Source of the DNA: Vibrio pelagius
Lineage (GTDB): Bacteria > Pseudomonadota > Gammaproteobacteria > Enterobacterales > Vibrionaceae
Direction of reading: 5' to 3'
Length of the DNA stretch: 64,000 bases
Assembly (NCBI RefSeq): GCF_024347575.1
Contig: NZ_AP025503.1
Coordinates: 2,604,001-2,668,000 of the forward strand
Below are positions 1 to 64,000 of the stretch, one piece after another. Positions within the stretch are counted from its first letter, which is position 1. Each line of letters starts with the position of its first letter. Position numbers and translations under genes: made by a program. The notes under the pieces were generated by a model. That model was not told the origin of the DNA and made no database searches. It saw nothing but the letters and a program-made list of their open reading frames with translations.

Positions 1-411
1 CTGAGACTTATCCAGCAAGTGCTGCTTGCAGAAGACGGTATTCGCCCAAAAACATCACTGTGCCAACACGTCATGAACCACTTCGATAATGACGTCGACA
101 ATATTGTTGAATGGTCAAAGACCGCCATACCAAAAGACTACGGTCAGTTTTCCCCGGTGATTTTTCAACTCGCTAACGAAGGGGATGAGCTCGCGATTGA
201 GATGCTCAAACAAACTGCAGCTGACATCGAGATGTTTATCAATGCCCTCCACCGAAAAGGAGCCAATCAAGTGTGCCTAATGGGCAGTATCGCTGAACGT
301 ATTCTGCCTTGGCTCTCTCCCGTTGTTCAGCAATGGGTTGTACAGCCTCAATTCGACGCCATCGAAGGTGCGTTGATGTTTGCTGGCAAGCCCGAACACA
401 ACTTGTACTAA
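1..411 (+). CDS. gspK: Glucosamine-specific kinase, C-terminal part (BadF/BcrA ATPase family)
   Basis: The frame is open from base 1, so only the last 136 residues are present and the N-terminal ATPase half lies outside the window. The reading frame shows the tail of a BadF/BadG/BcrA/BcrD-type sugar kinase, with a glycine/alanine segment (GALMFAG) near the C-terminus. In vibrios a kinase of this type precedes the GH20 hexosaminidase and chitobiose phosphorylase and phosphorylates free glucosamine (or GlcNAc) in the cytoplasm. It ends 21 bases before the next gene, so it is almost certainly co-transcribed with it. Substrate (GlcN rather than GlcNAc) is inferred from Vibrio homologues, not visible here. 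Confidence 0.8.
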   Translation: MRLIQQVLLAEDGIRPKTSLCQHVMNHFDNDVDNIVEWSKTAIPKDYGQFSPVIFQLANEGDELAIEMLKQTAADIEMFINALHRKGANQVCLMGSIAERILPWLSPVVQQWVVQPQFDAIEGALMFAGKPEHNLY

Positions 412-432
412 TAGACTTAACAGGGAAGTGAT

Positions 433-2346
433 ATGAATTACCGCATTGACTTAGCCGTTCTCTCAGAACAGAAGCAAAACTGCCGCTTTGGTCTAACCGT
501 ACACAACTTAAGTGATGCCGACATCAAAACATGGTCGCTACACTTTGCCTTTGATCGTTTTATTGTTCCAGAGAGCTTATCGCAAGGCACTCTGACTCAG
601 GTAGGTAGCTACTGCACGTACACGCCGAATGACTGCGAACTTAAAGCCAATAATCACTACTACTTTGAATTCAGTATTCAGAGTGCTCCGTTCCGTTTTC
701 TTTCGGACGGTTTAAACGATGCGTTTGTCCAAACTCACACTAATAATGAAACGCAAATCTTACCCGTAGATATTTCCCCAATTGTTCTGGCCTCTCCTTA
801 CCGCGAACGCACTGAAGTTCCTCAGGTTGATGCCGCGCCATTGGCGCTGATCCCACAACCAAACTCAGTCACAATACAAAACGGGCTCTTCCCTCTAAAC
901 CCAAACACAGCGCTCGCTATCACCTCTGCACTGGCAAGCGATGGTGGAGAGTGGCTGAAAGAAGAATTGCGCACCCATTTCGAGCTATCACTGCCTGAGC
1001 AAGAGGTGGGTGCCATTACATTTAGAGCCAACCCAACACTCGATGATGCTGAATATAAACTCACGGTAACAGAGGAAGCCATAACAGCAGAAGCCGGTAG
1101 TCAAAGTGGTTTTATCCATGCAGCCGCAACCCTGATTCAACTTATTGATCAGCAAGGTGTGGAGTCTTTCTCAGTTCCATGCTGCAAAATCGTCGACAAA
1201 CCAAGATTTAAATACCGCGGGATGATGCTCGACTGTGCACGCCACTTTCACTCACTAGAGGATGTGAAGCGTTTAATCAACCAGCTCGCCCTATACAAGT
1301 TTAATGTTTTCCACTGGCACCTCACTGACGATGAAGGTTGGCGCATAGAGATAAAACAGCTGCCTAAACTGACCGACATTGGCGCATGGCGCGGTCTTAA
1401 TGAAGCACTGGAACCTCAATATACCCATCTGGCACAGCGCTACGGTGGCTATTACACCCAACAAGAGATTCGTGAAGTGATCGCCTACGCCGAAAAGCGC
1501 GGCATTACAGTGATTCCAGAAATTGATATCCCGGGTCACTGCCGAGCAGCAATCAAATCTCTACCACAGATGTTGGTTGAGCAGGAAGATACAACCGCAT
1601 ACAAGAGTATTCAGCACTATACCGATAACGTACTTAACCCAGGGCTTAAAGGCACCTATCAGTTCCTAGATATTGTTATCGAAGAAGTCGCTGCTCTCTT
1701 TCCAAACAAGCTTATCCACATGGGCGCCGATGAAGTGCCACATGGCGTTTGGACAAACAGTCCTGCAGCTCAAGCAGTAATGAAAGAACACGGTTATCAA
1801 GACAGTAAAGAGCTGCAAGGTCACCTATTCCGCTATGCCGAAAACAAGCTCAAACAGCTTGGTAAAAAAATGGTCGGCTGGGAAGAAGCACAACACGGCG
1901 ACAAGGTCAGCAAAGAGACCATCATCTACTCATGGCTAAGTGAAGAAGCCGCTGTCAATTGTGCTAGACAAGGCTTTGACGTGGTGCTGCAACCAGCTCA
2001 ATTCACTTACCTCGACATGACACAAGATTTTGCACCAGAAGAACCTGGTGTCGACTGGGCTTCAGTGATTCCACTGGAACAAGCCTACAACTATGAGCCA
2101 CTCGCGGAGATCTCTGACACTGACCCGATTCGAAAACGAATTCGCGGCATTCAGTGTGCGCTTTGGTGTGAAATTGTTACCCACCAACAGCGTATGGATT
2201 ACATGGTATTCCCTCGGATCAGCGCACTAGCGGAAGGATGCTGGACCCACAAGAACAATCGTAACTGGCTGGATTACCTATCCCGCTTAAAAGGTCACTT
2301 ACCTCTGCTTGAACGGTTAGATATTCACTACCGCTCACCTTGGTAA
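433..2346 (+). CDS. Cytoplasmic beta-N-acetylhexosaminidase (GH20)
   Basis: 637 residues. The catalytic pair of GH20 is visible as HMGADEV, with Asp433-Glu434, which supports substrate-assisted hydrolysis of terminal GlcNAc. Before the TIM barrel there is a beta-rich carbohydrate-binding-like N-terminal region (about 1-110) and a GH20b-like domain (about 135-245). There is no signal peptide (MNYRIDLAVLSEQ), so the enzyme should act inside the cell on chitooligosaccharides or aryl-GlcNAc imported from the periplasm. A Shine-Dalgarno (AGGGAAG) sits just upstream. It is followed after about 100 bases by chitobiose phosphorylase, so the cell has both a hydrolytic and a phosphorolytic route for GlcNAc-GlcNAc. 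Confidence 0.93.
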   Translation: MNYRIDLAVLSEQKQNCRFGLTVHNLSDADIKTWSLHFAFDRFIVPESLSQGTLTQVGSYCTYTPNDCELKANNHYYFEFSIQSAPFRFLSDGLNDAFVQTHTNNETQILPVDISPIVLASPYRERTEVPQVDAAPLALIPQPNSVTIQNGLFPLNPNTALAITSALASDGGEWLKEELRTHFELSLPEQEVGAITFRANPTLDDAEYKLTVTEEAITAEAGSQSGFIHAAATLIQLIDQQGVESFSVPCCKIVDKPRFKYRGMMLDCARHFHSLEDVKRLINQLALYKFNVFHWHLTDDEGWRIEIKQLPKLTDIGAWRGLNEALEPQYTHLAQRYGGYYTQQEIREVIAYAEKRGITVIPEIDIPGHCRAAIKSLPQMLVEQEDTTAYKSIQHYTDNVLNPGLKGTYQFLDIVIEEVAALFPNKLIHMGADEVPHGVWTNSPAAQAVMKEHGYQDSKELQGHLFRYAENKLKQLGKKMVGWEEAQHGDKVSKETIIYSWLSEEAAVNCARQGFDVVLQPAQFTYLDMTQDFAPEEPGVDWASVIPLEQAYNYEPLAEISDTDPIRKRIRGIQCALWCEIVTHQQRMDYMVFPRISALAEGCWTHKNNRNWLDYLSRLKGHLPLLERLDIHYRSPW

Positions 2347-2450
2347 GAACACTAGAAAACCCATTAATTTCGGATACATAGCCACGAGGCTCTGAATCAA
2401 TATTTGTAAGATTAACTGCCGGAGTGCAGTTTGTTAAAAAGGAAATAACA

Positions 2451-4856
2451 ATGAAATACGGCTATTTCGACAACGAGAATCGCGAATACGTCATCACTCG
2501 CCCAGACGTACCGGCACCTTGGACTAACTACTTAGGTACCGAGAAGTTCTGTACGGTCATATCACACAACGCTGGCGGTTACTCGTTCTACAACTCACCA
2601 GAATATAACCGTGTTACTAAATTCCGTCCCAACGGCACCTTTGATCGTCCGGGACACTATGTCTACCTGCGTGATGATGAGACAGGTGATTACTGGTCTA
2701 TCTCTTGGCAGCCAGTGGCTAAAAGCCTCGACGAAGCCAACTACGAGGTTCGTCACGGCCTGTCATACTCAAAGTTCAAATGTGAATACAGCGGCATTAC
2801 CGCAACCAAAACGCTATTCGTTCCAAAGGGCGAAGATGCAGAAGTTTGGGACGTTGTACTAAAGAACAACACTGATAAGCCACGTACTATCAGCACATTC
2901 TCATTTGTAGAGTTCTCGTTCAGCCACATCCAATCAGACAACCAAAACCACCAGATGTCTCTGTACTCTGCGGGCACGTCTTACCAAGAAGGTGTAATTG
3001 AATACGATCTCTACTACAACACTAACGACTTTGAAGGCTTCTACTACCTAGCATCCACCTTCTCACCAGACAGCTACGACGGTCAGCGTGACACCTTCCT
3101 TGGCATGTACCGCGATGAAGCGAACCCAATTGCGGTTGAAAATGGTAAATGTTCGAACAGCGCGCAAACCTGTTACAACCACTGTGGTTCTCTGCATAAG
3201 CAATTTACCATTCAGCCAGGCGAAGAAGTTCGCTTTGCTTACGTACTAGGTATCGGCAAAGGCAACGGTGAGCGCCTACGTGAGAAATATCAAGACACTG
3301 CAAACGTAGATGCTGCGTTCCAAGGAATCAAAGATCACTGGGACGAGCGTTGCAACAAGTTCCAAGTTAAGTCTCCAAACGAAGGCTTAGATACCATGAT
3401 CAACACCTGGACACTATACCAAGCAGAGACTTGTGTAGTGTGGTCGCGCTTTGCATCATTCATTGAAGTGGGCGGCCGTACTGGTCTTGGCTACCGTGAT
3501 ACCGCTCAGGACGCTATCTCTGTACCTCACGCAAACCCTAAGATGACACGTAAGCGCATTGTCGACCTACTACGCGGCCAAGTTAAAGCGGGCTACGGCC
3601 TACACCTATTCGATCCTGACTGGTTTGATCCAGAGAAAGCGGATGTTAAGCCTTCGAAATCACCAACGGTAGTGCCGACGCCATCAGACGACGACAAGAT
3701 CCACGGCATTGAAGACACCTGTTCTGATGATCATTTATGGATCGTACCAACCATCATCAAATACGTGATGGAAACCGGTGAACATGAGTTCTTTGATGAA
3801 GTAATTCCTTACGCAGACGGCGGTGAAGCGACTGTCTACGAACACATGAAAGCAGCACTGAACTTCTCGGCAGAATACGTTGGTCAAACCGGTATCTGTA
3901 AAGGTCTACGTGCTGACTGGAATGACTGTCTGAACCTAGGTGGCGGTGAGTCATCTATGGTGTCGTTCCTACACTTCTGGGCTCTACAAGAGTTCCTAGA
4001 TCTCGCTAAATTCCGCAATAACGACGCTGATGTTGAGAAATACACTGAAATGGCCGCGAACGTTCGTGAAGCGTGTGAAACACACCTGTGGGATGACGAA
4101 GGTGGCTGGTACATCCGTGGTCTAACAAAAGATGGCGATAAGATCGGTACTGCGCAACAAGCTGAAGGTCGTGTACACCTAGAGTCAAACACACTGGCAG
4201 TTCTATCTGGCGCAGTTTCTCAAGAGCGTGGCGAGAAGGCGATGGATGCTGTTGATGAGAATCTATTCTCTGAATACGGCCTGCACCTAAACTCTCCATC
4301 ATTTGCGACACCAAACGATGATATCGGCTTCGTCACTCGCGTTTACCAAGGCGTAAAAGAGAATGGCGCAATCTTCTCTCACCCGAACCCATGGGCTTGG
4401 GTAGCAGAAGCGAAACTTGGTCGTGGTGACCGTGCAATGAAATTCTACGATGCACTTAACCCATACAACCAAAACGACATGATTGAAACACGCTACGCAG
4501 AACCGTACTCGTACGTGCAGTTCATCATGGGTAAAGACCACCAAGACCATGGCCGTGCTAACCACCCTTGGTTAACCGGTACCTCTGGTTGGGCATACTT
4601 TGCGGTAACCAACTTCATTCTTGGCGTTCGTACTGGCTTTGAAGGCTTAACCGTAGATCCTTGTATCCCAACAGATTGGCCAGAGTTTGAAGTGACTCGC
4701 CAATGGCGTGGTGCGACATACAACATCACGGTACAGAACCCGAATGCAGTAAGCAAAGGGGTGGCGTCTATCACCATCAATGGCGAAGCAGTCGAAGGTG
4801 CTATCCCAGTTCAGGCAGAAGGCAGCGTGAACGATGTTGTCGTCGTTCTAGGCTAA
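2451..4856 (+). CDS. chbP: N,N'-diacetylchitobiose phosphorylase (GH94)
   Basis: 801 residues from the ATG at 2451. An in-frame start 27 bases upstream exists, but the AAGGA just before 2451 and the family N-terminus MKYGYFDNENREYVITRPD decide for 2451. The enzyme splits (GlcNAc)2 with phosphate to GlcNAc-1-phosphate and GlcNAc, saving one ATP. The general acid of GH94 is visible as Asp492 in RADWNDCLN. The protein is cytosolic, with an N-terminal beta-sandwich and an (alpha/alpha)6 barrel. The next gene supplies the mutase that handles GlcNAc-1-P. Highly similar in length and termini to the characterised Vibrio proteolyticus enzyme (801 aa). Confidence 0.97.
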   Translation: MKYGYFDNENREYVITRPDVPAPWTNYLGTEKFCTVISHNAGGYSFYNSPEYNRVTKFRPNGTFDRPGHYVYLRDDETGDYWSISWQPVAKSLDEANYEVRHGLSYSKFKCEYSGITATKTLFVPKGEDAEVWDVVLKNNTDKPRTISTFSFVEFSFSHIQSDNQNHQMSLYSAGTSYQEGVIEYDLYYNTNDFEGFYYLASTFSPDSYDGQRDTFLGMYRDEANPIAVENGKCSNSAQTCYNHCGSLHKQFTIQPGEEVRFAYVLGIGKGNGERLREKYQDTANVDAAFQGIKDHWDERCNKFQVKSPNEGLDTMINTWTLYQAETCVVWSRFASFIEVGGRTGLGYRDTAQDAISVPHANPKMTRKRIVDLLRGQVKAGYGLHLFDPDWFDPEKADVKPSKSPTVVPTPSDDDKIHGIEDTCSDDHLWIVPTIIKYVMETGEHEFFDEVIPYADGGEATVYEHMKAALNFSAEYVGQTGICKGLRADWNDCLNLGGGESSMVSFLHFWALQEFLDLAKFRNNDADVEKYTEMAANVREACETHLWDDEGGWYIRGLTKDGDKIGTAQQAEGRVHLESNTLAVLSGAVSQERGEKAMDAVDENLFSEYGLHLNSPSFATPNDDIGFVTRVYQGVKENGAIFSHPNPWAWVAEAKLGRGDRAMKFYDALNPYNQNDMIETRYAEPYSYVQFIMGKDHQDHGRANHPWLTGTSGWAYFAVTNFILGVRTGFEGLTVDPCIPTDWPEFEVTRQWRGATYNITVQNPNAVSKGVASITINGEAVEGAIPVQAEGSVNDVVVVLG

Positions 4857-4930
4857 TCGCGTAATTTAACCAATCGCTCTTGCCTCAGGTCATAAGTGAC
4901 TTGAGGCAATGAAACTCAAAGGATTTTCAC

Positions 4931-6343
4931 ATGATTAAATTTGGTACGGGTGGCTGGCGCGCTTTCATAGGTGAAGAGTTCACTCGCGATAACGTCCGCT
5001 TGGTCGCTCAAGCACTGGCTAACATCATCAATGATGAAGATGCGGCACAAAATGGCTTTGTAATTGGCTACGATCGTCGCTTCTTATCTGATAAAGCAGC
5101 CTGCTGGTTTGCTGAAGTACTTGCTGCCAACAACATCAAAGTCAGCTTCATCGACAAGTTTGTTCCAACACCGATCGTGATGTTCCAAGCGAAAGAAATG
5201 GGCTGTACCTATTCGGCATGTATCACTGCCTCTCACAACCCGGCAGATTACAACGGCATTAAAGTATTCATCGAGGGTGGCCGCGATGCTGATGAGGTCA
5301 TCACCGAAAAAATCGAACAGCAGATTGCTACGCTAACTAGCGAAGACGTTGTGCGCGTCGATTTCGAACAGGCGTTAAATGACAAAGAGATCGAAATCAT
5401 CAACCCGATGAACGACTTTGTTGATTCGATCATCAACTTCATCGATATCGACGCGATCAAGAAAGCCAACCTTCGTGTTCTGATTGATCCTATGTTTGGT
5501 GTAGCTAAAAATGCGCTTCAAACTGTTCTTATCAACGGCCGTTGTGATGTGGACGTGATCAACGACGGTAAAAACCCAGACTTTGGCGGTTTGATGCCTT
5601 CACCGAGCGCAGCAACATTGTATCGCTTGAAACACTTGGTTGCGGCTGAAGGCTATGACATCGGTATTGGCACCGATGGCGATGCTGACCGCCTAGGTAT
5701 TATCGATGAGAAAGGTAACTTCATTCACCCTAACGAAGTGCTACTGCTGCTTTACTACTACTTACTGGAATACAAGGGCTGGAAAGGCTCGGTAGTGCGG
5801 AACATTGCAACTACTCACCTACTCGATAAAGTCGCCGCTGACCACGGTGAAAAGAGCTTTGAGGTTCCAGTAGGCTTTAAGCACATTAGTTCTCAAATGG
5901 AAGCGGATGACTCTCTGATTGGTGGCGAAAGCTCAGGCGGCCTGACCATTCGTGGGCACATCAAGGGTAAAGATGGCGTATTCGCTTCAAGCTTGTTGGT
6001 TGAGATGATCAGTGTAACAGGCAAGAAGCTCTCAGAGCTGCTGGATGAGATCTACTCAAAGTACGGTTATGCATACACAGCCGAGGGGGATTGCACGTTC
6101 AAACCTTCTCAAAAAGAGGCGCTATACACCAAGATTTATGTAGAGAAACAGCTACCAGAGTTTGAATATGAGATTGAAAAAGTCAGCTACGAAGATGGAG
6201 CAAAAGTCTACTTCAAGAATGGTGGCTGGGTGATTGCTCGCTTCTCAGGAACCGAACCGTTGCTGCGTATATTTGCAGAAATGGAAGATAAAGACACTGC
6301 TGAACGTGTTCTTCAAAACATGAAAGCCTTCCTATCTTTGTAA
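4931..6343 (+). CDS. Phosphohexomutase of the chitin operon (likely GlcNAc-1-P to GlcNAc-6-P)
   Basis: 470 residues of the alpha-D-phosphohexomutase superfamily. The phosphoserine loop TASHNP has Ser101, the metal-binding loop DGDADR spans 249-254, the sugar-binding loop is GGESSGG and the phosphate-binding loop is RFSGTEP near the C-terminus. All four signature motifs are intact. Sequence alone would allow phosphoglucomutase or phosphomannomutase. Its place immediately after chitobiose phosphorylase (74-base gap, own SD AAAGGA) makes isomerisation of GlcNAc-1-P to GlcNAc-6-P the likely main role, feeding NagA/NagB. A strong terminator follows. Confidence 0.88.
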   Translation: MIKFGTGGWRAFIGEEFTRDNVRLVAQALANIINDEDAAQNGFVIGYDRRFLSDKAACWFAEVLAANNIKVSFIDKFVPTPIVMFQAKEMGCTYSACITASHNPADYNGIKVFIEGGRDADEVITEKIEQQIATLTSEDVVRVDFEQALNDKEIEIINPMNDFVDSIINFIDIDAIKKANLRVLIDPMFGVAKNALQTVLINGRCDVDVINDGKNPDFGGLMPSPSAATLYRLKHLVAAEGYDIGIGTDGDADRLGIIDEKGNFIHPNEVLLLLYYYLLEYKGWKGSVVRNIATTHLLDKVAADHGEKSFEVPVGFKHISSQMEADDSLIGGESSGGLTIRGHIKGKDGVFASSLLVEMISVTGKKLSELLDEIYSKYGYAYTAEGDCTFKPSQKEALYTKIYVEKQLPEFEYEIEKVSYEDGAKVYFKNGGWVIARFSGTEPLLRIFAEMEDKDTAERVLQNMKAFLSL

Positions 6344-6397
6344 CTCCTTAAGGAAGGGTTTTATACCTAGATTTAACCCTATAGGTGAAGAACGCTT

Positions 6398-6438
6398 GCC
6401 CAGTATCCTACTTAGTCAGTTTGATACTGGGCTTTTTT
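6398..6438 (+). terminator. Rho-independent terminator of the chitin operon
   Basis: Ten-base perfect stem GCCCAGTATC (6398-6407) with GATACTGGGC (6423-6432), followed by TTTTTT. It closes the + strand operon and lies between it and the convergent fbpC. Confidence 0.88.
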
Positions 6439-6470
6439 ATTCACATGAGATTGTTTGTTAAACGAACAGC

Positions 6471-7499
6471 TTAGAAAGCAAGAACGCCCTTGGTATCGAC
6501 TTTCACTGTCACTGGCATGCCGACTTCCAGTGCTTCAGAAGAGGTCGCCAGCAGTTTCTGACCATGCGCTTCAATCACATAACGGCAATGGTCTCCCATA
6601 AACTGCTGCTCCAATACAGAGATAGCGCTGTCTTGCTCATAGCTAGCCAAGATATGCTGAGGTCTCAACAACAACTCACAGTCATTGCCCAACTCGATGT
6701 CCGTTTGAGATTTTGCCTCAACCACACCTAAGCTAGTTTCAAATTCATGTTCAGAGATACGCTGCGCATTCAGGTAGCTACCGCCACCTAAGAAGTCAGC
6801 AACAAACTTGCTCGAAGGGTGGAAATACAACTCCGAAGCAGAACCGTATTGTTCGATAACACCGTTGTTCATCACGGCCATTTTGTCAGCAAAAGCAAAA
6901 GCTTCTTCACGACTGTGCGTTACAAAGATCGCGGTAACACCCTGCTTCTTAAAGATCTTTCTGATCTGAGAAATCAGCTCATGTCGAACCTGAGTATCGA
7001 TATTTGAAAACGGCTCATCAAGTAGCAGCAGATCAGGCTTATAAGCTAATGAGCGTGCGATAGCGACGCGTTGTTGTTGACCGCCTGATAGTTGGTGAGG
7101 GTAGCGCTCGCCGTACTCATCAAGGTGAACCAGCTCAAGCATCTCTCTAACCTTAGCCTGCTTCTCCTTCTCAGAAAGATCTCGCAAGCCAAAAGCCACG
7201 TTTTGATTTACCGTTAGGTGCGGGAAGAGCGCATAATCTTGAAAAATCATGCCAATGTTACGTTGCTCTGGTGGTAACCAATTTTTACCATCATCAATGG
7301 TTTGGCAATTAAGGTTCATGACACCACTGCTCAGCGGAAGCAGACCAGCAATCGCCTTTAGCAAGGTTGTTTTGCCACAACCACTGGCACCAAGCAGACA
7401 TACAATCTCACCGTGCTCAACCTCTAAAGAGAGAGACTCTAAAACCGTCTGAGACTCATACTTACAAGTCAGGTCTTTAATTGATAATGCACAACTCAT
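6471..7499 (-). CDS. fbpC: Ferric iron ABC transporter, ATP-binding protein FbpC
   Basis: 342 residues. Walker A GASGCGKTT is at 37-45, Q-loop Gln87, the signature LSGGQQQR begins at about 137 and Walker B LLLLDEP is at 157-163. The C-terminal 100 residues form a TOBE-like regulatory domain, as in FbpC/PotA/MalK. It powers uptake of periplasmic Fe3+ delivered by FbpA. The ATG overlaps the fbpB stop by one base (TAATG), showing translational coupling. Conserved in vibrios downstream of and convergent with the chitin operon. Confidence 0.95.
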   Translation of the reverse strand: MSCALSIKDLTCKYESQTVLESLSLEVEHGEIVCLLGASGCGKTTLLKAIAGLLPLSSGVMNLNCQTIDDGKNWLPPEQRNIGMIFQDYALFPHLTVNQNVAFGLRDLSEKEKQAKVREMLELVHLDEYGERYPHQLSGGQQQRVAIARSLAYKPDLLLLDEPFSNIDTQVRHELISQIRKIFKKQGVTAIFVTHSREEAFAFADKMAVMNNGVIEQYGSASELYFHPSSKFVADFLGGGSYLNAQRISEHEFETSLGVVEAKSQTDIELGNDCELLLRPQHILASYEQDSAISVLEQQFMGDHCRYVIEAHGQKLLATSSEALEVGMPVTVKVDTKGVLAF

Positions 7500-9124
7500 T
7501 AGTTTTTTTGCTCCAAAGAACGGTTAACGATGATAAGCGGAATCAATCCCACAAGAACCAGTAATACCGCAGGCATTGCGGCCAGTTCAAGGTGCTCATC
7601 CGAGGCGTAGTTATAAACATAGGTCGCAAGCGTTTCAAAGTTGAATGGACGCAGTAACAGTGCTGCATTCAGTTCTTTCATTGATTCAATAAACACCAGC
7701 AAACCAGCGATTAAGGCCCCACGCTTAATCAAAGGAAGGTGTACTCGGCGTAACATCTGGTTGGTGTTACAGCCCATAGTTTTCGACGCCATATCCAATG
7801 ATGGAGAAACCTTACTCAGGCTACTTTCAATACTGCCGATGGCGACGGCCGAAAAACGCACCACCATCGCAAAAATAAGTGCGAACATTGAGCCAGAGAA
7901 GATAAGGCCTGGACGGCCCCATTCCATCGCTTTGGCAATATCATTCACCAAGTGATCCATAAACAGAACTGGAACCATAACACCGATAGCCAGCACCGTT
8001 CCTGGTACCGCGTAGCCCATAGAAGAGAGACGCATATAAGCAAGGTTACGCTTGCCCGGATTCACTCGCTGGTTGAAGTTAACAGTCAATGCCACCAGCA
8101 CACCAATCACAGCGGCGAGAACGGAGACATTTAAACTGTTCATCGCATACTCTCTAAACTCGGCAGTCCAACTTTGAGCGAAGTATTTGTACGCGTAGAT
8201 AAGTAGTTGACCTAACGGGAATAAGAAAGCGACACAAACCAATCCCCAACACCAGAACAGTGCTAACCACTTTTTCCAACCGTTCAACTGATAACGGAAA
8301 TCTTCTCGGCTATTGAATTGGTTTTGAAATAGCTTCTGCTTGCGGCGGCTGTAGCGCTCTGAACTCAATAACAAGATCACGATAACTAGCATGATAGCCG
8401 AGATCTTGGCAGCAGCCGTGAGGCTAGAGTAACCAAGCCAAGTATCGTAAACCGCAGTAGTTAGCGTATTAACCGCAAAGTAGCTTACTGTACCGAAATC
8501 ACCTACGGTTTCCATTGCAACAAGGGATAGGCCAACCGCCATCGACGGGCGAACCAAAGGCAGAGAAATACGACGGAAACTTTCCCATGGAGAACACTTC
8601 AGGAGTCGAGCAGATTGCAACAAAGAAACATTCTGCTCCATAAATGCAGCACGGCATAGCAGGTACACATAAGGATATAGAACCAAAGAAAGTACAATAA
8701 TCGCACCGCTTAGGGTTCGGATATCTGGGAACCAATACTCACCCGGCCCCCACCCTGTGATATCACGCAGCAGAATCTGCACTGGTCCAGCGAAATCAAA
8801 CCAATCGGTAAAGATATAACCTACGATGTAACCAGGCATCGCTAGAGGAAGTACTAGCGCCCATTGAAGGACCCGCTCGCCAGGGATACGGCACATTGCC
8901 ATGATCCACGCTGAGGGAATACCAAAAATCAACGACAAACACATGGTACCGAACACTAAAACCACTGTGTTGTAGGCGTAGGTAGGCATCACTGTAGACA
9001 TAAGATGAGAGAAGAGCTCATCCGTTTCACCAACAGCGGTTGTGAATATCGCTAAGATCGGAAAAACCAGCAGCAAAGCAATCACTCCACTACTGGTGTT
9101 CCATATATAATTCTTTTGTTTCAT
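7499..9124 (-). CDS. fbpB: Ferric iron ABC transporter, fused permease FbpB
   Basis: 541 residues with about twelve hydrophobic segments arranged as two homologous permease halves, the usual FbpB form. It forms the inner-membrane channel for Fe3+ with FbpC as ATPase. The last residues run straight into the fbpC start. It is separated from fbpA by about 250 bases that contain a strong hairpin, so its transcript is probably a read-through fraction of the fbpA message. Confidence 0.94.
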   Translation of the reverse strand: MKQKNYIWNTSSGVIALLLVFPILAIFTTAVGETDELFSHLMSTVMPTYAYNTVVLVFGTMCLSLIFGIPSAWIMAMCRIPGERVLQWALVLPLAMPGYIVGYIFTDWFDFAGPVQILLRDITGWGPGEYWFPDIRTLSGAIIVLSLVLYPYVYLLCRAAFMEQNVSLLQSARLLKCSPWESFRRISLPLVRPSMAVGLSLVAMETVGDFGTVSYFAVNTLTTAVYDTWLGYSSLTAAAKISAIMLVIVILLLSSERYSRRKQKLFQNQFNSREDFRYQLNGWKKWLALFWCWGLVCVAFLFPLGQLLIYAYKYFAQSWTAEFREYAMNSLNVSVLAAVIGVLVALTVNFNQRVNPGKRNLAYMRLSSMGYAVPGTVLAIGVMVPVLFMDHLVNDIAKAMEWGRPGLIFSGSMFALIFAMVVRFSAVAIGSIESSLSKVSPSLDMASKTMGCNTNQMLRRVHLPLIKRGALIAGLLVFIESMKELNAALLLRPFNFETLATYVYNYASDEHLELAAMPAVLLVLVGLIPLIIVNRSLEQKN

Positions 9125-9227
9125 CGCTTAATTACAACGGAGAGGGATAACTCGAAAATGCGTTTGAAAATACATCTCATATCCTTTTAAAAACTAAGGG
9201 TAGTTATACCGATATCGCACTGTGACT

Positions 9228-9268
9228 GCAAGGCGCGAAGCTCAGAACTCACCAGTTCTAGGCGTTGC
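9228..9268. repeat. Imperfect palindrome in the fbpA-fbpB gap
   Basis: Inner arms AGAACT (9244-9249) and AGTTCT (9254-9259) separated by four bases, with outer near-complementary arms GCAAGGCG (9228-9235) and GGCGTTGC (9261-9268). It is non-coding and unlike the U-tailed hairpin 30 bases away. It could be a REP-type element or an mRNA-processing structure. No second copy was noticed in this window. Confidence 0.5.
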
Positions 9269-9290
9269 TTTGTATCAAAAAGTGACTTGC

Positions 9291-9339
9291 TTAAAAACAA
9301 AACAACCTCAAGTCCATAAAGTAGGAACTTGAGGTTGTT
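9291..9339 (-). terminator. Intercistronic hairpin after fbpA (terminator/attenuator)
   Basis: Perfect 13-base stem AACAACCTCAAGT (9301-9313) with ACTTGAGGTTGTT (9327-9339). Read on the minus strand it is followed by TTGTTTTTAA. It lies 33 bases after the fbpA stop and before fbpB. It probably terminates most transcripts after the abundant periplasmic protein and lets a minority run into the membrane and ATPase genes. Confidence 0.8.
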
Positions 9340-9372
9340 AATCAATCTAGGCCGCAGCCTACATCAATGAAA

Positions 9373-10389
9373 TTAAAGGTCGAATTTAACTTCATCTAGA
9401 AGTTTGATTGCCGCTTCGTGGTGGTTAGCAATCTCGTCTAGAGAAATTGTATCTGCTTTGAACTCACCCCAAGATGCTACAAGCTCAGATGGTTTAACAT
9501 CCGCTTTTACTGGGTATTCGTAGTTCACTTCAGCGTACATACCTTGTGCAGTGTTACCTGCTAGGAATTCCATTAGCTTAACAGCGTTCTCTTTGTTTGG
9601 AGAGTATTTCGCCATTGCCATACCAGAGATGTTTACGTGAGTGCCAGTCGTCTCTTGGTTAGGGAAGTTGATGTAAACAGCATCAGCCCAAGCTTTTTGC
9701 TCTTTATCGTTAACCATCTTACCTAGGTAGTAGCTGTTACCAAGAGAAACGTCACATAGACCTTCTTTGATAGCTTTAACTTGTGCACGGTCGTTACCTT
9801 GAGGCTTACGAGCTAGGTTTGCTTTAACGCCTTCTAGCCACTCTTTAGTTTCAGCTTCGCCTTTATGAGCAATCATAGAAGAAACTAGAGATACGTTGTA
9901 TGGGTGCTTACCGCTACGAGTACAGATTTTACCTTTGAATTCTGGCTTAGCTAGATCTGCGTAAGTGAAGTCTTCACCTAGACGACCAACGCGGTCACGT
10001 GAAGAGTAAACGCTACGTGTACGAGTTGTAAGTGCAAACCATTCGTTGTCAGTATCTTGGTACTGAGCAGGAATGTTCTTCTCTAGTACATCACTCTCAA
10101 CAGATTGAACAAGACCTTGCTTAGTTAGCTCAGAAAGACGGCTGATATCAACAGTTAAGATAACGTCAGCTGGGCTGTACTCGCCTTCTTGTGCTAGCTT
10201 TTCTGCTAGACCTTTCTTCGCGAACTTAACGTTTACTTTAATGCCCGTTTCTTTTGTGAACTCATTGAACATTGGCTCAACAAGGAAAGGTTGACGGTAA
10301 GAGTATACGTTCACTTCTTCTGCCGCAATTGCAGCTGTAGGTGCGATTGTTGCACAAGCTAAAGCAGAAAGAGTTAGCAGTTTTTTCAT
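9373..10389 (-). CDS. fbpA: Periplasmic ferric-iron-binding protein FbpA
   Basis: 338 residues. A Sec signal peptide is clear (MKKLLTLSALACATIAPTA, cleavage around AIA-AEE). The mature part is a transferrin-like periplasmic binding protein with the adjacent tyrosines GNSYYLGKM, which serve as iron ligands in this family. It captures Fe3+ and hands it to FbpB/FbpC. The SD is GGATT seven bases before the ATG. A Fur box lies 28-42 bases upstream of the start codon, so expression should rise in iron limitation. Confidence 0.95.
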   Translation of the reverse strand: MKKLLTLSALACATIAPTAAIAAEEVNVYSYRQPFLVEPMFNEFTKETGIKVNVKFAKKGLAEKLAQEGEYSPADVILTVDISRLSELTKQGLVQSVESDVLEKNIPAQYQDTDNEWFALTTRTRSVYSSRDRVGRLGEDFTYADLAKPEFKGKICTRSGKHPYNVSLVSSMIAHKGEAETKEWLEGVKANLARKPQGNDRAQVKAIKEGLCDVSLGNSYYLGKMVNDKEQKAWADAVYINFPNQETTGTHVNISGMAMAKYSPNKENAVKLMEFLAGNTAQGMYAEVNYEYPVKADVKPSELVASWGEFKADTISLDEIANHHEAAIKLLDEVKFDL

Positions 10390-10416
10390 TGGTTCAATCC
10401 TTTTATGACATACAAA

Positions 10417-10431
10417 TGATAATATTTATCA
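10417..10431 (-). promoter_or_regulatory. Fur box upstream of fbpA
   Basis: TGATAATATTTATCA matches the 7-1-7 Fur inverted repeat (TGATAAT-N-ATTATCA) at 14 of 15 positions. It lies between the fbpA start (10389) and the amtB terminator, in the expected promoter position. Confidence 0.8.
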
Positions 10432-10474
10432 GTTTCATTATTATATTTAACGACTAGTGAAACACAACGTTAAA

Positions 10475-10506
10475 GATCAAAAAAACCTGCTCATCCGAGC
10501 AGGTTT
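10475..10506 (-). terminator. Terminator of glnK-amtB
   Basis: Stem AAACCTGCTC (10483-10492) with GAGCAGGTTT (10497-10506) and loop ATCC. The minus-strand transcript continues into TTTTTTGATC. It follows the amtB stop by about 30 bases. Confidence 0.88.
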
Positions 10507-10537
10507 CAAGTAGGTTAAATGTAAATCTTTGTAAATA

Positions 10538-11767
10538 TTACTTCACAGATACGAACTCTGGGTAAGCACCAACACCACAGTCGTGCATATCCATACCTTC
10601 TAGCTCTTCGTCTTCGCTTACACGGATACCGATTGTTGCTTTTAGGATTGCCCACACTGCTAGACTTGCACCGAATACCCAAGCAAAGATTACTGCAGCA
10701 CCGAATAGTTGAGCACCAAATGTTGCGTCAGCGTTGCTTAGTGGCACAGCCATTAGACCGAAGAAACCACACACACCGTGTACTGAGATAGCACCTACTG
10801 GATCATCAATCTTAGCTTTATCTAGAGCGATGATGCTGAATACCACTAGCGCACCAGAAACTGAACCGATAGCAACTGCGAATAGAGGTGATGGCGATAG
10901 TGGATCCGCTGTGATAGCCACTAGACCAGCCAACGCACCGTTCAATACCATGGTTAGGTCTGCTTTACCCCAAGTTGTCTTACACACGAGTAGTGCTGCG
11001 ATTGCACCTGCGGCTGCTGCTGCGTTTGTGTTTAGGAAGATTTGACCCACTGCTGTTGCGTTTTCGAAGTCCGATACCATTAGCTGAGAACCGCCGTTAA
11101 AGCCGAACCAACCGAACCACAGGATGAATGTACCTAATGTTGCTAGTGGCATGTTTGAACCAGGAATTGGGTAGATTTCACCGTTTTTACCGTATTTACC
11201 TTTACGAGCACCTAGTAGAAGTACGCCAGCTAGAGCTGCTGCTGCACCTGCCATATGTACGATACCTGAACCTGCAAAGTCACTAAAGCCAGCTTCAGAT
11301 AGGAAACCGCCACCCCATGTCCAGTAACCTTCCATTGGGTAGATGAACGCTGTCAGAACTACAGAGAAGATTAGGAATGACCATAGTTTCATGCGTTCAG
11401 CAACCGCACCAGATACGACTGACATTGCTGTTGCAACGAATACAACTTGGAAGAAGAAGTCAGACTCTAAAGAGTGATCCGCACCTTCACCTTGTGTACC
11501 AATCAGTGCACCAAAAGATGGCAACCAACCGCCTTCACCATTGTCGACATACATGATGTTGTAACCAACCACTAGGTAAGTAGTACATGCAATTGCATAC
11601 AAACAAATGTTTTTGGTTAGGATTTCAGTCGTGTTCTTTGAACGTACAAGCCCTGCCTCAAGCATTGCAAAACCTGCCGCCATCCACATTACCAACGCAC
11701 CTGAAATGAGGAAGAAAAAAGTGTCTAGTGCGTAACGTAACTCCGTTACTGTTGTTAAAAGTTCCAT
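10538..11767 (-). CDS. amtB: Ammonium transporter AmtB
   Basis: 409 residues from the ATG at 11767, which has TGGAGA at the right distance. A longer frame to 11818 would add 17 polar residues and overlap glnK, and is not supported. Eleven or so membrane segments are visible. The twin-histidine pore is present as SGIVHMAG and GAISVHGVCG. It conducts ammonium/ammonia into the cell and is closed by unmodified GlnK. Unlike E. coli AmtB, no obvious cleavable leader is seen. Located 25 bases after glnK in one operon, followed by a terminator. Confidence 0.95.
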   Translation of the reverse strand: MELLTTVTELRYALDTFFFLISGALVMWMAAGFAMLEAGLVRSKNTTEILTKNICLYAIACTTYLVVGYNIMYVDNGEGGWLPSFGALIGTQGEGADHSLESDFFFQVVFVATAMSVVSGAVAERMKLWSFLIFSVVLTAFIYPMEGYWTWGGGFLSEAGFSDFAGSGIVHMAGAAAALAGVLLLGARKGKYGKNGEIYPIPGSNMPLATLGTFILWFGWFGFNGGSQLMVSDFENATAVGQIFLNTNAAAAAGAIAALLVCKTTWGKADLTMVLNGALAGLVAITADPLSPSPLFAVAIGSVSGALVVFSIIALDKAKIDDPVGAISVHGVCGFFGLMAVPLSNADATFGAQLFGAAVIFAWVFGASLAVWAILKATIGIRVSEDEELEGMDMHDCGVGAYPEFVSVK

Positions 11768-11792
11768 ATTAAATTCTCCAGTCCTTGAATTC

Positions 11793-12140
<348 letters not shown>

Positions 12141-12179
12141 TTAGATTTTTCACTTAGTCCGTTAATACTCTTTCTATAA

Positions 12180-12195
12180 TCCAAGTAGCGTGCCA
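12180..12195 (-). promoter_or_regulatory. Sigma-54 (-24/-12) promoter of glnK-amtB
   Basis: The minus-strand sequence TGGCACGCTACTTGGA fits TGGCAC-N5-TTGC with exact GG-to-G(C) spacing. Only the -12 cytosine is replaced by G. It lies about 50 bases upstream of the glnK ATG. Confidence 0.72.
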
Positions 12196-12250
12196 AAAAG
12201 TTAAACTATTGATATTAAACACTTTGATGTTCACGCAACGCCAATAACGA

Positions 12251-12281
12251 AAAAGGCCGCACCATAATGGTGCGGCCTTTT
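12251..12281 (-). terminator. yacL terminator hairpin, also an NtrC-like dyad
   Basis: Perfect 14-base stem AAAAGGCCGCACCA (12251-12264) with TGGTGCGGCCTTTT (12268-12281) and loop TAA. It terminates the minus-strand yacL message and is structurally bidirectional. Its core GCACCATAATGGTGC also resembles the NtrC enhancer dyad (GCACC...GGTGC) and sits about 70 bases upstream of the sigma-54 promoter, a normal enhancer distance. Terminator function is likely; enhancer function is inference. Confidence 0.75.
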
Positions 12282-12344
12282 CACTATCTTAATGCGCTGG
12301 TATCAAATTGCTCTATATTTGGGCAATGCGTTTGTTTTAATACT

Positions 12345-12713
12345 CTACAACCCTAAGAAATCGACCCAGCGTTCTATTAAAAGCTCGAAGTCATCAATTC
12401 CACAAACTGATAAGCTTTCACTGTTGTAAAAATCGAACTCGCTGCCCTCTTCCATTTCATAGTCGTGACCAAGTACATTCTCTTGAATTGTTACTTCATC
12501 TTCATTAATCGATAAAGTGATCTCTTTGCCGACCATAGAGCGTTCATCACTAAAGTTAGTGCGTGACGCTTCAATAAGTGCTAACACCTGATCGATTTTG
12601 CTTTTGTCTTTGCCAATCTCTTCCTGGAGCCAACGTCCAACGATCTCGTGCCCCATACTGCATTTCACGTAGTACTCGCCCATCAAAGTGTTTCTTGTAA
12701 ATTCGAATTCCAT
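12345..12713 (-). CDS. yacL: YacL family protein (UPF0231), function unknown
   Basis: 122 acidic residues. It resembles E. coli YacL (UPF0231), sharing the N-terminal MxxEF start, SMGHEIVG and the C-terminal ESLSVCGIDDFE pattern. E. coli yacL also lies directly downstream of acnB, so synteny agrees. No catalytic motif, signal peptide or membrane segment is seen. It has its own gap of about 160 bases from acnB containing a strong terminator, so it is probably a separate transcript. Confidence 0.85.
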   Translation of the reverse strand: MEFEFTRNTLMGEYYVKCSMGHEIVGRWLQEEIGKDKSKIDQVLALIEASRTNFSDERSMVGKEITLSINEDEVTIQENVLGHDYEMEEGSEFDFYNSESLSVCGIDDFELLIERWVDFLGL

Positions 12714-12812
12714 AGTGGCTCCACGCAGTAACTGAGACAGGGTAAAAATGAGGCGAGAGTATATAGTGAAGTGATCAATAGATCGAGGGGCTCGTCACCC
12801 AGCATTCAGACA

Positions 12813-12844
12813 TAAAAAAACGCCCTCTGCAAATAGAGGGCGTT
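12813..12844 (-). terminator. Terminator of acnB
   Basis: Stem AACGCCCTCT (12819-12828) with AGAGGGCGTT (12835-12844) and loop GCAAAT. It is followed on the minus strand by TTTTTTT. Confidence 0.9.
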
Positions 12845-12870
12845 CTGTCAGTGACTCAATCAGTCAGCGA

Positions 12871-15459
12871 TTATGCTGGCTGCTGAAAAATAACCGTATC
12901 GGCTTTTTCTGTGTACTGACCCATTTTATGGAAGTTCAGGTAACGGTACGTATCAGCTGCCGTTGCGTTAATCTTCTCTGCGTACTCTAGGTACTCTTCT
13001 TTCGTTGGAATGCGACCTAGAATGGCACCAACAGCAGACAGCTCCGCAGACGCTAGGTATACGTTCGCACCTGTACCCAAACGGTTCGGGAAGTTACGCG
13101 TAGACGTAGACATTACGGTCGACTTGTCTGCAACTCGAGCTTGGTTACCCATACATAGTGAACAACCCGGAGTTTCGATACGAACCCCTGCACGACCGAA
13201 GATACCGTAGTAGCCTTCTTCTGTTAGCTGATCTCTATCCATCTTAGTTGGCGGAGCCACCCATAGACGTGTGCTTAAAGAACCGTTGAACTCTTCAAGC
13301 ATCTTACCAGCGGCGCGGAAGTGGCCAATGTTGGTCATACAAGAACCGATGAACACTTCTTGAATCTCAGTGCCTTGAACGTCAGAAAGAAGACGAGCAT
13401 CATCTGGATCATTTGGTGCACATAGAATTGGCTGATCGATATCAGCAAGGTCGATTTCGATAACGTGAGCGTATTCAGCATCTGGATCTGCAGACAGCAA
13501 CTCTGGATTTGCTAGCCACTCTTCCATTGCTGTAATACGACGCTCGATAGTACGAACATCACCGTAGCCTTCAGCGATCATCCACTTAAGCATAACGATG
13601 TTTGAGTTTAGGTACTCTTCGATAGATTCTTTAGACAGTTTAACAGTACAACCCGCCGCTGAACGCTCAGCAGACGCATCAGAAAGTTCGAACGCTTGCT
13701 CAACAGAGAGGTGTTCAACACCTTCGATTTCTAGTACACGACCAGAGAATTCGTTGATCTTACCTGCTTTCTCTACGGTTAGGAGACCTTGCTTGATGCC
13801 GTATAGAGGAATGGCATGTACTAGGTCACGTAGCGTGATACCCGGCTGCATTTCACCTTTAAAACGAACCAAGATAGATTCTGGCATATCAAGAGGCATC
13901 ACACCTGTCGCAGCCGCGAATGCAACCAGACCAGAACCCGCAGGGAATGAAATACCTAGAGGGAAACGAGTATGCGAGTCACCACCTGTACCTACAGTAT
14001 CAGGAAGAAGCATACGGTTTAGCCATGAGTGGATAACACCATCACCTGGGCGTAATGAAACACCACCACGGTTCATGATGAAATCAGGTAGCGTGTGGTG
14101 CGTGTTTACGTCAACTGGTTTCGGGTATGCCGATGTGTGACAGAAAGACTGCATCACTAGATCCGCTGAGAAGCCAAGACATGCAAGGTCTTTAAGCTCA
14201 TCACGCGTCATAGGGCCTGTCGTATCTTGAGAACCAACTGTGGTCATTTTAGGCTCACAGTATTGACCGGCGCGAACACCTTCAACACCACATGCTTTAC
14301 CAACCATCTTCTGAGCGAGCGTGTAGCCCTTATCAGATGCAGATGGATCGACTGGCTTAGCAAACAGATCAGTCTCTTCTAGACCAAGAGAAGTACGAGC
14401 GCGGCTAGTTAGACCACGACCGATGATAAGTGGAATACGACCACCAGCACGAACTTCATCAAGCAGCACTTTGCTCAGTTCAAAGCTAGAGATCACTTCA
14501 CCGTTTTTACGTACAACGCCTTCGTATGGGAAGATATCGATCACATCGCCCATGTTCATTTTCTGTACGTCTAGTTCGATTGGCAGTGCGCCTGAATCTT
14601 CCATTGTGTTGTAGAAGATTGGAGCGATCTTACCACCCAGACAAACACCACCAGTACGCTTGTTCGGCACGTATGGGATATCTTCCCCCATAAACCAAAG
14701 TACTGAGTTCGTCGCAGACTTACGTGAAGAACCCGTACCAACGACATCACCTACGTACGCAAGTGGGATACCGTCTTTTTGCAGCTCTTCAATCTGAGCG
14801 ATTGGGCCAACAGTGCCTGGTTGATCAGGGTTAATGCCGTCACGTTCCATTTTCAGCATCGCTTTTGCGTGTACTGGAATATCTGGACGAGACCATGCAT
14901 CAGGTGCTGGAGATAGGTCATCGGTGTTGGTTTCACCAGTGACTTTAAAGACTTTTACTGTGATTTTTTCAGCAACTTTCTCTTTCGAAGTAAACCAATC
15001 TGCGTCTGCCCAAGATTGAAGTACTTGTTGTGCTGAAGCATTACCTGCCTTGGCCTTCTCTTCTACATCATAGAAAGCATCAAACATCAGTAATGTGTGC
15101 GATAGTGCTTTAACAGCAATAGGAGCAAGTTCAGTATCATCAAGAAGTGAAACTAACGACTCGATGTTGTAACCACCTTGCATAGTACCTAGCAGCTCTG
15201 CTGCTTTCTCTTTGCTAACAAGTGGTGATGTTACTTCACCTTTGGTGATAGCTGTTAAAAAGCCCGCTTTTACATAAGCAGCTTCATCTACACCTGGTGG
15301 AATGCGGTTTTCTAGTAGGTCAAGAATGAACTCTTCTTCACCTTGAGGTGGGTTCTTTAGAAGTTCAACTAGGCCAGCAACCTGCTCGGCATCTAGTGGT
15401 TTTGGAACAACTCCTTCGGCAGCACGTTCTTCGACGTGTTTACGGTAGGCTTCAAGCAC
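12871..15459 (-). CDS. acnB: Aconitate hydratase B
   Basis: 862 residues from a GTG at 15459, chosen because the family N-terminus (M)[15 protein letters not shown] begins there and GAGAGG lies nine bases upstream. A longer GTG frame to 15489 adds ten residues not seen in E. coli AcnB (865 aa). N-terminal HEAT-like domain, then the swivel domain 4, then domains 1-3 that bind the [4Fe-4S] cluster, in the AcnB order. The cluster ligands include the CSLCMGNQ motif near the C-terminus. It interconverts citrate and isocitrate in the TCA cycle and as an apo-protein may bind mRNA. Monocistronic, with its own terminator. Confidence 0.97.
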
Positions 15460-15731
15460 GACTTTTTTCCTCTCATTGCGGTCCACCACCTTCCTTCATA
15501 ATTGTTAGTAAAATAAAGCGGTGAACATCCTTGGAAACTTGGCTCTCCATTGCCATTTTCGTCATTCAATTTGTATTGATGATCGGCATCAGAGAGGCCA
15601 AACTGTGGGCGGTATAGTAGCAAATTTAACGATTAATTAAAATCTTATCATTTTGACCAACATAGCAAGTTAAGACGAAAGTCCCATTATTTTTGCCTAA
15701 TTAGTCACCAGTATCGTTATTTTTCGCATGG

Positions 15732-18062
15732 TTATTTATAAGACGTTCCAACAATAAGGTAAACCGAATTGTAGTTATCTTCTGTCATACCATACGCCAA
15801 AATAATCGGCCCAATCGGAGAGTCGATACCAGCAAACAGCGAACCTGCGGTGTACATCGGAGCTTCGCTAATTTTTAAATCACTGTTCGACCAAACTCCA
15901 CCATGCTCAATGGACGCGCCTAGGTAGAATGGGGATTCAAACAAACCGAAATCGTTGTCAAACCATTTATAGCGGTACACCAAACTGGTAAACGCCAGGT
16001 TTTGCCCCAGTAGACTGTTACGTGGAATGCCGGAGAGGTTTAAAAAGCCTCCGAGCTGTTTAGGGTCAATCGGGAATAGAGAATTTTTACTCTCTACGAT
16101 GCCATAATCCATCTTTGCGACTAAAGTATGGCGTTTGTAGCTTTGTGCCGCCCTCAAATTCGCTGAGAACTCATAAACAGTGTCACTGTCCTCAATATAA
16201 GTAGGATCAGAAGCTATAGGGTCGGAGTCAAACTCATCATGAGAAACAAGGTATTCTAAATCAACGAAATAGCCTTCCGTCGGTAAACTGAAGTTATCTA
16301 GTGTATCCAAACGGTAACGAACAAAAGCACCCATTCGCTGATAAGAGCCACCACCGAATGAAGGTAGTGACGACACTTCAACTTCACCGTCAGTGTATCG
16401 GCCTCCAAATTTCAGCTCTTGCCACAGGGTTGGTTGGTAACCAAACGCCAACTCACCGATGCTCTCTTTATAGGTCATCGAGACAAAGTCTTGAGTCGCA
16501 TCTAATGACGGCTCTTCTATTTCACCGTTAAATGGTAAATTACGTTTTTGATTCGCATAGACCAACGACGCTGAGGTAAATAGCTTCTGCTGAGAGAAGA
16601 AAGGAGAAAACAGCTCCGCCTCAATGCGCTTGTCAGTGCCCATTTCTAAATTGGTTCTAAGCTCTGCACCGTGTTGATTGATATCTGTAAAGTTTGCAGA
16701 CACACCAATTGAATACTGACTATCGGTAGCAAAATCATCTTCTAAAAAGAAACGGAAATTTAGGTAGTTTGGTCCCCACTCTTTCTCATTTACATCGACA
16801 ACCAATTGATCTTTGCCGTCAACGTTATCAAATTCATAGGTAATCAATTCAAAACGATCGAGTGCGTAGAGGTTTTGCACGCTGGTTTCAATGTGGCTAG
16901 TTTTTAACACTTCTCCAGCTTCAAGGTTAAGGCGGTTTTCAATTAATTTGTCGGAATAGTGGCTATTGTTATTAATCACCACCTCATCAACCACTGTTTG
17001 GTCGCCATGTTTTAATTTCCGGCGAGCCTGCTGTTTGCCTTCAAGGTAGCCTTGATACTTAGCAGCCCCTATTGAAAGGCTACGAAGCTTGTCTTCAAAC
17101 TGGTAAGCCACTTGATAACCCGCTTCATAGGCGCTCGGCATCTTATCAAACTCAGTGGTCTCCATTTGGCCAACATCTGGCTTAAGAAAGACATCTTCTT
17201 CCGTTAAGGCTTCCGCTTGTTGTTGAGTACTACGACGTACTAAATAGTTAGACAGTTGGTCAGCCACAGTAAAAAGGTTGGTAAACTCCTCTTCGCCTTT
17301 ATAGTTGGTACTAATATCAACCGCGATAACAATGTCAGCTCCCATTGCACGGGCGACATCTACCGGCATGTTGTTGACGACGCCACCATCGACCAACATA
17401 CGACCGTCTACCTCATAAGGCGGCAAAGCGCCCGGTACTGACATACTTGACATCATTGCATCGACAATCTGCCCTTTGTCGATGATCACCTCTTCAAGTT
17501 TAATGATATCTGTTGCGACAGAACGGTACGGGATAGCAAGATCATCAAAGGATTCAAATGGTGCCAGATTACCGGTTGTCTCACGCAGTATGCGCAGCAT
17601 GTTCTGACCTTGAACGACTCCGGTTGGCGCACGCATCTCTCCCCAGCCTAAACCTAAATCCGTGATTAGCTGGTAACGGTCCTCATACTCTTTGTCACGC
17701 ACGCGTCGATCGCTACGGTTTACACGATCGCGATAACCTTTGTTCCAATCCACTGAATAGATGAAACTTTCAATTTCATCAGCACTCATGCCCGTTGCGT
17801 ACAAGCCACCTACATAAGCGCCCATACTGGTACCTGTGACGTAATCGACGGGGATGTGCATCTCTTCAAGAGCTTTTAGAACACCAATATGAGCTGCACC
17901 TTTGGCTCCGCCCCCCGCAAGAACCACGGCGATACTTGGGCGCGTTTTTTGCTCAACTTTCATTTTGTCAGCAGGTACAACGACGTTGTCAGCCAAAATC
18001 TGCGAACAAAACATAACGCCAACGACGCCTAAACCTCGACTCAGCCAACGAGAAATCACCAT
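15732..18062 (-). CDS. Patatin-POTRA-beta-barrel protein (PlpD-like, type Vd)
   Basis: 776 residues from the ATG at 18062 (AAGGA upstream). The TTG-initiated extension to 18110 overlaps mrcB and would spoil the signal peptide. Signal peptide about 1-25 (cleavage near LA-DN). The patatin domain (about 42-330) has the oxyanion loop GGGAKG, nucleophile Ser79 in GTSMG and Asp225 in DGG, so the Ser-Asp lipase dyad is intact. A POTRA-like segment (about 370-440) and a C-terminal surface-antigen/BamA-type barrel (about 450-776) follow. This order is that of PlpD-type autotransporters, which secrete or display a phospholipase A. Substrate and surface release are not known for this copy. Located 37 bases after mrcB. 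Confidence 0.88.
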   Translation of the reverse strand: MVISRWLSRGLGVVGVMFCSQILADNVVVPADKMKVEQKTRPSIAVVLAGGGAKGAAHIGVLKALEEMHIPVDYVTGTSMGAYVGGLYATGMSADEIESFIYSVDWNKGYRDRVNRSDRRVRDKEYEDRYQLITDLGLGWGEMRAPTGVVQGQNMLRILRETTGNLAPFESFDDLAIPYRSVATDIIKLEEVIIDKGQIVDAMMSSMSVPGALPPYEVDGRMLVDGGVVNNMPVDVARAMGADIVIAVDISTNYKGEEEFTNLFTVADQLSNYLVRRSTQQQAEALTEEDVFLKPDVGQMETTEFDKMPSAYEAGYQVAYQFEDKLRSLSIGAAKYQGYLEGKQQARRKLKHGDQTVVDEVVINNNSHYSDKLIENRLNLEAGEVLKTSHIETSVQNLYALDRFELITYEFDNVDGKDQLVVDVNEKEWGPNYLNFRFFLEDDFATDSQYSIGVSANFTDINQHGAELRTNLEMGTDKRIEAELFSPFFSQQKLFTSASLVYANQKRNLPFNGEIEEPSLDATQDFVSMTYKESIGELAFGYQPTLWQELKFGGRYTDGEVEVSSLPSFGGGSYQRMGAFVRYRLDTLDNFSLPTEGYFVDLEYLVSHDEFDSDPIASDPTYIEDSDTVYEFSANLRAAQSYKRHTLVAKMDYGIVESKNSLFPIDPKQLGGFLNLSGIPRNSLLGQNLAFTSLVYRYKWFDNDFGLFESPFYLGASIEHGGVWSNSDLKISEAPMYTAGSLFAGIDSPIGPIILAYGMTEDNYNSVYLIVGTSYK

Positions 18063-18099
18063 TAAAACTCTATCCTTGTCATCTATTGCTTGTGCAACT

Positions 18100-20517
18100 T
18101 TACCACTCAAAAAGCTTCTTTAGCCACTGCTTTGGTTGGCTTTCACACCCCTTTTTAATATCACCACGTTCATCCCAAATAGGTAACTGCACGGGGCCAT
18201 CGCAATCAAACTCTAGTGCTCCTGAGCTCGTATTTCTAAAATGAGCAGTGGTTATGCCATTTGGCCAAGGTAAACGCAGCACTTCTGGGCCGCGTTGTTT
18301 TAGATAATCAGCATAGACACGCAGGGCGCCACTCGAACCTGTTAATTTCGTTGGTTTATTGTCATCGCGCCCTAACCAAATGGTGGTGACCTCGCGACCA
18401 TCAACACCAACAAACCAACTGTCGCGGCTGTCGTTACTGGTACCGGTTTTACCTGCGAGTCCAGCCCAAGAGAACTGGTTTTGCAAGAATCGTCCCGTAC
18501 CTTCCGAAACACCCCGCTTCATCGCATAAGTGGTAAGCCACGCGGCTTGTTGCTCGACACTTTGTGACACACGAGGTATCGATTGATAGAGCACCTCACC
18601 ATTACTATCCACCACTGAGCGCAGCGCTGACAGAGTTGCTTTCTTACCGGAGTTGGTCACCGTTTGATACATCTGTGCCACTTGGAAAGGCGTCAGAGAA
18701 AATGCACCTAGGAACATCGATGGCACAGGACGAATCTCACTCTTATTCACCCCCAGCTGTTCGATGGTATTCGATACGGATTCAATACCAAGTTGCATTC
18801 CCAAGCGAACCGTCGGCACATTGTAAGACTTAGATAGCGCCACATATAAAGGCACCTCTCCTCGGAATTTACGGTCGAAGTTTCTCGGGCTCCACATGCT
18901 CCCCTTACTGCCTTTCAAGCTCAGCGGTGTATCCATCAACGTGGTCGCCAGTGTGTACTTTTCAGGCTGCTGTAGTGCGGTCAGGTACACCGCAGGCTTG
19001 ACTAAAGAGCCGATTGGACGACTTGCATTGAGTGCACGGTTAAAGCCGTCGTAATCCGTGCGTTTGCCGCCGACCATCGCTCTTATCTCACCAGTATTAC
19101 GGTCAACCGCAACCGCAGCGGCTTCAAGCTTATTGCCTGCTGTTTGAGCTAGTTGAGGCACCTTACGTGCGATAGAGCGTTCTAGCTCTTGCTGTGAAAC
19201 AGGGTCTAGTGAGGTGAATACCCGCAAGCCCTTTTGCGCCTCGAATCGGTCGCCAACAAACTGCTTAAGCTCGATATTTACTTGTTGGAAATAAGCGGGC
19301 TGACGGCTCGCAATACGCGGGTTATCTTGAATATCAAGATCTCGACCGGCAGCCGCTTCATATTGACTCGCACTTAAAATATCTTGCTGCATCATCAAAC
19401 GTAATACCAAGTCACGCCGTGCCTTTGCACGCTCCGGATAACGAACAGGGTTATAATATGACGGCCCTTTCACCATTCCCACCAGCAGTGCCAGTTGATC
19501 GATTCTCAGCTCTTGGATTGGTTGGCCAAAGTAGAGACGCGATGCCAAACCAAAACCGTGGATCGCTTCACCACCATTCTGACCTAGATATACTTCATTT
19601 AGGTAAGCTTCTAAGATCTGATCTTTGCTATAACGGTAATCCAAAATCAGTGCGATATAAGCTTCACGAATCTTACGCCACAGAGTGCGCTCACTAGAGA
19701 GAAATAGGTTTTTAGCTAATTGCTGCGTCAACGTACTGCCGCCCTGAACGGTGCGCCCAGCCTTGACGTTAACCACCATCGCTCGCGCTATCGCTAATGG
19801 CGATACACCATCATGCTGATAAAAATCTCTATCTTCGGTCACGAGCAGCGCATCGACCATCACTTCAGGGAACTGGTTGCGCTTTAAAAAAAGACGTTGT
19901 TCGTCGTTACTTTTCTCAAGCATACCCAGCATCTTAGGTTCGATACGCAGGTAACCCATATCGCCCTTCTTCTCGAGCGACTGAATGCGGGTTAACTCAT
20001 TGCTATCGAAATGAAGCATCACATGGCGGTCTGCTTCTGGGCCATCCACAAATTCGAATGGGCGACGGATCAGCTCAATCTTAGTGGAAGACGAGGAGTA
20101 CTCACCAGGATGACGAGGGGCACTGACCTTGCGGTAATTGAGCACATCAAGCTCATTACGCACTTGCTGAATACTGATTGGCGTACCCGGTGATAAATCT
20201 AATACTCGCGCATAAACCACAGTCGGTAAGTCAAAGAGCTGCCCTTCAAAGCGCTGTTTGACGACCGTATCGAGATAAATGCCGACAAAGAGTAAGATCG
20301 CAGCGACGGCAAGGCCTGCTTTCCAAGCAAAGCCCCATAACATCTTCAACCAACCACGATTGGTTTTGCCTCCCTTACTCGGCGCGCGTTTTTTTGCAGC
20401 GGCTCTCGGCTTTCTGGCTTTGGTTGACTTAGCTCGAGGCGACTTAGCTGTCGGTGACTTTTTCGTAGGTGCCTTTTTCGCTGGCCCCTTTTGGGGTGTA
20501 AACATCTTTATCATCAT
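18100..20517 (-). CDS. mrcB: Bifunctional penicillin-binding protein 1B
   Basis: 805 residues. The cytoplasmic tail is a low-complexity Lys/Ala/Pro/Ser stretch (about 8-55), followed by one membrane anchor (about 65-85) and a UB2H-like region. The GT51 glycosyltransferase domain has EDRDFYQHDG and GGSTLTQQLAKN. The transpeptidase domain has SLVK with Ser504, SKSYN and KTGTS. All catalytic motifs are present, so it should polymerise and cross-link peptidoglycan. The start codon overlaps the hrpB stop (ATGA); the exact Met among MMIKM is uncertain. Pairing hrpB-mrcB is conserved in enterics and vibrios. Confidence 0.96.
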   Translation of the reverse strand: MMIKMFTPQKGPAKKAPTKKSPTAKSPRAKSTKARKPRAAAKKRAPSKGGKTNRGWLKMLWGFAWKAGLAVAAILLFVGIYLDTVVKQRFEGQLFDLPTVVYARVLDLSPGTPISIQQVRNELDVLNYRKVSAPRHPGEYSSSSTKIELIRRPFEFVDGPEADRHVMLHFDSNELTRIQSLEKKGDMGYLRIEPKMLGMLEKSNDEQRLFLKRNQFPEVMVDALLVTEDRDFYQHDGVSPLAIARAMVVNVKAGRTVQGGSTLTQQLAKNLFLSSERTLWRKIREAYIALILDYRYSKDQILEAYLNEVYLGQNGGEAIHGFGLASRLYFGQPIQELRIDQLALLVGMVKGPSYYNPVRYPERAKARRDLVLRLMMQQDILSASQYEAAAGRDLDIQDNPRIASRQPAYFQQVNIELKQFVGDRFEAQKGLRVFTSLDPVSQQELERSIARKVPQLAQTAGNKLEAAAVAVDRNTGEIRAMVGGKRTDYDGFNRALNASRPIGSLVKPAVYLTALQQPEKYTLATTLMDTPLSLKGSKGSMWSPRNFDRKFRGEVPLYVALSKSYNVPTVRLGMQLGIESVSNTIEQLGVNKSEIRPVPSMFLGAFSLTPFQVAQMYQTVTNSGKKATLSALRSVVDSNGEVLYQSIPRVSQSVEQQAAWLTTYAMKRGVSEGTGRFLQNQFSWAGLAGKTGTSNDSRDSWFVGVDGREVTTIWLGRDDNKPTKLTGSSGALRVYADYLKQRGPEVLRLPWPNGITTAHFRNTSSGALEFDCDGPVQLPIWDERGDIKKGCESQPKQWLKKLFEW

Positions 20518-23009
20518 CGATTCAACTGTCGTTTAGTTTTGGTCGTTGCTACATGGTTAGCCGGATCATCTGGCCAAGGGTGTTTAGGGTATCGACCTTT
20601 CATCTCTTTCTGCACTTCTTTATAAGCCCCAGCCCAAAAACCGGCTAAGTCTTGAGTGATTTGCAGTGGCCTTTGTGCCGGTGAGAGTAACTCAAGTACA
20701 ACCTTTTTACGTCCTTGAGCAATCAAAGGAGAGTCTTGCTCACCAAACACTTCTTGCATTCGAACCGATATCACAGGTTCTGCATTTTCTTGATAGCGAA
20801 TAGATTTGTTACTACCCGTAGGCATTACATAATGCGTAGGTAACCAATGGTCAATCTCTTGATTCAATGGCCATCCTAGATACGCCATCAAAGCCTGCTC
20901 GAGATTGACACTGTGCAGCCCTTTTACTGATTTCACGCCATTCAGGTACGGCGTTAACCAAGCATCTAAGTTCGTCAACAAACTTTGCTCATCCACCGCT
21001 GGCCACTCTTGCTCAGGTAGCCACTGCGCCGCACACAGTATGCGAGCTTGGAGCTGCTTTGCAGCCGGTGTCCAGTTCAATATATCTAGACCTTTTCGCC
21101 CTACATAATTGAGCAGTGCCTCACTAATTTTCTCACTATCCGGTTCAGGTAAGGCTTTGGTATTAATGACGAGCTGGCCCAGACAAACTCGCTGCTCAGC
21201 CACTAAGCGCCCGCGTGCATCATCCCAATCGACATAGTCACGAACAGTAAACATATCCGAAAAATGCGCTTCTAGATTCACGATATCGACTGCTGTCGCT
21301 AAGAATACTTGGCTGGAACGGCCTGCACTTCTCATTAGGTCGATCACCACTATGTACTCACTATCAGCGAGTGGGTCATCATCACGTACTTCTGCACCGT
21401 GACCATTCGCGAGCAGAAATTGATGATTCTGCTTACCTCGTGATTGAGCGATACGATCAGGAAATGCAAGACACAATGCCAAAGACAGCAGTGATTCATC
21501 AACACTTTGTAGGTCAAATTTGTGTTCTAATTTCGCCGAGAGCACTTTCACTCTCTGAGTCATGAAATGGTTGCGTGTGTGTTTTCCTTGCTGCAAACGG
21601 TATAAAGAGTGCTGGACATCAGAGACGTTACGCTCAGGCTCCTCAACCAACGCCGCAGCAGCAATCGCAGCGTTCAACAACTGACTACTGTGCTGCTTAG
21701 CTTTGGTCAGCATACTCGCAATCCGAGGTTCTAACCCGAGTTGCTGGGCTTGCTTACCTTGCGCAGTAAATTGCCTACTATGATCCAAAAGCCCTAATTG
21801 CTGTAGCAAGCTGCTCGCCTGCGCTAATGCCGCTTGAGGTGGAGTATCAAGCCAATGAAGCTCATCAGCACTTGTCGCTCCCCATTGAATCAACTCAGCA
21901 AGCAAAGAGGAGAGATCAGAATGAAGAATTTCAGGAACAGGAACCAAGGGCTGTTGTTGCAATTGAGCTTCGCTGTATAAACGAACGCATAAGCCTTCTT
22001 CAATACGCCCTGCGCGGCCCGCCCTTTGTTCAGCCGAAGATTGAGATATTTTGACCTGTTCTAGCTTAGTAACACCGATTTTCAAATCAAACTTTGCCAC
22101 TCGTTCCAACCCAGAGTCGACCACCAAGCGGATCCCTTCAATCGTCAGTGAGGTCTCGGCGATATTGGTCGCCAACACCACTTTACGCTTGCCTTTTTCA
22201 GCTGGCGAAATTGCTTTCTGTTGCTCAGAAAAACTCAACTGACCATACAGAGCAAATACATCCACGTCATTACTCAAATGTTGCAATCGCTCTTGCACCT
22301 GCTTAATCGCCGAAACTCCGGGCAAAAACGCTAACAGTGACCCCTGCTCTCTCTCCATCAAAGATTCGATTGTTGCGGCCATTTTAGCGGGTAAGTAATC
22401 ATTGGTTACCAACGGTTGGTAGCGGTATGCGACAGGAAATGAGCGCCCCTGTGATTCAATGTATCGGGCCTCTGGTAACAGAGTTTGCAGGGTCGTTTGA
22501 TCGAGCGTCGCTGACATCACCACTATTTTGAGATCGTCTCTGAGCGCTTCTTGGATCTCTAGGCTGAAAGCTAAAGAGGTATCAGCATGAATACTGCGTT
22601 CATGAAATTCATCGAAGATCACCATATCGACTCCCGTGAGCTCAGGATCACTCTGAATCATACGGGTCATGATCCCTTCAGTGACAATCTCCAGACGAGT
22701 ATTACTACTGGTTTTATTCTCCCCACGAACCCTAAAGCCAATCGTCTCCCCAACCTTTTCCCCCAATTGCTCAGCGAGATAACTGGCAATATTTCGTGCC
22801 GCAAGGCGTCTTGGTTCAAGCATAACTATCTTGCCACTCACCGCCTGAGACTTAACCAGTTGCAGTGGGAAGAACGTCGATTTACCCGCACCGGGGGCCG
22901 CTTTAAGAATGACTTGGGAGTGAGAACGAACGCCGGAGAGCAACTCGGGCATCACAGCTTCAATGGGCAGTTGTGACAATGGAAAGACCTTGTGGTGTAA
23001 TGTTGCCAA
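20514..23009 (-). CDS. hrpB: ATP-dependent RNA helicase HrpB
   Basis: 831 residues. DEAH-group helicase with Walker A APGAGKST (38-45), DEFH at 133-136, SAT motif (VVMSATLD) and the conserved motif VI region (QRAGRAGR). The C-terminal HA2/OB-type and HrpB-specific domains follow to about residue 800. The family is nucleic-acid stimulated; the physiological substrate in bacteria is unclear. It overlaps mrcB by four bases and is divergent from sfsA with only 37 bases between starts. Confidence 0.94.
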   Translation of the reverse strand: MATLHHKVFPLSQLPIEAVMPELLSGVRSHSQVILKAAPGAGKSTFFPLQLVKSQAVSGKIVMLEPRRLAARNIASYLAEQLGEKVGETIGFRVRGENKTSSNTRLEIVTEGIMTRMIQSDPELTGVDMVIFDEFHERSIHADTSLAFSLEIQEALRDDLKIVVMSATLDQTTLQTLLPEARYIESQGRSFPVAYRYQPLVTNDYLPAKMAATIESLMEREQGSLLAFLPGVSAIKQVQERLQHLSNDVDVFALYGQLSFSEQQKAISPAEKGKRKVVLATNIAETSLTIEGIRLVVDSGLERVAKFDLKIGVTKLEQVKISQSSAEQRAGRAGRIEEGLCVRLYSEAQLQQQPLVPVPEILHSDLSSLLAELIQWGATSADELHWLDTPPQAALAQASSLLQQLGLLDHSRQFTAQGKQAQQLGLEPRIASMLTKAKQHSSQLLNAAIAAAALVEEPERNVSDVQHSLYRLQQGKHTRNHFMTQRVKVLSAKLEHKFDLQSVDESLLSLALCLAFPDRIAQSRGKQNHQFLLANGHGAEVRDDDPLADSEYIVVIDLMRSAGRSSQVFLATAVDIVNLEAHFSDMFTVRDYVDWDDARGRLVAEQRVCLGQLVINTKALPEPDSEKISEALLNYVGRKGLDILNWTPAAKQLQARILCAAQWLPEQEWPAVDEQSLLTNLDAWLTPYLNGVKSVKGLHSVNLEQALMAYLGWPLNQEIDHWLPTHYVMPTGSNKSIRYQENAEPVISVRMQEVFGEQDSPLIAQGRKKVVLELLSPAQRPLQITQDLAGFWAGAYKEVQKEMKGRYPKHPWPDDPANHVATTKTKRQLNR

Positions 23010-23046
23010 TATTGTACATAAAAACAGTTCTCTCTAAATAAGTAAA

Positions 23047-23769
23047 ATGCACTTCGATCCTCCTTTAGAGTCTGCGACTCTTATAAAACGCTATAAACGT
23101 TTCCTTACAGACATCAAACTTCCTGACGGCAGTGAACGTACTATCCATTGTGCCAATACTGGTGCGATGACAGGTTGCGCTGAACCGGGAAACACCGTGT
23201 GGTACTCGACCTCCGACAACCCTAAGAGAAAATACCCAAACAGTTGGGAGATCTCAGAAACAGCACAAGGCGATCGAATTTGTGTGAACACTGCCCGCGC
23301 TAACCAATTGGCAGTGGAAGCGATTCAAAATGGCGCTATAGTTGAACTTTCGGATTATCAATCACTGCGTACCGAAGTGAAATATGGCAGTGAGAATAGC
23401 CGGATAGATATTTTGCTCGAGGATGAAACCAAGGCCGATTGCTATATCGAAGTGAAAAGCGTCACGCTACTAGCAGATGACCCATGTGTTGAAAAGGGAC
23501 AAGGCTACTTTCCAGACGCCGTTACTACGCGTGGTCAAAAGCATCTGCGTGAACTCACAGAAATGGCAGAATCTGGTCAAAGAGCAGTACTTTTATTCAC
23601 TGTTTTACATTCAGGTATTGAAAAAGTCTCAGCGGCACACCATATAGACGCCAAATATTCATTATTACTAAAACAAGCACAAGACGCGGGTGTTGAAGTT
23701 ATCTGTTACAAAGCGGAGCTCAACAATACTCAAATGGCATTGAATCAAGCGGTTGAATTCATCGCTTGA
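23047..23769 (+). CDS. sfsA: Sugar fermentation stimulation protein SfsA
   Basis: 240 residues, full SfsA length, with the conserved HCANTGAM and the nuclease-like core ([24 protein letters not shown]). The fold combines an OB domain and a restriction-enzyme-like domain that binds DNA; its cellular job is not settled. It precedes dksA as in E. coli, but the RNA ligase-like gene thpR that often sits between hrpB and sfsA is absent here. Confidence 0.94.
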
Positions 23770-23906
23770 TTCACAAAATGCAGAACTCTGCACATTGATA
23801 GCAAGTTTACATTTGAGTGTTTGCCACCACTCGTTCTTTCTGCTATAGATACCCGCCTTAAAATTAGCTGCTTTGCAGTTGACTAGGTGTAAATAGGAGA
23901 TGCTGT

Positions 23907-24353
23907 ATGCCAGAATCTAAGAAAAAAGCGCTAGGCATCCTAGCAATCGCAGGTGTTGAACCATATCAAGAAAAGCCAGGTGAAGAGTACATGTCACCTG
24001 AGCAAATGGCTCATTTTACAAAGATTTTAGAAGCTTGGCGCAACCAGCTCAGGGAAGAAGTTGATCGTACTGTTCACCACATGCAGGACGAGGCAGCAAA
24101 TTTCCCAGACCCAGTTGACCGCGCTTCTCAAGAAGAAGAGTTCAGCTTAGAGCTACGTAACCGTGACCGTGAACGTCGTCTAATCAAGAAGATTGAGAAG
24201 ACACTAGACAAGATCGAAGAAGACGATTTCGGCTTCTGTGACTCTTGTGGTATCGAAATCGGTATTCGTCGTCTTGAAGCTCGCCCGACTGCTGATCTTT
24301 GTATTGACTGTAAAACACTTGCAGAAATCAAAGAAAAACAGATGCAAGGTTAA
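23907..24353 (+). CDS. dksA: RNA polymerase-binding transcription factor DksA
   Basis: 148 residues. The coiled-coil tip carries Asp68 and Asp71 ([10 protein letters not shown]), equivalent to E. coli Asp71/Asp74, and the zinc finger uses Cys111, Cys114, Cys132 and Cys135. It inserts into the RNAP secondary channel and with ppGpp controls rRNA and amino acid promoters. SD AGGAG is well placed. It has its own terminator, so it is at least partly independent of gluQ. Confidence 0.97.
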
Positions 24354-24370
24354 TCCTTGTTGATGTGAAG

Positions 24371-24395
24371 AAAGGGAGCACTCGCTCCCTTTTTT
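24371..24395 (+). terminator. Terminator of dksA
   Basis: Stem AAAGGGAGC (24371-24379) with GCTCCCTTT (24384-24392) and a run of T to 24395. Confidence 0.9.
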
Positions 24396-24440
24396 ATTTG
24401 GTCTTTTATTCCCCATACAACCATTACTTAGGCTTTTACT

Positions 24441-25316
24441 ATGAGTTATATCGGGCGCTTTGCACCTTCTCCTTCTGGCCCTCTTCATTTTGGCTCACTT
24501 GTGGCTGCACTCGGTAGCTACTTCCAAGCAAAATCACAAAAGGGACAATGGCTAGTGCGCATGGAGGATCTTGATCCACCGCGCGAAATGCCAGGAGCCG
24601 CCGATCTTATATTAAAAACCTTAGAGACCTATCAGTTGCATTGGGATGGCGAAGTCGTATACCAGAGTCATCGACACGCGGCTTACCAAGCTCAGATTGA
24701 ACAGTGGCTTACCGAACAGCAAGCTTACTACTGCGAATGTACCCGCAAGCAGATAAAAGCCCTAGGTGGCTTCTACAACGGTCACTGTCGTCACGCAGCG
24801 CTAAACGATAATGGTGAACGTGCGGTACGCCTAGTGATGAATCACCCTATTGAGTCATTTGAGGATATTCGCCACGGCACCATGAGCATCCCTGCCGAAC
24901 TCGCTAAAGAAGACTTTATTATCAAGCGCCGCGACGGTTTATTCGCCTACAACCTAGCGGTAGTACTGGATGATATCGCTCAAGGCGTGACAGAGGTCGT
25001 GAGAGGAGCTGACTTAATCGAGCCTACAGGCCGTCAAATCAGTCTCTATAAAGCGCTCAATCGGCCACAAGTCAGTTATCTTCATTTGCCTTTAGCGACC
25101 GATGCTACAGGTAACAAGCTCTCAAAGCAGAATCATGCACAAGGCATCGATTTAGATAACCCTAAACCGGCCCTTTTGAGCGCCATGCGCTTTCTCGGTT
25201 TCACTTTACCTTTCGACATTGAGCAGGGCTCTTTAAGCGAGATTTTGGCTTGGGGCTGTCAGCATTGGCGTATCAATCAGCTACCCGATACACTGCATAA
25301 AGAGCACCGTGATTGA
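24441..25316 (+). CDS. gluQ: Glutamyl-Q tRNA(Asp) synthetase
   Basis: 291 residues, about the catalytic half of a GluRS without the anticodon-binding domain. The HIGH-type motif appears as SGPLHFGS, the KMSKS-type motif as KLSKQN, and zinc ligands include CEC and CR around 99-117. It attaches glutamate to queuosine in tRNA(Asp). It lies 45 bases after the dksA terminator; dksA-gluQ-pcnB order matches E. coli. Confidence 0.95.
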   Translation: MSYIGRFAPSPSGPLHFGSLVAALGSYFQAKSQKGQWLVRMEDLDPPREMPGAADLILKTLETYQLHWDGEVVYQSHRHAAYQAQIEQWLTEQQAYYCECTRKQIKALGGFYNGHCRHAALNDNGERAVRLVMNHPIESFEDIRHGTMSIPAELAKEDFIIKRRDGLFAYNLAVVLDDIAQGVTEVVRGADLIEPTGRQISLYKALNRPQVSYLHLPLATDATGNKLSKQNHAQGIDLDNPKPALLSAMRFLGFTLPFDIEQGSLSEILAWGCQHWRINQLPDTLHKEHRD

Positions 25317-25499
25317 CACGTTCGCGGCATGAAATCGTATAAACGACACATAAAAATGCCATAACCCTTAGGTGTGTATAAGCGGACAATGTTCTCAAAT
25401 GGCTTCCGCTAGGCTATTATTAGCCGCAATTAAACTCTGCACTACCACTTTGGACTAAGAGAAAAGCAAAGTTGGCGATACCTACTTTGTTGTAAACTA

Positions 25500-26855
25500 A
25501 TGAATACAAACGACAATACCCCTAGCGAACAACGTGGATTCCACGATTTAGCTCTGAATATTTACACTCGACAAGAGCACAATATTTCACGCAAGCAGAT
25601 CAGTGATAACGCACTCAAAGTGTTATATCGCCTGAATGGTGCGGGTTTTGACGCATTCCTAGTCGGTGGTGGTGTGCGAGATTTACTGCTCGGCTCACAA
25701 CCGAAAGATTTCGACATCGCGACTAACGCGACGCCAGAGCAGATCAAAAACCTATTCAGAAACTGCCGTCTTATCGGTCGTCGCTTCCGCCTTGCGCACA
25801 TCATGTTTGGTCGTGACATCATCGAAGTCGCCACCTTCCGTGGTCACCACCAAGAACCATCGAAAAACGTATCAGCTCAGTCTAAAGAAGGCATGTTGCT
25901 GCGTGATAACGTCTACGGCAGCGTAGATGAAGATGCAGAGCGTCGTGACTTCACCATCAATGCGATGTACTACAACATTGCAGACTACAGCATCCACGAT
26001 TACGCTGGTGGTGTAGAAGACTTAGAAGATCGATTGATCCGCCTGATTGGTGATCCAGAAACTCGCTACCGTGAAGACCCGGTGCGTATGCTTCGTGCAA
26101 TGCGCTTCTCTGCGAAACTAGACTTTGACATCGAAGAAGACACGGCTGATCCAATTGAAGAGTTGGCACACCTGCTAAAAGATATCCCAGCGGCTCGTCT
26201 CTATGAAGAGTCACTAAAGCTTCTTCAATCAGGCTACGGCCTTGAGACTTACCACCTAATGCGCGAGTACAATCTGTTCCAACAGATGTTCCCAGCGGTG
26301 GCTGAGTTCTTTACTGAAGACTACTCTTCTCAGACAGAACAGATGCTAGACTTGGTGCTCGATTCCACTGACCTACGTATCGAAGATGGAAAACGCGTTA
26401 ACCCAGCCTTTATGTTTGCGGCCATCTTGTGGTACCCGATGAACAAACTGGCAGAGAAGCTGGCCGATGAGCTTGGTCTTTCTCAATATGACGCTATCAT
26501 GGAAGCGAGCAATGTTATTCTTGATCAACAAGTTAAGAGCATCGCTATTCCACGTCGTCACACAGCGACGATTCGTGAAGTATGGCAACTGCAACTTCGC
26601 CTACCTCGTCGCAACGGCAAGCGCGCTCAACGCCTAATGGAGCTCAACAAGTTCCGTGCTGGCTTTGACTTCCTTGAGATGCGCGGCGAGATCGAAGGTG
26701 GTGAAACCCAAGAGCTTGCTAAATGGTGGGAGCGCTACCAAAGCGCAGGACGCAACATGCGTCAAGCGATGGCAAACGATGTAGCGCCACCATCAAAATC
26801 AGGTCATCGACGCCGTAAGACTTACCGCAACAAGAAAAGTAAGCCGTCATCATGA
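25500..26855 (+). CDS. pcnB: Poly(A) polymerase I
   Basis: 451 residues. Class II nucleotidyltransferase core with LVGGGVRDLLLG and the catalytic DFDIATNA, the neck RRDFTINAMYYN and an arginine/lysine-rich tail (HRRRKTYRNKKSK). These features separate it from CCA-adding enzyme. It polyadenylates RNA 3' ends to promote decay. The chosen ATG has no recognisable Shine-Dalgarno. The frame is open upstream only to a stop at 25431 and contains no ATG, GTG or TTG, so this is the only credible start. E. coli pcnB is also known for weak, non-standard initiation. The stop overlaps folK (ATGA). Confidence 0.93.
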   Translation: MNTNDNTPSEQRGFHDLALNIYTRQEHNISRKQISDNALKVLYRLNGAGFDAFLVGGGVRDLLLGSQPKDFDIATNATPEQIKNLFRNCRLIGRRFRLAHIMFGRDIIEVATFRGHHQEPSKNVSAQSKEGMLLRDNVYGSVDEDAERRDFTINAMYYNIADYSIHDYAGGVEDLEDRLIRLIGDPETRYREDPVRMLRAMRFSAKLDFDIEEDTADPIEELAHLLKDIPAARLYEESLKLLQSGYGLETYHLMREYNLFQQMFPAVAEFFTEDYSSQTEQMLDLVLDSTDLRIEDGKRVNPAFMFAAILWYPMNKLAEKLADELGLSQYDAIMEASNVILDQQVKSIAIPRRHTATIREVWQLQLRLPRRNGKRAQRLMELNKFRAGFDFLEMRGEIEGGETQELAKWWERYQSAGRNMRQAMANDVAPPSKSGHRRRKTYRNKKSKPSS

Positions 26856-27337
26856 TCACAGCGTATATCGCGGTCGGCAGTAATCTGGCCGACCCTGTAA
26901 GCCAAGCTAATTTGGCTATCGAAACATTAAAAAGCCTACCGCAATCAAAGTTTATTGCGACCTCTAAGCTATATAGTAGCACTCCAATGGGGCCGCAAAA
27001 TCAACCCGATTACATCAACGCGGTGGTCGCTATTGAGACCGAATTAACGCCAATTGAACTGCTCAACTGCACCCAAGCGATTGAGCAAGAGCAAGGGCGT
27101 GTCCGTAAAGATGAGCGTTGGGGGCCAAGAACCCTGGACCTAGACATCATCTTATACGGCAATGAGGTGATCGATTCAGAGCGCTTAACTGTTCCTCACT
27201 ACGGAATGAAAGAGCGAGAGTTTGTTCTTTACCCGCTAGCTGAAATCGCACCAAGTTTACAACTCCCTGATGGGACTGAGCTCAGCGAACTGCTGAAAGT
27301 AGTCGATAAAAACGGGCTCAATGTTTGGCAAAAATAA
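26852..27337 (+). CDS. folK: HPPK, 6-hydroxymethyl-7,8-dihydropterin pyrophosphokinase
   Basis: 161 residues. Conserved N-terminal GSNLADP, the RxxRWGPRTLDLDI(I) signature and PHYGMKER are visible. It transfers pyrophosphate from ATP to the pterin in folate synthesis. Its ATG overlaps the pcnB stop, implying coupled translation, and panB begins 23 bases downstream. Confidence 0.96.
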   Translation: MITAYIAVGSNLADPVSQANLAIETLKSLPQSKFIATSKLYSSTPMGPQNQPDYINAVVAIETELTPIELLNCTQAIEQEQGRVRKDERWGPRTLDLDIILYGNEVIDSERLTVPHYGMKEREFVLYPLAEIAPSLQLPDGTELSELLKVVDKNGLNVWQK

Positions 27338-27360
27338 GCCAGACGCATTAAGGAAAACCA

Positions 27361-28155
27361 ATGAAAAAAGTAACCATTAACGACCTGATCAAGTGCAAAC
27401 GTGAAGGCCGCAAATTTGCAACGTCAACGGCTTACGATGCCAGCTTCAGTCAGCTATTCGAAAGCCAAGAGATCCCAGTCCTTTTAGTCGGTGATTCGCT
27501 TGGTATGGTACTGCAAGGCCAAACCGACACACTGCCAGTTACCGTTGAAGACATTGCGTACCACACTCGTTCAGTACGCGCAGGCAGCCCTAACTGCCTG
27601 TTGATGGCTGACATGCCATTCATGAGCTACGCAACACCTGAACAAGCTTGTGAAAACGCAGCAAAGATCATTCGCGCTGGTGCCAACATGGTTAAGATTG
27701 AAGGTGGCAGCTGGCTGGTAGATACAGTGAAAATGCTAACAGAGCGCGCTGTACCAGTTTGTGCGCACCTAGGTTTAACGCCTCAGTCGGTAAACATCTT
27801 TGGTGGTTACAAAGTACAAGGTCGCGATGACGAGCAAGCCGATAAAATGGTGGCAGACGCATTGGCTCTACAAGAAGCTGGCGCGCAAATCGTTCTTCTT
27901 GAATGTGTACCGGCTTCATTGGCAAAACGTATTACTGAAGCCTGTGATTTACCAGTAATCGGTATTGGTGCGGGCAATGTGACCGACGGTCAAATCCTAG
28001 TTATGCACGACATGTTCGGTATTTCTGCGAACTATATGCCTAAATTCTCTAAGAATTTCTTAGCGGAAACAGGGGATATGCGTAAAGCCGTGGCTAAATA
28101 TAAAGAAGATGTTGAGAGCGCACGTTTCCCTGATGACGCTCACACAATCGCTTAG
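27361..28155 (+). CDS. panB: 3-methyl-2-oxobutanoate hydroxymethyltransferase
   Basis: 264 residues, TIM-barrel PanB. Metal/substrate motifs [20 protein letters not shown] and LLECVP are intact. It makes ketopantoate using methylenetetrahydrofolate, which fits its position directly after folK. The panC start follows after 10 bases with SD GGAG, so panB-panC form an operon for pantothenate. Confidence 0.97.
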
Positions 28156-28165
28156 GAGTTAGAGT

Positions 28166-29056
28166 ATGCAATCTTTCGCTGAAGTAGCGGCTCTTCGTGA
28201 GCAGATTAAGCAATATAAACGTGATGGACGCACTGTTGCTTTCGTTCCTACTATGGGCAACCTTCATGAGGGTCACCTTACTCTAGTAAGAAAAGCGCGT
28301 GAATTGGCTGATATCGTTGTGGTTAGTATCTTCGTCAACCCAATGCAGTTTGATCGCGCAGACGATCTTAACAACTACCCTCGTACTCTAGAAGCTGACT
28401 TGAGCAAATTGACTGGTGAAGGCGTTGAGTTGGTATTTACACCAACGCCAGAGATCATGTACCCAGCAGGCCTTGATAAACAGACGTTTGTTGAAGTACC
28501 AGGCCTCTCTCACATGCTAGAGGGGGCTTCTCGTCCAGGTCACTTCCGTGGTGTAGCAACGATCGTAACCAAGTTGTTCAACATCGTTCAGCCTGATGTT
28601 GCCTGCTTCGGTGAAAAAGATTTCCAACAGCTTGCAGTCATTCGTCAAATGACAGCCGATCTGGCACTCGATATCGACATTGTGGGTGTACCTACGGTAC
28701 GTGAGATGGACGGCTTAGCAATGAGCTCTCGTAACGGCAACCTTACGATAGATGAGCGTCAACGTGCTCCAGTACTGGCTCGTACTATGCGTTGGATCAG
28801 CAGTGCTATCCGTGGTGGTCGTGACGACTATGCGTCAGTAATTGAAGATGCTACTGATCAGCTTCGCGCTGCAGACATACAACCGGATGAGATCTTCATC
28901 TGCGATGCTAAAACTCTGCAATCCATCACTTCTGAATCCACGCAAGCAGTCATTCTTATGTCAGCCTTCTTAGGCAAGACTCGTCTTATCGACAACCAAG
29001 TTCTTGATTTGGTGACGGAAACAAAAGATGAAGTGAAAGAAGAACCCGCTGAGTAA
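28166..29056 (+). CDS. panC: Pantothenate synthetase
   Basis: 296 residues. HIGH-type motif in [24 protein letters not shown] and the KMSKS-like SSRNGNL are all present. It condenses pantoate and beta-alanine with ATP. Last gene of folK-panB-panC; a bidirectional terminator separates it from the convergent yadH. Confidence 0.97.
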
Positions 29057-29083
29057 TTAACGGTTTCTTAAAAGCAAAATACG

Positions 29084-29112
29084 AAAAAGGTCGATGTTAA
29101 ATCGACCTTTTT
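29084..29112. terminator. Bidirectional terminator panC / yadH
   Basis: Perfect 12-base stem AAAAAGGTCGAT (29084-29095) with ATCGACCTTTTT (29101-29112) and loop GTTAA. A/T runs on both sides suit both convergent operons. Confidence 0.9.
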
Positions 29113-29141
29113 GTTTATCTGTTAGTTCGGTTGTGCAAAGA

Positions 29142-29912
29142 CTAGCTACGTAAACCTATGCCCTTTGTCACCAAGTAATGGGCAACGCCATAAAGCACTA
29201 CAATAAATACACCCAGTACGCCAAACGAGGTCACAATACCGACATCCGACACGCCCAAGAAGCCATATCTGAACGCATTAACCATATACACAATCGGGTT
29301 CAACTTAGAGACACCTTGCCAGAATTCAGGCAGTAGACTGATTGAGTAGAACACTCCGCCAAGGTAAGTCAGAGGCGTTAGGATAAACGTTGGAATAATT
29401 GAGATATCATCAAAGGTACGCGCAAATACCGCATTAATAAGACCACCCAACGCAAATACTACTGACGTTAAAAATACCGTTGCAATGATCACGCCCCAAT
29501 GATCAACTTGCAGATCAACGAAGAACAGCGACACAAAAGTTACAATAGCACCAACCAATAAACCACGAACAACTCCGCCCATCACGAAACCCGCAATGAT
29601 TACGTAATTCGGTACAGGCGCGACCAATAGCTCTTCAATGTTCTTTTGGAACTTCGCACTAAAGAACGACGACGCCACATTCGAATAAGAGTTAGTAATT
29701 ACCGACATCATAATCAAGCCAGGTACTATGTATTCCATATAGCTAAAACCGTTCATTTCACCAATTCGCGCACCAATCAGGTTACCGAAAATAATAAAAT
29801 AGAGCGTCATAGTGATCGCTGGCGGCACAAGTGTTTGCACCCAAATACGAGTAAAACGGTTGATTTCTTTGTTCAATAAGCTGCGAAAAGCGGTCCAATA
29901 TAAGCTGTACAT
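29142..29912 (-). CDS. yadH: ABC-2 type exporter, permease subunit (YadH)
   Basis: 256 residues with six predicted membrane segments and an ABC-2 permease layout (conserved YMEYIVPGLIMMS region). It pairs with the ATPase one base-pair gap upstream. E. coli yadG-yadH lie beside can and hpt, and the same neighbourhood is seen here. The exported substrate is unknown. Confidence 0.9.
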   Translation of the reverse strand: MYSLYWTAFRSLLNKEINRFTRIWVQTLVPPAITMTLYFIIFGNLIGARIGEMNGFSYMEYIVPGLIMMSVITNSYSNVASSFFSAKFQKNIEELLVAPVPNYVIIAGFVMGGVVRGLLVGAIVTFVSLFFVDLQVDHWGVIIATVFLTSVVFALGGLINAVFARTFDDISIIPTFILTPLTYLGGVFYSISLLPEFWQGVSKLNPIVYMVNAFRYGFLGVSDVGIVTSFGVLGVFIVVLYGVAHYLVTKGIGLRS

Positions 29913-29913
29913 A

Positions 29914-30831
29914 TTATTTACTCCCCTCTCGCACGATGCTCACAAATAGCTCTTCCAAACGGTTCGCTTTGTTACGCATCGACAATACATTAATACCTTG
30001 CTCTGTAAGTTGGCTAAAGATGGTGTTCAAACCTAAGGCTTTATCAATCTCGATCTCTAGAGAGCCATTCACCATCGCTTGGCTATTGACCCCTTGTAAT
30101 GTCGGCTCAGGTGCCCCCTCTTCTAAATCGAGAATGAAGGTTTCAACGCTAAGCTTATTCAGTAGTGACTTCATGGTCGTGTTCTCTATCAACTCACCAC
30201 GATGAATGATGCCGATATTACGACACAGCATCTCCGCTTCTTCCAAATAGTGAGTCGTTAGGATGATAGTGATACCCTGTTTCTCGTTGATCTCTTGTAG
30301 GAATTCCCACATTGAACGACGTAGTTCAATATCAACACCGGCTGTAGGTTCATCTAAGATCAGTAATTGAGGTTCATGCATCAGTGCGCGAGCGATCATC
30401 AAACGACGTTTCATACCACCAGATAGGTTTCTTGCTCGTTCGCTGCGTTTTTCCCACAGATCGAGCTTAGATAGATACTTTTTAGCACGCTCTTTAGCTA
30501 GAGACTTAGACACCCCGTAGTAGCCTGCCTGTTGAAGTACGATCTGCTCAACGGTTTCAAACGGGTTAAAATTAAACTCTTGAGGTACTAGACCAAGGTT
30601 CTGTTTAGCCAGTTCAAGATCTTGGTCGATGTCGAAACCAAACACTTTTACCTTGCCCGAAGTTTTGTTTACCAGCGAGGAGATAACCCCAATCGTTGTC
30701 GATTTACCCGCACCATTGGGTCCAAGTAGTGCGTAAAAGTCGCCTTTTTTCACCTGCAGGCTGATGCCTTTTAGAGCCTCAAACCCACCGGTGTAGGTCT
30801 TTCTAAGTTGTTCTATTTCTAATGCGTACAT
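29914..30831 (-). CDS. yadG: ABC-2 type exporter, ATP-binding subunit (YadG)
   Basis: 305 residues from the ATG at 30831, where the family N-terminus MYALEIEQLRKTYTGG begins. The longer frame to 30957 adds 42 unrelated residues. Walker A GPNGAGKST, signature LSGGMKRR and Walker B LLILDEPTAG with the H-loop TTHYLEEAE are intact. It energises YadH. The ribosome binding site is weak. The function of the pair is not known; homologues are classed with drug, polysaccharide or lipid exporters. Confidence 0.9.
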   Translation of the reverse strand: MYALEIEQLRKTYTGGFEALKGISLQVKKGDFYALLGPNGAGKSTTIGVISSLVNKTSGKVKVFGFDIDQDLELAKQNLGLVPQEFNFNPFETVEQIVLQQAGYYGVSKSLAKERAKKYLSKLDLWEKRSERARNLSGGMKRRLMIARALMHEPQLLILDEPTAGVDIELRRSMWEFLQEINEKQGITIILTTHYLEEAEMLCRNIGIIHRGELIENTTMKSLLNKLSVETFILDLEEGAPEPTLQGVNSQAMVNGSLEIEIDKALGLNTIFSQLTEQGINVLSMRNKANRLEELFVSIVREGSK

Positions 30832-30993
30832 GAAGATAACTTGCCATTTGCGATTAGTGAGTAGGCATGAGAGAAAAAATGACCTTATTCTCAAACACGT
30901 CCAATATACCAACAAGTCTATCGTCAAATAACGATGAAAACAAACTGATATTTCCAAAATTATAGAAATATAGAAAGACCAGCCTCAAACAAG

Positions 30994-31029
30994 ATAAAAA
31001 AATACCGTTAAGTCATAAACTTAACGGTA
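30994..31029 (-). terminator. Terminator of the SulP gene
   Basis: Stem TACCGTTAAG (31003-31012) with CTTAACGGTA (31020-31029). On the minus strand it is followed by TTTTTTATC. Confidence 0.85.
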
Positions 31030-31054
31030 CTTATCATCTAACTATTCATTTTTA

Positions 31055-32725
31055 CTAAGCGGAGCCGAGTTCATGCTCATCACGTGCCACGTAGTTAGTT
31101 GCAGCTCGTAGTGCTTCATAACGGAAGCGATAGGTATTCGACTCTGGTACGAGGTCAAGCACATGGAACTTTTCAAGCTGTTGACGAGTATTGTCATTCG
31201 GACACAATAAGTACACTTCACAGTTGGCGTCCAGAGCATCCTTAATCGCATTCTCCAGAGCAAGACCAACCGTTACATCAATCATAGGTACATCCGTGAG
31301 ATCGAGAATCATCGCCTCATAATCGGAGATGCTGGTGTGCTGACGAGAAATCGCCTTAGAGACACTGAAGATCATTGGCCCAGATAGATAGAAGAACAAC
31401 ACTTTGCCATTGGCCATATCCAGCAAGCCACGCTCACTGTCCGATAAAGGTACATCATCTTCATCGGCATCACTGATCGCCTTCACTTGACGCGCTTGCT
31501 CACGGCTCAATCGCTCAATGATGATGATGTTAGAAATAAAGACACCAAGGCCAACCGCCACAATTAGATCAACGAATACAGTTAGCAACATAACGCCATA
31601 CATGATCGCCATACCCGCAAAGCTCACACGGTGTGCACGCTGTATGAAACTCCAGTCAAGGATATTGAAACCCACATACACCGCAATGCCCGCCAGTACC
31701 GCCATTGGGATAGGTTCAGTCAAACCACCAGCCACCAGAACAACTAGTGCAAGTACTAATGCACGAATCACACCCGATAATGGAGAGCGCGCACCAACCT
31801 GAATGTTGGTTACGGTTCCCATGGTTGCACCCGCACCCGGAAGGGCACCGAACAGACCAGAGATCATATTTGCTAAACCTTGACCACGCAGCTCTTTATC
31901 CGAATCGTGCTCTTTACGAGTCAAAGAGTCCCCAATAACAGCGGTCAAAAGTGTATCAATACAGCCTAAAGTACCTAACACCAATGCATCAATGACCATC
32001 TCGGTAAACATAGAAGCATCAATATGTGGCACAACCAGCGATGGCAAACCAGCAGGGATTTCACCAATGCGGCGAATCGCATCAGTATCAAACAAAATAA
32101 CCGAAAGCAGTGTTACAGCAACCAAGGCTACCAATTGCGCGGGAACATATTTTCGATACTGCTTAGGGAAGAAAAATAGAATGCCCAGCGTCAGTAAACC
32201 AAGAAACAACTCACTGAACTTCATATTTGCCACTGTGTCAGGCAGTGCTGACAAGGTCCCCATAACACCACCTGCAGGTGCTGCATGACCGAGAAGTGGA
32301 GAAAGCTGTAGGATGATTAGAATAACTCCGATACCCGACATAAAACCGGAGATCACGCTATATGGCATCAAAGTTATGTATTTTCCTAACTTTAACGTTC
32401 CGAGTAACACCTGAAATGCACCCGCCATCATCACCACGGTAAAGGTCATTGCCAATCCCGTTTCAGGGTACTTAGCCATCATACTGGTCAATACCGCTGT
32501 CATGATCACCGTCATTGGGCCTGTTGGCTCAGAGATCAGTGTATTGGAACCACCAAATAGTGCGGCAAATAGGCCGACCATGATCGCTCCCCATAGACCT
32601 GCTTCAGCGCCTGCACCAGAAGCAACACCAAATGCCAACGCCAAAGGTAATGAGATAATGGCTGTAGTGACACCGCCGAACATATCCCCTTTGAGATTGA
32701 TATCTGCAAAACGACTTCCAAACAA
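31055..32725 (-). CDS. SulP family anion transporter with STAS domain
   Basis: 556 residues. An N-terminal transmembrane domain of about 12-14 segments (about 15-405) contains the SulP signature region near EPTGPMTV, and a C-terminal STAS domain (about 435-545) follows. SulP proteins carry sulfate, bicarbonate or dicarboxylates. Its head-to-head position next to a beta-carbonic anhydrase suggests bicarbonate as substrate, as for BicA-type transporters and natural SulP-CA fusions. That is inference; a DauA-like C4-dicarboxylate role is the main alternative. Confidence 0.9.
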   Translation of the reverse strand: MFGSRFADINLKGDMFGGVTTAIISLPLALAFGVASGAGAEAGLWGAIMVGLFAALFGGSNTLISEPTGPMTVIMTAVLTSMMAKYPETGLAMTFTVVMMAGAFQVLLGTLKLGKYITLMPYSVISGFMSGIGVILIILQLSPLLGHAAPAGGVMGTLSALPDTVANMKFSELFLGLLTLGILFFFPKQYRKYVPAQLVALVAVTLLSVILFDTDAIRRIGEIPAGLPSLVVPHIDASMFTEMVIDALVLGTLGCIDTLLTAVIGDSLTRKEHDSDKELRGQGLANMISGLFGALPGAGATMGTVTNIQVGARSPLSGVIRALVLALVVLVAGGLTEPIPMAVLAGIAVYVGFNILDWSFIQRAHRVSFAGMAIMYGVMLLTVFVDLIVAVGLGVFISNIIIIERLSREQARQVKAISDADEDDVPLSDSERGLLDMANGKVLFFYLSGPMIFSVSKAISRQHTSISDYEAMILDLTDVPMIDVTVGLALENAIKDALDANCEVYLLCPNDNTRQQLEKFHVLDLVPESNTYRFRYEALRAATNYVARDEHELGSA

Positions 32726-32968
32726 AATACATCTCCATGTGATGAACTGACAAACCTTATTACTTTAACAAATGTATCAACTGCTCAGAAAGTGTTAATT
32801 CAATCACAATATTTATGTCTTATAACCAGATGATACATTTATTCCTAAGTTTATGATTTTACGAACTAGAACACGTCAGATGAGTACTTTTTGACGCACT
32901 TTTTACAAGATTGAATTTGTAACATTGTGTATAGTTAAGCATCTTAATTGAGGGATGTATGAAGCAAG

Positions 32969-33637
<669 letters not shown>

Positions 33638-33647
33638 CAAATACAAC

Positions 33648-33672
33648 AAAGCCCGCATCATGCGGGCTTTTT
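33648..33672. terminator. Terminator between can and hpt
   Basis: Perfect stem AAAGCCCGCA (33648-33657) with TGCGGGCTTT (33661-33670) and loop TCA, T-run to 33672. Serves can and possibly the convergent hpt. Confidence 0.88.
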
Positions 33673-33707
33673 GATCACTCGTTAACATCCAATCGACGCG
33701 GCACTCA

Positions 33708-34238
33708 TTACTCTTGAGGTACAACCTTGCCGATGTATGGTAGGTGACGGTATTTCTGAGCGTAGTCGATACCTACACCCACAACAAACTCGTCAGGGAT
33801 CTCAAAACCGATCCAGTTTACTTCTACGTCTACTTCACGACGAGATGGCTTATCTAATAGTGTACAGATTCGTACCGACTTAGGCTCACGCAGGCTTAGG
33901 ATCTCTTTTACCTTGTTCAGCGTATTGCCAGTATCGATGATATCTTCAACTAGCAGTACATCTTTACCTTTGATGTCATCATCTAGGTCTTTAAGGATAC
34001 GCACATCACGCGAGCTTTCCATTGTGTTGCCGTAGCTAGAAGCTGTCATGAAATCAACGCAGTGAGTAATATCGATTGCACGTGCTAAATCTGCCATGAA
34101 TACAAATGATCCACGTAATAGGCCTACCAACACAAGATCTTCACTACCTTGATAGTGCTCGGTGATCTGTTTGCCTAGCTCTTGCACTCGATCTTGAACT
34201 TCTTGCTCAGAGATCATGACTTCAACTGTATGTTTCAT
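33708..34238 (-). CDS. hpt: Hypoxanthine phosphoribosyltransferase
   Basis: 176 residues from the ATG at 34238 ([13 protein letters not shown]), matching the family start. A longer frame to 34289 is open but adds an unconserved leader. The PRPP-binding motif [13 protein letters not shown] is intact. It salvages hypoxanthine (and guanine) to nucleotides. It is divergent from hapR, as in other vibrios. Confidence 0.95.
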
Positions 34239-34575
34239 ACTGCTCTCATTTTGTTTAGTGACTGCGACAAGTGTAGATCGTTTCATCAATAGTGCCGCGG
34301 ATTTTCGAGCGTAAGTCTAGCACTGCTCAAATACCCACACCACCTCGCGTATCAATTTAAATCACAGTTCTCGTATCAAGAGTCGTATTCTCGGCTTCCG
34401 AGTTAAATCGCATTACAACGCCCTGTGCGGATCACGATTTATGTATCAAGTTTGATGCAATTGTCCATAAAACAAGCACAAATGATTGACCATTTGCATA
34501 TGCACCATTACACTCATTCTGGCTTAAATAATAATAAAATCATTAATATAATATTTTGTTGGCAAGGAAAACATT
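34239..34575. promoter_or_regulatory. hpt-hapR control region
   Basis: 337 bases without a gene. It holds three direct copies of GTATCAA (34349-34355, 34373-34379, 34443-34449), which resemble half of the LuxR/HapR operator (TTGATA...TATCAA). There is also a small hairpin CTCGG-CTT-CCGAG (34390-34402) and an inverted repeat CAAATG-ATTGAC-CATTTG (34479-34496). The last 60 bases before hapR are extremely A/T rich and form the leader. Promoter positions were not resolved. Confidence 0.5.
34558..34567 (+). promoter_or_regulatory. Predicted Qrr sRNA pairing site in the hapR leader
   Basis: GTTGGCAAGG can pair with the conserved Qrr core CCTAGCCAAC with a single mismatch. It overlaps the Shine-Dalgarno AAGGA (34564-34568), eight bases before the ATG. 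In known vibrios Hfq-Qrr pairing here blocks translation of the master regulator at low cell density. Confidence 0.78.
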
Positions 34576-35181
34576 ATGGACTCAATATCTAAGAGACCTA
34601 GAACTAGGCTTTCACCCCTAAAAAGAAAACTTCAATTGATGGAGATTGCACTTGAAGTATTCGCCCGCCGCGGCATTGGCCGAGGTGGACACGCAGATAT
34701 CGCAGACATTGCTCAAGTATCTGTCGCAACTGTATTTAACTACTTCCCAACGCGTGAAGATCTGGTCGACGAGGTTCTAAACCATGTTGTTCGTCAGTTC
34801 TCAAACTTTCTTTCAGACAATATTGACCTCGATATTCACGCTAAGCAGAACTTAACAAACATCACCAATGAGATGCTTACTCTTGTTGAGCAAGATTGTC
34901 ACTGGCTCAATGTTTGGTTCGAGTGGAGCGCGTCAACTCGTGATGAAGTATGGCCACTGTTCGTAACAACCAACCGCACTAACCAGATGCTGGTACAGAA
35001 CATGTTTGTTAAAGCGATCGAGCGTGGTGAAGTTTGCGACCAACATGAACCGAAACACTTGGCGAACCTATTCCACGGTATTTGCTACTCGCTGTTCATC
35101 CAAGCGAAGCGTGCAAACTCAACTGAAGAATTGCACTCATTGACTGACAGCTACTTAAATATGCTGTGTATTTATAAGTAG
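34576..35181 (+). CDS. hapR: Quorum-sensing master regulator (LuxR/HapR/OpaR family)
   Basis: 201 residues, TetR-type. The N-terminal arm KRPRTRLSPLKRK and the HTH (IADIAQVSVATVFNYFPTRE, about 43-62) are nearly invariant in the family, and the ligand-binding/dimer domain follows. It activates high-density genes such as proteases and represses early biofilm or virulence genes. The C-terminus stops at MLCIYK; from memory OpaR/SmcR-type relatives continue three or four residues further. The stop codon TAG shares its last base with the first heptamer of a tandem repeat, so repeat insertion may have set the end. Regulation: Qrr pairing site over the SD. Confidence 0.96.
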   Translation: MDSISKRPRTRLSPLKRKLQLMEIALEVFARRGIGRGGHADIADIAQVSVATVFNYFPTREDLVDEVLNHVVRQFSNFLSDNIDLDIHAKQNLTNITNEMLTLVEQDCHWLNVWFEWSASTRDEVWPLFVTTNRTNQMLVQNMFVKAIERGEVCDQHEPKHLANLFHGICYSLFIQAKRANSTEELHSLTDSYLNMLCIYK

Positions 35182-35244
35182 ATTCGAGATTCGAGATTCG
35201 AGATTCGAGATTCGAGATTCGAGATTCGAGATTCGAGATTCGAG
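35181..35244 (+). repeat. Heptamer tandem array (GATTCGA)x9
   Basis: Nine perfect units plus one base. The first G is the third base of the hapR stop TAG. The array is exactly 63 bases after the stop codon and in frame, ending at a TAA (35245-35247), so stop read-through would add 21 residues. A second array of the same unit is at 51018-51136. Confidence 0.98.
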
Positions 35245-35255
35245 TAAAACTATTG

Positions 35256-35286
35256 AAAGGGTTGGTGTTTGCGCCAACCCTTTTTT
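35256..35286 (+). terminator. Terminator of hapR (module copy 1)
   Basis: Stem AAAGGGTTGGTG (35256-35267) with CGCCAACCCTTT (35272-35283), loop TTTG, then T-run. Nearly identical to the terminator after yacG; all three stem differences keep pairing (C/U opposite G). Confidence 0.92.
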
Positions 35287-35314
35287 GTTACCAACAGATA
35301 GCTATTGGTTGAAA

Positions 35315-35355
35315 GAGATTCCCTACTCCTTCCTTCGTCAGTCTAGGGAATGACG
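35315..35355 (+). repeat. 41-bp palindromic repeat, copy A1
   Basis: Begins GAGATTCCCTA and ends TAGGGAATGACG, so the ends pair as ATTCCCTA/TAGGGAAT. Identical over at least 45 bases (with flanks) to copy A2 at 51206-51246, and about two-thirds identical to the inverted copies at 35506 and 51344. REP-like. A degenerate third relative may lie at 35412-35449. Confidence 0.9.
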
Positions 35356-35505
35356 GATATAAAGAACTCCTACACTTCACCATCGAAGAAATAAATCAAC
35401 CGTTCAAGCCAGAGATTACCTCTTCCCTCCCTCATCCAAGGGATAGTGAGCTGCAGCTCTTTCACACTAAAGAATCACTAAAGCACAAACTCCAACATCT
35501 CACTC

Positions 35506-35546
35506 CGTCATCTTCAAGAGCGAGGGACGAGCGAGTTGGGGATCTC
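35506..35546 (-). repeat. 41-bp palindromic repeat, copy C1 (inverted)
   Basis: On the minus strand it begins GAGATCCCCAACTCGCTCG and ends ATGACG, the same family as A1 but inverted, 150 bases away. It differs from C2 (51344-51384) at 4 of 41 positions. The outer bases of the palindrome are partly broken in this copy. Confidence 0.88.
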
Positions 35547-35578
35547 TTGCGGCCAAACGACTCGCTTACTCTAACGCA

Positions 35579-35608
35579 CAAAAAAGCCGCTGACGAATCA
35601 GCGGCTTT
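35579..35608 (-). terminator. Terminator of lpdA
   Basis: Stem AAAGCCGCTGA (35583-35593) with TCAGCGGCTTT (35598-35608), loop CGAA, followed on the minus strand by TTTTTTGTGCG. Together with the repeats above it accounts for the 457-base gap between hapR and lpdA; no gene is seen there. Confidence 0.92.
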
Positions 35609-35638
35609 CAAAAACATTAGCGAGTGGCTAAAGACGAA

Positions 35639-37069
35639 TTACTTCTTCTTTTTCACTGCTTTTTTGTTTGGAAGGTCAGTGATTGAGCCTTCAAATACTT
35701 CCGCAGCTAGACCAACAGACTCGTGTAGAGTTGGGTGAGCGTGGATAGTAAGAGCGATGTCTTCTGCGTCACAACCCATCTCGATTGCTAGGCCGATTTC
35801 ACCAAGAAGTTCACCACCGTTAGTACCTACGATAGCACCACCGATTACACGATGCGTATCTTTGTCGAAGATCATCTTCGTCATACCGTCTGCACAGTCA
35901 GATGCGATTGCACGACCAGAAGCTGCCCAAGGGAAAGTAGCAACTTCGTAGTTGATGCCTTCAGCTTTCGCTTCTTTCTCAGTCTTACCAACCCATGCTA
36001 CTTCTGGCTCAGTGTACGCAATTGATGGGATTACTTTAGGGTCGAAGTAGTGCTTCTTACCAGAGATAACTTCAGCCGCTACGTGACCTTCATGCACACC
36101 TTTGTGAGCAAGCATTGGTTGACCAACAACGTCACCGATCGCGTGGATGTGAGGAACGTTTGTACGCATTTGCTTATCAACGTTGATGAAACCACGTTCG
36201 TCAACTTCGATACCAGCTTTTTCAGCGTCGATAAGTGCGCCGTTTGGAACACGACCGATAGCAACAAGAACTGCATCGTAACGCTCAGCTTCAGCTGGTG
36301 CTTTCTTGCCTTCCATTGAAACGTAGATACCGTCTTCTTTCGCTTCAACTGCAGTCACTTTAGTTTCAAGCATTAGCTTGAACTTGTTCTTAATGCGCTT
36401 AGTGAATACTTTAACGATGTCTTTATCCGCAGCTGGGATAACTTGGTCGAACATCTCCACTACGTCTACTTTAGAACCTAGAGAGTGGTAAACCGTACCC
36501 ATTTCTAGACCGATGATACCACCACCCATGATAAGCAGTTTTTCTGGTACTTCTTTCAGCTCTAGCGCGTCAGTTGAATCCCAAATACGTGGGTCTTCAT
36601 GCGGGATGAATGGCAGTTTGATTGGGCGAGAACCCGCTGCAATGATAGCGTTGTCGAAGTTAACCGTTGTTGACTCGCCTTCACCTTCTACAAGGATAGA
36701 GTTAGGACCAGTGAACTTACCGTAGCCGTTAACTACAGTCACGTTACGCATCTTAGCCATACCGCCAAGACCGCCAGTCAGTTGGTTTACAACTTTCTCT
36801 TTCCAGATGCGGATCTTGCTGATGTCAGTTTGTGGCTCACCGAATACAACGCCGTGCTCAGCCATCGCTTTCGCTTCTTCAATTACTTTTGAAACGTGAA
36901 GAAGTGCTTTTGATGGAATACAACCAACGTTTAGACATACACCGCCAAGAGTGCTGTAACGTTCAACTAGTACTGTTTCTAGACCTAAATCCGCACAACG
37001 GAATGCAGCTGAGTAACCAGCAGGACCTGAACCAAGTACAACAACTTGGGCTTTAATTTCTTTGCTCAT
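35639..37069 (-). CDS. lpdA: Dihydrolipoamide dehydrogenase (E3)
   Basis: 476 residues. FAD-binding GSGPAGYSAA, redox-active Cys45 and Cys50 in GGVCLNVGCIPSK, the NAD motif GGGIIGLEMG and the catalytic HAHPTLHE near the C-terminus are intact. It reoxidises lipoyl groups of pyruvate and 2-oxoglutarate dehydrogenases and the glycine cleavage system. It lies about 240 bases after aceF with a hairpin between, so it can be transcribed both with and without aceEF. Confidence 0.97.
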   Translation of the reverse strand: MSKEIKAQVVVLGSGPAGYSAAFRCADLGLETVLVERYSTLGGVCLNVGCIPSKALLHVSKVIEEAKAMAEHGVVFGEPQTDISKIRIWKEKVVNQLTGGLGGMAKMRNVTVVNGYGKFTGPNSILVEGEGESTTVNFDNAIIAAGSRPIKLPFIPHEDPRIWDSTDALELKEVPEKLLIMGGGIIGLEMGTVYHSLGSKVDVVEMFDQVIPAADKDIVKVFTKRIKNKFKLMLETKVTAVEAKEDGIYVSMEGKKAPAEAERYDAVLVAIGRVPNGALIDAEKAGIEVDERGFINVDKQMRTNVPHIHAIGDVVGQPMLAHKGVHEGHVAAEVISGKKHYFDPKVIPSIAYTEPEVAWVGKTEKEAKAEGINYEVATFPWAASGRAIASDCADGMTKMIFDKDTHRVIGGAIVGTNGGELLGEIGLAIEMGCDAEDIALTIHAHPTLHESVGLAAEVFEGSITDLPNKKAVKKKK

Positions 37070-37267
37070 TGTGACCTCTTGTAGTCATTATCCCTAACAG
37101 GCTTGAGAAGATGTTCTTAAATTATTGGGCTTTCAAACAGCCAACATTTTACAGAGATGTTAACAGTGTGAAAGTAGCTTTAAGTTAGCCTGTGAGCTAG
37201 ACAACACTTCCCTTTCGCTTTATGAGAAAAGCGGGAACTGTTCTCTAAAAAATACTTTGTATAAAGA

Positions 37268-37295
37268 ATTAAGGTGACCCGAAAGCCACCTTAAT
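37268..37295 (-). terminator. Hairpin after aceF
   Basis: Nine-base stem ATTAAGGTG (37268-37276) with CACCTTAAT (37287-37295) and a 10-base loop, just after the aceF stop on the minus strand. The U-tract is poor, so it may only partly terminate before lpdA. Confidence 0.6.
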
Positions 37296-37309
37296 ATTCA
37301 CTTTCTAAA

Positions 37310-39217
37310 TTACAGTACTAGACGACGAATGTCAGATAGTGCGCTGTTTAGGAAAGTAATGAAGCGTGCACCTTCAGCACCATCGATCACACGGTGGTCG
37401 TATGATAGAGATAGTGGAAGTTGTAGGCGTGGTTCGAACTCTTTGCCGTTCCACACAGGCTTCATTTCAGACTTAGATACACCAAGGATACCTACTTCTG
37501 GAGCGTTTACGATTGGCGTAAATGCAGTACCGCCGATGCCGCCAAGGCTAGAGATTGTGAAACAACCGCCTTGCATGTCAGCTGCAGTTAGCTTACCAGC
37601 ACGTGCTTTCTTAGACACAGCCATTAGCTCTTCAGATAGCTCGTAGATGCCTTTCTTGTTCACGTCTTTGAATACAGGAACAACTAGACCGTTAGGCGTA
37701 TCTACTGCGATACCTACGTTTACGTACTTCTTAAGAATGATGCTTTCGCCATCTTCAGAAAGAGAAGAGTTAAACGCTGGGAACGCTTCTAGCGCTTTAG
37801 CAACAGCTTTCATGATGAACACAAGTGGAGTGATCTTCATGCCAGTGTCTTTCTTAGCTTCGATTGCGTTCTGCTCTTTACGGAATGCTTCTAGCTCAGT
37901 GATGTCTGCGTTGTCCCACTGTGTAACGTGAGGGATCATTACCCAGTTACGGTGTAGGTTTGCACCAGAGATCTTCTTGATCTTAGAAAGCTTCTGAACT
38001 TCAGTTTCGCCGAACTTGCTGAAGTCAACTTTTGGCCAAGGTAGAAGACCAAGAGCAGAGCCGTCACCGCCTTTGCCAGATGCCGCAGCACCAGACTCAA
38101 GACGCTTAAGTGCATCTTTAACGTAAGACTGAACGTCTTCTTTAAGGATACGGCTCTTACGACCAGTACCTTTAACCTTAGATAGGTTAACGCCAAATTC
38201 ACGAGCAAGACGACGAACAACAGGAGACGCGTGTGCGTAATCGTTGTTTTCTTGGAAGTCGTTCGCTGCAGGTGCCGCTTCAGCTTTTGCTGCTGGAGCA
38301 GGAGCCGCCGCAGGTGCTGGAACTGCTGCTTGTGCAGGTGCTGCAACAGGAGCAGGCGCTGCGCCTTCAACAACGAAAGTCATGATTAGAGAACCAGTCG
38401 TTACTTTGTCGCCAGCTGCAATCTTGATCTCTTTTACCGTACCAGCAAATGGAGCCGGAACTTCCATTGAAGCTTTGTCGCCTTCGACAGTGATTAGAGA
38501 TTGCTCTTCTTCTACTGTGTCGCCAACCGCTACCATTACTTCAGTAACTTCTACTTCGTCACCGCCGATATCAGGAACGTTTACTTCTTTTTCGGCTGCG
38601 GCCGGCGCTCCGGATGCCGCAGGAGCTGCTGCAGGAGCCGCTTCAACTGCAGGAGCAGCTGCTACTGGAGCGCCAGAACCTGCTACTTCGAATACCATCA
38701 CTAGAGAACCAGTTGATACTGAGTCTCCAGAAGCGATCTTGATTTCTTTAACTGTACCAGCGAATGGTGCCGGAACTTCCATTGATGCTTTGTCGCCTTC
38801 AACAGTTAGAAGAGATTGCTCTTCTTCTACTGCATCGCCAACTGCAACCATGATTTCAGTCACTTCTACTTCGTCGCCACCGATATCTGGAACATGAACT
38901 TCTTTAAGCTCTGCTGCTGCAGGAGCTGCAACTGGTGCTGCTTCAACTGCTGGAGCTGCCGTAGGAGCCGCTTCTACAGCGGCACCTTCAGCTTCGAAAA
39001 TCATGATTAGAGAACCAGTTGTTACTGAATCACCTTCAGAAACTTTGATCTCTTTTACGATACCCGCTTGAGACGCAGGAACTTCCATTGAAGCCTTGTC
39101 GCCTTCAACAGTGATCAGTGACTGTTCTTCTTCAACCTTGTCGCCAACGTTTACTAGAATCTCAGTTACTTCAACCTCATCAGCACCGATGTCAGGTACG
39201 TTAATTTCGATTGCCAT
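37310..39217 (-). CDS. aceF: Pyruvate dehydrogenase E2, dihydrolipoamide acetyltransferase
   Basis: 635 residues with three tandem lipoyl domains; the lipoylated lysines (GDKAS) are Lys41, Lys143 and Lys248. Ala/Pro-rich linkers separate them, then an E3/E1-binding domain (about 325-365) and the catalytic acetyltransferase domain with His608 and Asp612 in DHRVIDG. It forms the cubic core of the complex and transfers acetyl to CoA. The three lipoyl repeats are close copies at DNA level. It starts 12 bases after aceE. Confidence 0.97.
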
Positions 39218-39229
39218 TGTTTTTCTACC

Positions 39230-41893
39230 TTATGCGTATTGCGGGTTTGTTTTTTCTGTATCGATGTTGAACTTAGCAATTGCTTCTGTAACAACAGACT
39301 TCTCAACATCACCACGTTTAGCTAGCTCAGTTAGGGCAGCAACTACTACGTAGCCTGCGTTAACTTCGAAGTGACGACGTAGGTTTTCACGGCTGTCAGA
39401 GCGGCCGTAACCGTCTGTACCAAGTACTTTGTAAGACTCAGTTGGCATGAACGCACGTACTTGCTCAGCGTAGTTCTTCATGTAGTCAGTCGCAGCGATT
39501 GCTGGTTCGTTACCAAGAACTTGAGCGATGTAAGGTACTTTCGCTTCGCCTTCTGGGTGAAGCATGTTATAGCGCTCTACATCTTGACCGTTACGAGTTA
39601 GTTCGTTGAACGATGTTACAGAGAACACATCAGACGCGATACCGTACTCTTCGCTTAGGATAGTCGCAGCTTTACGTACTTCGTTCATGATAGTACCAGA
39701 GCTCATTAGTTGAACTTTAGACTTGTCACCAGCGTAAGACTCAAGCTTGTAGATACCTTTACGGATGCCTTCTTCAGCACCTTCTGGCATTGCTGGCATT
39801 GCGTAGTTTTCGTTCATTACTGTTAGGTAGTAGAACACGTTCTCTTGCTCAGAACCGTACATGCGACGGATACCGTCTTGCATGATAACTGCAACTTCGT
39901 AAGCGAATGTTGGGTCGTAAGAGATACAGTTAGGAACAGTGTTCGCTAGTACGTGCGAGTGACCATCTTCGTGCTGTAGACCTTCACCGTTAAGCGTAGT
40001 ACGACCAGCAGTAGCACCTAGTAGGAAACCACGAGCTTGTTGGTCACCAGCCATCCATGCCATATCGCCAACACGTTGGAAACCGAACATAGAGTAGTAG
40101 ATGTAGAACGGGATCATTGGCAGATCGTTTGTGCTGTAAGAAGTCGCAGCAGCAACCCAAGATGCCATTGAACCTAGTTCGTTGATACCTTCTTGCAGTA
40201 CCTGACCTGAAGTCGCTTCTTTGTAGTAAGAAACGATGTCGCGATCTTGAGGCGTGTAGTTCTGACCGTGCGGGTTGTAGATACCGATTTGACGGAACAG
40301 ACCTTCCATACCGAACGTACGTGCTTCGTCACAGATAATAGGAACAACGTTTTTACCGATGCCTTTATTCTTCAGAAGGATGTTTAGTGTACGTACGTAT
40401 GCCATCGTAGTAGAGATTTCACGCTTCTGTTCGCTTAGTAGCGGTGCAAACTCTTCTAGTTCTGGGATTTGTAGTTCTTGAGTGAACTTAGGTAGACGCT
40501 GTGGCGTGTAACCTTTTAGTTCTTTACGACGAGCGTGTAGGTATTCGTACTCCGCTGAACCTTCTTCAAGTTTCAGGTACGGAAGCTCTTTCACTGCTTC
40601 GTCAGTTAGGATGTCTTGAAGACCTAGACGATCACGTAGGTGTAGAACGTGAGTCATATCCATCTTCTTAACTTGGTGCGCGATGTTCTTACCTTCAGCC
40701 GCTTCACCCATGCCGTAACCTTTAACAGTCTTAGCTAGGATTACTGTTGGACGACCTTTAGTTTCTGCCGCGTTTTTGTAAGCTGCGTATAGCTTAGAAG
40801 ACTCGTGACCACCACGCTTAAGAGCGAAGATTTCGTCGTCAGTCATGTCTGCAACTAGTGCAGCTGTCTCTGGGTACTTACCAAAGAAGTGCTCACGTAC
40901 GTACGCGCCATCTTTAGATTTGAATGTTTGGTAGTCGCCATCTACAGTTTCGTTCATTAGCTGTAGTAGTTTACCAGACGTATCTTTAGCAAGTAGTGAA
41001 TCCCAGTTGCTACCCCAGATAACTTTAACAACGTTCCAACCAGCACCTTTGAATAGGCCTTCTAGTTCTTGGATGATGCTACCGTTACCCATTACAGGGC
41101 CGTCTAGACGCTGTAGGTTACAGTTGATTAGGAATGTTAGGTTGTCTAGCTTTTCACGTGCTGCGAAAGATAGAGAACCACGTGATTCTGGCTCATCCAT
41201 CTCACCGTCGCCTAGGAAAGCGTATACACGTTGAGCAGAAGTATCTTTAAGACCACGACCTTCTAGGTACTTAAGGAAACGCGCTTGGTAGATCGCAGAG
41301 ATTGGACCAAGACCCATAGATACCGTTGGGAACTGCCAGAACTCAGGCATTAGTTTAGGGTGCGGGTATGAAGGGATACCTTTACCATCAACTTCTTGAC
41401 GGAAGTTATCTAGCTGCTCTTCAGTTAGACGACCTTCAACGAATGCACGAGAGTAGATACCTGGAGAGATGTGACCTTGGTAGTAAACTAGATCGCCACC
41501 GTCCGTCTCGTTTGGAGCACGGAAGAAGTGGTTGAAACATACTTCGTAGAAAGCAGCCGCTGATTGGTAAGAAGCCATGTGACCACCTAGGTCTAGGTCT
41601 TTCTTAGAAGCGCGCAATACGATCATGATTGCGTTCCAGCGAATAATCGAACGAATACGACGCTCAAGAGTTACGTCACCAGGGTAAGCCGGCTCTTGTG
41701 CTGCTGGAATGGTGTTGATGTAGTTAGTGTTGATACCCGTTGGCATATCAACGCCGTCTAAACGTGCCTTTTCTAGAACTGTTTCTAGTAAGAACTGTGC
41801 ACGTTCTACACCTTCTTCACGTACTACTGACTCAAGAGCTTGTAACCAATCTTGAGTTTCCAGAGCATCAACGTCATGCTTCATGTCAGACAT
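39230..41893 (-). CDS. aceE: Pyruvate dehydrogenase E1 component
   Basis: 887 residues, homodimeric E1 type. The thiamine diphosphate/Mg motif GDGEMDEP...NCN is present, as are HEDGHSHV and the C-terminal transketolase-like domain. It decarboxylates pyruvate and acetylates the E2 lipoyl arms. SD AAGGA is nine bases before the ATG. Situated 56 bases after pdhR and upstream of aceF in one operon. Confidence 0.98.
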   Translation of the reverse strand: MSDMKHDVDALETQDWLQALESVVREEGVERAQFLLETVLEKARLDGVDMPTGINTNYINTIPAAQEPAYPGDVTLERRIRSIIRWNAIMIVLRASKKDLDLGGHMASYQSAAAFYEVCFNHFFRAPNETDGGDLVYYQGHISPGIYSRAFVEGRLTEEQLDNFRQEVDGKGIPSYPHPKLMPEFWQFPTVSMGLGPISAIYQARFLKYLEGRGLKDTSAQRVYAFLGDGEMDEPESRGSLSFAAREKLDNLTFLINCNLQRLDGPVMGNGSIIQELEGLFKGAGWNVVKVIWGSNWDSLLAKDTSGKLLQLMNETVDGDYQTFKSKDGAYVREHFFGKYPETAALVADMTDDEIFALKRGGHESSKLYAAYKNAAETKGRPTVILAKTVKGYGMGEAAEGKNIAHQVKKMDMTHVLHLRDRLGLQDILTDEAVKELPYLKLEEGSAEYEYLHARRKELKGYTPQRLPKFTQELQIPELEEFAPLLSEQKREISTTMAYVRTLNILLKNKGIGKNVVPIICDEARTFGMEGLFRQIGIYNPHGQNYTPQDRDIVSYYKEATSGQVLQEGINELGSMASWVAAATSYSTNDLPMIPFYIYYSMFGFQRVGDMAWMAGDQQARGFLLGATAGRTTLNGEGLQHEDGHSHVLANTVPNCISYDPTFAYEVAVIMQDGIRRMYGSEQENVFYYLTVMNENYAMPAMPEGAEEGIRKGIYKLESYAGDKSKVQLMSSGTIMNEVRKAATILSEEYGIASDVFSVTSFNELTRNGQDVERYNMLHPEGEAKVPYIAQVLGNEPAIAATDYMKNYAEQVRAFMPTESYKVLGTDGYGRSDSRENLRRHFEVNAGYVVVAALTELAKRGDVEKSVVTEAIAKFNIDTEKTNPQYA

Positions 41894-41949
41894 GGCGATC
41901 TATCCTTTTTGTTAGTTGGATTCTACTAAACACGTAAAAAGCCGTAGGA

Positions 41950-42717
41950 TTACGACTCTTTACCCTGTTGAATTCGACGCAGTGAACGTTCGCGACGCGA
42001 CTCTTCTCTGGTCAAATCCAGCAATGTTTCTTCGATGTAAGCTAAATGAGAATGTGACATTTCACGCGCCTTTTCAGGCTGACCAGAAACAATCGCATCC
42101 ACGATGTTAGCTCGATGTATACTCACTTTTTCCACAACGTCTTTTCGACGATGCAACAGCTTTAGATTTTCTAAGACATTTTGCTCAAGTAACGGAGCTA
42201 AACTGCGAACGATATGCAAAAGCACGACGTTATGAGCCGCTTCCGTTAAAGCGATAAGGAAAGCCATCACAGCTGCAGATTCAGCTTCAATATCGGTCTT
42301 TTCTTGCGCACCTCGAATGTTATCTAGGCATGCTTGAATTCGAGCAAAGTCTTCTTCAGTACCACGCAACGCAGCAAAATAAGCAGAAATTCCCTCCATC
42401 GCATGACGCGATTCCAACAAGTCTAGTTGGGTTTCGGAGTGAGTGGACAACAAATTCAGGAGCGGATCTGAAAAGCTTTTCCAGATATTTTCACTGACGA
42501 ACGTTCCCCCACCTTGACGGCGAGTAAGCAAGCGCTTGGCTTCTAAACGTTGTATCGCTTCTCGGATCGAAGGACGAGACACATCGAACTGTTTAGCCAG
42601 TTCACGCTCTGGCGGCAGTTGCTGCCCGGGCGCCAGTGTTCCTTCCACAATCAACCTTTCTAACTCTTTTTCAATGACATCTGAGAGTTTTGGCTGACGA
42701 ATCCTTTGATAAGCCAT
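41950..42717 (-). CDS. pdhR: Pyruvate-responsive repressor PdhR (GntR/FadR family)
   Basis: 255 residues. Winged-helix GntR domain at 10-75 ([25 protein letters not shown]) and a C-terminal FCD effector domain. In the family pyruvate releases the protein from DNA, inducing pdhR-aceEF-lpd. A perfect PdhR-type operator lies 31 bases upstream of its start, so autoregulation is expected. Confidence 0.95.
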
Positions 42718-42747
42718 AGTTTGCTGTTCTTCTTTTTATGTGCTGGT

Positions 42748-42764
42748 AATTGGTAATACCAATT
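42748..42764. promoter_or_regulatory. PdhR operator 1
   Basis: AATTGGTAATACCAATT is a perfect inverted repeat matching ATTGGT-N3-ACCAAT. It sits in the pdhR promoter region. Confidence 0.88.
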
Positions 42765-42885
42765 TTGATTGGTGCAGAAATTAACATAATTAAAACGCCA
42801 CTGTCCAGCTCAAAATTGACCTGAATCATAGAACGCAGCATGAATTAACCATGATTTAACAAATGAAATTTAAAACAGCAACTAA

Positions 42886-42900
42886 ATTGGTCTTACCATT
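42886..42900. promoter_or_regulatory. PdhR operator 2 (candidate)
   Basis: ATTGGTCTTACCATT matches the same operator at 11 of 12 half-site bases, 138 bases upstream of operator 1. The rest of the 447-base gap to ampD (42718-43164) is A/T rich and shows only a weak hairpin near 43084-43119 that could end the ampD transcript; no gene is seen. Confidence 0.62.
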
Positions 42901-43164
42901 TACAGCGTTAATACTATTGGGGAGTGCCCGTGCTAGAAAGTTTCAGGATAAAAATGAAATATTTCAGATTGATTAGGCTCTCTTGGTTAAAATTCAAACC
43001 AAGCGCACAGATTGAGAATAAATCCTATTAATAATTGTTCACATCTGGCCTTTTGAAAGATCCATCACACTCTTGAGGCGATAAAAAGGGCCTGCACCCA
43101 GAACAGTTACAAGCCCTTAACATCGGTGTAAAACCAATATGCCAATATAGGATTATCAGAATAG

Positions 43165-43722
43165 CTACAGAGTTAGGCGTTGACGGTACTTCACCCAATC
43201 AAAGGAGAGCCCCGGATCCGTTTTTCTTAATGGAGCGATGTATTGATGTCCTGTAATACGTTCTGCCGTGATCTGCGGAAAACGTTGGGTAATCGCATCG
43301 GTCAACTCTGCTAGTGCACGGTATTGCGATTCGCTGTAGGCGACAAAATCCGTCCCCTCTAGCTCAATGCCAATAGAATAATCATTGCAACGCTCTCGCC
43401 CAGCAAAGCTCGACTTCCCCGCATGCCAAGCACGGTCAAGGAAAGAGACAAACTGCACAATCTCCCCGCTTCTACGAATCAAACAGTGCGCAGACACGCC
43501 CATATTGTGAATGACTTTAAAAAAGGGGTGCTCCTCTGGATTGAGCTGACCAGTAAAAAACTGCTCAATATAAGGACCACCAAACTGTCCAGGTGGCAGG
43601 CTGATGTTATGTACCACCAGCAAAGAGACATCGTCTTGCTGAGGGCGAGCGTCATAGAAAGGGGACGGTAGATGTTTCGCGGCGCTATACCACCCAGTTT
43701 CGCTGATCATCATAAACGCCAT
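43165..43722 (-). CDS. ampD: 1,6-anhydro-N-acetylmuramyl-L-alanine amidase AmpD
   Basis: 185 residues, amidase_2 fold. Zinc ligands His38, His159 and Asp169 and the general base Glu120 are in place (VVHNISLP, ELEGTDF, GHQY...KTDPG). It cleaves anhydro-muropeptides in the cytoplasm for cell-wall recycling, which also keeps AmpR-controlled beta-lactamase low. Divergent from nadC with about 137 bases between. Met4 or Met5 are alternative starts. Confidence 0.95.
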   Translation of the reverse strand: MAFMMISETGWYSAAKHLPSPFYDARPQQDDVSLLVVHNISLPPGQFGGPYIEQFFTGQLNPEEHPFFKVIHNMGVSAHCLIRRSGEIVQFVSFLDRAWHAGKSSFAGRERCNDYSIGIELEGTDFVAYSESQYRALAELTDAITQRFPQITAERITGHQYIAPLRKTDPGLSFDWVKYRQRLTL

Positions 43723-43811
43723 ACTCCTTACTCTTATTGCTCAATATATAATGACTATTCGTGTGAGCTCGACCTAACTCAAGGCGGGCTCAACTCTTTA
43801 ATTTGCAGTGA

Positions 43812-44750
<939 letters not shown>

Positions 44751-44778
44751 TCTATTGATTAAAAACACATTTGATATC

Positions 44779-44807
44779 AAAGGCACCCTTTCCTACGGTG
44801 CCTTTTT
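44779..44807 (+). terminator. Terminator of nadC
   Basis: Stem AAAGGCACC (44779-44787) with GGTGCCTTT (44797-44805), then TT. It isolates nadC from pilA. Confidence 0.88.
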
Positions 44808-45002
44808 CATGTCTAGAACGTCACTAATGAGACATCTTATCTAACTTGATCGCATAATGTTATGCAGTATATGAAACAGGTTACTAATAAATTCAAAGCG
44901 ACTCGCGCCCTTATCTGAACACCATTCCACACAAGATTACCGACTCTTATTCTAAATCCACCAAGTGCTTGCACTGTAACCAACAACAAATGGATTAGAA
45001 CA

Positions 45003-45455
45003 ATGAAAACAAGACAAACAAAGCAAAAAGGCTTTACGTTAATTGAATTGATGATTGTAGTGGCGATTATTGGGATTCTATCGGCTTTTGCTGTACCTGC
45101 TTATCAAAACTATACAATGAGAGCCCACGCCAGTGATATGTTGAATGCATCATCAGCCATGAAAACAGCTGTTGGCCTTTGTCTATCGGACAGCATTTCA
45201 GCAGGAAGTTGCACATCCGGGAAAAGCGGCGTACCAAATAAACAAATATTCTCAGGCTTTGAGGTTTTAGCAAAATTAAGTGGTGCTGCAACTGTCGTTG
45301 AATCTGCAGTGTCGGGAAGCAAAGGGTCGTTGCCAACATCAGCCAAAATAACGTTAACCTCCAGCAAAGATACAAGTGGAATTAGTTGGACTGTCAAATG
45401 TTCAGATACCGACAATAACGTGAATGCGTCCGACTGGTGTCCAGTTAAACAATGA
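45003..45455 (+). CDS. pilA: Type IVa major pilin PilA
   Basis: 150 residues. Prepilin leader [10 protein letters not shown] is cleaved before Phe1 of [19 protein letters not shown], and Glu5 is present. The C-terminal disulfide loop is bounded by KCSDTD and DWCPVKQ, and a second Cys pair lies at about residues 60-70. It is polymerised by PilB for adhesion, chitin colonisation and DNA uptake. The globular part is Ser/Thr rich and likely strain-variable. The 252 bases upstream contain AGTGC-TT-GCACT (44964-44975), a possible operator. The stop overlaps pilB. Confidence 0.94.
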
Positions 45456-47137
45456 TAACCAACCTACCCACCGTTCTGCGTCAGGCTAACTTACTTAGCC
45501 TGGCTCAAGAACAAATCGTAGTGGAACACTTACAAGCTTCTGGTGGGTCAACACCGGAAGCTTTAATCACACATGGCTTGTTCAGTGCCGATAGCCTTGC
45601 CGAACAGACCGCACACCTCTTTGGCTTACCGTTAATATCACTCACTGATTACGACTATGAACCTCTGTGTGAACAGCTTGGGCTACGCGAACTCATCACT
45701 CAACACCGAGTCATACCGATCGCTAAATCAGCCTCTACGCTTACCTTGGCTTCTTCTGACCCAACCGACCTGTATGCTGAAGATGATTTTCGTTTTGCCA
45801 CTGGACTGCAAATTGACTCAGTAGTTGCAAACTATCGTACTCTTGAAAGCGCAATTCGGCGACTTTATGGCAAAGCAATTACCAATGGTGATAGCAATCG
45901 CAAAGAGATAACCCAAGACGAACTCGCCCATTTGGTGGAGGTTTCTGATGATGAAGTCAGTACCGTCGAAGATCTTAGCCAAGATGACTCGCCCGTCAGC
46001 CGCTTCATCAATCAAATCCTAGTCGATGCGGTACGTAAAGGCGCATCAGATATCCATTTCGAACCTTATGAGGAGTACTACCGAGTCCGCCTACGTTGCG
46101 ATGGCATCTTAATCGAAACCCAACAACCGGCAGCACATCTTAGTCGGAGACTATCAGCACGTTTAAAGATCATTGCTAAGCTTGATATTGCGGAGCGCCG
46201 TTTGCCTCAAGATGGTCGAATTAAGCTGAGGCTCAATCAAGAGATCGCCATCGATATGCGTGTCTCTACTCTGCCGACACTTTGGGGAGAGAAGATTGTA
46301 TTGCGTCTGCTCGATAGCAGTGCAGCCAACCTTGATATTGACACTCTTGGCTACAGTGAACAGCAGAAATTACTTTATCTCAACGCGCTAAAACGTCCAC
46401 AAGGCATGATTCTTATGACGGGCCCAACCGGTAGCGGTAAAACCGTCTCTCTTTATACAGGGCTTCGCATCCTCAACACCTCAGAAAGAAACATCTCTAC
46501 CGCTGAAGATCCTGTAGAGATTAACCTTTGTGGCGTCAATCAAGTCCAGGTTCAACCCAAAATAGGCTTTGGCTTTGCTGAAGCGCTGCGATCTTTTCTG
46601 CGCCAAGATCCAGATATCGTGATGGTCGGTGAAATACGCGATATTGAAACCGCTGAAATTGCGATAAAAGCCTCCCAAACCGGCCACTTGGTACTCTCGA
46701 CACTGCACACTAACTCAGCTGCAGAAACAGTCACACGCCTTGCACATATGGGGATTGAACCTTTTAACTTGGCTTCATCATTGAGCCTCATCATTGCTCA
46801 ACGTCTCGCAAGGCGACTATGCCCACATTGCAAAATTAGAGACGATGACCAAACCATTTATCACCGTCATGCCATTGATGCTAACCACACGTTTTTTAAA
46901 GCGAATCCGAACGGCTGCAATGAGTGCAATCAAGGTTATGCCGGCCGTGTGGGTATCTATGAAGTGATGCCGTTTACTGACAAGCTCAAAGCCAGTCTCA
47001 TCTCCCGCCCAAACGCGATCGAGATAGAAACTCTCGCTAAACAAGAAGGTATGCAGACTCTCCGAGACTCTGGTTTAGAGAAGCTGCTATTGGGTGTAAC
47101 AAGCTACCAAGAGCTACAGCGTGTCCTTTATATCTAG
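45452..47137 (+). CDS. pilB: Type IV pilus assembly ATPase PilB
   Basis: 561 residues. N-terminal GSPII_E domains, Walker A GPTGSGKT at 324-331, Asp box and Walker B (MVGEIRD), His box (STLHTN), and a zinc motif starting at Cys457-Cys460 (CPHC) and closed by CNEC. It powers pilus extension. ATGA overlap with pilA. Confidence 0.96.
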
Positions 47138-47184
47138 ATGCGCCTTTTATTATCTCCCCCTCGACCAACAACGGTGTGAAATTT

Positions 47185-48414
47185 ATGGCAATCAAACCTA
47201 AACAATCACAACTCAAGAATTATCACTGGAGAGGCATTAACAGCTCGGGAAAGAGAGTGTCAGGGCAAACCTTGGCTCTTACTGAGCTAGAAGTCAGAGA
47301 CAAGCTTCGCGAACAGCATATTCAGATCAAGAAGATAAAGAAAAAAAGTATCTCCGCGCTCACTCGCCTAACGAATCAGGTCAAAGCAAAAGACATCACC
47401 CTGTTAACACGCCAGTTAGCAACCATGTTAGGAACCGGAGTCCCAATCATCCAAGCGATAAAACTGGTGTCAGATAACCATAGAAAAGCTGAGATGAAAT
47501 CGATTTTGTCGCAGATACGCAAAGGCGTTGAAGCTGGAACCCCTTTATCAAAAGCGATGAGAACCGCAAGCCGCCATTTTGATGACTTGTATACCGACCT
47601 TGTCGCAACCGGAGAGCTGTCTGGAAACCTCGCAGAAGTATTTGAACGACTGGCGACCTACCGAGAAAAGAGCGCGCAGCTCAAATCAAAAGTGGTTAAA
47701 GCGCTGATTTACCCTGTGATGGTAGTCATGACAGCCTTATTGGTTTCCTATTTGATGCTAACTAAAGTGATCCCAGAGTTCGAGTCCATGTTTTCAGGAT
47801 TTGGTGCTGACTTGCCTTGGTTTACAGCTAAAGTCATGGAACTGTCTCACTGGATGCAGGCCTACGGCTTCTATACCTTTGTTGGTTTGGGTGCAGCAAC
47901 TCTACTCTTCATCCAGGCCCGTAAACGCTCTTATGCCATTCGGCTTGCCACTAGCCGCATTGGCTTACGCATGCCCATTATCGGAGGTGTAGTCGCCAAG
48001 GCTTCAATAGCCAAATTCAGCCGCACGTTGTCAACCAGCTTCAGTTCTGGGATACCGATCCTGACAAGTCTTAGAACGACAGCCAAAACGACAGGTAACG
48101 TACACTTTGAATCCGCGATTACGGAAGTCCACAAAGAGACAGCGGCAGGAATGCCAATGTATATTGCGATGCGCAATAGCCAAGCCTTCCCTGAAATGGT
48201 ACTGCAGATGGTGATGATAGGCGAAGAGTCTGGCAACCTTGATGATATGCTCAATAAAGTGGCGACGATCTATGAATTTGAGGTCGACAACACCGTCGAT
48301 AATCTGGGCAAGATCTTAGAACCACTGATCATCCTTTTTCTGGGATCTGTTGTAGGGAGCTTAGTGGTTGCGATGTACTTACCGATCTTTAACTTAATGA
48401 GTGTGTTAGGATAG
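47185..48414 (+). CDS. pilC: Type IV pilus inner-membrane platform protein PilC
   Basis: 409 residues from the ATG at 47185. A GTG nine bases upstream (47176) is also possible. Two homologous T2SSF domains (about 65-190 and 270-395) with three membrane segments and the conserved MxxxGxxSGNL repeats ([15 protein letters not shown]). It anchors PilB and pilin subunits in the inner membrane. Follows pilB after about 47 bases. Confidence 0.94.
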
Positions 48415-48476
48415 GCGACAATCAATGACAACACACTCATGGCTCTCGCCAGTTAGACCCCAGTGGACAGGACACT

Positions 48477-49346
48477 ATGGAAGTATTTCACTACTATCCT
48501 TGGCTATTCCCCGTATTAGCTTTTATCTTCAGCCTACTTATCGGTAGTTTTCTCAACGTCGTTATCCATCGTTTGCCAATTATGATGCAACGAGAATGGC
48601 AGCAAGAGTGCTCTGAAAGCTTCCCTGATTACAAGATTCCGATGCCAAAGGGGACATACAACCTCAGCGTACCCCGTTCAACCTGCCCGAAATGTGAAAC
48701 GCAGATTCGAGTCATCGATAATATTCCAGTATTCAGTTGGTTGGTTTTGAAAGGCAAATGTCGACAGTGTTCGAATCCTATCAGCCCTCGCTACCCTTTG
48801 GTTGAGCTACTCACTGCGGTGATGTGTAGCTTCGTTGCGGCGCATTTTGGTTTCGGTTACTACACAATCGCACTGATCTTTTTTACCTTTGCCTTAATAT
48901 CAGCGACCTTCATCGACCTCGATACCATGCTACTGCCCGATCAAATCACGCTACCATTGGTCTGGTCAGGTATTGCGCTTGCGCTGTTTGGCATCAGCCC
49001 TATCACCCTTCAAGACTCAGTCATAGGAGCAATGGCTGGCTACTTAGCGCTATGGTCAGTCTACTGGCTATTCAAACTCCTAACGGGCAAAGAGGGCATG
49101 GGCTATGGTGATTTCAAACTTCTTGCCGCATTAGGGGCTTGGCTTGGTTGGCAACACCTACCCATGATCATCTTGCTCTCTTCGCTGGTTGGCCTCGTGT
49201 TTGGCTTAATTCAGCTGCGATTGAAACAGCAAGGCATCGACAAAGCCTTCCCTTTTGGTCCTTATCTCGCCATTGCCGGTTGGATCAGTCTAATTTGGGG
49301 CGAGAACATTATGGCTTGGTATTTTACTTCGGTTTTAGGAATTTAA
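48477..49346 (+). CDS. pilD: Prepilin peptidase / N-methyltransferase PilD
   Basis: 289 residues, polytopic. Cytoplasmic zinc loop with CPKC and CRQC at about 64-102, and the aspartic protease residues in [11 protein letters not shown] and GYGDFK. It cleaves and methylates type IV prepilins and type II secretion pseudopilins, so it serves both systems. Ends five bases before coaE. Confidence 0.96.
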
Positions 49347-49350
49347 TTTT

Positions 49351-49959
49351 ATGGCTACCATTATTGGTCTCACTGGCGGTATTGCTAGCGGAAAGACCAC
49401 CGTTGCTGACCTGTTTCAAAAGCACTTCAACATCGATATTGTCGATGCCGATATCGTAGCACGTGAAGTCGTTGCGCTAGGCAGCGACGGATTACGTCAG
49501 ATCACTGAACATTTTGGCGAAGCAATCCTTTTAGAAGACGGGACCCTCAACCGAGCGAAACTTCGTAAGCAGATCTTCAGTCACCCAGAAGACAAAGCTT
49601 GGTTGAATGCGCTGCTTCATCCAATGATTCGTAATAAGATTGAACAAGAGCTGACAAACATTCGCTCTCCCTATGGTTTACTCGTTGCACCTTTACTGAT
49701 TGAAAACCAGATGCAAGGTATGGCAGATCGCGTTTTAGTTATTGATGTTCCTAAAGAAGTTCAGATTCAACGCACCATGAACCGAGACAATGTCTCTGAA
49801 GAACAGGTCAACGCGATCCTCAAATCACAAGCTTCACGAGAACAGCGTTTAGCGGTTGCGGACGACGTGATTAAAAACCATACTAAAAACCAAGATCTTT
49901 TGCCTCAAATCACAGATTTACATCAAAAGTATCTAGCAATAAGCACGCAAGATCGGTAA
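49351..49959 (+). CDS. coaE: Dephospho-CoA kinase
   Basis: 202 residues. P-loop GGIASGKTT at 9-17 and the CoA-binding DADIVARE follow the family. It makes the last step of CoA synthesis. Translationally close to pilD (four-base gap) and followed by zapD and yacG, the order also found in enterics. Confidence 0.96.
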   Translation: MATIIGLTGGIASGKTTVADLFQKHFNIDIVDADIVAREVVALGSDGLRQITEHFGEAILLEDGTLNRAKLRKQIFSHPEDKAWLNALLHPMIRNKIEQELTNIRSPYGLLVAPLLIENQMQGMADRVLVIDVPKEVQIQRTMNRDNVSEEQVNAILKSQASREQRLAVADDVIKNHTKNQDLLPQITDLHQKYLAISTQDR

Positions 49960-49991
49960 AAATAGTCTTATGTTGAATGAAGGTTTGCTTG

Positions 49992-50732
49992 ATGATCACT
50001 CATAAATTTGAACATCCTCTAAATGAGAAAACACGTATCTACTTAAGAGTGGAATCCCTCTTGAGGCAGCTGCACCTGTCTTCAACATTTTCAGATGCTC
50101 AACAGTACCAATTGTTCTTTCGTTCAATCTTCGATCTGATTGAGATCTTTGAACAAATTCAACTAAAGAGTGAACTGGCAAAAGACATTGAGAAGCAGCG
50201 TGTCACGTACAAGAGCTGGCTCAATGTCGAAGGCGTCGATCAGGAGATGCTCACTTCACTGCTAGAAGACATCAGCAACATCTACCGTGAGCTAATGCTG
50301 GCTGAACGCTTTGGTCAGTCTCTGAAAGAAGATCGCTTCCTAAGTGCTATTCGTCAGCGTTTCAACCTACCCGGTGGCTCATGTTGCTTTGATCTACCGG
50401 CTCTGCACTATTGGCTGCATCTTCCTCTTGATAAGAGAATGAATGATGCTAAAGCTTGGATGGATAGCTTACAACCTCTGTATGACGCCCTAAACCTATG
50501 GTTAAAGTTAACTCGCGAAACGGGGCACTTCCAACCGCAAATCGCTCGTGCGGGCTTCTTTCAAAGCGATGCGGAAGAGGCGAACATCTTACGCCTCTCA
50601 ATTCCAATGCAGTATGGCGCTTACCCAATGATTTCAGGACACAAAAACCGCTTTGCCGTGAAGTTTATGTGCTTTGAAAGCGGTCAGGCGTGCACTCAAG
50701 ATATCGAATTTGAATTAGCTGTCTGCAGCTAG
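49992..50732 (+). CDS. zapD: Cell division protein ZapD
   Basis: 246 residues from the ATG at 49992, with GAAGG nine bases upstream; the frame to 49977 adds five residues that are not part of the family start [13 protein letters not shown]. Mostly alpha-helical with a C-terminal beta domain. It bundles FtsZ filaments at the Z ring. Between coaE and yacG as in E. coli. Confidence 0.94.
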
Positions 50733-50819
50733 CTTATTTGTCGCTAAATACCTTATTAAAGTTGGCTTGAGCCATGCTCAGGCCTACAATTCTAGAACCA
50801 CACCCAACTAAGAACCATT

Positions 50820-51017
50820 ATGTCTAAGAAAATCACCATCGTTAAATGCCCACAATGTCAGACTGATGTTGAGTGGGGTGAGCAGAGTCCACATCGCCCT
50901 TTCTGTAGCAAACAGTGTCAGATGATTGATTTTGGTGAGTGGGCCGACGAAGAGAACAGTATCGCGGGTGCTCCCGATATGTCGGACAGTGATGGTTGGT
51001 CGGAAGATCAGTACTAA
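50820..51017 (+). CDS. yacG: Zinc protein YacG, DNA gyrase inhibitor
   Basis: 65 residues. Four zinc cysteines CPQC (11-14) and CSKQC (30-34), then an acidic flexible tail ([10 protein letters not shown]...). In E. coli it binds GyrB and blocks DNA binding. The stop codon is immediately followed by a heptamer repeat array. Confidence 0.93.
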
Positions 51018-51136
51018 GTTCGAGATTCGAGATTCGAGATTCGAGATTCGAGATTCGAGATTCGAGATTCGAGATTCGAGATTCGAGATTCGAGATTCGA
51101 GATTCGAGATTCGAGATTCGAGATTCGAGATTCGAG
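51018..51136 (+). repeat. Heptamer tandem array (GATTCGA)x16
   Basis: Sixteen perfect units (51024-51135) plus a leading degenerate unit GTTCGA lacking one A and a trailing G. It begins at the base after the yacG TAA. Same unit and same orientation as the array after hapR, but longer. Confidence 0.98.
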
Positions 51137-51146
51137 AAGAATTATT

Positions 51147-51177
51147 AAAGGGTTGGCGTTTGCGTCAATCCTTTTTT
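51147..51177 (+). terminator. Terminator of yacG (module copy 2)
   Basis: Stem AAAGGGTTGGCG (51147-51158) with CGTCAATCCTTT (51163-51174), loop TTTG, then T-run. Differs from the hapR terminator only by pairing-neutral changes in the stem. Confidence 0.9.
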
Positions 51178-51205
51178 ATTGCCGATTGTTTGGTGTTTGC
51201 CAAAA

Positions 51206-51246
51206 GAGATTCCCTACTCCTTCCTTCGTCAGTCTAGGGAATGACG
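51206..51246 (+). repeat. 41-bp palindromic repeat, copy A2
   Basis: Identical in all 41 bases to A1 (35315-35355), including immediate flanks AAA and G. Ends pair as ATTCCCTA/TAGGGAAT. Confidence 0.92.
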
Positions 51247-51343
51247 GTTATTCCGGGCTTTAAAATTAAGTTCATCACTGCCGCCTTAAGCGTAGCCTAT
51301 TTACAATAAACACCCACCATCCTACTACGTAATGTTATCTATT

Positions 51344-51384
51344 CGTCATCCCCAAGAGTGAGGAACGAGCGAGTTGGGGATCTC
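51344..51384 (-). repeat. 41-bp palindromic repeat, copy C2 (inverted)
   Basis: Inverted relative to A2 and 97 bases from it. On the minus strand GATCCCCAA at one end pairs with TTGGGGATG at the other, a better palindrome than C1. The sequence between A2 and C2 is unlike that between A1 and C1. The gap yacG-rplS (448 bases) has no gene. Confidence 0.9.
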
Positions 51385-51413
51385 TTGCTTTCGAAACTCT
51401 AAATAACGCGCAC

Positions 51414-51443
51414 AAAAAAGCGGAGCCAAATGGCTCCGCTTTT
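51414..51443 (-). terminator. Terminator of the rpsP-rplS operon
   Basis: Stem AAAAGCGGAGCCA (51416-51428) with TGGCTCCGCTTTT (51431-51443), followed on the minus strand by TTTTTTGTGCG. Confidence 0.92.
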
Positions 51444-51464
51444 ATCGATAGAATGCAAAAAGAA

Positions 51465-51818
51465 TTACTTCTTAGCAAGCTTCTCTTTAATACGAGCAGA
51501 CTTACCAGAACGCTCACGTAGGTAGTACAGCTTGGCACGACGTACTGCACCGCGGCGTTTAACTTCAATGCTATCAACCATTGGAGAGTGAGTTTGGAAC
51601 GTACGCTCAACACCTTCACCGTTCGAGATCTTACGAACTGTGAATGCAGAGTGAAGACCACGGTTACGAATAGCGATTACAACGCCTTCGAAAGCCTGTA
51701 GACGCTCACGGTCACCTTCTTTTACCTTAACCTGAACTACAACAGTGTCACCTGGTGCGAATTTAGGAAGGTCTGATTTTAGTTGCTCTTCTTCAAGAGC
51801 TTTAATGATGTTGCTCAT
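51465..51818 (-). CDS. rplS: 50S ribosomal protein L19
   Basis: 117 residues, standard L19 length, with [13 protein letters not shown] and the basic C-terminus [23 protein letters not shown] cut at KK. It binds at the 30S-50S interface. Last gene of rpsP-rimM-trmD-rplS, 59 bases after trmD. Confidence 0.97.
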
Positions 51819-51877
51819 TTGTATAAATTCCTAGAATAAACTGATACTAAATTTAATAGGTTACTGCTTGCTTTTCG

Positions 51878-52618
51878 TTAAGAGCGTTGCTCTTTAATGA
51901 ATTCAGCCAGTAATTGTTCCTGTTCGTCAGTCAGAGCTAGGTTTTCCAGGAGTTCTGGTCTTCTTAGCCAAGTACGGCCCAGCGATTGTTTTAATCGCCA
52001 GCGACGAATGTCCTTATGGTTTCCAGACTTGAGTACCGAAGGCACCTCTTTATCGTCTAGCACCTCAGGGCGCGTATAGTGAGGGCAATCTAACAAACCA
52101 TTTGCAAAAGAGTCCTCTTCTGCTGACGCGAAATCACCTAGGACTCCCGGAATAAACCGTGAGACCGAGTCAATTAGCGTCATGGCCGGCAGTTCGCCAC
52201 CCGTCATCACAAAATCACCAATCGACCATTCTTCGTCCACTTCAGATTGTATGATGCGCTCATCTACCCCTTCGTAGCGACCACAGATAAGAAGTAAATT
52301 CTCATTTGTTGCCAGCTCTTCAACACCTTTCTGGTCGAGCTTGCGACCTTGAGGTGAAAGATAGATAACTTTCGTTTTCCCCGGTGATGCTTGCTTGGCA
52401 GTGTGAATAGCGTCGCGCAAAGGCTGCACCATCATCAACATGCCAGGACCACCACCGTAAGGTCTATCATCAACAGTGCGATGTTTATCGTGAGTGAAAT
52501 CGCGAGGATTCCATGTCTCAATCGATAAAAGACCTTTTTTAACCGCTTGACCTGTTACTCCAAAATCAGTAACAGAACGGAACATTTCAGGAAAAAGGCT
52601 AATTACGCCAACCCACAT
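51878..52618 (-). CDS. trmD: tRNA (guanine37-N1)-methyltransferase
   Basis: 246 residues, SPOUT fold with trefoil knot. PYGGGPGM, the SAM-binding [11 protein letters not shown], and [13 protein letters not shown] are present. It makes m1G37 to prevent frameshifting. Operon position between rimM and rplS is the classical one. Confidence 0.96.
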
Positions 52619-52645
52619 GTGTTCTCTCGCTCTGTAATTTTGGAA

Positions 52646-53176
52646 TTAGAATCCAGGATCCCAGTCAACTTCGATCCGTTGAGCTTCGCGATCAACTTTT
52701 TTGATCACTTGCTCTTCAAGGTACGGTATTAACCGTTCCTTTTGGCCAAAAGCATCTTTAAGATTTGCTTTCACCACGAGAACATCGTTTGAGCCAGTTT
52801 CTAATAGGTCAGTGACCTCACCAAGGGAATAGCCCTTAGTGGTAACAACTTGCATACCAAACAATTCACGCCAGTAGAATTCATCTTCTGACAATTCAGG
52901 TAGTGATGCCGGGTCTACAGCGATTTCAAAGTTAGTCAGAGTATGAGCTTCTTCACGAACCTCAAGCCCTTCAAGCTTACACACCATACCTTTGTTATGG
53001 CGCTTCCAGCTTTCAACATTGAACTCAACCCACTTACCCTTTTGGTTAATGTACCAAGGGGTGTAATCGAATATGCTTTCAGCATTGTCTGTGTAGGAAA
53101 AAACTTTCAGCCAGCCGCGAATGCCATAGGTAGCACCAAACTTGCCCATAACAATTTTTTCGTCTTGCTTGCTCAT
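52646..53176 (-). CDS. rimM: 16S rRNA processing / 30S maturation protein RimM
   Basis: 176 residues from the ATG at 53176 ([18 protein letters not shown]), preferred to a start eight codons upstream because it fits the family and has AAGGA ahead. Two beta-barrel domains including a PRC barrel ([12 protein letters not shown]). It binds S19 during 30S head assembly. Confidence 0.94.
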
Positions 53177-53227
53177 CGTTTCTTTATCCTTCATCGACAT
53201 AAGCTATGTCTTCTACTTAAAGTAAAA

Positions 53228-53476
53228 TTAAGCCGCTTTTTGAGCGTCTTTAACTAGCTTAGCTACGCGGTCAGATAGAGATGCGCCTTGACCAACCCAG
53301 TGGTTAACGCGATCTAGGTCTAGACGTAGACCTTCTTCTTGACCTTGAGCAGTAGGGTTAAAGAAACCTACTTTCTCGATGAAACGGCCAGTTGCTGCAT
53401 TGCGGCTGTCCGCTACTACGATTTGATAGAATGGACGCTTCTTAGCGCCGTGACGTGCCAAACGAATGGTTACCAT
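53228..53476 (-). CDS. rpsP: 30S ribosomal protein S16
   Basis: 82 residues. [20 protein letters not shown] and the NPTAQGQEE region are typical of S16. First gene of the operon, whose promoter lies in 53477-53560. Confidence 0.98.
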
Positions 53477-53561
53477 GTCGTCCTCTTTGCTTTCTTAATA
53501 AATAAATTAACCCCAGAAGCTACTTATCAATAAATAACTTGGGGTCTCGTGCCAAATTAAA

Positions 53562-53590
53562 GCCCCGGAATTTTACTCTTATTCCGGGGC
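53562..53590 (-). terminator. Hairpin between ffh and rpsP
   Basis: Perfect 10-base stem GCCCCGGAAT (53562-53571) with ATTCCGGGGC (53581-53590), loop nine bases, followed on the minus strand by TTTAATTT. Probably the ffh terminator although about 150 bases past its stop. Confidence 0.75.
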
Positions 53591-53738
53591 AATGCAAGGG
53601 GTTTAGCTATTTTTTCGCCAACAGAGTCTCTGTACACTTTCTGTGACAGAGCTAACACTCTGAAAAGTAACGCAGCAAGCATTTCACTGACTACGCAAAC
53701 TTAGGCGGTGATAGCTCAAACTTAATAGGAAGAAGGAC

Positions 53739-55130
53739 TTAACGACCGAATGGGTTGAAACCACCACCCATGCCGCCACCGCCCATGCCACCCATCATAC
53801 CTTGCATGTTACGCATCATGCCTTTCATGCCACCTTTCTGCATTTTCTTCATCATCTTCTGCATCTGGGTGAACTGCTTAAGCAGACGGTTAACATCTTG
53901 TACCTGAGTACCAGAACCTGCCGCAATACGTTTCTTGCGTGAGCCTTTAATAAGCTCTGGGCGCTGACGCTCTTTCATAGTCATAGAGTTGATGATCGCT
54001 TCCATTTGCTTGAACATCTTGTCATCAACTTTATCTTTTACGTTGTCTGGTAGCTGAGACATACCTGGAAGCTTATCCATCATGCCCATCATGCCGCCCA
54101 TGTTTTGCATCTGACCTAGCTGCTCACGGAAGTCTTCAAGGTCGAAGCCTTTCTTCTCTTTGAACTTCTTAGCCAGCTTCTCTGCTTTCTCTTGGTCTAC
54201 GTTCTTCTGTAGGTCTTCGATAAGAGACAGAACGTCACCCATACCTAAGATACGAGAAGCTACGCGATCTGGGTGGAATGGTTCTAGTGCGTCGGTTTTC
54301 TCGCCCACACCTAAGAACTTGATTGGCTTACCTGTGATATGACGAACAGAAAGCGCCGCACCACCACGTGCATCACCATCAACCTTAGTTAGGATCACAC
54401 CTGTTAGCGGTAGTGCATCACCAAAGGCTTTCGCTGTATTCGCCGCATCTTGACCTGTCATTGCATCAACAACGAACAGAGTTTCAACTGGGTTAATCGC
54501 CGTATGAAGCTCTTGGATCTCACCCATCATCTCTTCATCGATGGCTAAGCGACCTGCGGTATCGACAAGTAGCACGTCGTAGAATTTCTTCTTCGCGTGG
54601 TCAATGGCTGCATTTGCAATGTCGATAGGCTTTTGGTCGGCAGACGATGGGAAGAAATCCACGCCGACATCCGCAGCCAATGTTTCAAGCTGTTTGATCG
54701 CCGCCGGGCGATAAACGTCGGCAGAAACAACCAGTACTTTCTTTTTGTCACGCTCAGTTAGGAGCTTAGATAGCTTACCTACCGATGTGGTTTTACCCGC
54801 ACCTTGTAGACCGGCCATCAAGATCACTGCTGGCGGCTGCGCAGCTAGGTTAAGAGCCTCATTCGACTCACCCATTACCGCTTCAAGCTCAGCCTGAACG
54901 ATCTTAATAAATTCTTGGCCCGGTGTTAGAGATTTAGAAACCTCAACACCTACCGCGCCTTCTTTAACGCGCTTTACGAAATCACGGACAACCGGCAGTG
55001 CAACGTCGGCTTCCAGTAACGCCATACGTACTTCACGTAGCGTATCCTTGATGTTGTCTTCGGTCAGACGACCTTTACCGCTGATATTCTTCAGCGTTTT
55101 GGATAGACGATCCGTTAAATTATCAAACAT
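53739..55130 (-). CDS. ffh: Signal recognition particle protein Ffh
   Basis: 463 residues from the ATG at 55130 (MFDNLTDRLSKTL), the family start. A TTG-initiated frame adds six residues. N domain, G domain with GLQGAGKTT (107-115) and TKVDGDARGG, then the methionine-rich M domain that binds 4.5S RNA and signal peptides; the tail is Gly/Met rich (MQGMMGGMGGGG). It delivers nascent membrane proteins to FtsY. Divergent from ypjD. Confidence 0.97.
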   Translation of the reverse strand: MFDNLTDRLSKTLKNISGKGRLTEDNIKDTLREVRMALLEADVALPVVRDFVKRVKEGAVGVEVSKSLTPGQEFIKIVQAELEAVMGESNEALNLAAQPPAVILMAGLQGAGKTTSVGKLSKLLTERDKKKVLVVSADVYRPAAIKQLETLAADVGVDFFPSSADQKPIDIANAAIDHAKKKFYDVLLVDTAGRLAIDEEMMGEIQELHTAINPVETLFVVDAMTGQDAANTAKAFGDALPLTGVILTKVDGDARGGAALSVRHITGKPIKFLGVGEKTDALEPFHPDRVASRILGMGDVLSLIEDLQKNVDQEKAEKLAKKFKEKKGFDLEDFREQLGQMQNMGGMMGMMDKLPGMSQLPDNVKDKVDDKMFKQMEAIINSMTMKERQRPELIKGSRKKRIAAGSGTQVQDVNRLLKQFTQMQKMMKKMQKGGMKGMMRNMQGMMGGMGGGGMGGGFNPFGR

Positions 55131-55330
55131 AGTTTTCTCTTCGCTCAATCCTGCGACTATTACCGAGAGTATACATTAGCGTGGAATAGAGTCACACCCG
55201 TTGTCAGCGGTTAATACTGACGGTGTGTGATATAGGGCGCTGTTCACTAATAAATGAGTGAGGTTCACCATAGCCCAAAAGGGCGATGCAGGGTATAATT
55301 CGCGAATTAGTAATCATTTAAATGGATACC

Positions 55331-56125
55331 ATGGACAGTCTAATTGCGATCGCAGCAGCCTTTCTATACACAATGGCTATATCCACGATCATCCCAGGTC
55401 TTGTACACCAAACAGGAATCCGTGCCAAAACGGTACTGGTGAGTGCGTTTCTTGCTATCGCTTTTCATGCGTGGTTGCTGGGCGACTTAATCTTTAACGC
55501 CGGCGGTCAAAACCTCAGTATTCTCAATGTTGCCTCATTGATAAGCTTCATTATCTCGCTGGTCATGAGCGGGGCAATGCTTAAAAACCGCCTCTGGTTT
55601 ATTCTCCCTGTTGTGTACAGTTTTGCAGCTCTAAACTTGTTAGCCGCTGCGTTTCTTCCAAGCACCTTCATTAAGCATTTAGAGAACGATCCTAAACTGC
55701 TGATGCACATTTCATTGGCGCTGTTCTCGTACGCAACTCTGACCATCGGTGCTCTGTATGCGATGCAACTGGCATGGCTCGATTATAAACTTAAGAAGAA
55801 AAAGGCACTGGTCATCAACCCGAACCTGCCGCCATTGATGATGGTTGAAAGGCAACTGTTCAAGATTATTCTTATCGGTAACGGTCTGCTTACCGGTACG
55901 CTTCTTACTGGTTTTATTTTTGTTCAAGACATGTTCGCTCAAGGTAAAGCACACAAAGCGGTGCTCTCTTTTGTCGCTTGGGTAATCTACTCAATTCTAC
56001 TTTGGGGACATTACCAAAAAGGTTGGCGTGGCCAGAAAGTGACTTGGTTTGCGCTAGCGGGTGCCACCTTACTGACGCTGGCCTACTTCGGTAGTCGCTT
56101 TGTTCAAGAAATTATCCTGAATTAA
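55331..56125 (+). CDS. ypjD: Inner membrane protein YpjD (CcsA/CcmC-like)
   Basis: 264 residues from the ATG at 55331; a start three codons earlier is possible. About eight membrane helices with the cytochrome-c-assembly-like core (HISLALFSYATLTI, AWVIYSILLWGHYQKGWRG). Clear similarity to E. coli YpjD, which also adjoins ffh. A heme-handling role is suggested by the family but unproven. Confidence 0.9.
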   Translation: MDSLIAIAAAFLYTMAISTIIPGLVHQTGIRAKTVLVSAFLAIAFHAWLLGDLIFNAGGQNLSILNVASLISFIISLVMSGAMLKNRLWFILPVVYSFAALNLLAAAFLPSTFIKHLENDPKLLMHISLALFSYATLTIGALYAMQLAWLDYKLKKKKALVINPNLPPLMMVERQLFKIILIGNGLLTGTLLTGFIFVQDMFAQGKAHKAVLSFVAWVIYSILLWGHYQKGWRGQKVTWFALAGATLLTLAYFGSRFVQEIILN

Positions 56126-56251
56126 TCGTTCAATATGAAAGGCAAGGTTCACACCTTGCCTTTTATGTATGGCATACTTTACATTCAGTTGACATCCCGA
56201 CTTGCATCGGTCATAAATTAATCAAGATACAAATTTAGGAAAGTAATAGTT

Positions 56252-57541
56252 TTGGACGACATATCTACGGGTATCTTATTTGCGCTACTCGCGTGTCTCA
56301 TTGTAATTTCTGGTTATTTCTCTGGTTCTGAAACGGGCATGATGTCCCTGAACCGCTACCGCTTGAAACACCTCTCCCAGTCGGGACATAAGGGTGCGCG
56401 TCGTGTAGAAAAACTTCTCAGTCGACCTGACCGTCTGATCGGTCTTATCCTTATCGGCAACAACCTCGTTAATATTCTCGCTTCAGCCATTGCTACCATC
56501 TTAGGTATGCGTATTTATGGCGACCTAGGTGTGGCTATTGCAACCGGTGCCTTAACCTTAGTGGTGCTGGTTTTTGCTGAAGTGACTCCAAAAACCATCG
56601 CCTCGCTTTACCCCGAACGTGTCTCTTACGCCAGCAGTATTGTATTGACGATATTGATGAAGGTGCTATCACCACTCGTACTCTTGGTCAACTTCATCAC
56701 TAACGGTTTTATTCGCATCATAGGCGTGAAAGCGGATCATGATGCAACCGACCACCTAAGCTCTGAAGAGCTAAGAACGGTCGTGAATGAAGCAGGAACT
56801 CTGATTCCACAACGCCACCAAGATATGCTGGTCTCTATCTTAGATTTAGAGAACGTCACGGTGAACGACATCATGGTGCCTCGCAATGAGATCACGGGTA
56901 TCGACATCAATGACGATTGGAAATCTATCGTTCGACAACTGACCCACTCTCCTCATGGCCGCATCGTGCTGTACCGCGATCAGATCGATGAAGTAGTTGG
57001 GATGTTGAGATTACGTGAAGCGTACCGCTTGATGTTAGAAAAAAACGAATTCAACAAAGAGACACTGCTGCGCGCCGCTGATGAGGTGTACTTCATTCCA
57101 GAAGCGACACCACTCAATATTCAGCTACTAAAATTCCAGCGCAATAAACAGCGTATCGGTCTGATTGTGGATGAGTATGGTGATATCAACGGCCTAGTCA
57201 CGCTAGAAGACATCTTGGAAGAGATTGTTGGTGAGTTCACAACCTCGATTGCGCCAAGCCTCTCGGAAGAGATTACGCCGCAAAGCGACGGCAGCTTCCT
57301 CATTGAAGGCAGCGCCAATATTCGAGATATCAATAAAGGCCTTCAGTGGAGCTTGCCAACTGACGGCCCAAGAACTCTCAACGGTTTAATCCTAGAGCAT
57401 CTCGAAGACATTCCAGAGAGCCACTTAAGTGTTCAAGTGGCGCATCACCCAATGGAGATTGTGGAACTGGAAGAGAATCGCATTAAACTGGTTCGTGTTT
57501 TCCCTCAGATACTGCAAGAGACCACCAGCTTCAATACATAG
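56252..57541 (+). CDS. yfjD: CNNM/CorC-type membrane protein with CBS domains (YfjD)
   Basis: 429 residues from a TTG at 56252 with AGGA upstream; the family N-terminus (MxxISTxxL) begins exactly there. DUF21/CNNM membrane domain (about 1-190, YFSGSETGMMSLNRYRLKHL), a CBS pair (about 200-325) and a CorC_HlyC domain (about 340-425). Relatives take part in magnesium or cobalt efflux; the ion here is not known. E. coli yfjD lies next to ypjD and ffh too. Confidence 0.9.
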   Translation: MDDISTGILFALLACLIVISGYFSGSETGMMSLNRYRLKHLSQSGHKGARRVEKLLSRPDRLIGLILIGNNLVNILASAIATILGMRIYGDLGVAIATGALTLVVLVFAEVTPKTIASLYPERVSYASSIVLTILMKVLSPLVLLVNFITNGFIRIIGVKADHDATDHLSSEELRTVVNEAGTLIPQRHQDMLVSILDLENVTVNDIMVPRNEITGIDINDDWKSIVRQLTHSPHGRIVLYRDQIDEVVGMLRLREAYRLMLEKNEFNKETLLRAADEVYFIPEATPLNIQLLKFQRNKQRIGLIVDEYGDINGLVTLEDILEEIVGEFTTSIAPSLSEEITPQSDGSFLIEGSANIRDINKGLQWSLPTDGPRTLNGLILEHLEDIPESHLSVQVAHHPMEIVELEENRIKLVRVFPQILQETTSFNT

Positions 57542-57575
57542 TGTCACTCGACAGACACAATGTATCAGACAAACA

Positions 57576-57627
57576 AAAAGCCCTGTTCAACTTTATCCTT
57601 ACGGGATCAGTTTAGAACAGGGCTTTT
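57576..57627. terminator. Terminator between yfjD and luxS
   Basis: Stem AAAAGCCCTGTTC (57576-57588) with GAACAGGGCTTTT (57615-57627) around a 26-base loop. Works for either convergent transcript. Confidence 0.82.
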
Positions 57628-57694
57628 CTATTTCATTCACGCACGATAAACGTGTTAACGAACGAAAAAGCTTGTTGAAAATGAAAAGAGGAAC

Positions 57695-58213
57695 TTAGTC
57701 TACTTTCAATTCTTTAAGCATAGATTCTGGCAGCGCCAGTTCATCATTCTTATTCACTGAGATACCTGCCTCAATAATCGCCTTAGCAATCTCTTTTGCT
57801 TCTTCTAGAGAGTGCATCGCTGCTGTACCACATTGGTATTCATTCAGCTCAGGAATCTTGTTTTGACTCTCAACTTTCAGCACGTCAGCCATTGCTGCCA
57901 ACCAAGCGTCAGCCACTTGCTGCTCTGAAGGTGTACCGATCAGGCTCATGTAGAAACCCGTACGACAACCCATTGGTGAGATATCGATGATTTCAACTTG
58001 CTCGCCATTTAAGTGTGCACGCATAAAGCCAGCGTAAAGGTGCTCAAGAGTGTGAATTCCTTTCTCTGACAGGATATCTTTATTCGGTGCAGTAAAACGT
58101 AAATCGAATACTGTGATCGTATCTCCCTTAGGAGTCTGCATGGTTTTTGCCACACGTACCGCAGGTGCATTCATGCGTGTGTGATCTACAGTAAAACTAT
58201 CTAATAAAGGCAT
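57695..58213 (-). CDS. luxS: S-ribosylhomocysteine lyase LuxS (AI-2 synthase)
   Basis: 172 residues from the ATG at 58213 with GGAG seven bases ahead; the longer frame to 58279 overlaps the upstream gene and is not family-like. Metal ligands His54, His58 (HTLEH) and Cys128, catalytic Glu57 and Cys83 are intact. It makes DPD, precursor of autoinducer-2, and homocysteine. AI-2 signals through LuxPQ to Qrr and hence to the hapR gene in this same window. Confidence 0.97.
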
Positions 58214-58236
58214 TCTTCTTCTCCATGACGGTCGAT

Positions 58237-58881
58237 TTAAAAAAACCAACTCCGATTGTCTTCCAATTCTTGGCGGCACTGCTTCAGCTGCCAGCCATAA
58301 TCTTTCGCTTGCTGCTCAACTCTGCGAGCCACCTTAATTAACGACGGCTTGCTGTTATAGGTTTTACGCTTGTAACCACCACGACCTTCGTGGTAAGCCA
58401 AATACTGATTGTACGGGTCCCACAAAGAGAGCCCTAACTGACGACGTGTTTCACTGGTGTACCAACCGATGAACATCAATGAATCATCAAAATTCGTTCG
58501 AGAGCCACCATGCCCTGTCGATTTTTGAAAGTCTTGCCAAGCAGGGTCTTGCGCCTGCGCATAACCATAAGCACTGCTAACATGTCCCCACGGGATAAAA
58601 CCTAGCAGGTAATCTTTCGGTGGACGCGCATCGTGACGAAAGCTGCTCTCTTGTTTCACAAACGCCATCGCCACATTAATTGGTGTACCCCACTCTTCTT
58701 GCATATCGACAGCATCATCATACCAAGAAGGGTTCTCTCGAAAGATACTACACAGGTTATCTTGCTTCTTAGGTGGAGGCGTTGCACAACCAGCTAAGAG
58801 GCTAACAGCAACGCCCGTAGTGACCCAAGATAACCGTTGGCGACGCTTGTTTATTAATACGGCTTGAATCCTTTCCACCAC
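58237..58881 (-). CDS. Lipoprotein with SLT lytic transglycosylase domain
   Basis: About 214 residues if begun at the GTG at 58881; the frame is open further to 58932 but that part overlaps gshA and is not needed. The start is uncertain because no ATG precedes the signal peptide. Lipobox LLAGC gives lipidated Cys32, so it is probably anchored in the outer membrane. The catalytic Glu of SLT enzymes is visible as KQESSF (Glu78), with [19 protein letters not shown] and [11 protein letters not shown] as the later motifs. It should cleave peptidoglycan glycan strands. Lies between gshA (7-base gap) and luxS. Confidence 0.85.
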
Positions 58882-58888
58882 AAACTCG

Positions 58889-60457
58889 CTATGCTTTAAG
58901 ATAAGAGAAGTAATCAGCCAAGAAGCTATCAAAGTCTTGAGTGCTTGCCTCTTCCACCTGCTTCTGCGCCATTACTGAACGCGCAACCTCAGATTCCATC
59001 AGCTCTGCTGAGTAGACTTGGTATTGGTGATCGCGGTGCTTCTGAGCGTACTCTTTACCTAGCTCACAGCCAACCTTGCCTAAACCGCCGTGCTTCTTAG
59101 TCTCTTCTAGTAGTTGGCCAGAAATCGTCAGTTCTGGGTTATCAATCCAAGCTTCTAGAGTATCGCATGTCTCTTGGTAAGCTCTACCATCCTGCTCAGC
59201 ATCCATCAATTCTGCAATCACGCGAAGATCTTTAAAGACGCGCTTCGCCCAATCTTGCAGCGACAGTTTCTCGCCGTGGCAACCGATTTGCAGCTCAAGC
59301 CCGACTTGACGACCTTCAAGGATCACCTTGTTCCAGTTGTCGCGCCAGCACTCAAGTTCACAGTTGTCCATTTCAGCCGACTCAGATAGAACACTCCAAG
59401 TTAGGAATAGGTCTAGGAAGCGAACCTGCTGCTCAGTGATACCAATCGAGCTGAACGGGTTAACATCCAATGAACGAACTTCAATGTACTCAACACCGCC
59501 GCGCGCGAGCGCTTCAGACGGCTTCTCACCACTTTTCGCCACACGTTTAGGGCGAATTGGTGCGTACAGTTCATTCTCGATCTGCAGAACATTACTGTTC
59601 AATTGACGGTACTCATCATCAACCTTAATACCGATTTGAGCAAACTCTTGTGATGGTGTACGAATCGCTTTGTTCAACCCTTCAAGATATTGCTCTAGGC
59701 TGTTGAAACCAATCTTAAGCGCACTTTGCGCGCTGTTGGTGTAGCCAAGGTCACTTAAGCGCAGTGCCGTTGCGTTTGGCAGATACAAGGTGCCACCTAG
59801 CTGTTCAAACGGTAGCTTGGTTTCGCGGCCTTTGATGAATGAAGAGCATAGAGCAGGTGATGCACCAAAGAAGTACGGGATCAACCACCCAAAGCGGTAG
59901 TAGTTACGAATCAAACCGAAGTACGCATCCGATTTAGCATCGCTACGTTCTTGTTCAGTTTGCTCACCAAACAAGCTATCCCAGAAGCTTTCCGGGAACG
60001 AGAAGTTAAAGTGAACTCCTGAAATGATCTGCATTAGGCTACCGTAACGGCGCTTGAGACCTTCACGATATAGAGTCTTCATTTTACCCGTGTTCGACGT
60101 GCCATATTGAGCCAGCTGAATGTCATCTTCGCTACCTACGTAACAAGGCATTGACAGGGGCCATAGCTTTTCACCATTTAACTTGGTTTGAGTAAAGTGG
60201 TGAATGTCTGATAACTGGTTTAGAAGTGTCGGAACATCATTCGAGACCGGCGTAATGAATTCGAGTAACGATTCAGAAAAGTCTGTTGTTACCCACTCGT
60301 TGGTTAACGCAGAACCTAAAGCTTCAGGGTGAGGACCAGTCGCTAAGCGACCATCTTCCTTGTAGCGGAGCGTTTCCCTCTCAACACCACGACCAAATTG
60401 AGAAAAGGTCTTTGGGTTGGTTGCAACTTGCTTCAGTCGCGCAGCAAAATCAGTCAA
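58889..60457 (-). CDS. gshA: Glutamate-cysteine ligase
   Basis: 522 residues, E. coli-type GshA. Starts at a TTG (60457): the family sequence [10 protein letters not shown]...[11 protein letters not shown] begins there, there is no ATG nearby, and E. coli gshA also uses TTG. It makes gamma-glutamylcysteine, first step of glutathione synthesis. Weak SD suggests modest translation. Confidence 0.95.
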
Positions 60458-60556
60458 AATTCAGTTCACTTATCTTATATCGTTCTGATTAGAACTATCA
60501 TAATTGGTGGGGAGAGAAAAACAGCTTCTCTCTTTTCTCCCCCTTTAATGTGTACT

Positions 60557-63415
60557 CTAACGAATGATTTCAAGCTCTTCTATGGGAATATCTAACTTTT
60601 CTAGTTGTGGACGCAGTGAAGCTGCATCACCCACGACAATAATTTGATAATCATTCGGATCAAACCAGCGTTTAGCAAGCGCATTAAGTTGCTCTTTCGA
60701 GACGTTGTTGACTATCTCATTGCGCTGCTTGAGATAGTCTTCATCAAGACCTAAGGTCACAATGTTACTTAACAGTCCCGCTTTCTGGCTTGGGGTTTCG
60801 TATTTGAGTGCATCTTGTTGACCGACTGCGAGGCGCATAAATTTCACCTCTTCATCAGTTAATCCACTCTGGCTAAACTCATTCAGCTCATTGATAAACT
60901 CTTGAATAGAGGCAACGGTCGCATTAGCACGAACTTGAGCACTGAATACCACCGCCCCGGTTTCACGATTACTTGCGAAGTAGCCGCTTGCCCCATAGGT
61001 ATAGCCTTTGTCTTCACGTAGGTTCTGGTTCACTCGGCTATTAAAGTTACCTGCAAGGTTGAAGTTCGCCAATTGAGCTAAGTACTGCTCACCAGTCGCG
61101 TCAAAAGGCAGACCTTTACGTACCAAGCGAACAATGCTTTGTGGCGCATTTGGCTTGTCGACTAGGTACAGATGTTGACCTTCTAATGGTGTAATGATCT
61201 GTGGTCGCGTCAATGGTGCCGCATCACCCTGCCACTCTTTAAAGAAGTTTAGCTGCTTTTCAGCCTCTCTTTTCGAGATATCGCCTACAATCACAATATT
61301 TGCCCCTTCAGGAGTATAGTGCTGATTGTAAAACTGTTTTACATCATCCAGTGTTAATGACTTCAGAGACTCTTCAGTACCATCACTTGAGCGGGCAAAC
61401 AGGCTATCACCAAACAACACTTCACGTGTGGCCTGCGATGCCATCCAGCTCGGTTGTTGATGTTGATACACCACACCCTCTAGCATCTGTTTTTTTACTC
61501 GTTCGAAGTCTTGTTCGTCGAACTTAGGAGAGAACAACACCTCTTCTACAATCGCCAATGTCTGCGCTAGGTTTTTCTCAAGCGATGACACTGAGATATC
61601 GGTGGTATAACTACCCGCGCTAATACTGACACTGCTGCCAAGCTTATCGAGCGTTGCCTGCAACTCTTCAACCGAACGCTGCGTTGAGCCCTCTTCCATC
61701 ATAGCTGCGGTTAGGTTCGCTAAACCTTCTTGACCTTTTGCCACGTAACGCTCACCGGCCGGTAGCTGGAATTGAAGTTGCACCGTTGGTGTTTCTGTCG
61801 TCACGGTACCAATCAACTCACCACCATTGGCGTAGTGGACACGATACAATTCAGGCATGGTAGCGGTAACACCAAAAGTGACCTCTGGCATGACACTGCG
61901 ATCAAAGGTATTCGGTGCCTTTCTAAACTCCAACTGGTCTTCTGTTACCTTGGTATATTCAGGTAGCGTGCGAGGTGGCGTCACAAAAGTCGCTTCACGC
62001 ACAGCTAAATCAAGCTGACGACGAGGAACAACGCTTAACGTCACTTTGTGCTTATCTTGGACAAAGTCTTTATAGGCTTGAGCTACGCTCTCTGGGGTTA
62101 CTGCTCGAATCTGCTCTAACTGGGATTCAATACGATCTGGCTGGCCGTAGAAGGTTTCGTTTGAGGCAAGCTGAGACACTTTACCGCGCACACTCTGCAG
62201 TGCAAAGACTGCATTGGCCTCTGCCATGCCAGTAATCTGGTCAAGGCGCTCTTGAGCCACGCCCTCTTTAGAGAACTTATCTAGCGTATCCAATAGTGCT
62301 TGGTTCAATACCGTTAGGTCGCCTTTCTTACCCGAGTCGCCCATCGCATAGACATAAAGCGTACATGCAAGCTCACCACAATCATGGAACGAACCGGCAC
62401 TAACGGCTTTCTGTGTCTTGACTAGGTCTTGATACAGGTAACTGTTCGTTCCTTTACCAAGAACATCAGACAAGGCATTCAATGTCGCTTGTGTTTCTTC
62501 ACCACGGTAAGTCGTTGGCCAACCAACTAAAACCATTGGCTGGCGAATGTTATCTTCAAGCGTAATATATTTGTCTTCCGTTAAGACTGCTGGTTGCTTC
62601 TCAGCTTTCTCGACTTCTGGTCCTCTAGGGATCGGTCCAAAGTATTTGTTCACCCACTCAAGTGTGTCTTCTACATCAATGTCACCACCGATAGTCAGTA
62701 CCGCATTGTTTGGGCCGTACCAACGAAGGAAAAAGGCTTTAAGATCATTAACATCAACGCGATCGAGATCTTCAACATAACCGATTGGCTGCCACGAATA
62801 TGGGTGACCTTCAGGATAGAGTGCCTCCCCCATGCGTTCCCACATTAAACCATAAGGACGGTTTTCGTAGGTTTGAGCACGCTCGTTTTTCACCGTGTCT
62901 CGCTGAATCTCAAATTTTCGTTGAGAAACTGCATCCAACAAGAACCCCATACGATCAGACTCCAACCACAGCATTTTCTCTAGCTGATTTGATGGCACGG
63001 TTTCAAAATAGTTGGTTCGGTCTCGATTGGTGGTGCCGTTTAAAGTACCACCCGCTTCGGTGATGATCTTAAAGTGCTCTTGATCACCTACGTTCTCAGA
63101 GCCTTGAAACATCATATGCTCAAAGAAATGAGCAAAGCCAGATTTACCAATCTCTTCTCGCGCAGAGCCGACATGGTAAGTCACGTCAACATGTACCAAG
63201 GGATCAGAATCATCCGGTGAAAGGATGACGGTTAAACCATTCTCCAACTGATACTTTTTGTATGGAATCACAACTTTATCGCTAGAAGGTTTCACCTCAT
63301 CAACAAGCGTGATGCCTTCTGGCAAGGAAGAAAATAGGGAAGTTGAGCTAGGTACTTGATGAGAACACCCTGCAAGGGCAATAAGAGAAAATGTACCCAG
63401 TAAAACCTTCTTCAT
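60557..63415 (-). CDS. M16 family zinc metalloprotease, lipoprotein
   Basis: 952 residues. Lipoprotein signal MKKVLLGTFSLIALAGC with Cys17. The N-terminal M16 unit has the inverted zinc motif HFFEH (His96, Glu99, His100) and a downstream NERAQTYENR glutamate. The C-terminal unit (about 520-930) has the same fold but no HxxEH, so it is the inactive partner that closes the chamber. It probably degrades peptides at the envelope. Substrate unknown; distinct from PqqL only by context. Confidence 0.92.
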   Translation of the reverse strand: MKKVLLGTFSLIALAGCSHQVPSSTSLFSSLPEGITLVDEVKPSSDKVVIPYKKYQLENGLTVILSPDDSDPLVHVDVTYHVGSAREEIGKSGFAHFFEHMMFQGSENVGDQEHFKIITEAGGTLNGTTNRDRTNYFETVPSNQLEKMLWLESDRMGFLLDAVSQRKFEIQRDTVKNERAQTYENRPYGLMWERMGEALYPEGHPYSWQPIGYVEDLDRVDVNDLKAFFLRWYGPNNAVLTIGGDIDVEDTLEWVNKYFGPIPRGPEVEKAEKQPAVLTEDKYITLEDNIRQPMVLVGWPTTYRGEETQATLNALSDVLGKGTNSYLYQDLVKTQKAVSAGSFHDCGELACTLYVYAMGDSGKKGDLTVLNQALLDTLDKFSKEGVAQERLDQITGMAEANAVFALQSVRGKVSQLASNETFYGQPDRIESQLEQIRAVTPESVAQAYKDFVQDKHKVTLSVVPRRQLDLAVREATFVTPPRTLPEYTKVTEDQLEFRKAPNTFDRSVMPEVTFGVTATMPELYRVHYANGGELIGTVTTETPTVQLQFQLPAGERYVAKGQEGLANLTAAMMEEGSTQRSVEELQATLDKLGSSVSISAGSYTTDISVSSLEKNLAQTLAIVEEVLFSPKFDEQDFERVKKQMLEGVVYQHQQPSWMASQATREVLFGDSLFARSSDGTEESLKSLTLDDVKQFYNQHYTPEGANIVIVGDISKREAEKQLNFFKEWQGDAAPLTRPQIITPLEGQHLYLVDKPNAPQSIVRLVRKGLPFDATGEQYLAQLANFNLAGNFNSRVNQNLREDKGYTYGASGYFASNRETGAVVFSAQVRANATVASIQEFINELNEFSQSGLTDEEVKFMRLAVGQQDALKYETPSQKAGLLSNIVTLGLDEDYLKQRNEIVNNVSKEQLNALAKRWFDPNDYQIIVVGDAASLRPQLEKLDIPIEELEIIR

Positions 63416-63424
63416 AGGTTCTCC

Positions 63425-63886
63425 TTAGAAAAAACCAAAATAGATGCCAGCCAATAAGCTGTAGCGCAGTGCTTTGCCGATCGCAATCAATATCAAACTT
63501 GGTAGGAACTTCATTCGAAGCCAACCCGCAGCGAGACATAAAGGATCACCAATCACGGGCAACCAGCTAAACAATAAGGTCCAATAACCATAGCGGCGCA
63601 GCCAAGATATAGCTTTATGACCATGCTTCTCGGATTGAGTTCGATTCGGTAACCATAAACCTATCCAATAGTTGGTTAATCCACCTAGGGTATTACCCAC
63701 AGTGGAGACCAAAATAATCGAGAACGTTGAAAATTGGTTGAGGCTCAAAGCGGCAATAAGACTGGCTTCTGAACCTCCGGGTAACAGTGTGGCACTGAGA
63801 AAACCACTAATGAACAGTACCCATAACGCGGAATCAGAGAACCACAGCGCTATGGCTTCAAACAATGAATTAAATGATTCTAACAC
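63425..63886 (-). CDS. yqaA: DedA/SNARE-associated family membrane protein YqaA
   Basis: 153 residues, four to five membrane segments. Motifs FLSATLLPGGSEASL, GNTLGGLTNYWIG and the basic-aromatic SWLPVIGDPLCLAAGWLR match E. coli YqaA, which also lies near gshA. DedA proteins are lipid-scramblase or flippase-like; function of YqaA is not established. Starts at a GTG that overlaps the preceding gene by seven bases, so translation is coupled. Confidence 0.88.
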   Translation of the reverse strand: MLESFNSLFEAIALWFSDSALWVLFISGFLSATLLPGGSEASLIAALSLNQFSTFSIILVSTVGNTLGGLTNYWIGLWLPNRTQSEKHGHKAISWLRRYGYWTLLFSWLPVIGDPLCLAAGWLRMKFLPSLILIAIGKALRYSLLAGIYFGFF

Positions 63887-64000
63887 TTCATATCCAGTAG
63901 AACTTTACCTCGAGTATGACCCGTTTCAACCTGTAAGTGTGCCGCTTGTGCTTCCTCCATTGGGAAGATACGTTGCACTTCTGTCTTCAAGAGACCAACA
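63880..64000 (-). CDS. Zinc-type alcohol dehydrogenase/quinone oxidoreductase, C-terminal fragment
   Basis: Only the last 40 residues lie in the window (minus strand, ending DMKC). The pattern VQRIFPMEEAQAAHLQVE and TRGKVLLD is the standard C-terminal end of MDR-superfamily NADPH:quinone reductases. It continues beyond base 64000 and overlaps yqaA. Confidence 0.8.
   Translation of the reverse strand, partial: VGLLKTEVQRIFPMEEAQAAHLQVETGHTRGKVLLDMKC

Follow-up and report, generated by a model that had tools for sequence, protein, structure and literature searches.

Heptamer arrays, terminators and REP-like hairpins in two intergenic gaps of Vibrio pelagius

Organization of the hapR/lpdA and yacG/rplS gaps

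We analyzed a 64,000-nucleotide stretch of the Vibrio pelagius genome (hereafter the window; contig NZ_AP025503.1, positions 2,604,001 to 2,668,000), in which the intergenic gaps hapR/lpdA and yacG/rplS share several sequence blocks. NCBIfam models named the flanking gene products as HapR, dihydrolipoyl dehydrogenase, YacG and L19. The features are listed below in window coordinates.

34576..35181, + strand: hapR, LuxR/HapR/OpaR quorum-sensing regulator (NF040929 above cut-off), TAG stop overlapping the array
35180..35244, + strand: (GATTCGA)n array at hapR, 9.3 units, beginning within the TAG stop codon
about 35256..35286, + strand: hapR intrinsic terminator, GGGTTGG stem and T-run
35315..35355, - strand: CGTC-tagged REP-like element A, hapR/lpdA gap
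35506..35546, + strand: CGTC-tagged REP-like element C, head-to-head with A, hapR/lpdA gap
35580..35608, - strand: terminator of convergent lpdA, outside any module
50820..51017, + strand: yacG, DNA gyrase inhibitor YacG
51019..51137, + strand: (GATTCGA)n array at yacG, 17 units, starting 1 nt past the TAA stop
about 51147..51177, + strand: yacG intrinsic terminator
51206..51246, - strand: CGTC-tagged REP-like element A, yacG/rplS gap, identical to the hapR-gap copy
51344..51384, + strand: CGTC-tagged REP-like element C, head-to-head with A, yacG/rplS gap
51414..51443, - strand: terminator of convergent rplS, outside any module

Direct reading and measurement of both gaps gave the same order (GATTCGA array, terminator, A on the minus strand, C on the plus strand), A copies identical across 41 nt, and A-C spacers of 150 nt (hapR/lpdA) and 97 nt (yacG/rplS), all as claimed by an earlier sequence-only reading of this DNA. 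Other parts of that description needed amendment. The elements A and C, which it had called palindromes, do lie in inverted orientation, but they belong to a single degenerate family with an 8-bp stem and a loop of 18-19 nt. The shared ACAAAAAAGC is present, although it only marks where the terminator of the respective partner gene begins, and the stems differ. The terminators, described as near-identical, have similar stems, but the stretch from the terminator to REP A, spacer included, is just 71% identical. When REP A was left out, the hapR segment had 71% identity to yacG and 65% to hemW of the same genome, and 62% to hapR of another genome (G052). What makes the hapR and yacG copies alike is thus mostly REP A, together with the stem of the terminator. 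Tentatively, recombination in the shared arrays could have copied a segment between the two loci, which are 16 kb apart. As the main cause of their likeness, copying was rejected, their 82% identity being largely that of REP A and falling to the lower value without it.

Arrays and REP-like elements in the V. pelagius genome

The genome search proposed in the earlier reading returned 63 matches for two consecutive heptamers, against one for a reversed control, and 24 matches for the REP pattern with at most three mismatches, against none for the control. Eight GATTCGA loci were found in the genome, seven of them anchored at a stop codon (binomial probability of at least seven in eight, 8e-14, assuming a 1% background), while the eighth lies in the dnaK-dnaJ gap, away from a stop. 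Across 37 Vibrio genomes, eight genes have between them 58 of the 76 GATTCGA arrays after their stops, and 56 of these 58 start at -2 to +5 nt relative to the stop; the number of units varies between genomes. The arrays are thus placed as Rehm-type heptameric simple sequence repeats (period 7, sense strand, at most 50 bp from the stop). Convergent genes, suggested earlier as the target, are not required, since the ORFs flanking the argS and dnaK-dnaJ arrays are on the same strand.

At hapR, yacG, hemW and argS, the array is followed in the same order by a terminator and an inverted REP-like pair, and no REP-like match was found near the arrays after lnt, a yjeT-like gene and a pilotin gene. 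The array and the GGTTG-stem terminator may belong together because five of the seven stop-anchored arrays precede this stem, which had one further match in a 464-kb sample of the genome. In the same 464 kb, period-7 runs of at least 19 nt were confined to the window's two, and GATTCGA followed the stop at one of 268 free 3' ends, which is the hapR array itself. GATTCGAGA gave 116 matches, about 46 of them outside arrays, and its reversed control 55. The idea that single GATTCGA copies follow stops throughout the genome was rejected, as this was seen neither in these counts nor at the 268 3' ends. The unit GATTCGA contains no GG and so no G-tracts for quadruplexes.

The CGTC-tagged REP-like family has at least 92 matches in the genome, and 79 of the 88 on contig 1 are paired or clustered. 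Neighbors at most 220 bp apart were head-to-head in 28 cases, tail-to-tail in 19 and head-to-tail in five. An alignment of 23 sequences, most of them retrieved with a pattern starting with CGTC, showed 98.4% of cells paired in the 8-bp stem, including 26 double-changed cells, and 16-57% in slid versions. The opening tag was CGTC in 19 sequences of this CGTC-biased set, TGTC in three and AGCC in one; the first stem pair was A-U in 21 of 23 and the second U-A in all 23. Searching for the Y1/RAYT transposase (PF01797, Y1_Tnp) gave no match in the V. pelagius genome, with the control positive in five of 14 named genomes, and a RAYT-driven GTAG REP/REPIN was rejected for the one genome searched. 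A and C are placed and shaped like CGTC REPs; we do not file them under the four CGTC families because the loop between their stem arms measures 18-19 nt instead of 4-5 nt.

Orthologous sites, other heptamers and an IS3-family element

Among 50 hapR loci, 15 had at least three exact units, 23 had one, two or degenerate units, and 12 had none at the stop. In most loci lacking the array (23 of 35), the site thus still holds one, two or degenerate units; given the 12 loci without any, a single clade may have acquired the entire block. Clearly different downstream segments also occur at hapR among relatives, which points to the exchange or replacement of 3'-end blocks. Of 30 yacG loci, 12 carried at least three GATTCGA units, nine another repeat, seven one or a partial unit, one none, and one was cut by a contig end; repeats of GATTCGA, GGTTCGA, GAATAGC, GAGTAGC or GAGTAAC, differing between species, occupy the same spot. 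Absence at the level of blocks, which the earlier reading proposed to look for, does occur: genome G123 has nothing of this kind at hapR or yacG, and hemW has a short form in five of 30 genomes, but at hapR the alternative is usually the in-place short allele.

Arrays with other units (GATACGA, GATGCGA, GATGCTA, GGGAAAC) start 0-22 nt past terminator T-runs, and at C1:2304023 the array comes after the terminator. In 1.48 Mb of Vibrio loci, most of them retrieved because of heptamers and the count biased accordingly, 15 unit types had period 7, five had a period of 5, 6 or 8, and period 9 was not seen. Among 46 arrays from outside Vibrio, 16 begin no more than 14 nt past the stop of a same-strand ORF and none does so past an opposite-strand ORF, with 29 of the 46 also overlapping a called ORF. 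GAGNNNC arrays were present in 28 of 369 genomes, against 18 for the reversed control, with mixed positions in 30 loci; against this control, class-wide specificity was weak and was not retained. In genome G350, which has 152 places, 30 loci yielded 26 distinct arrays, of which 12 overlap a called ORF and only some start right after a stop. As a separate observation, GATTCGA is found again and again, at eight genes unrelated to one another, and a CGAR core is common to most units, which stands against local slippage alone.

Arrays of eight units each were folded in silico. GATTCGA (-20.5 kcal/mol, z -0.06) and GGTTCGA (-28.3 kcal/mol, z -6.85) gave long hairpins, whereas folding was weak for GAGTAAC and GAGTAGC and absent for GATACGA (0 kcal/mol). 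A fold common to the units was rejected, none being seen over eight units; the predicted GATTCGA and GGTTCGA hairpins would make an RNA function possible for some units.

Of 21 copies of a 1252-bp element, 16 are located within a heptamer array or next to one, as are 10 of 15 once the copies that prompted the test were excluded. The element's OrfB scores above the cut-offs of PF00665, PF13683, PF13276 and PF13333 (rve, DDE-type integrase core), a second, OrfA-like frame has 110 residues, and the element classified as IS3 family, as a plasmid relative is annotated. Near-identical copies were not found on the plasmids searched; one of two plasmid matches, a 75.7% relative on a Vibrio harveyi plasmid, lies outside heptamer arrays, and viral contigs held 31 relatives. 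The IS3-family element probably inserts into heptamer arrays in some relatives, while the arrays themselves probably do not carry surrounding DNA.

Origin of the two gaps and comparison with known repeats

We consider it likely that the two gaps are mosaic 3' ends of three separately evolving parts, and both stretches are probably not one jumping module. The first part would be a sense-strand heptamer array fixed at the stop codon, growing and shrinking through replication slippage seeded by whichever heptamer adjoins the stop. Loops of 7 nt exceed what mismatch repair detects, and length change would be tolerated in the untranslated stretch from stop codon to terminator. The second would be an intrinsic terminator belonging to the gene itself, and the third a pair of head-to-head CGTC-tagged REP-like hairpins from a dispersed family whose stem is maintained by covariation.

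Slippage in this mosaic might itself have a cause in boundary-driven mutation, in which ending transcription or translation produces 7-bp duplications, and hence arrays, at stops and terminators, for example where R-loops form on untranslated RNA rich in purines or where forks stall at a terminating polymerase. The arrays just past T-runs and the dominance of period 7 agree with such a cause, but little transcription is expected in post-terminator DNA and the period count is biased by its heptamer-based retrieval, so we regard it as rather unlikely. Selection of the arrays, as a spacer or RNA element parting translation end from termination, for 3'-end protection, or for protein or RNase binding, is less probable still: strict position and strand, the same-strand bias outside Vibrio (where many arrays overlap called ORFs) and the hairpin potential of GATTCGA and GGTTCGA speak for it, whereas unit sequence and number vary, close relatives often have short alleles, and GATACGA, GAGTAAC and GAGTAGC fold weakly or not at all. 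A non-autonomous mobile module of array, terminator and REP pair inserting at 3' ends, the origin suggested by the sequence-only reading, is very improbable: its parts do sit at 3' ends in one order at four loci, GGTTG terminators follow most stop-anchored arrays, and blocks are missing in G123 and absent or short at hemW, but the components are found apart (at least 92 REP-like elements against eight GATTCGA loci, three stop-anchored arrays without a nearby REP-like match, one array after its terminator), relatives carry other units, other downstream sequence or in-place short alleles at the same site, and no Y1 transposase was found in the genome.

Beyond the mosaic reading of the two gaps, we propose tentatively, and with some doubt, that a process in Vibrios and possibly many bacteria repeatedly builds 7-bp arrays exactly at the ends of translation and transcription units, with the unit replaced and position, strand and period kept, and that an IS3-family element has become a specialist of these arrays, where it can insert safely. 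At orthologous sites, unit number and sequence differ, the stop anchor is constant and G-tracts are lacking, which weakens a quadruplex-only explanation; such sites make boundary mutation versus selection testable. An IS preferring heptamer arrays would give REP-targeting ISs a new kind of target.

In the literature covered, including the accessible parts of PMC2700814 and PMC3265528 and with subscription journals mostly outside the search, we found nothing on GATTCGA arrays or heptamer-array-targeting ISs in Vibrio. The available text of PMC4692102 describes GGGAATC heptameric repeats of Xanthomonas and Nostoc, located at stop codons in Xanthomonas and with no clear function, states that other gammaproteobacteria were not found to carry these G-rich repeats, and notes an earlier, unexplained over-representation of heptamer repeats in bacteria. 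The Vibrio unit differs in having no G-tract, few loci, an anchor at -2 to +5 nt and a unit that can differ from species to species at one site. The TAACTGA repeats of Beggiatoaceae, in the sections of PMC4679880 consulted, are likewise intergenic heptamer direct repeats with a wide, patchy distribution, but mostly lie just upstream of start codons, whereas the Vibrio arrays are downstream of stops.

Members of the CGTC REP super-family have an unpaired end that reads CGTC or TGTC and a stem of 8-9 bp whose first two pairs are AT pairs, and they form mostly head-to-head dimers (PMC3733652, whose main text, as far as covered, does not mention Vibrio). A and C share with it the terminal CGTC, the 8-bp stem opening A-T, T-A, in part the head-facing dimers, the 3'-end location and the lack of a dedicated transposase; they differ, according to the same portions of that paper, in loop (18-19 nt against 4-5), in tail (CTC against CCA) and in tail-to-tail pairs, which are rare there and common in the V. 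pelagius family. Excerpts of PMC1525189 and PMC8450116 describe IS1397, an IS3-family IS targeting a dispersed intergenic repeat, and ISPpu9, another REP-targeting IS. Like IS1397 (PMC1525189, in part), the Vibrio element combines IS3 membership with a repeat target, but its target is a heptameric tandem array and not a palindrome.

GATTCGA arrays are anchored at stop codons

The sequence-only reading had proposed that the hapR/lpdA and yacG/rplS gaps carry a possibly mobile module at convergent 3' ends. Its inventory of both gaps was confirmed, positions included, when the sequence was read directly. The order in each is heptamer array, terminator, REP-like element A (-), element C (+) and the partner gene's own terminator, and NCBIfam identified the four flanking genes as HapR, dihydrolipoyl dehydrogenase, YacG and L19.

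Heptamer arrays in the two gaps (window positions)
35180-35244, GATTCGA units after hapR
51019-51137, GATTCGA units after yacG

Two consecutive GATTCGA units occur at eight places in this genome, all on contig 1. Seven of these arrays start at most 2 nt from a stop codon (two overlap it) and end before a terminator, following hapR, yacG, hemW, argS, lnt, a yjeT-like gene and a T2SS pilotin gene; the eighth lies in the dnaK-dnaJ gap. The names yjeT-like, malT-like and dnaK/dnaJ were given by eye from translations and not by database match. Among 227 Vibrio genomes, 37, one of them the window's own, have at least three units, at 73 places in all (reversed control, 6); the pattern is blind to array ends having T as fourth base past the last unit. 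We fetched all 66 foreign places and pooled them with our own loci, and 58 of the 76 arrays with at least two units followed the stop of one of eight genes. These 58 arrays have 3-33 units, and all start at -2 to +5 nt except two, at 11 and 18 nt. The other 18, not assigned to any of these stops, include arrays in the dnaK-dnaJ gap, arrays at contig ends and the second halves of IS-split arrays. In two genomes, an 8-bp tandem array, AGCTCTCC, shares the fetched stretch with a dnaK-dnaJ-type GATTCGA array (11 and 19 copies; L074:217-305 and L122:150-305).

Genomes of 84,980 species were scanned, which returned 76 stretches; sorted by title, 43 came from outside Vibrio. Sixteen of 46 non-Vibrio arrays start at most 14 nt after the stop of a same-strand ORF and none of the 46 does so after an opposite-strand ORF; 29 overlap a called ORF, including nine of the 16 stop-adjacent ones. 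Across the class, the general form GAGNNNC gave a modest signal, since three units were present in 28 of 369 Gammaproteobacteria genomes against 18 of 369 for the reversed control. One distant gammaproteobacterium (G350) has CGAGNNN heptads with variable NNN at 152 places (e.g., L414, L416, L392), several of them forming inverted pairs within some 130 bp.

Unit turnover and an IS3-family element

Comparison of alleles at hapR, yacG and hemW revealed that position and period stay while unit number and unit sequence change (exact units recounted, remainder sorted by eye). At hapR, the 30 best matches plus 20 others gave 50 loci: 15 had at least three units, 23 had one, two or degenerate units in place, and 12 had no unit at the stop. 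Among the 30 best yacG loci, 12 had at least three GATTCGA units, seven had one or a partial unit, one was cut by a contig end, and one (G123) had no unit and a different terminator. The remaining nine had a different repeat at the array site: GAATAGC (three loci, once 2 units only), GAGTAGC (two), GAGTAAC (two), GGTTCGA or an 8-mer. The 30 best hemW loci included ten with at least three units, 15 in which the units were fewer or degenerate, and five short forms lacking both the array and the GGGTTGG terminator. Slippage could be the source of the length changes, and the stop anchor may be owed to mutation at boundaries or to mere tolerance.

An IS3-family element, 1252 bp long in copies recovered with both ends, interrupts or truncates six arrays among the fetched loci. 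Using its exact 26-nt left end, we listed 21 copies in the three genomes where it had already been met, and in these genomes the element prefers heptamer arrays. Judged by their flanks, sixteen copies are inside or border on heptamer arrays (four different units among them), three adjoin degenerate heptamer sequence and two are elsewhere; leaving out the six through which the genomes were chosen, the count is 10 of 15. Of the 12 copies with both ends recovered, seven have a 4-bp direct repeat, which reads GATN at the six within arrays and GGAC at the one outside. On a plasmid, a 75.7% relative lies outside any array.

IS copies in or beside arrays, by genome
G039: L418, L421, L424, L427, L429, L433, L438
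G053: L422, L428, L430, L432, L434, L436
G139: L420, L423, L426

Arrays of GATACGA, GATGCGA and GATGCTA start 0-22 nt past the T-run of a terminator-like sequence, in a set (two own GATACGA arrays and eight beside ISs in relatives) that is not a random sample because most were found via the IS. One GATGCTA array starts 11 nt past a stop. In the post-terminator and GATGCTA arrays, the upstream gene has the GA-rich strand as its sense strand. GGGAAAC or GAGAGAC arrays start likewise, 0-22 nt past the T-run, after hapR in three genomes of another clade (by eye). Such heptamers stand directly past the terminator at hapR of G108, G148, G073 and G027 (L289, L290, L292, L293), with 2 units only in L292 and a contig end within the array in L289. 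A Vibrio locus, L042, has several different heptamer arrays in a span of about 2 kb: AGCATCT, TAAACCT, CTTGAAC and a CGAATCT array that turns gradually into CGAACCT.

REP-like elements and downstream segments

Palindromes A and C are both present and belong to one degenerate family in opposite orientation. Their pattern matched 24 places in the genome with at most three mismatches (reversed control, 0). In an alignment of 23 members, the 8-bp stem is paired in 98.4% of cells and covaries, 26 cells having changes on both sides; pairing in slid controls is just 16-57%. A covariance model gave at least 92 matches in the genome, a lower bound since scoring covered 150 of the 1806 first-look candidates. 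On contig 1, 79 of 88 matches have a neighbour within 220 bp, the pairs having CGTC ends facing (28), tails facing (19) or tandem order (5). A profile search of the genome for Y1 transposase gave no match.

Clusters of 5-10 REP-like elements in the window's own genome (G000, contig C1; covariance model), orientation mostly alternating
G000:C1:106451-107318, REP-like cluster
G000:C1:266272-266585, REP-like cluster
G000:C1:671931-672434, REP-like cluster
G000:C1:1283246-1283800, REP-like cluster

The 105-nt segment from the terminator through REP A at hapR is 82% identical to that at yacG, 67% to that at hemW and 57% to that at hapR of G052 (97% identity between the HapR proteins). Against 31 other hapR segments, identity was at least 86% for six and at most 71% for 25, so hapR genes are followed by clearly different segments. 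Over the 57 nt preceding REP A, the values are 71% (yacG), 65% (hemW) and 62% (G052 hapR). Much of the hapR-yacG likeness is thus REP A itself, and copying between the two loci, with yacG as the possible donor, is no more than a possibility. At yacG, 26 loci had a terminator that was both readable and uninterrupted; 25 of these matched the yacG-type terminator pattern, G123 being the exception.

Relation to known repeats

GGGAATC heptamers near stop codons are described for Xanthomonas in PMC4692102, which makes heptamers near stop codons a known kind; the GATTCGA type differs from them in having no G-tracts. In the literature searched, we found neither this type without G-tracts, nor a tight stop anchor of such heptamers, unit switching at one site or an IS preference for heptamer arrays. 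As for the REP-like elements, their 18-19 nt loop does not fit the CGTC-tagged REPs of PMC3733652, whereas the end tag, the stem and the lack of a Y1 transposase are alike.
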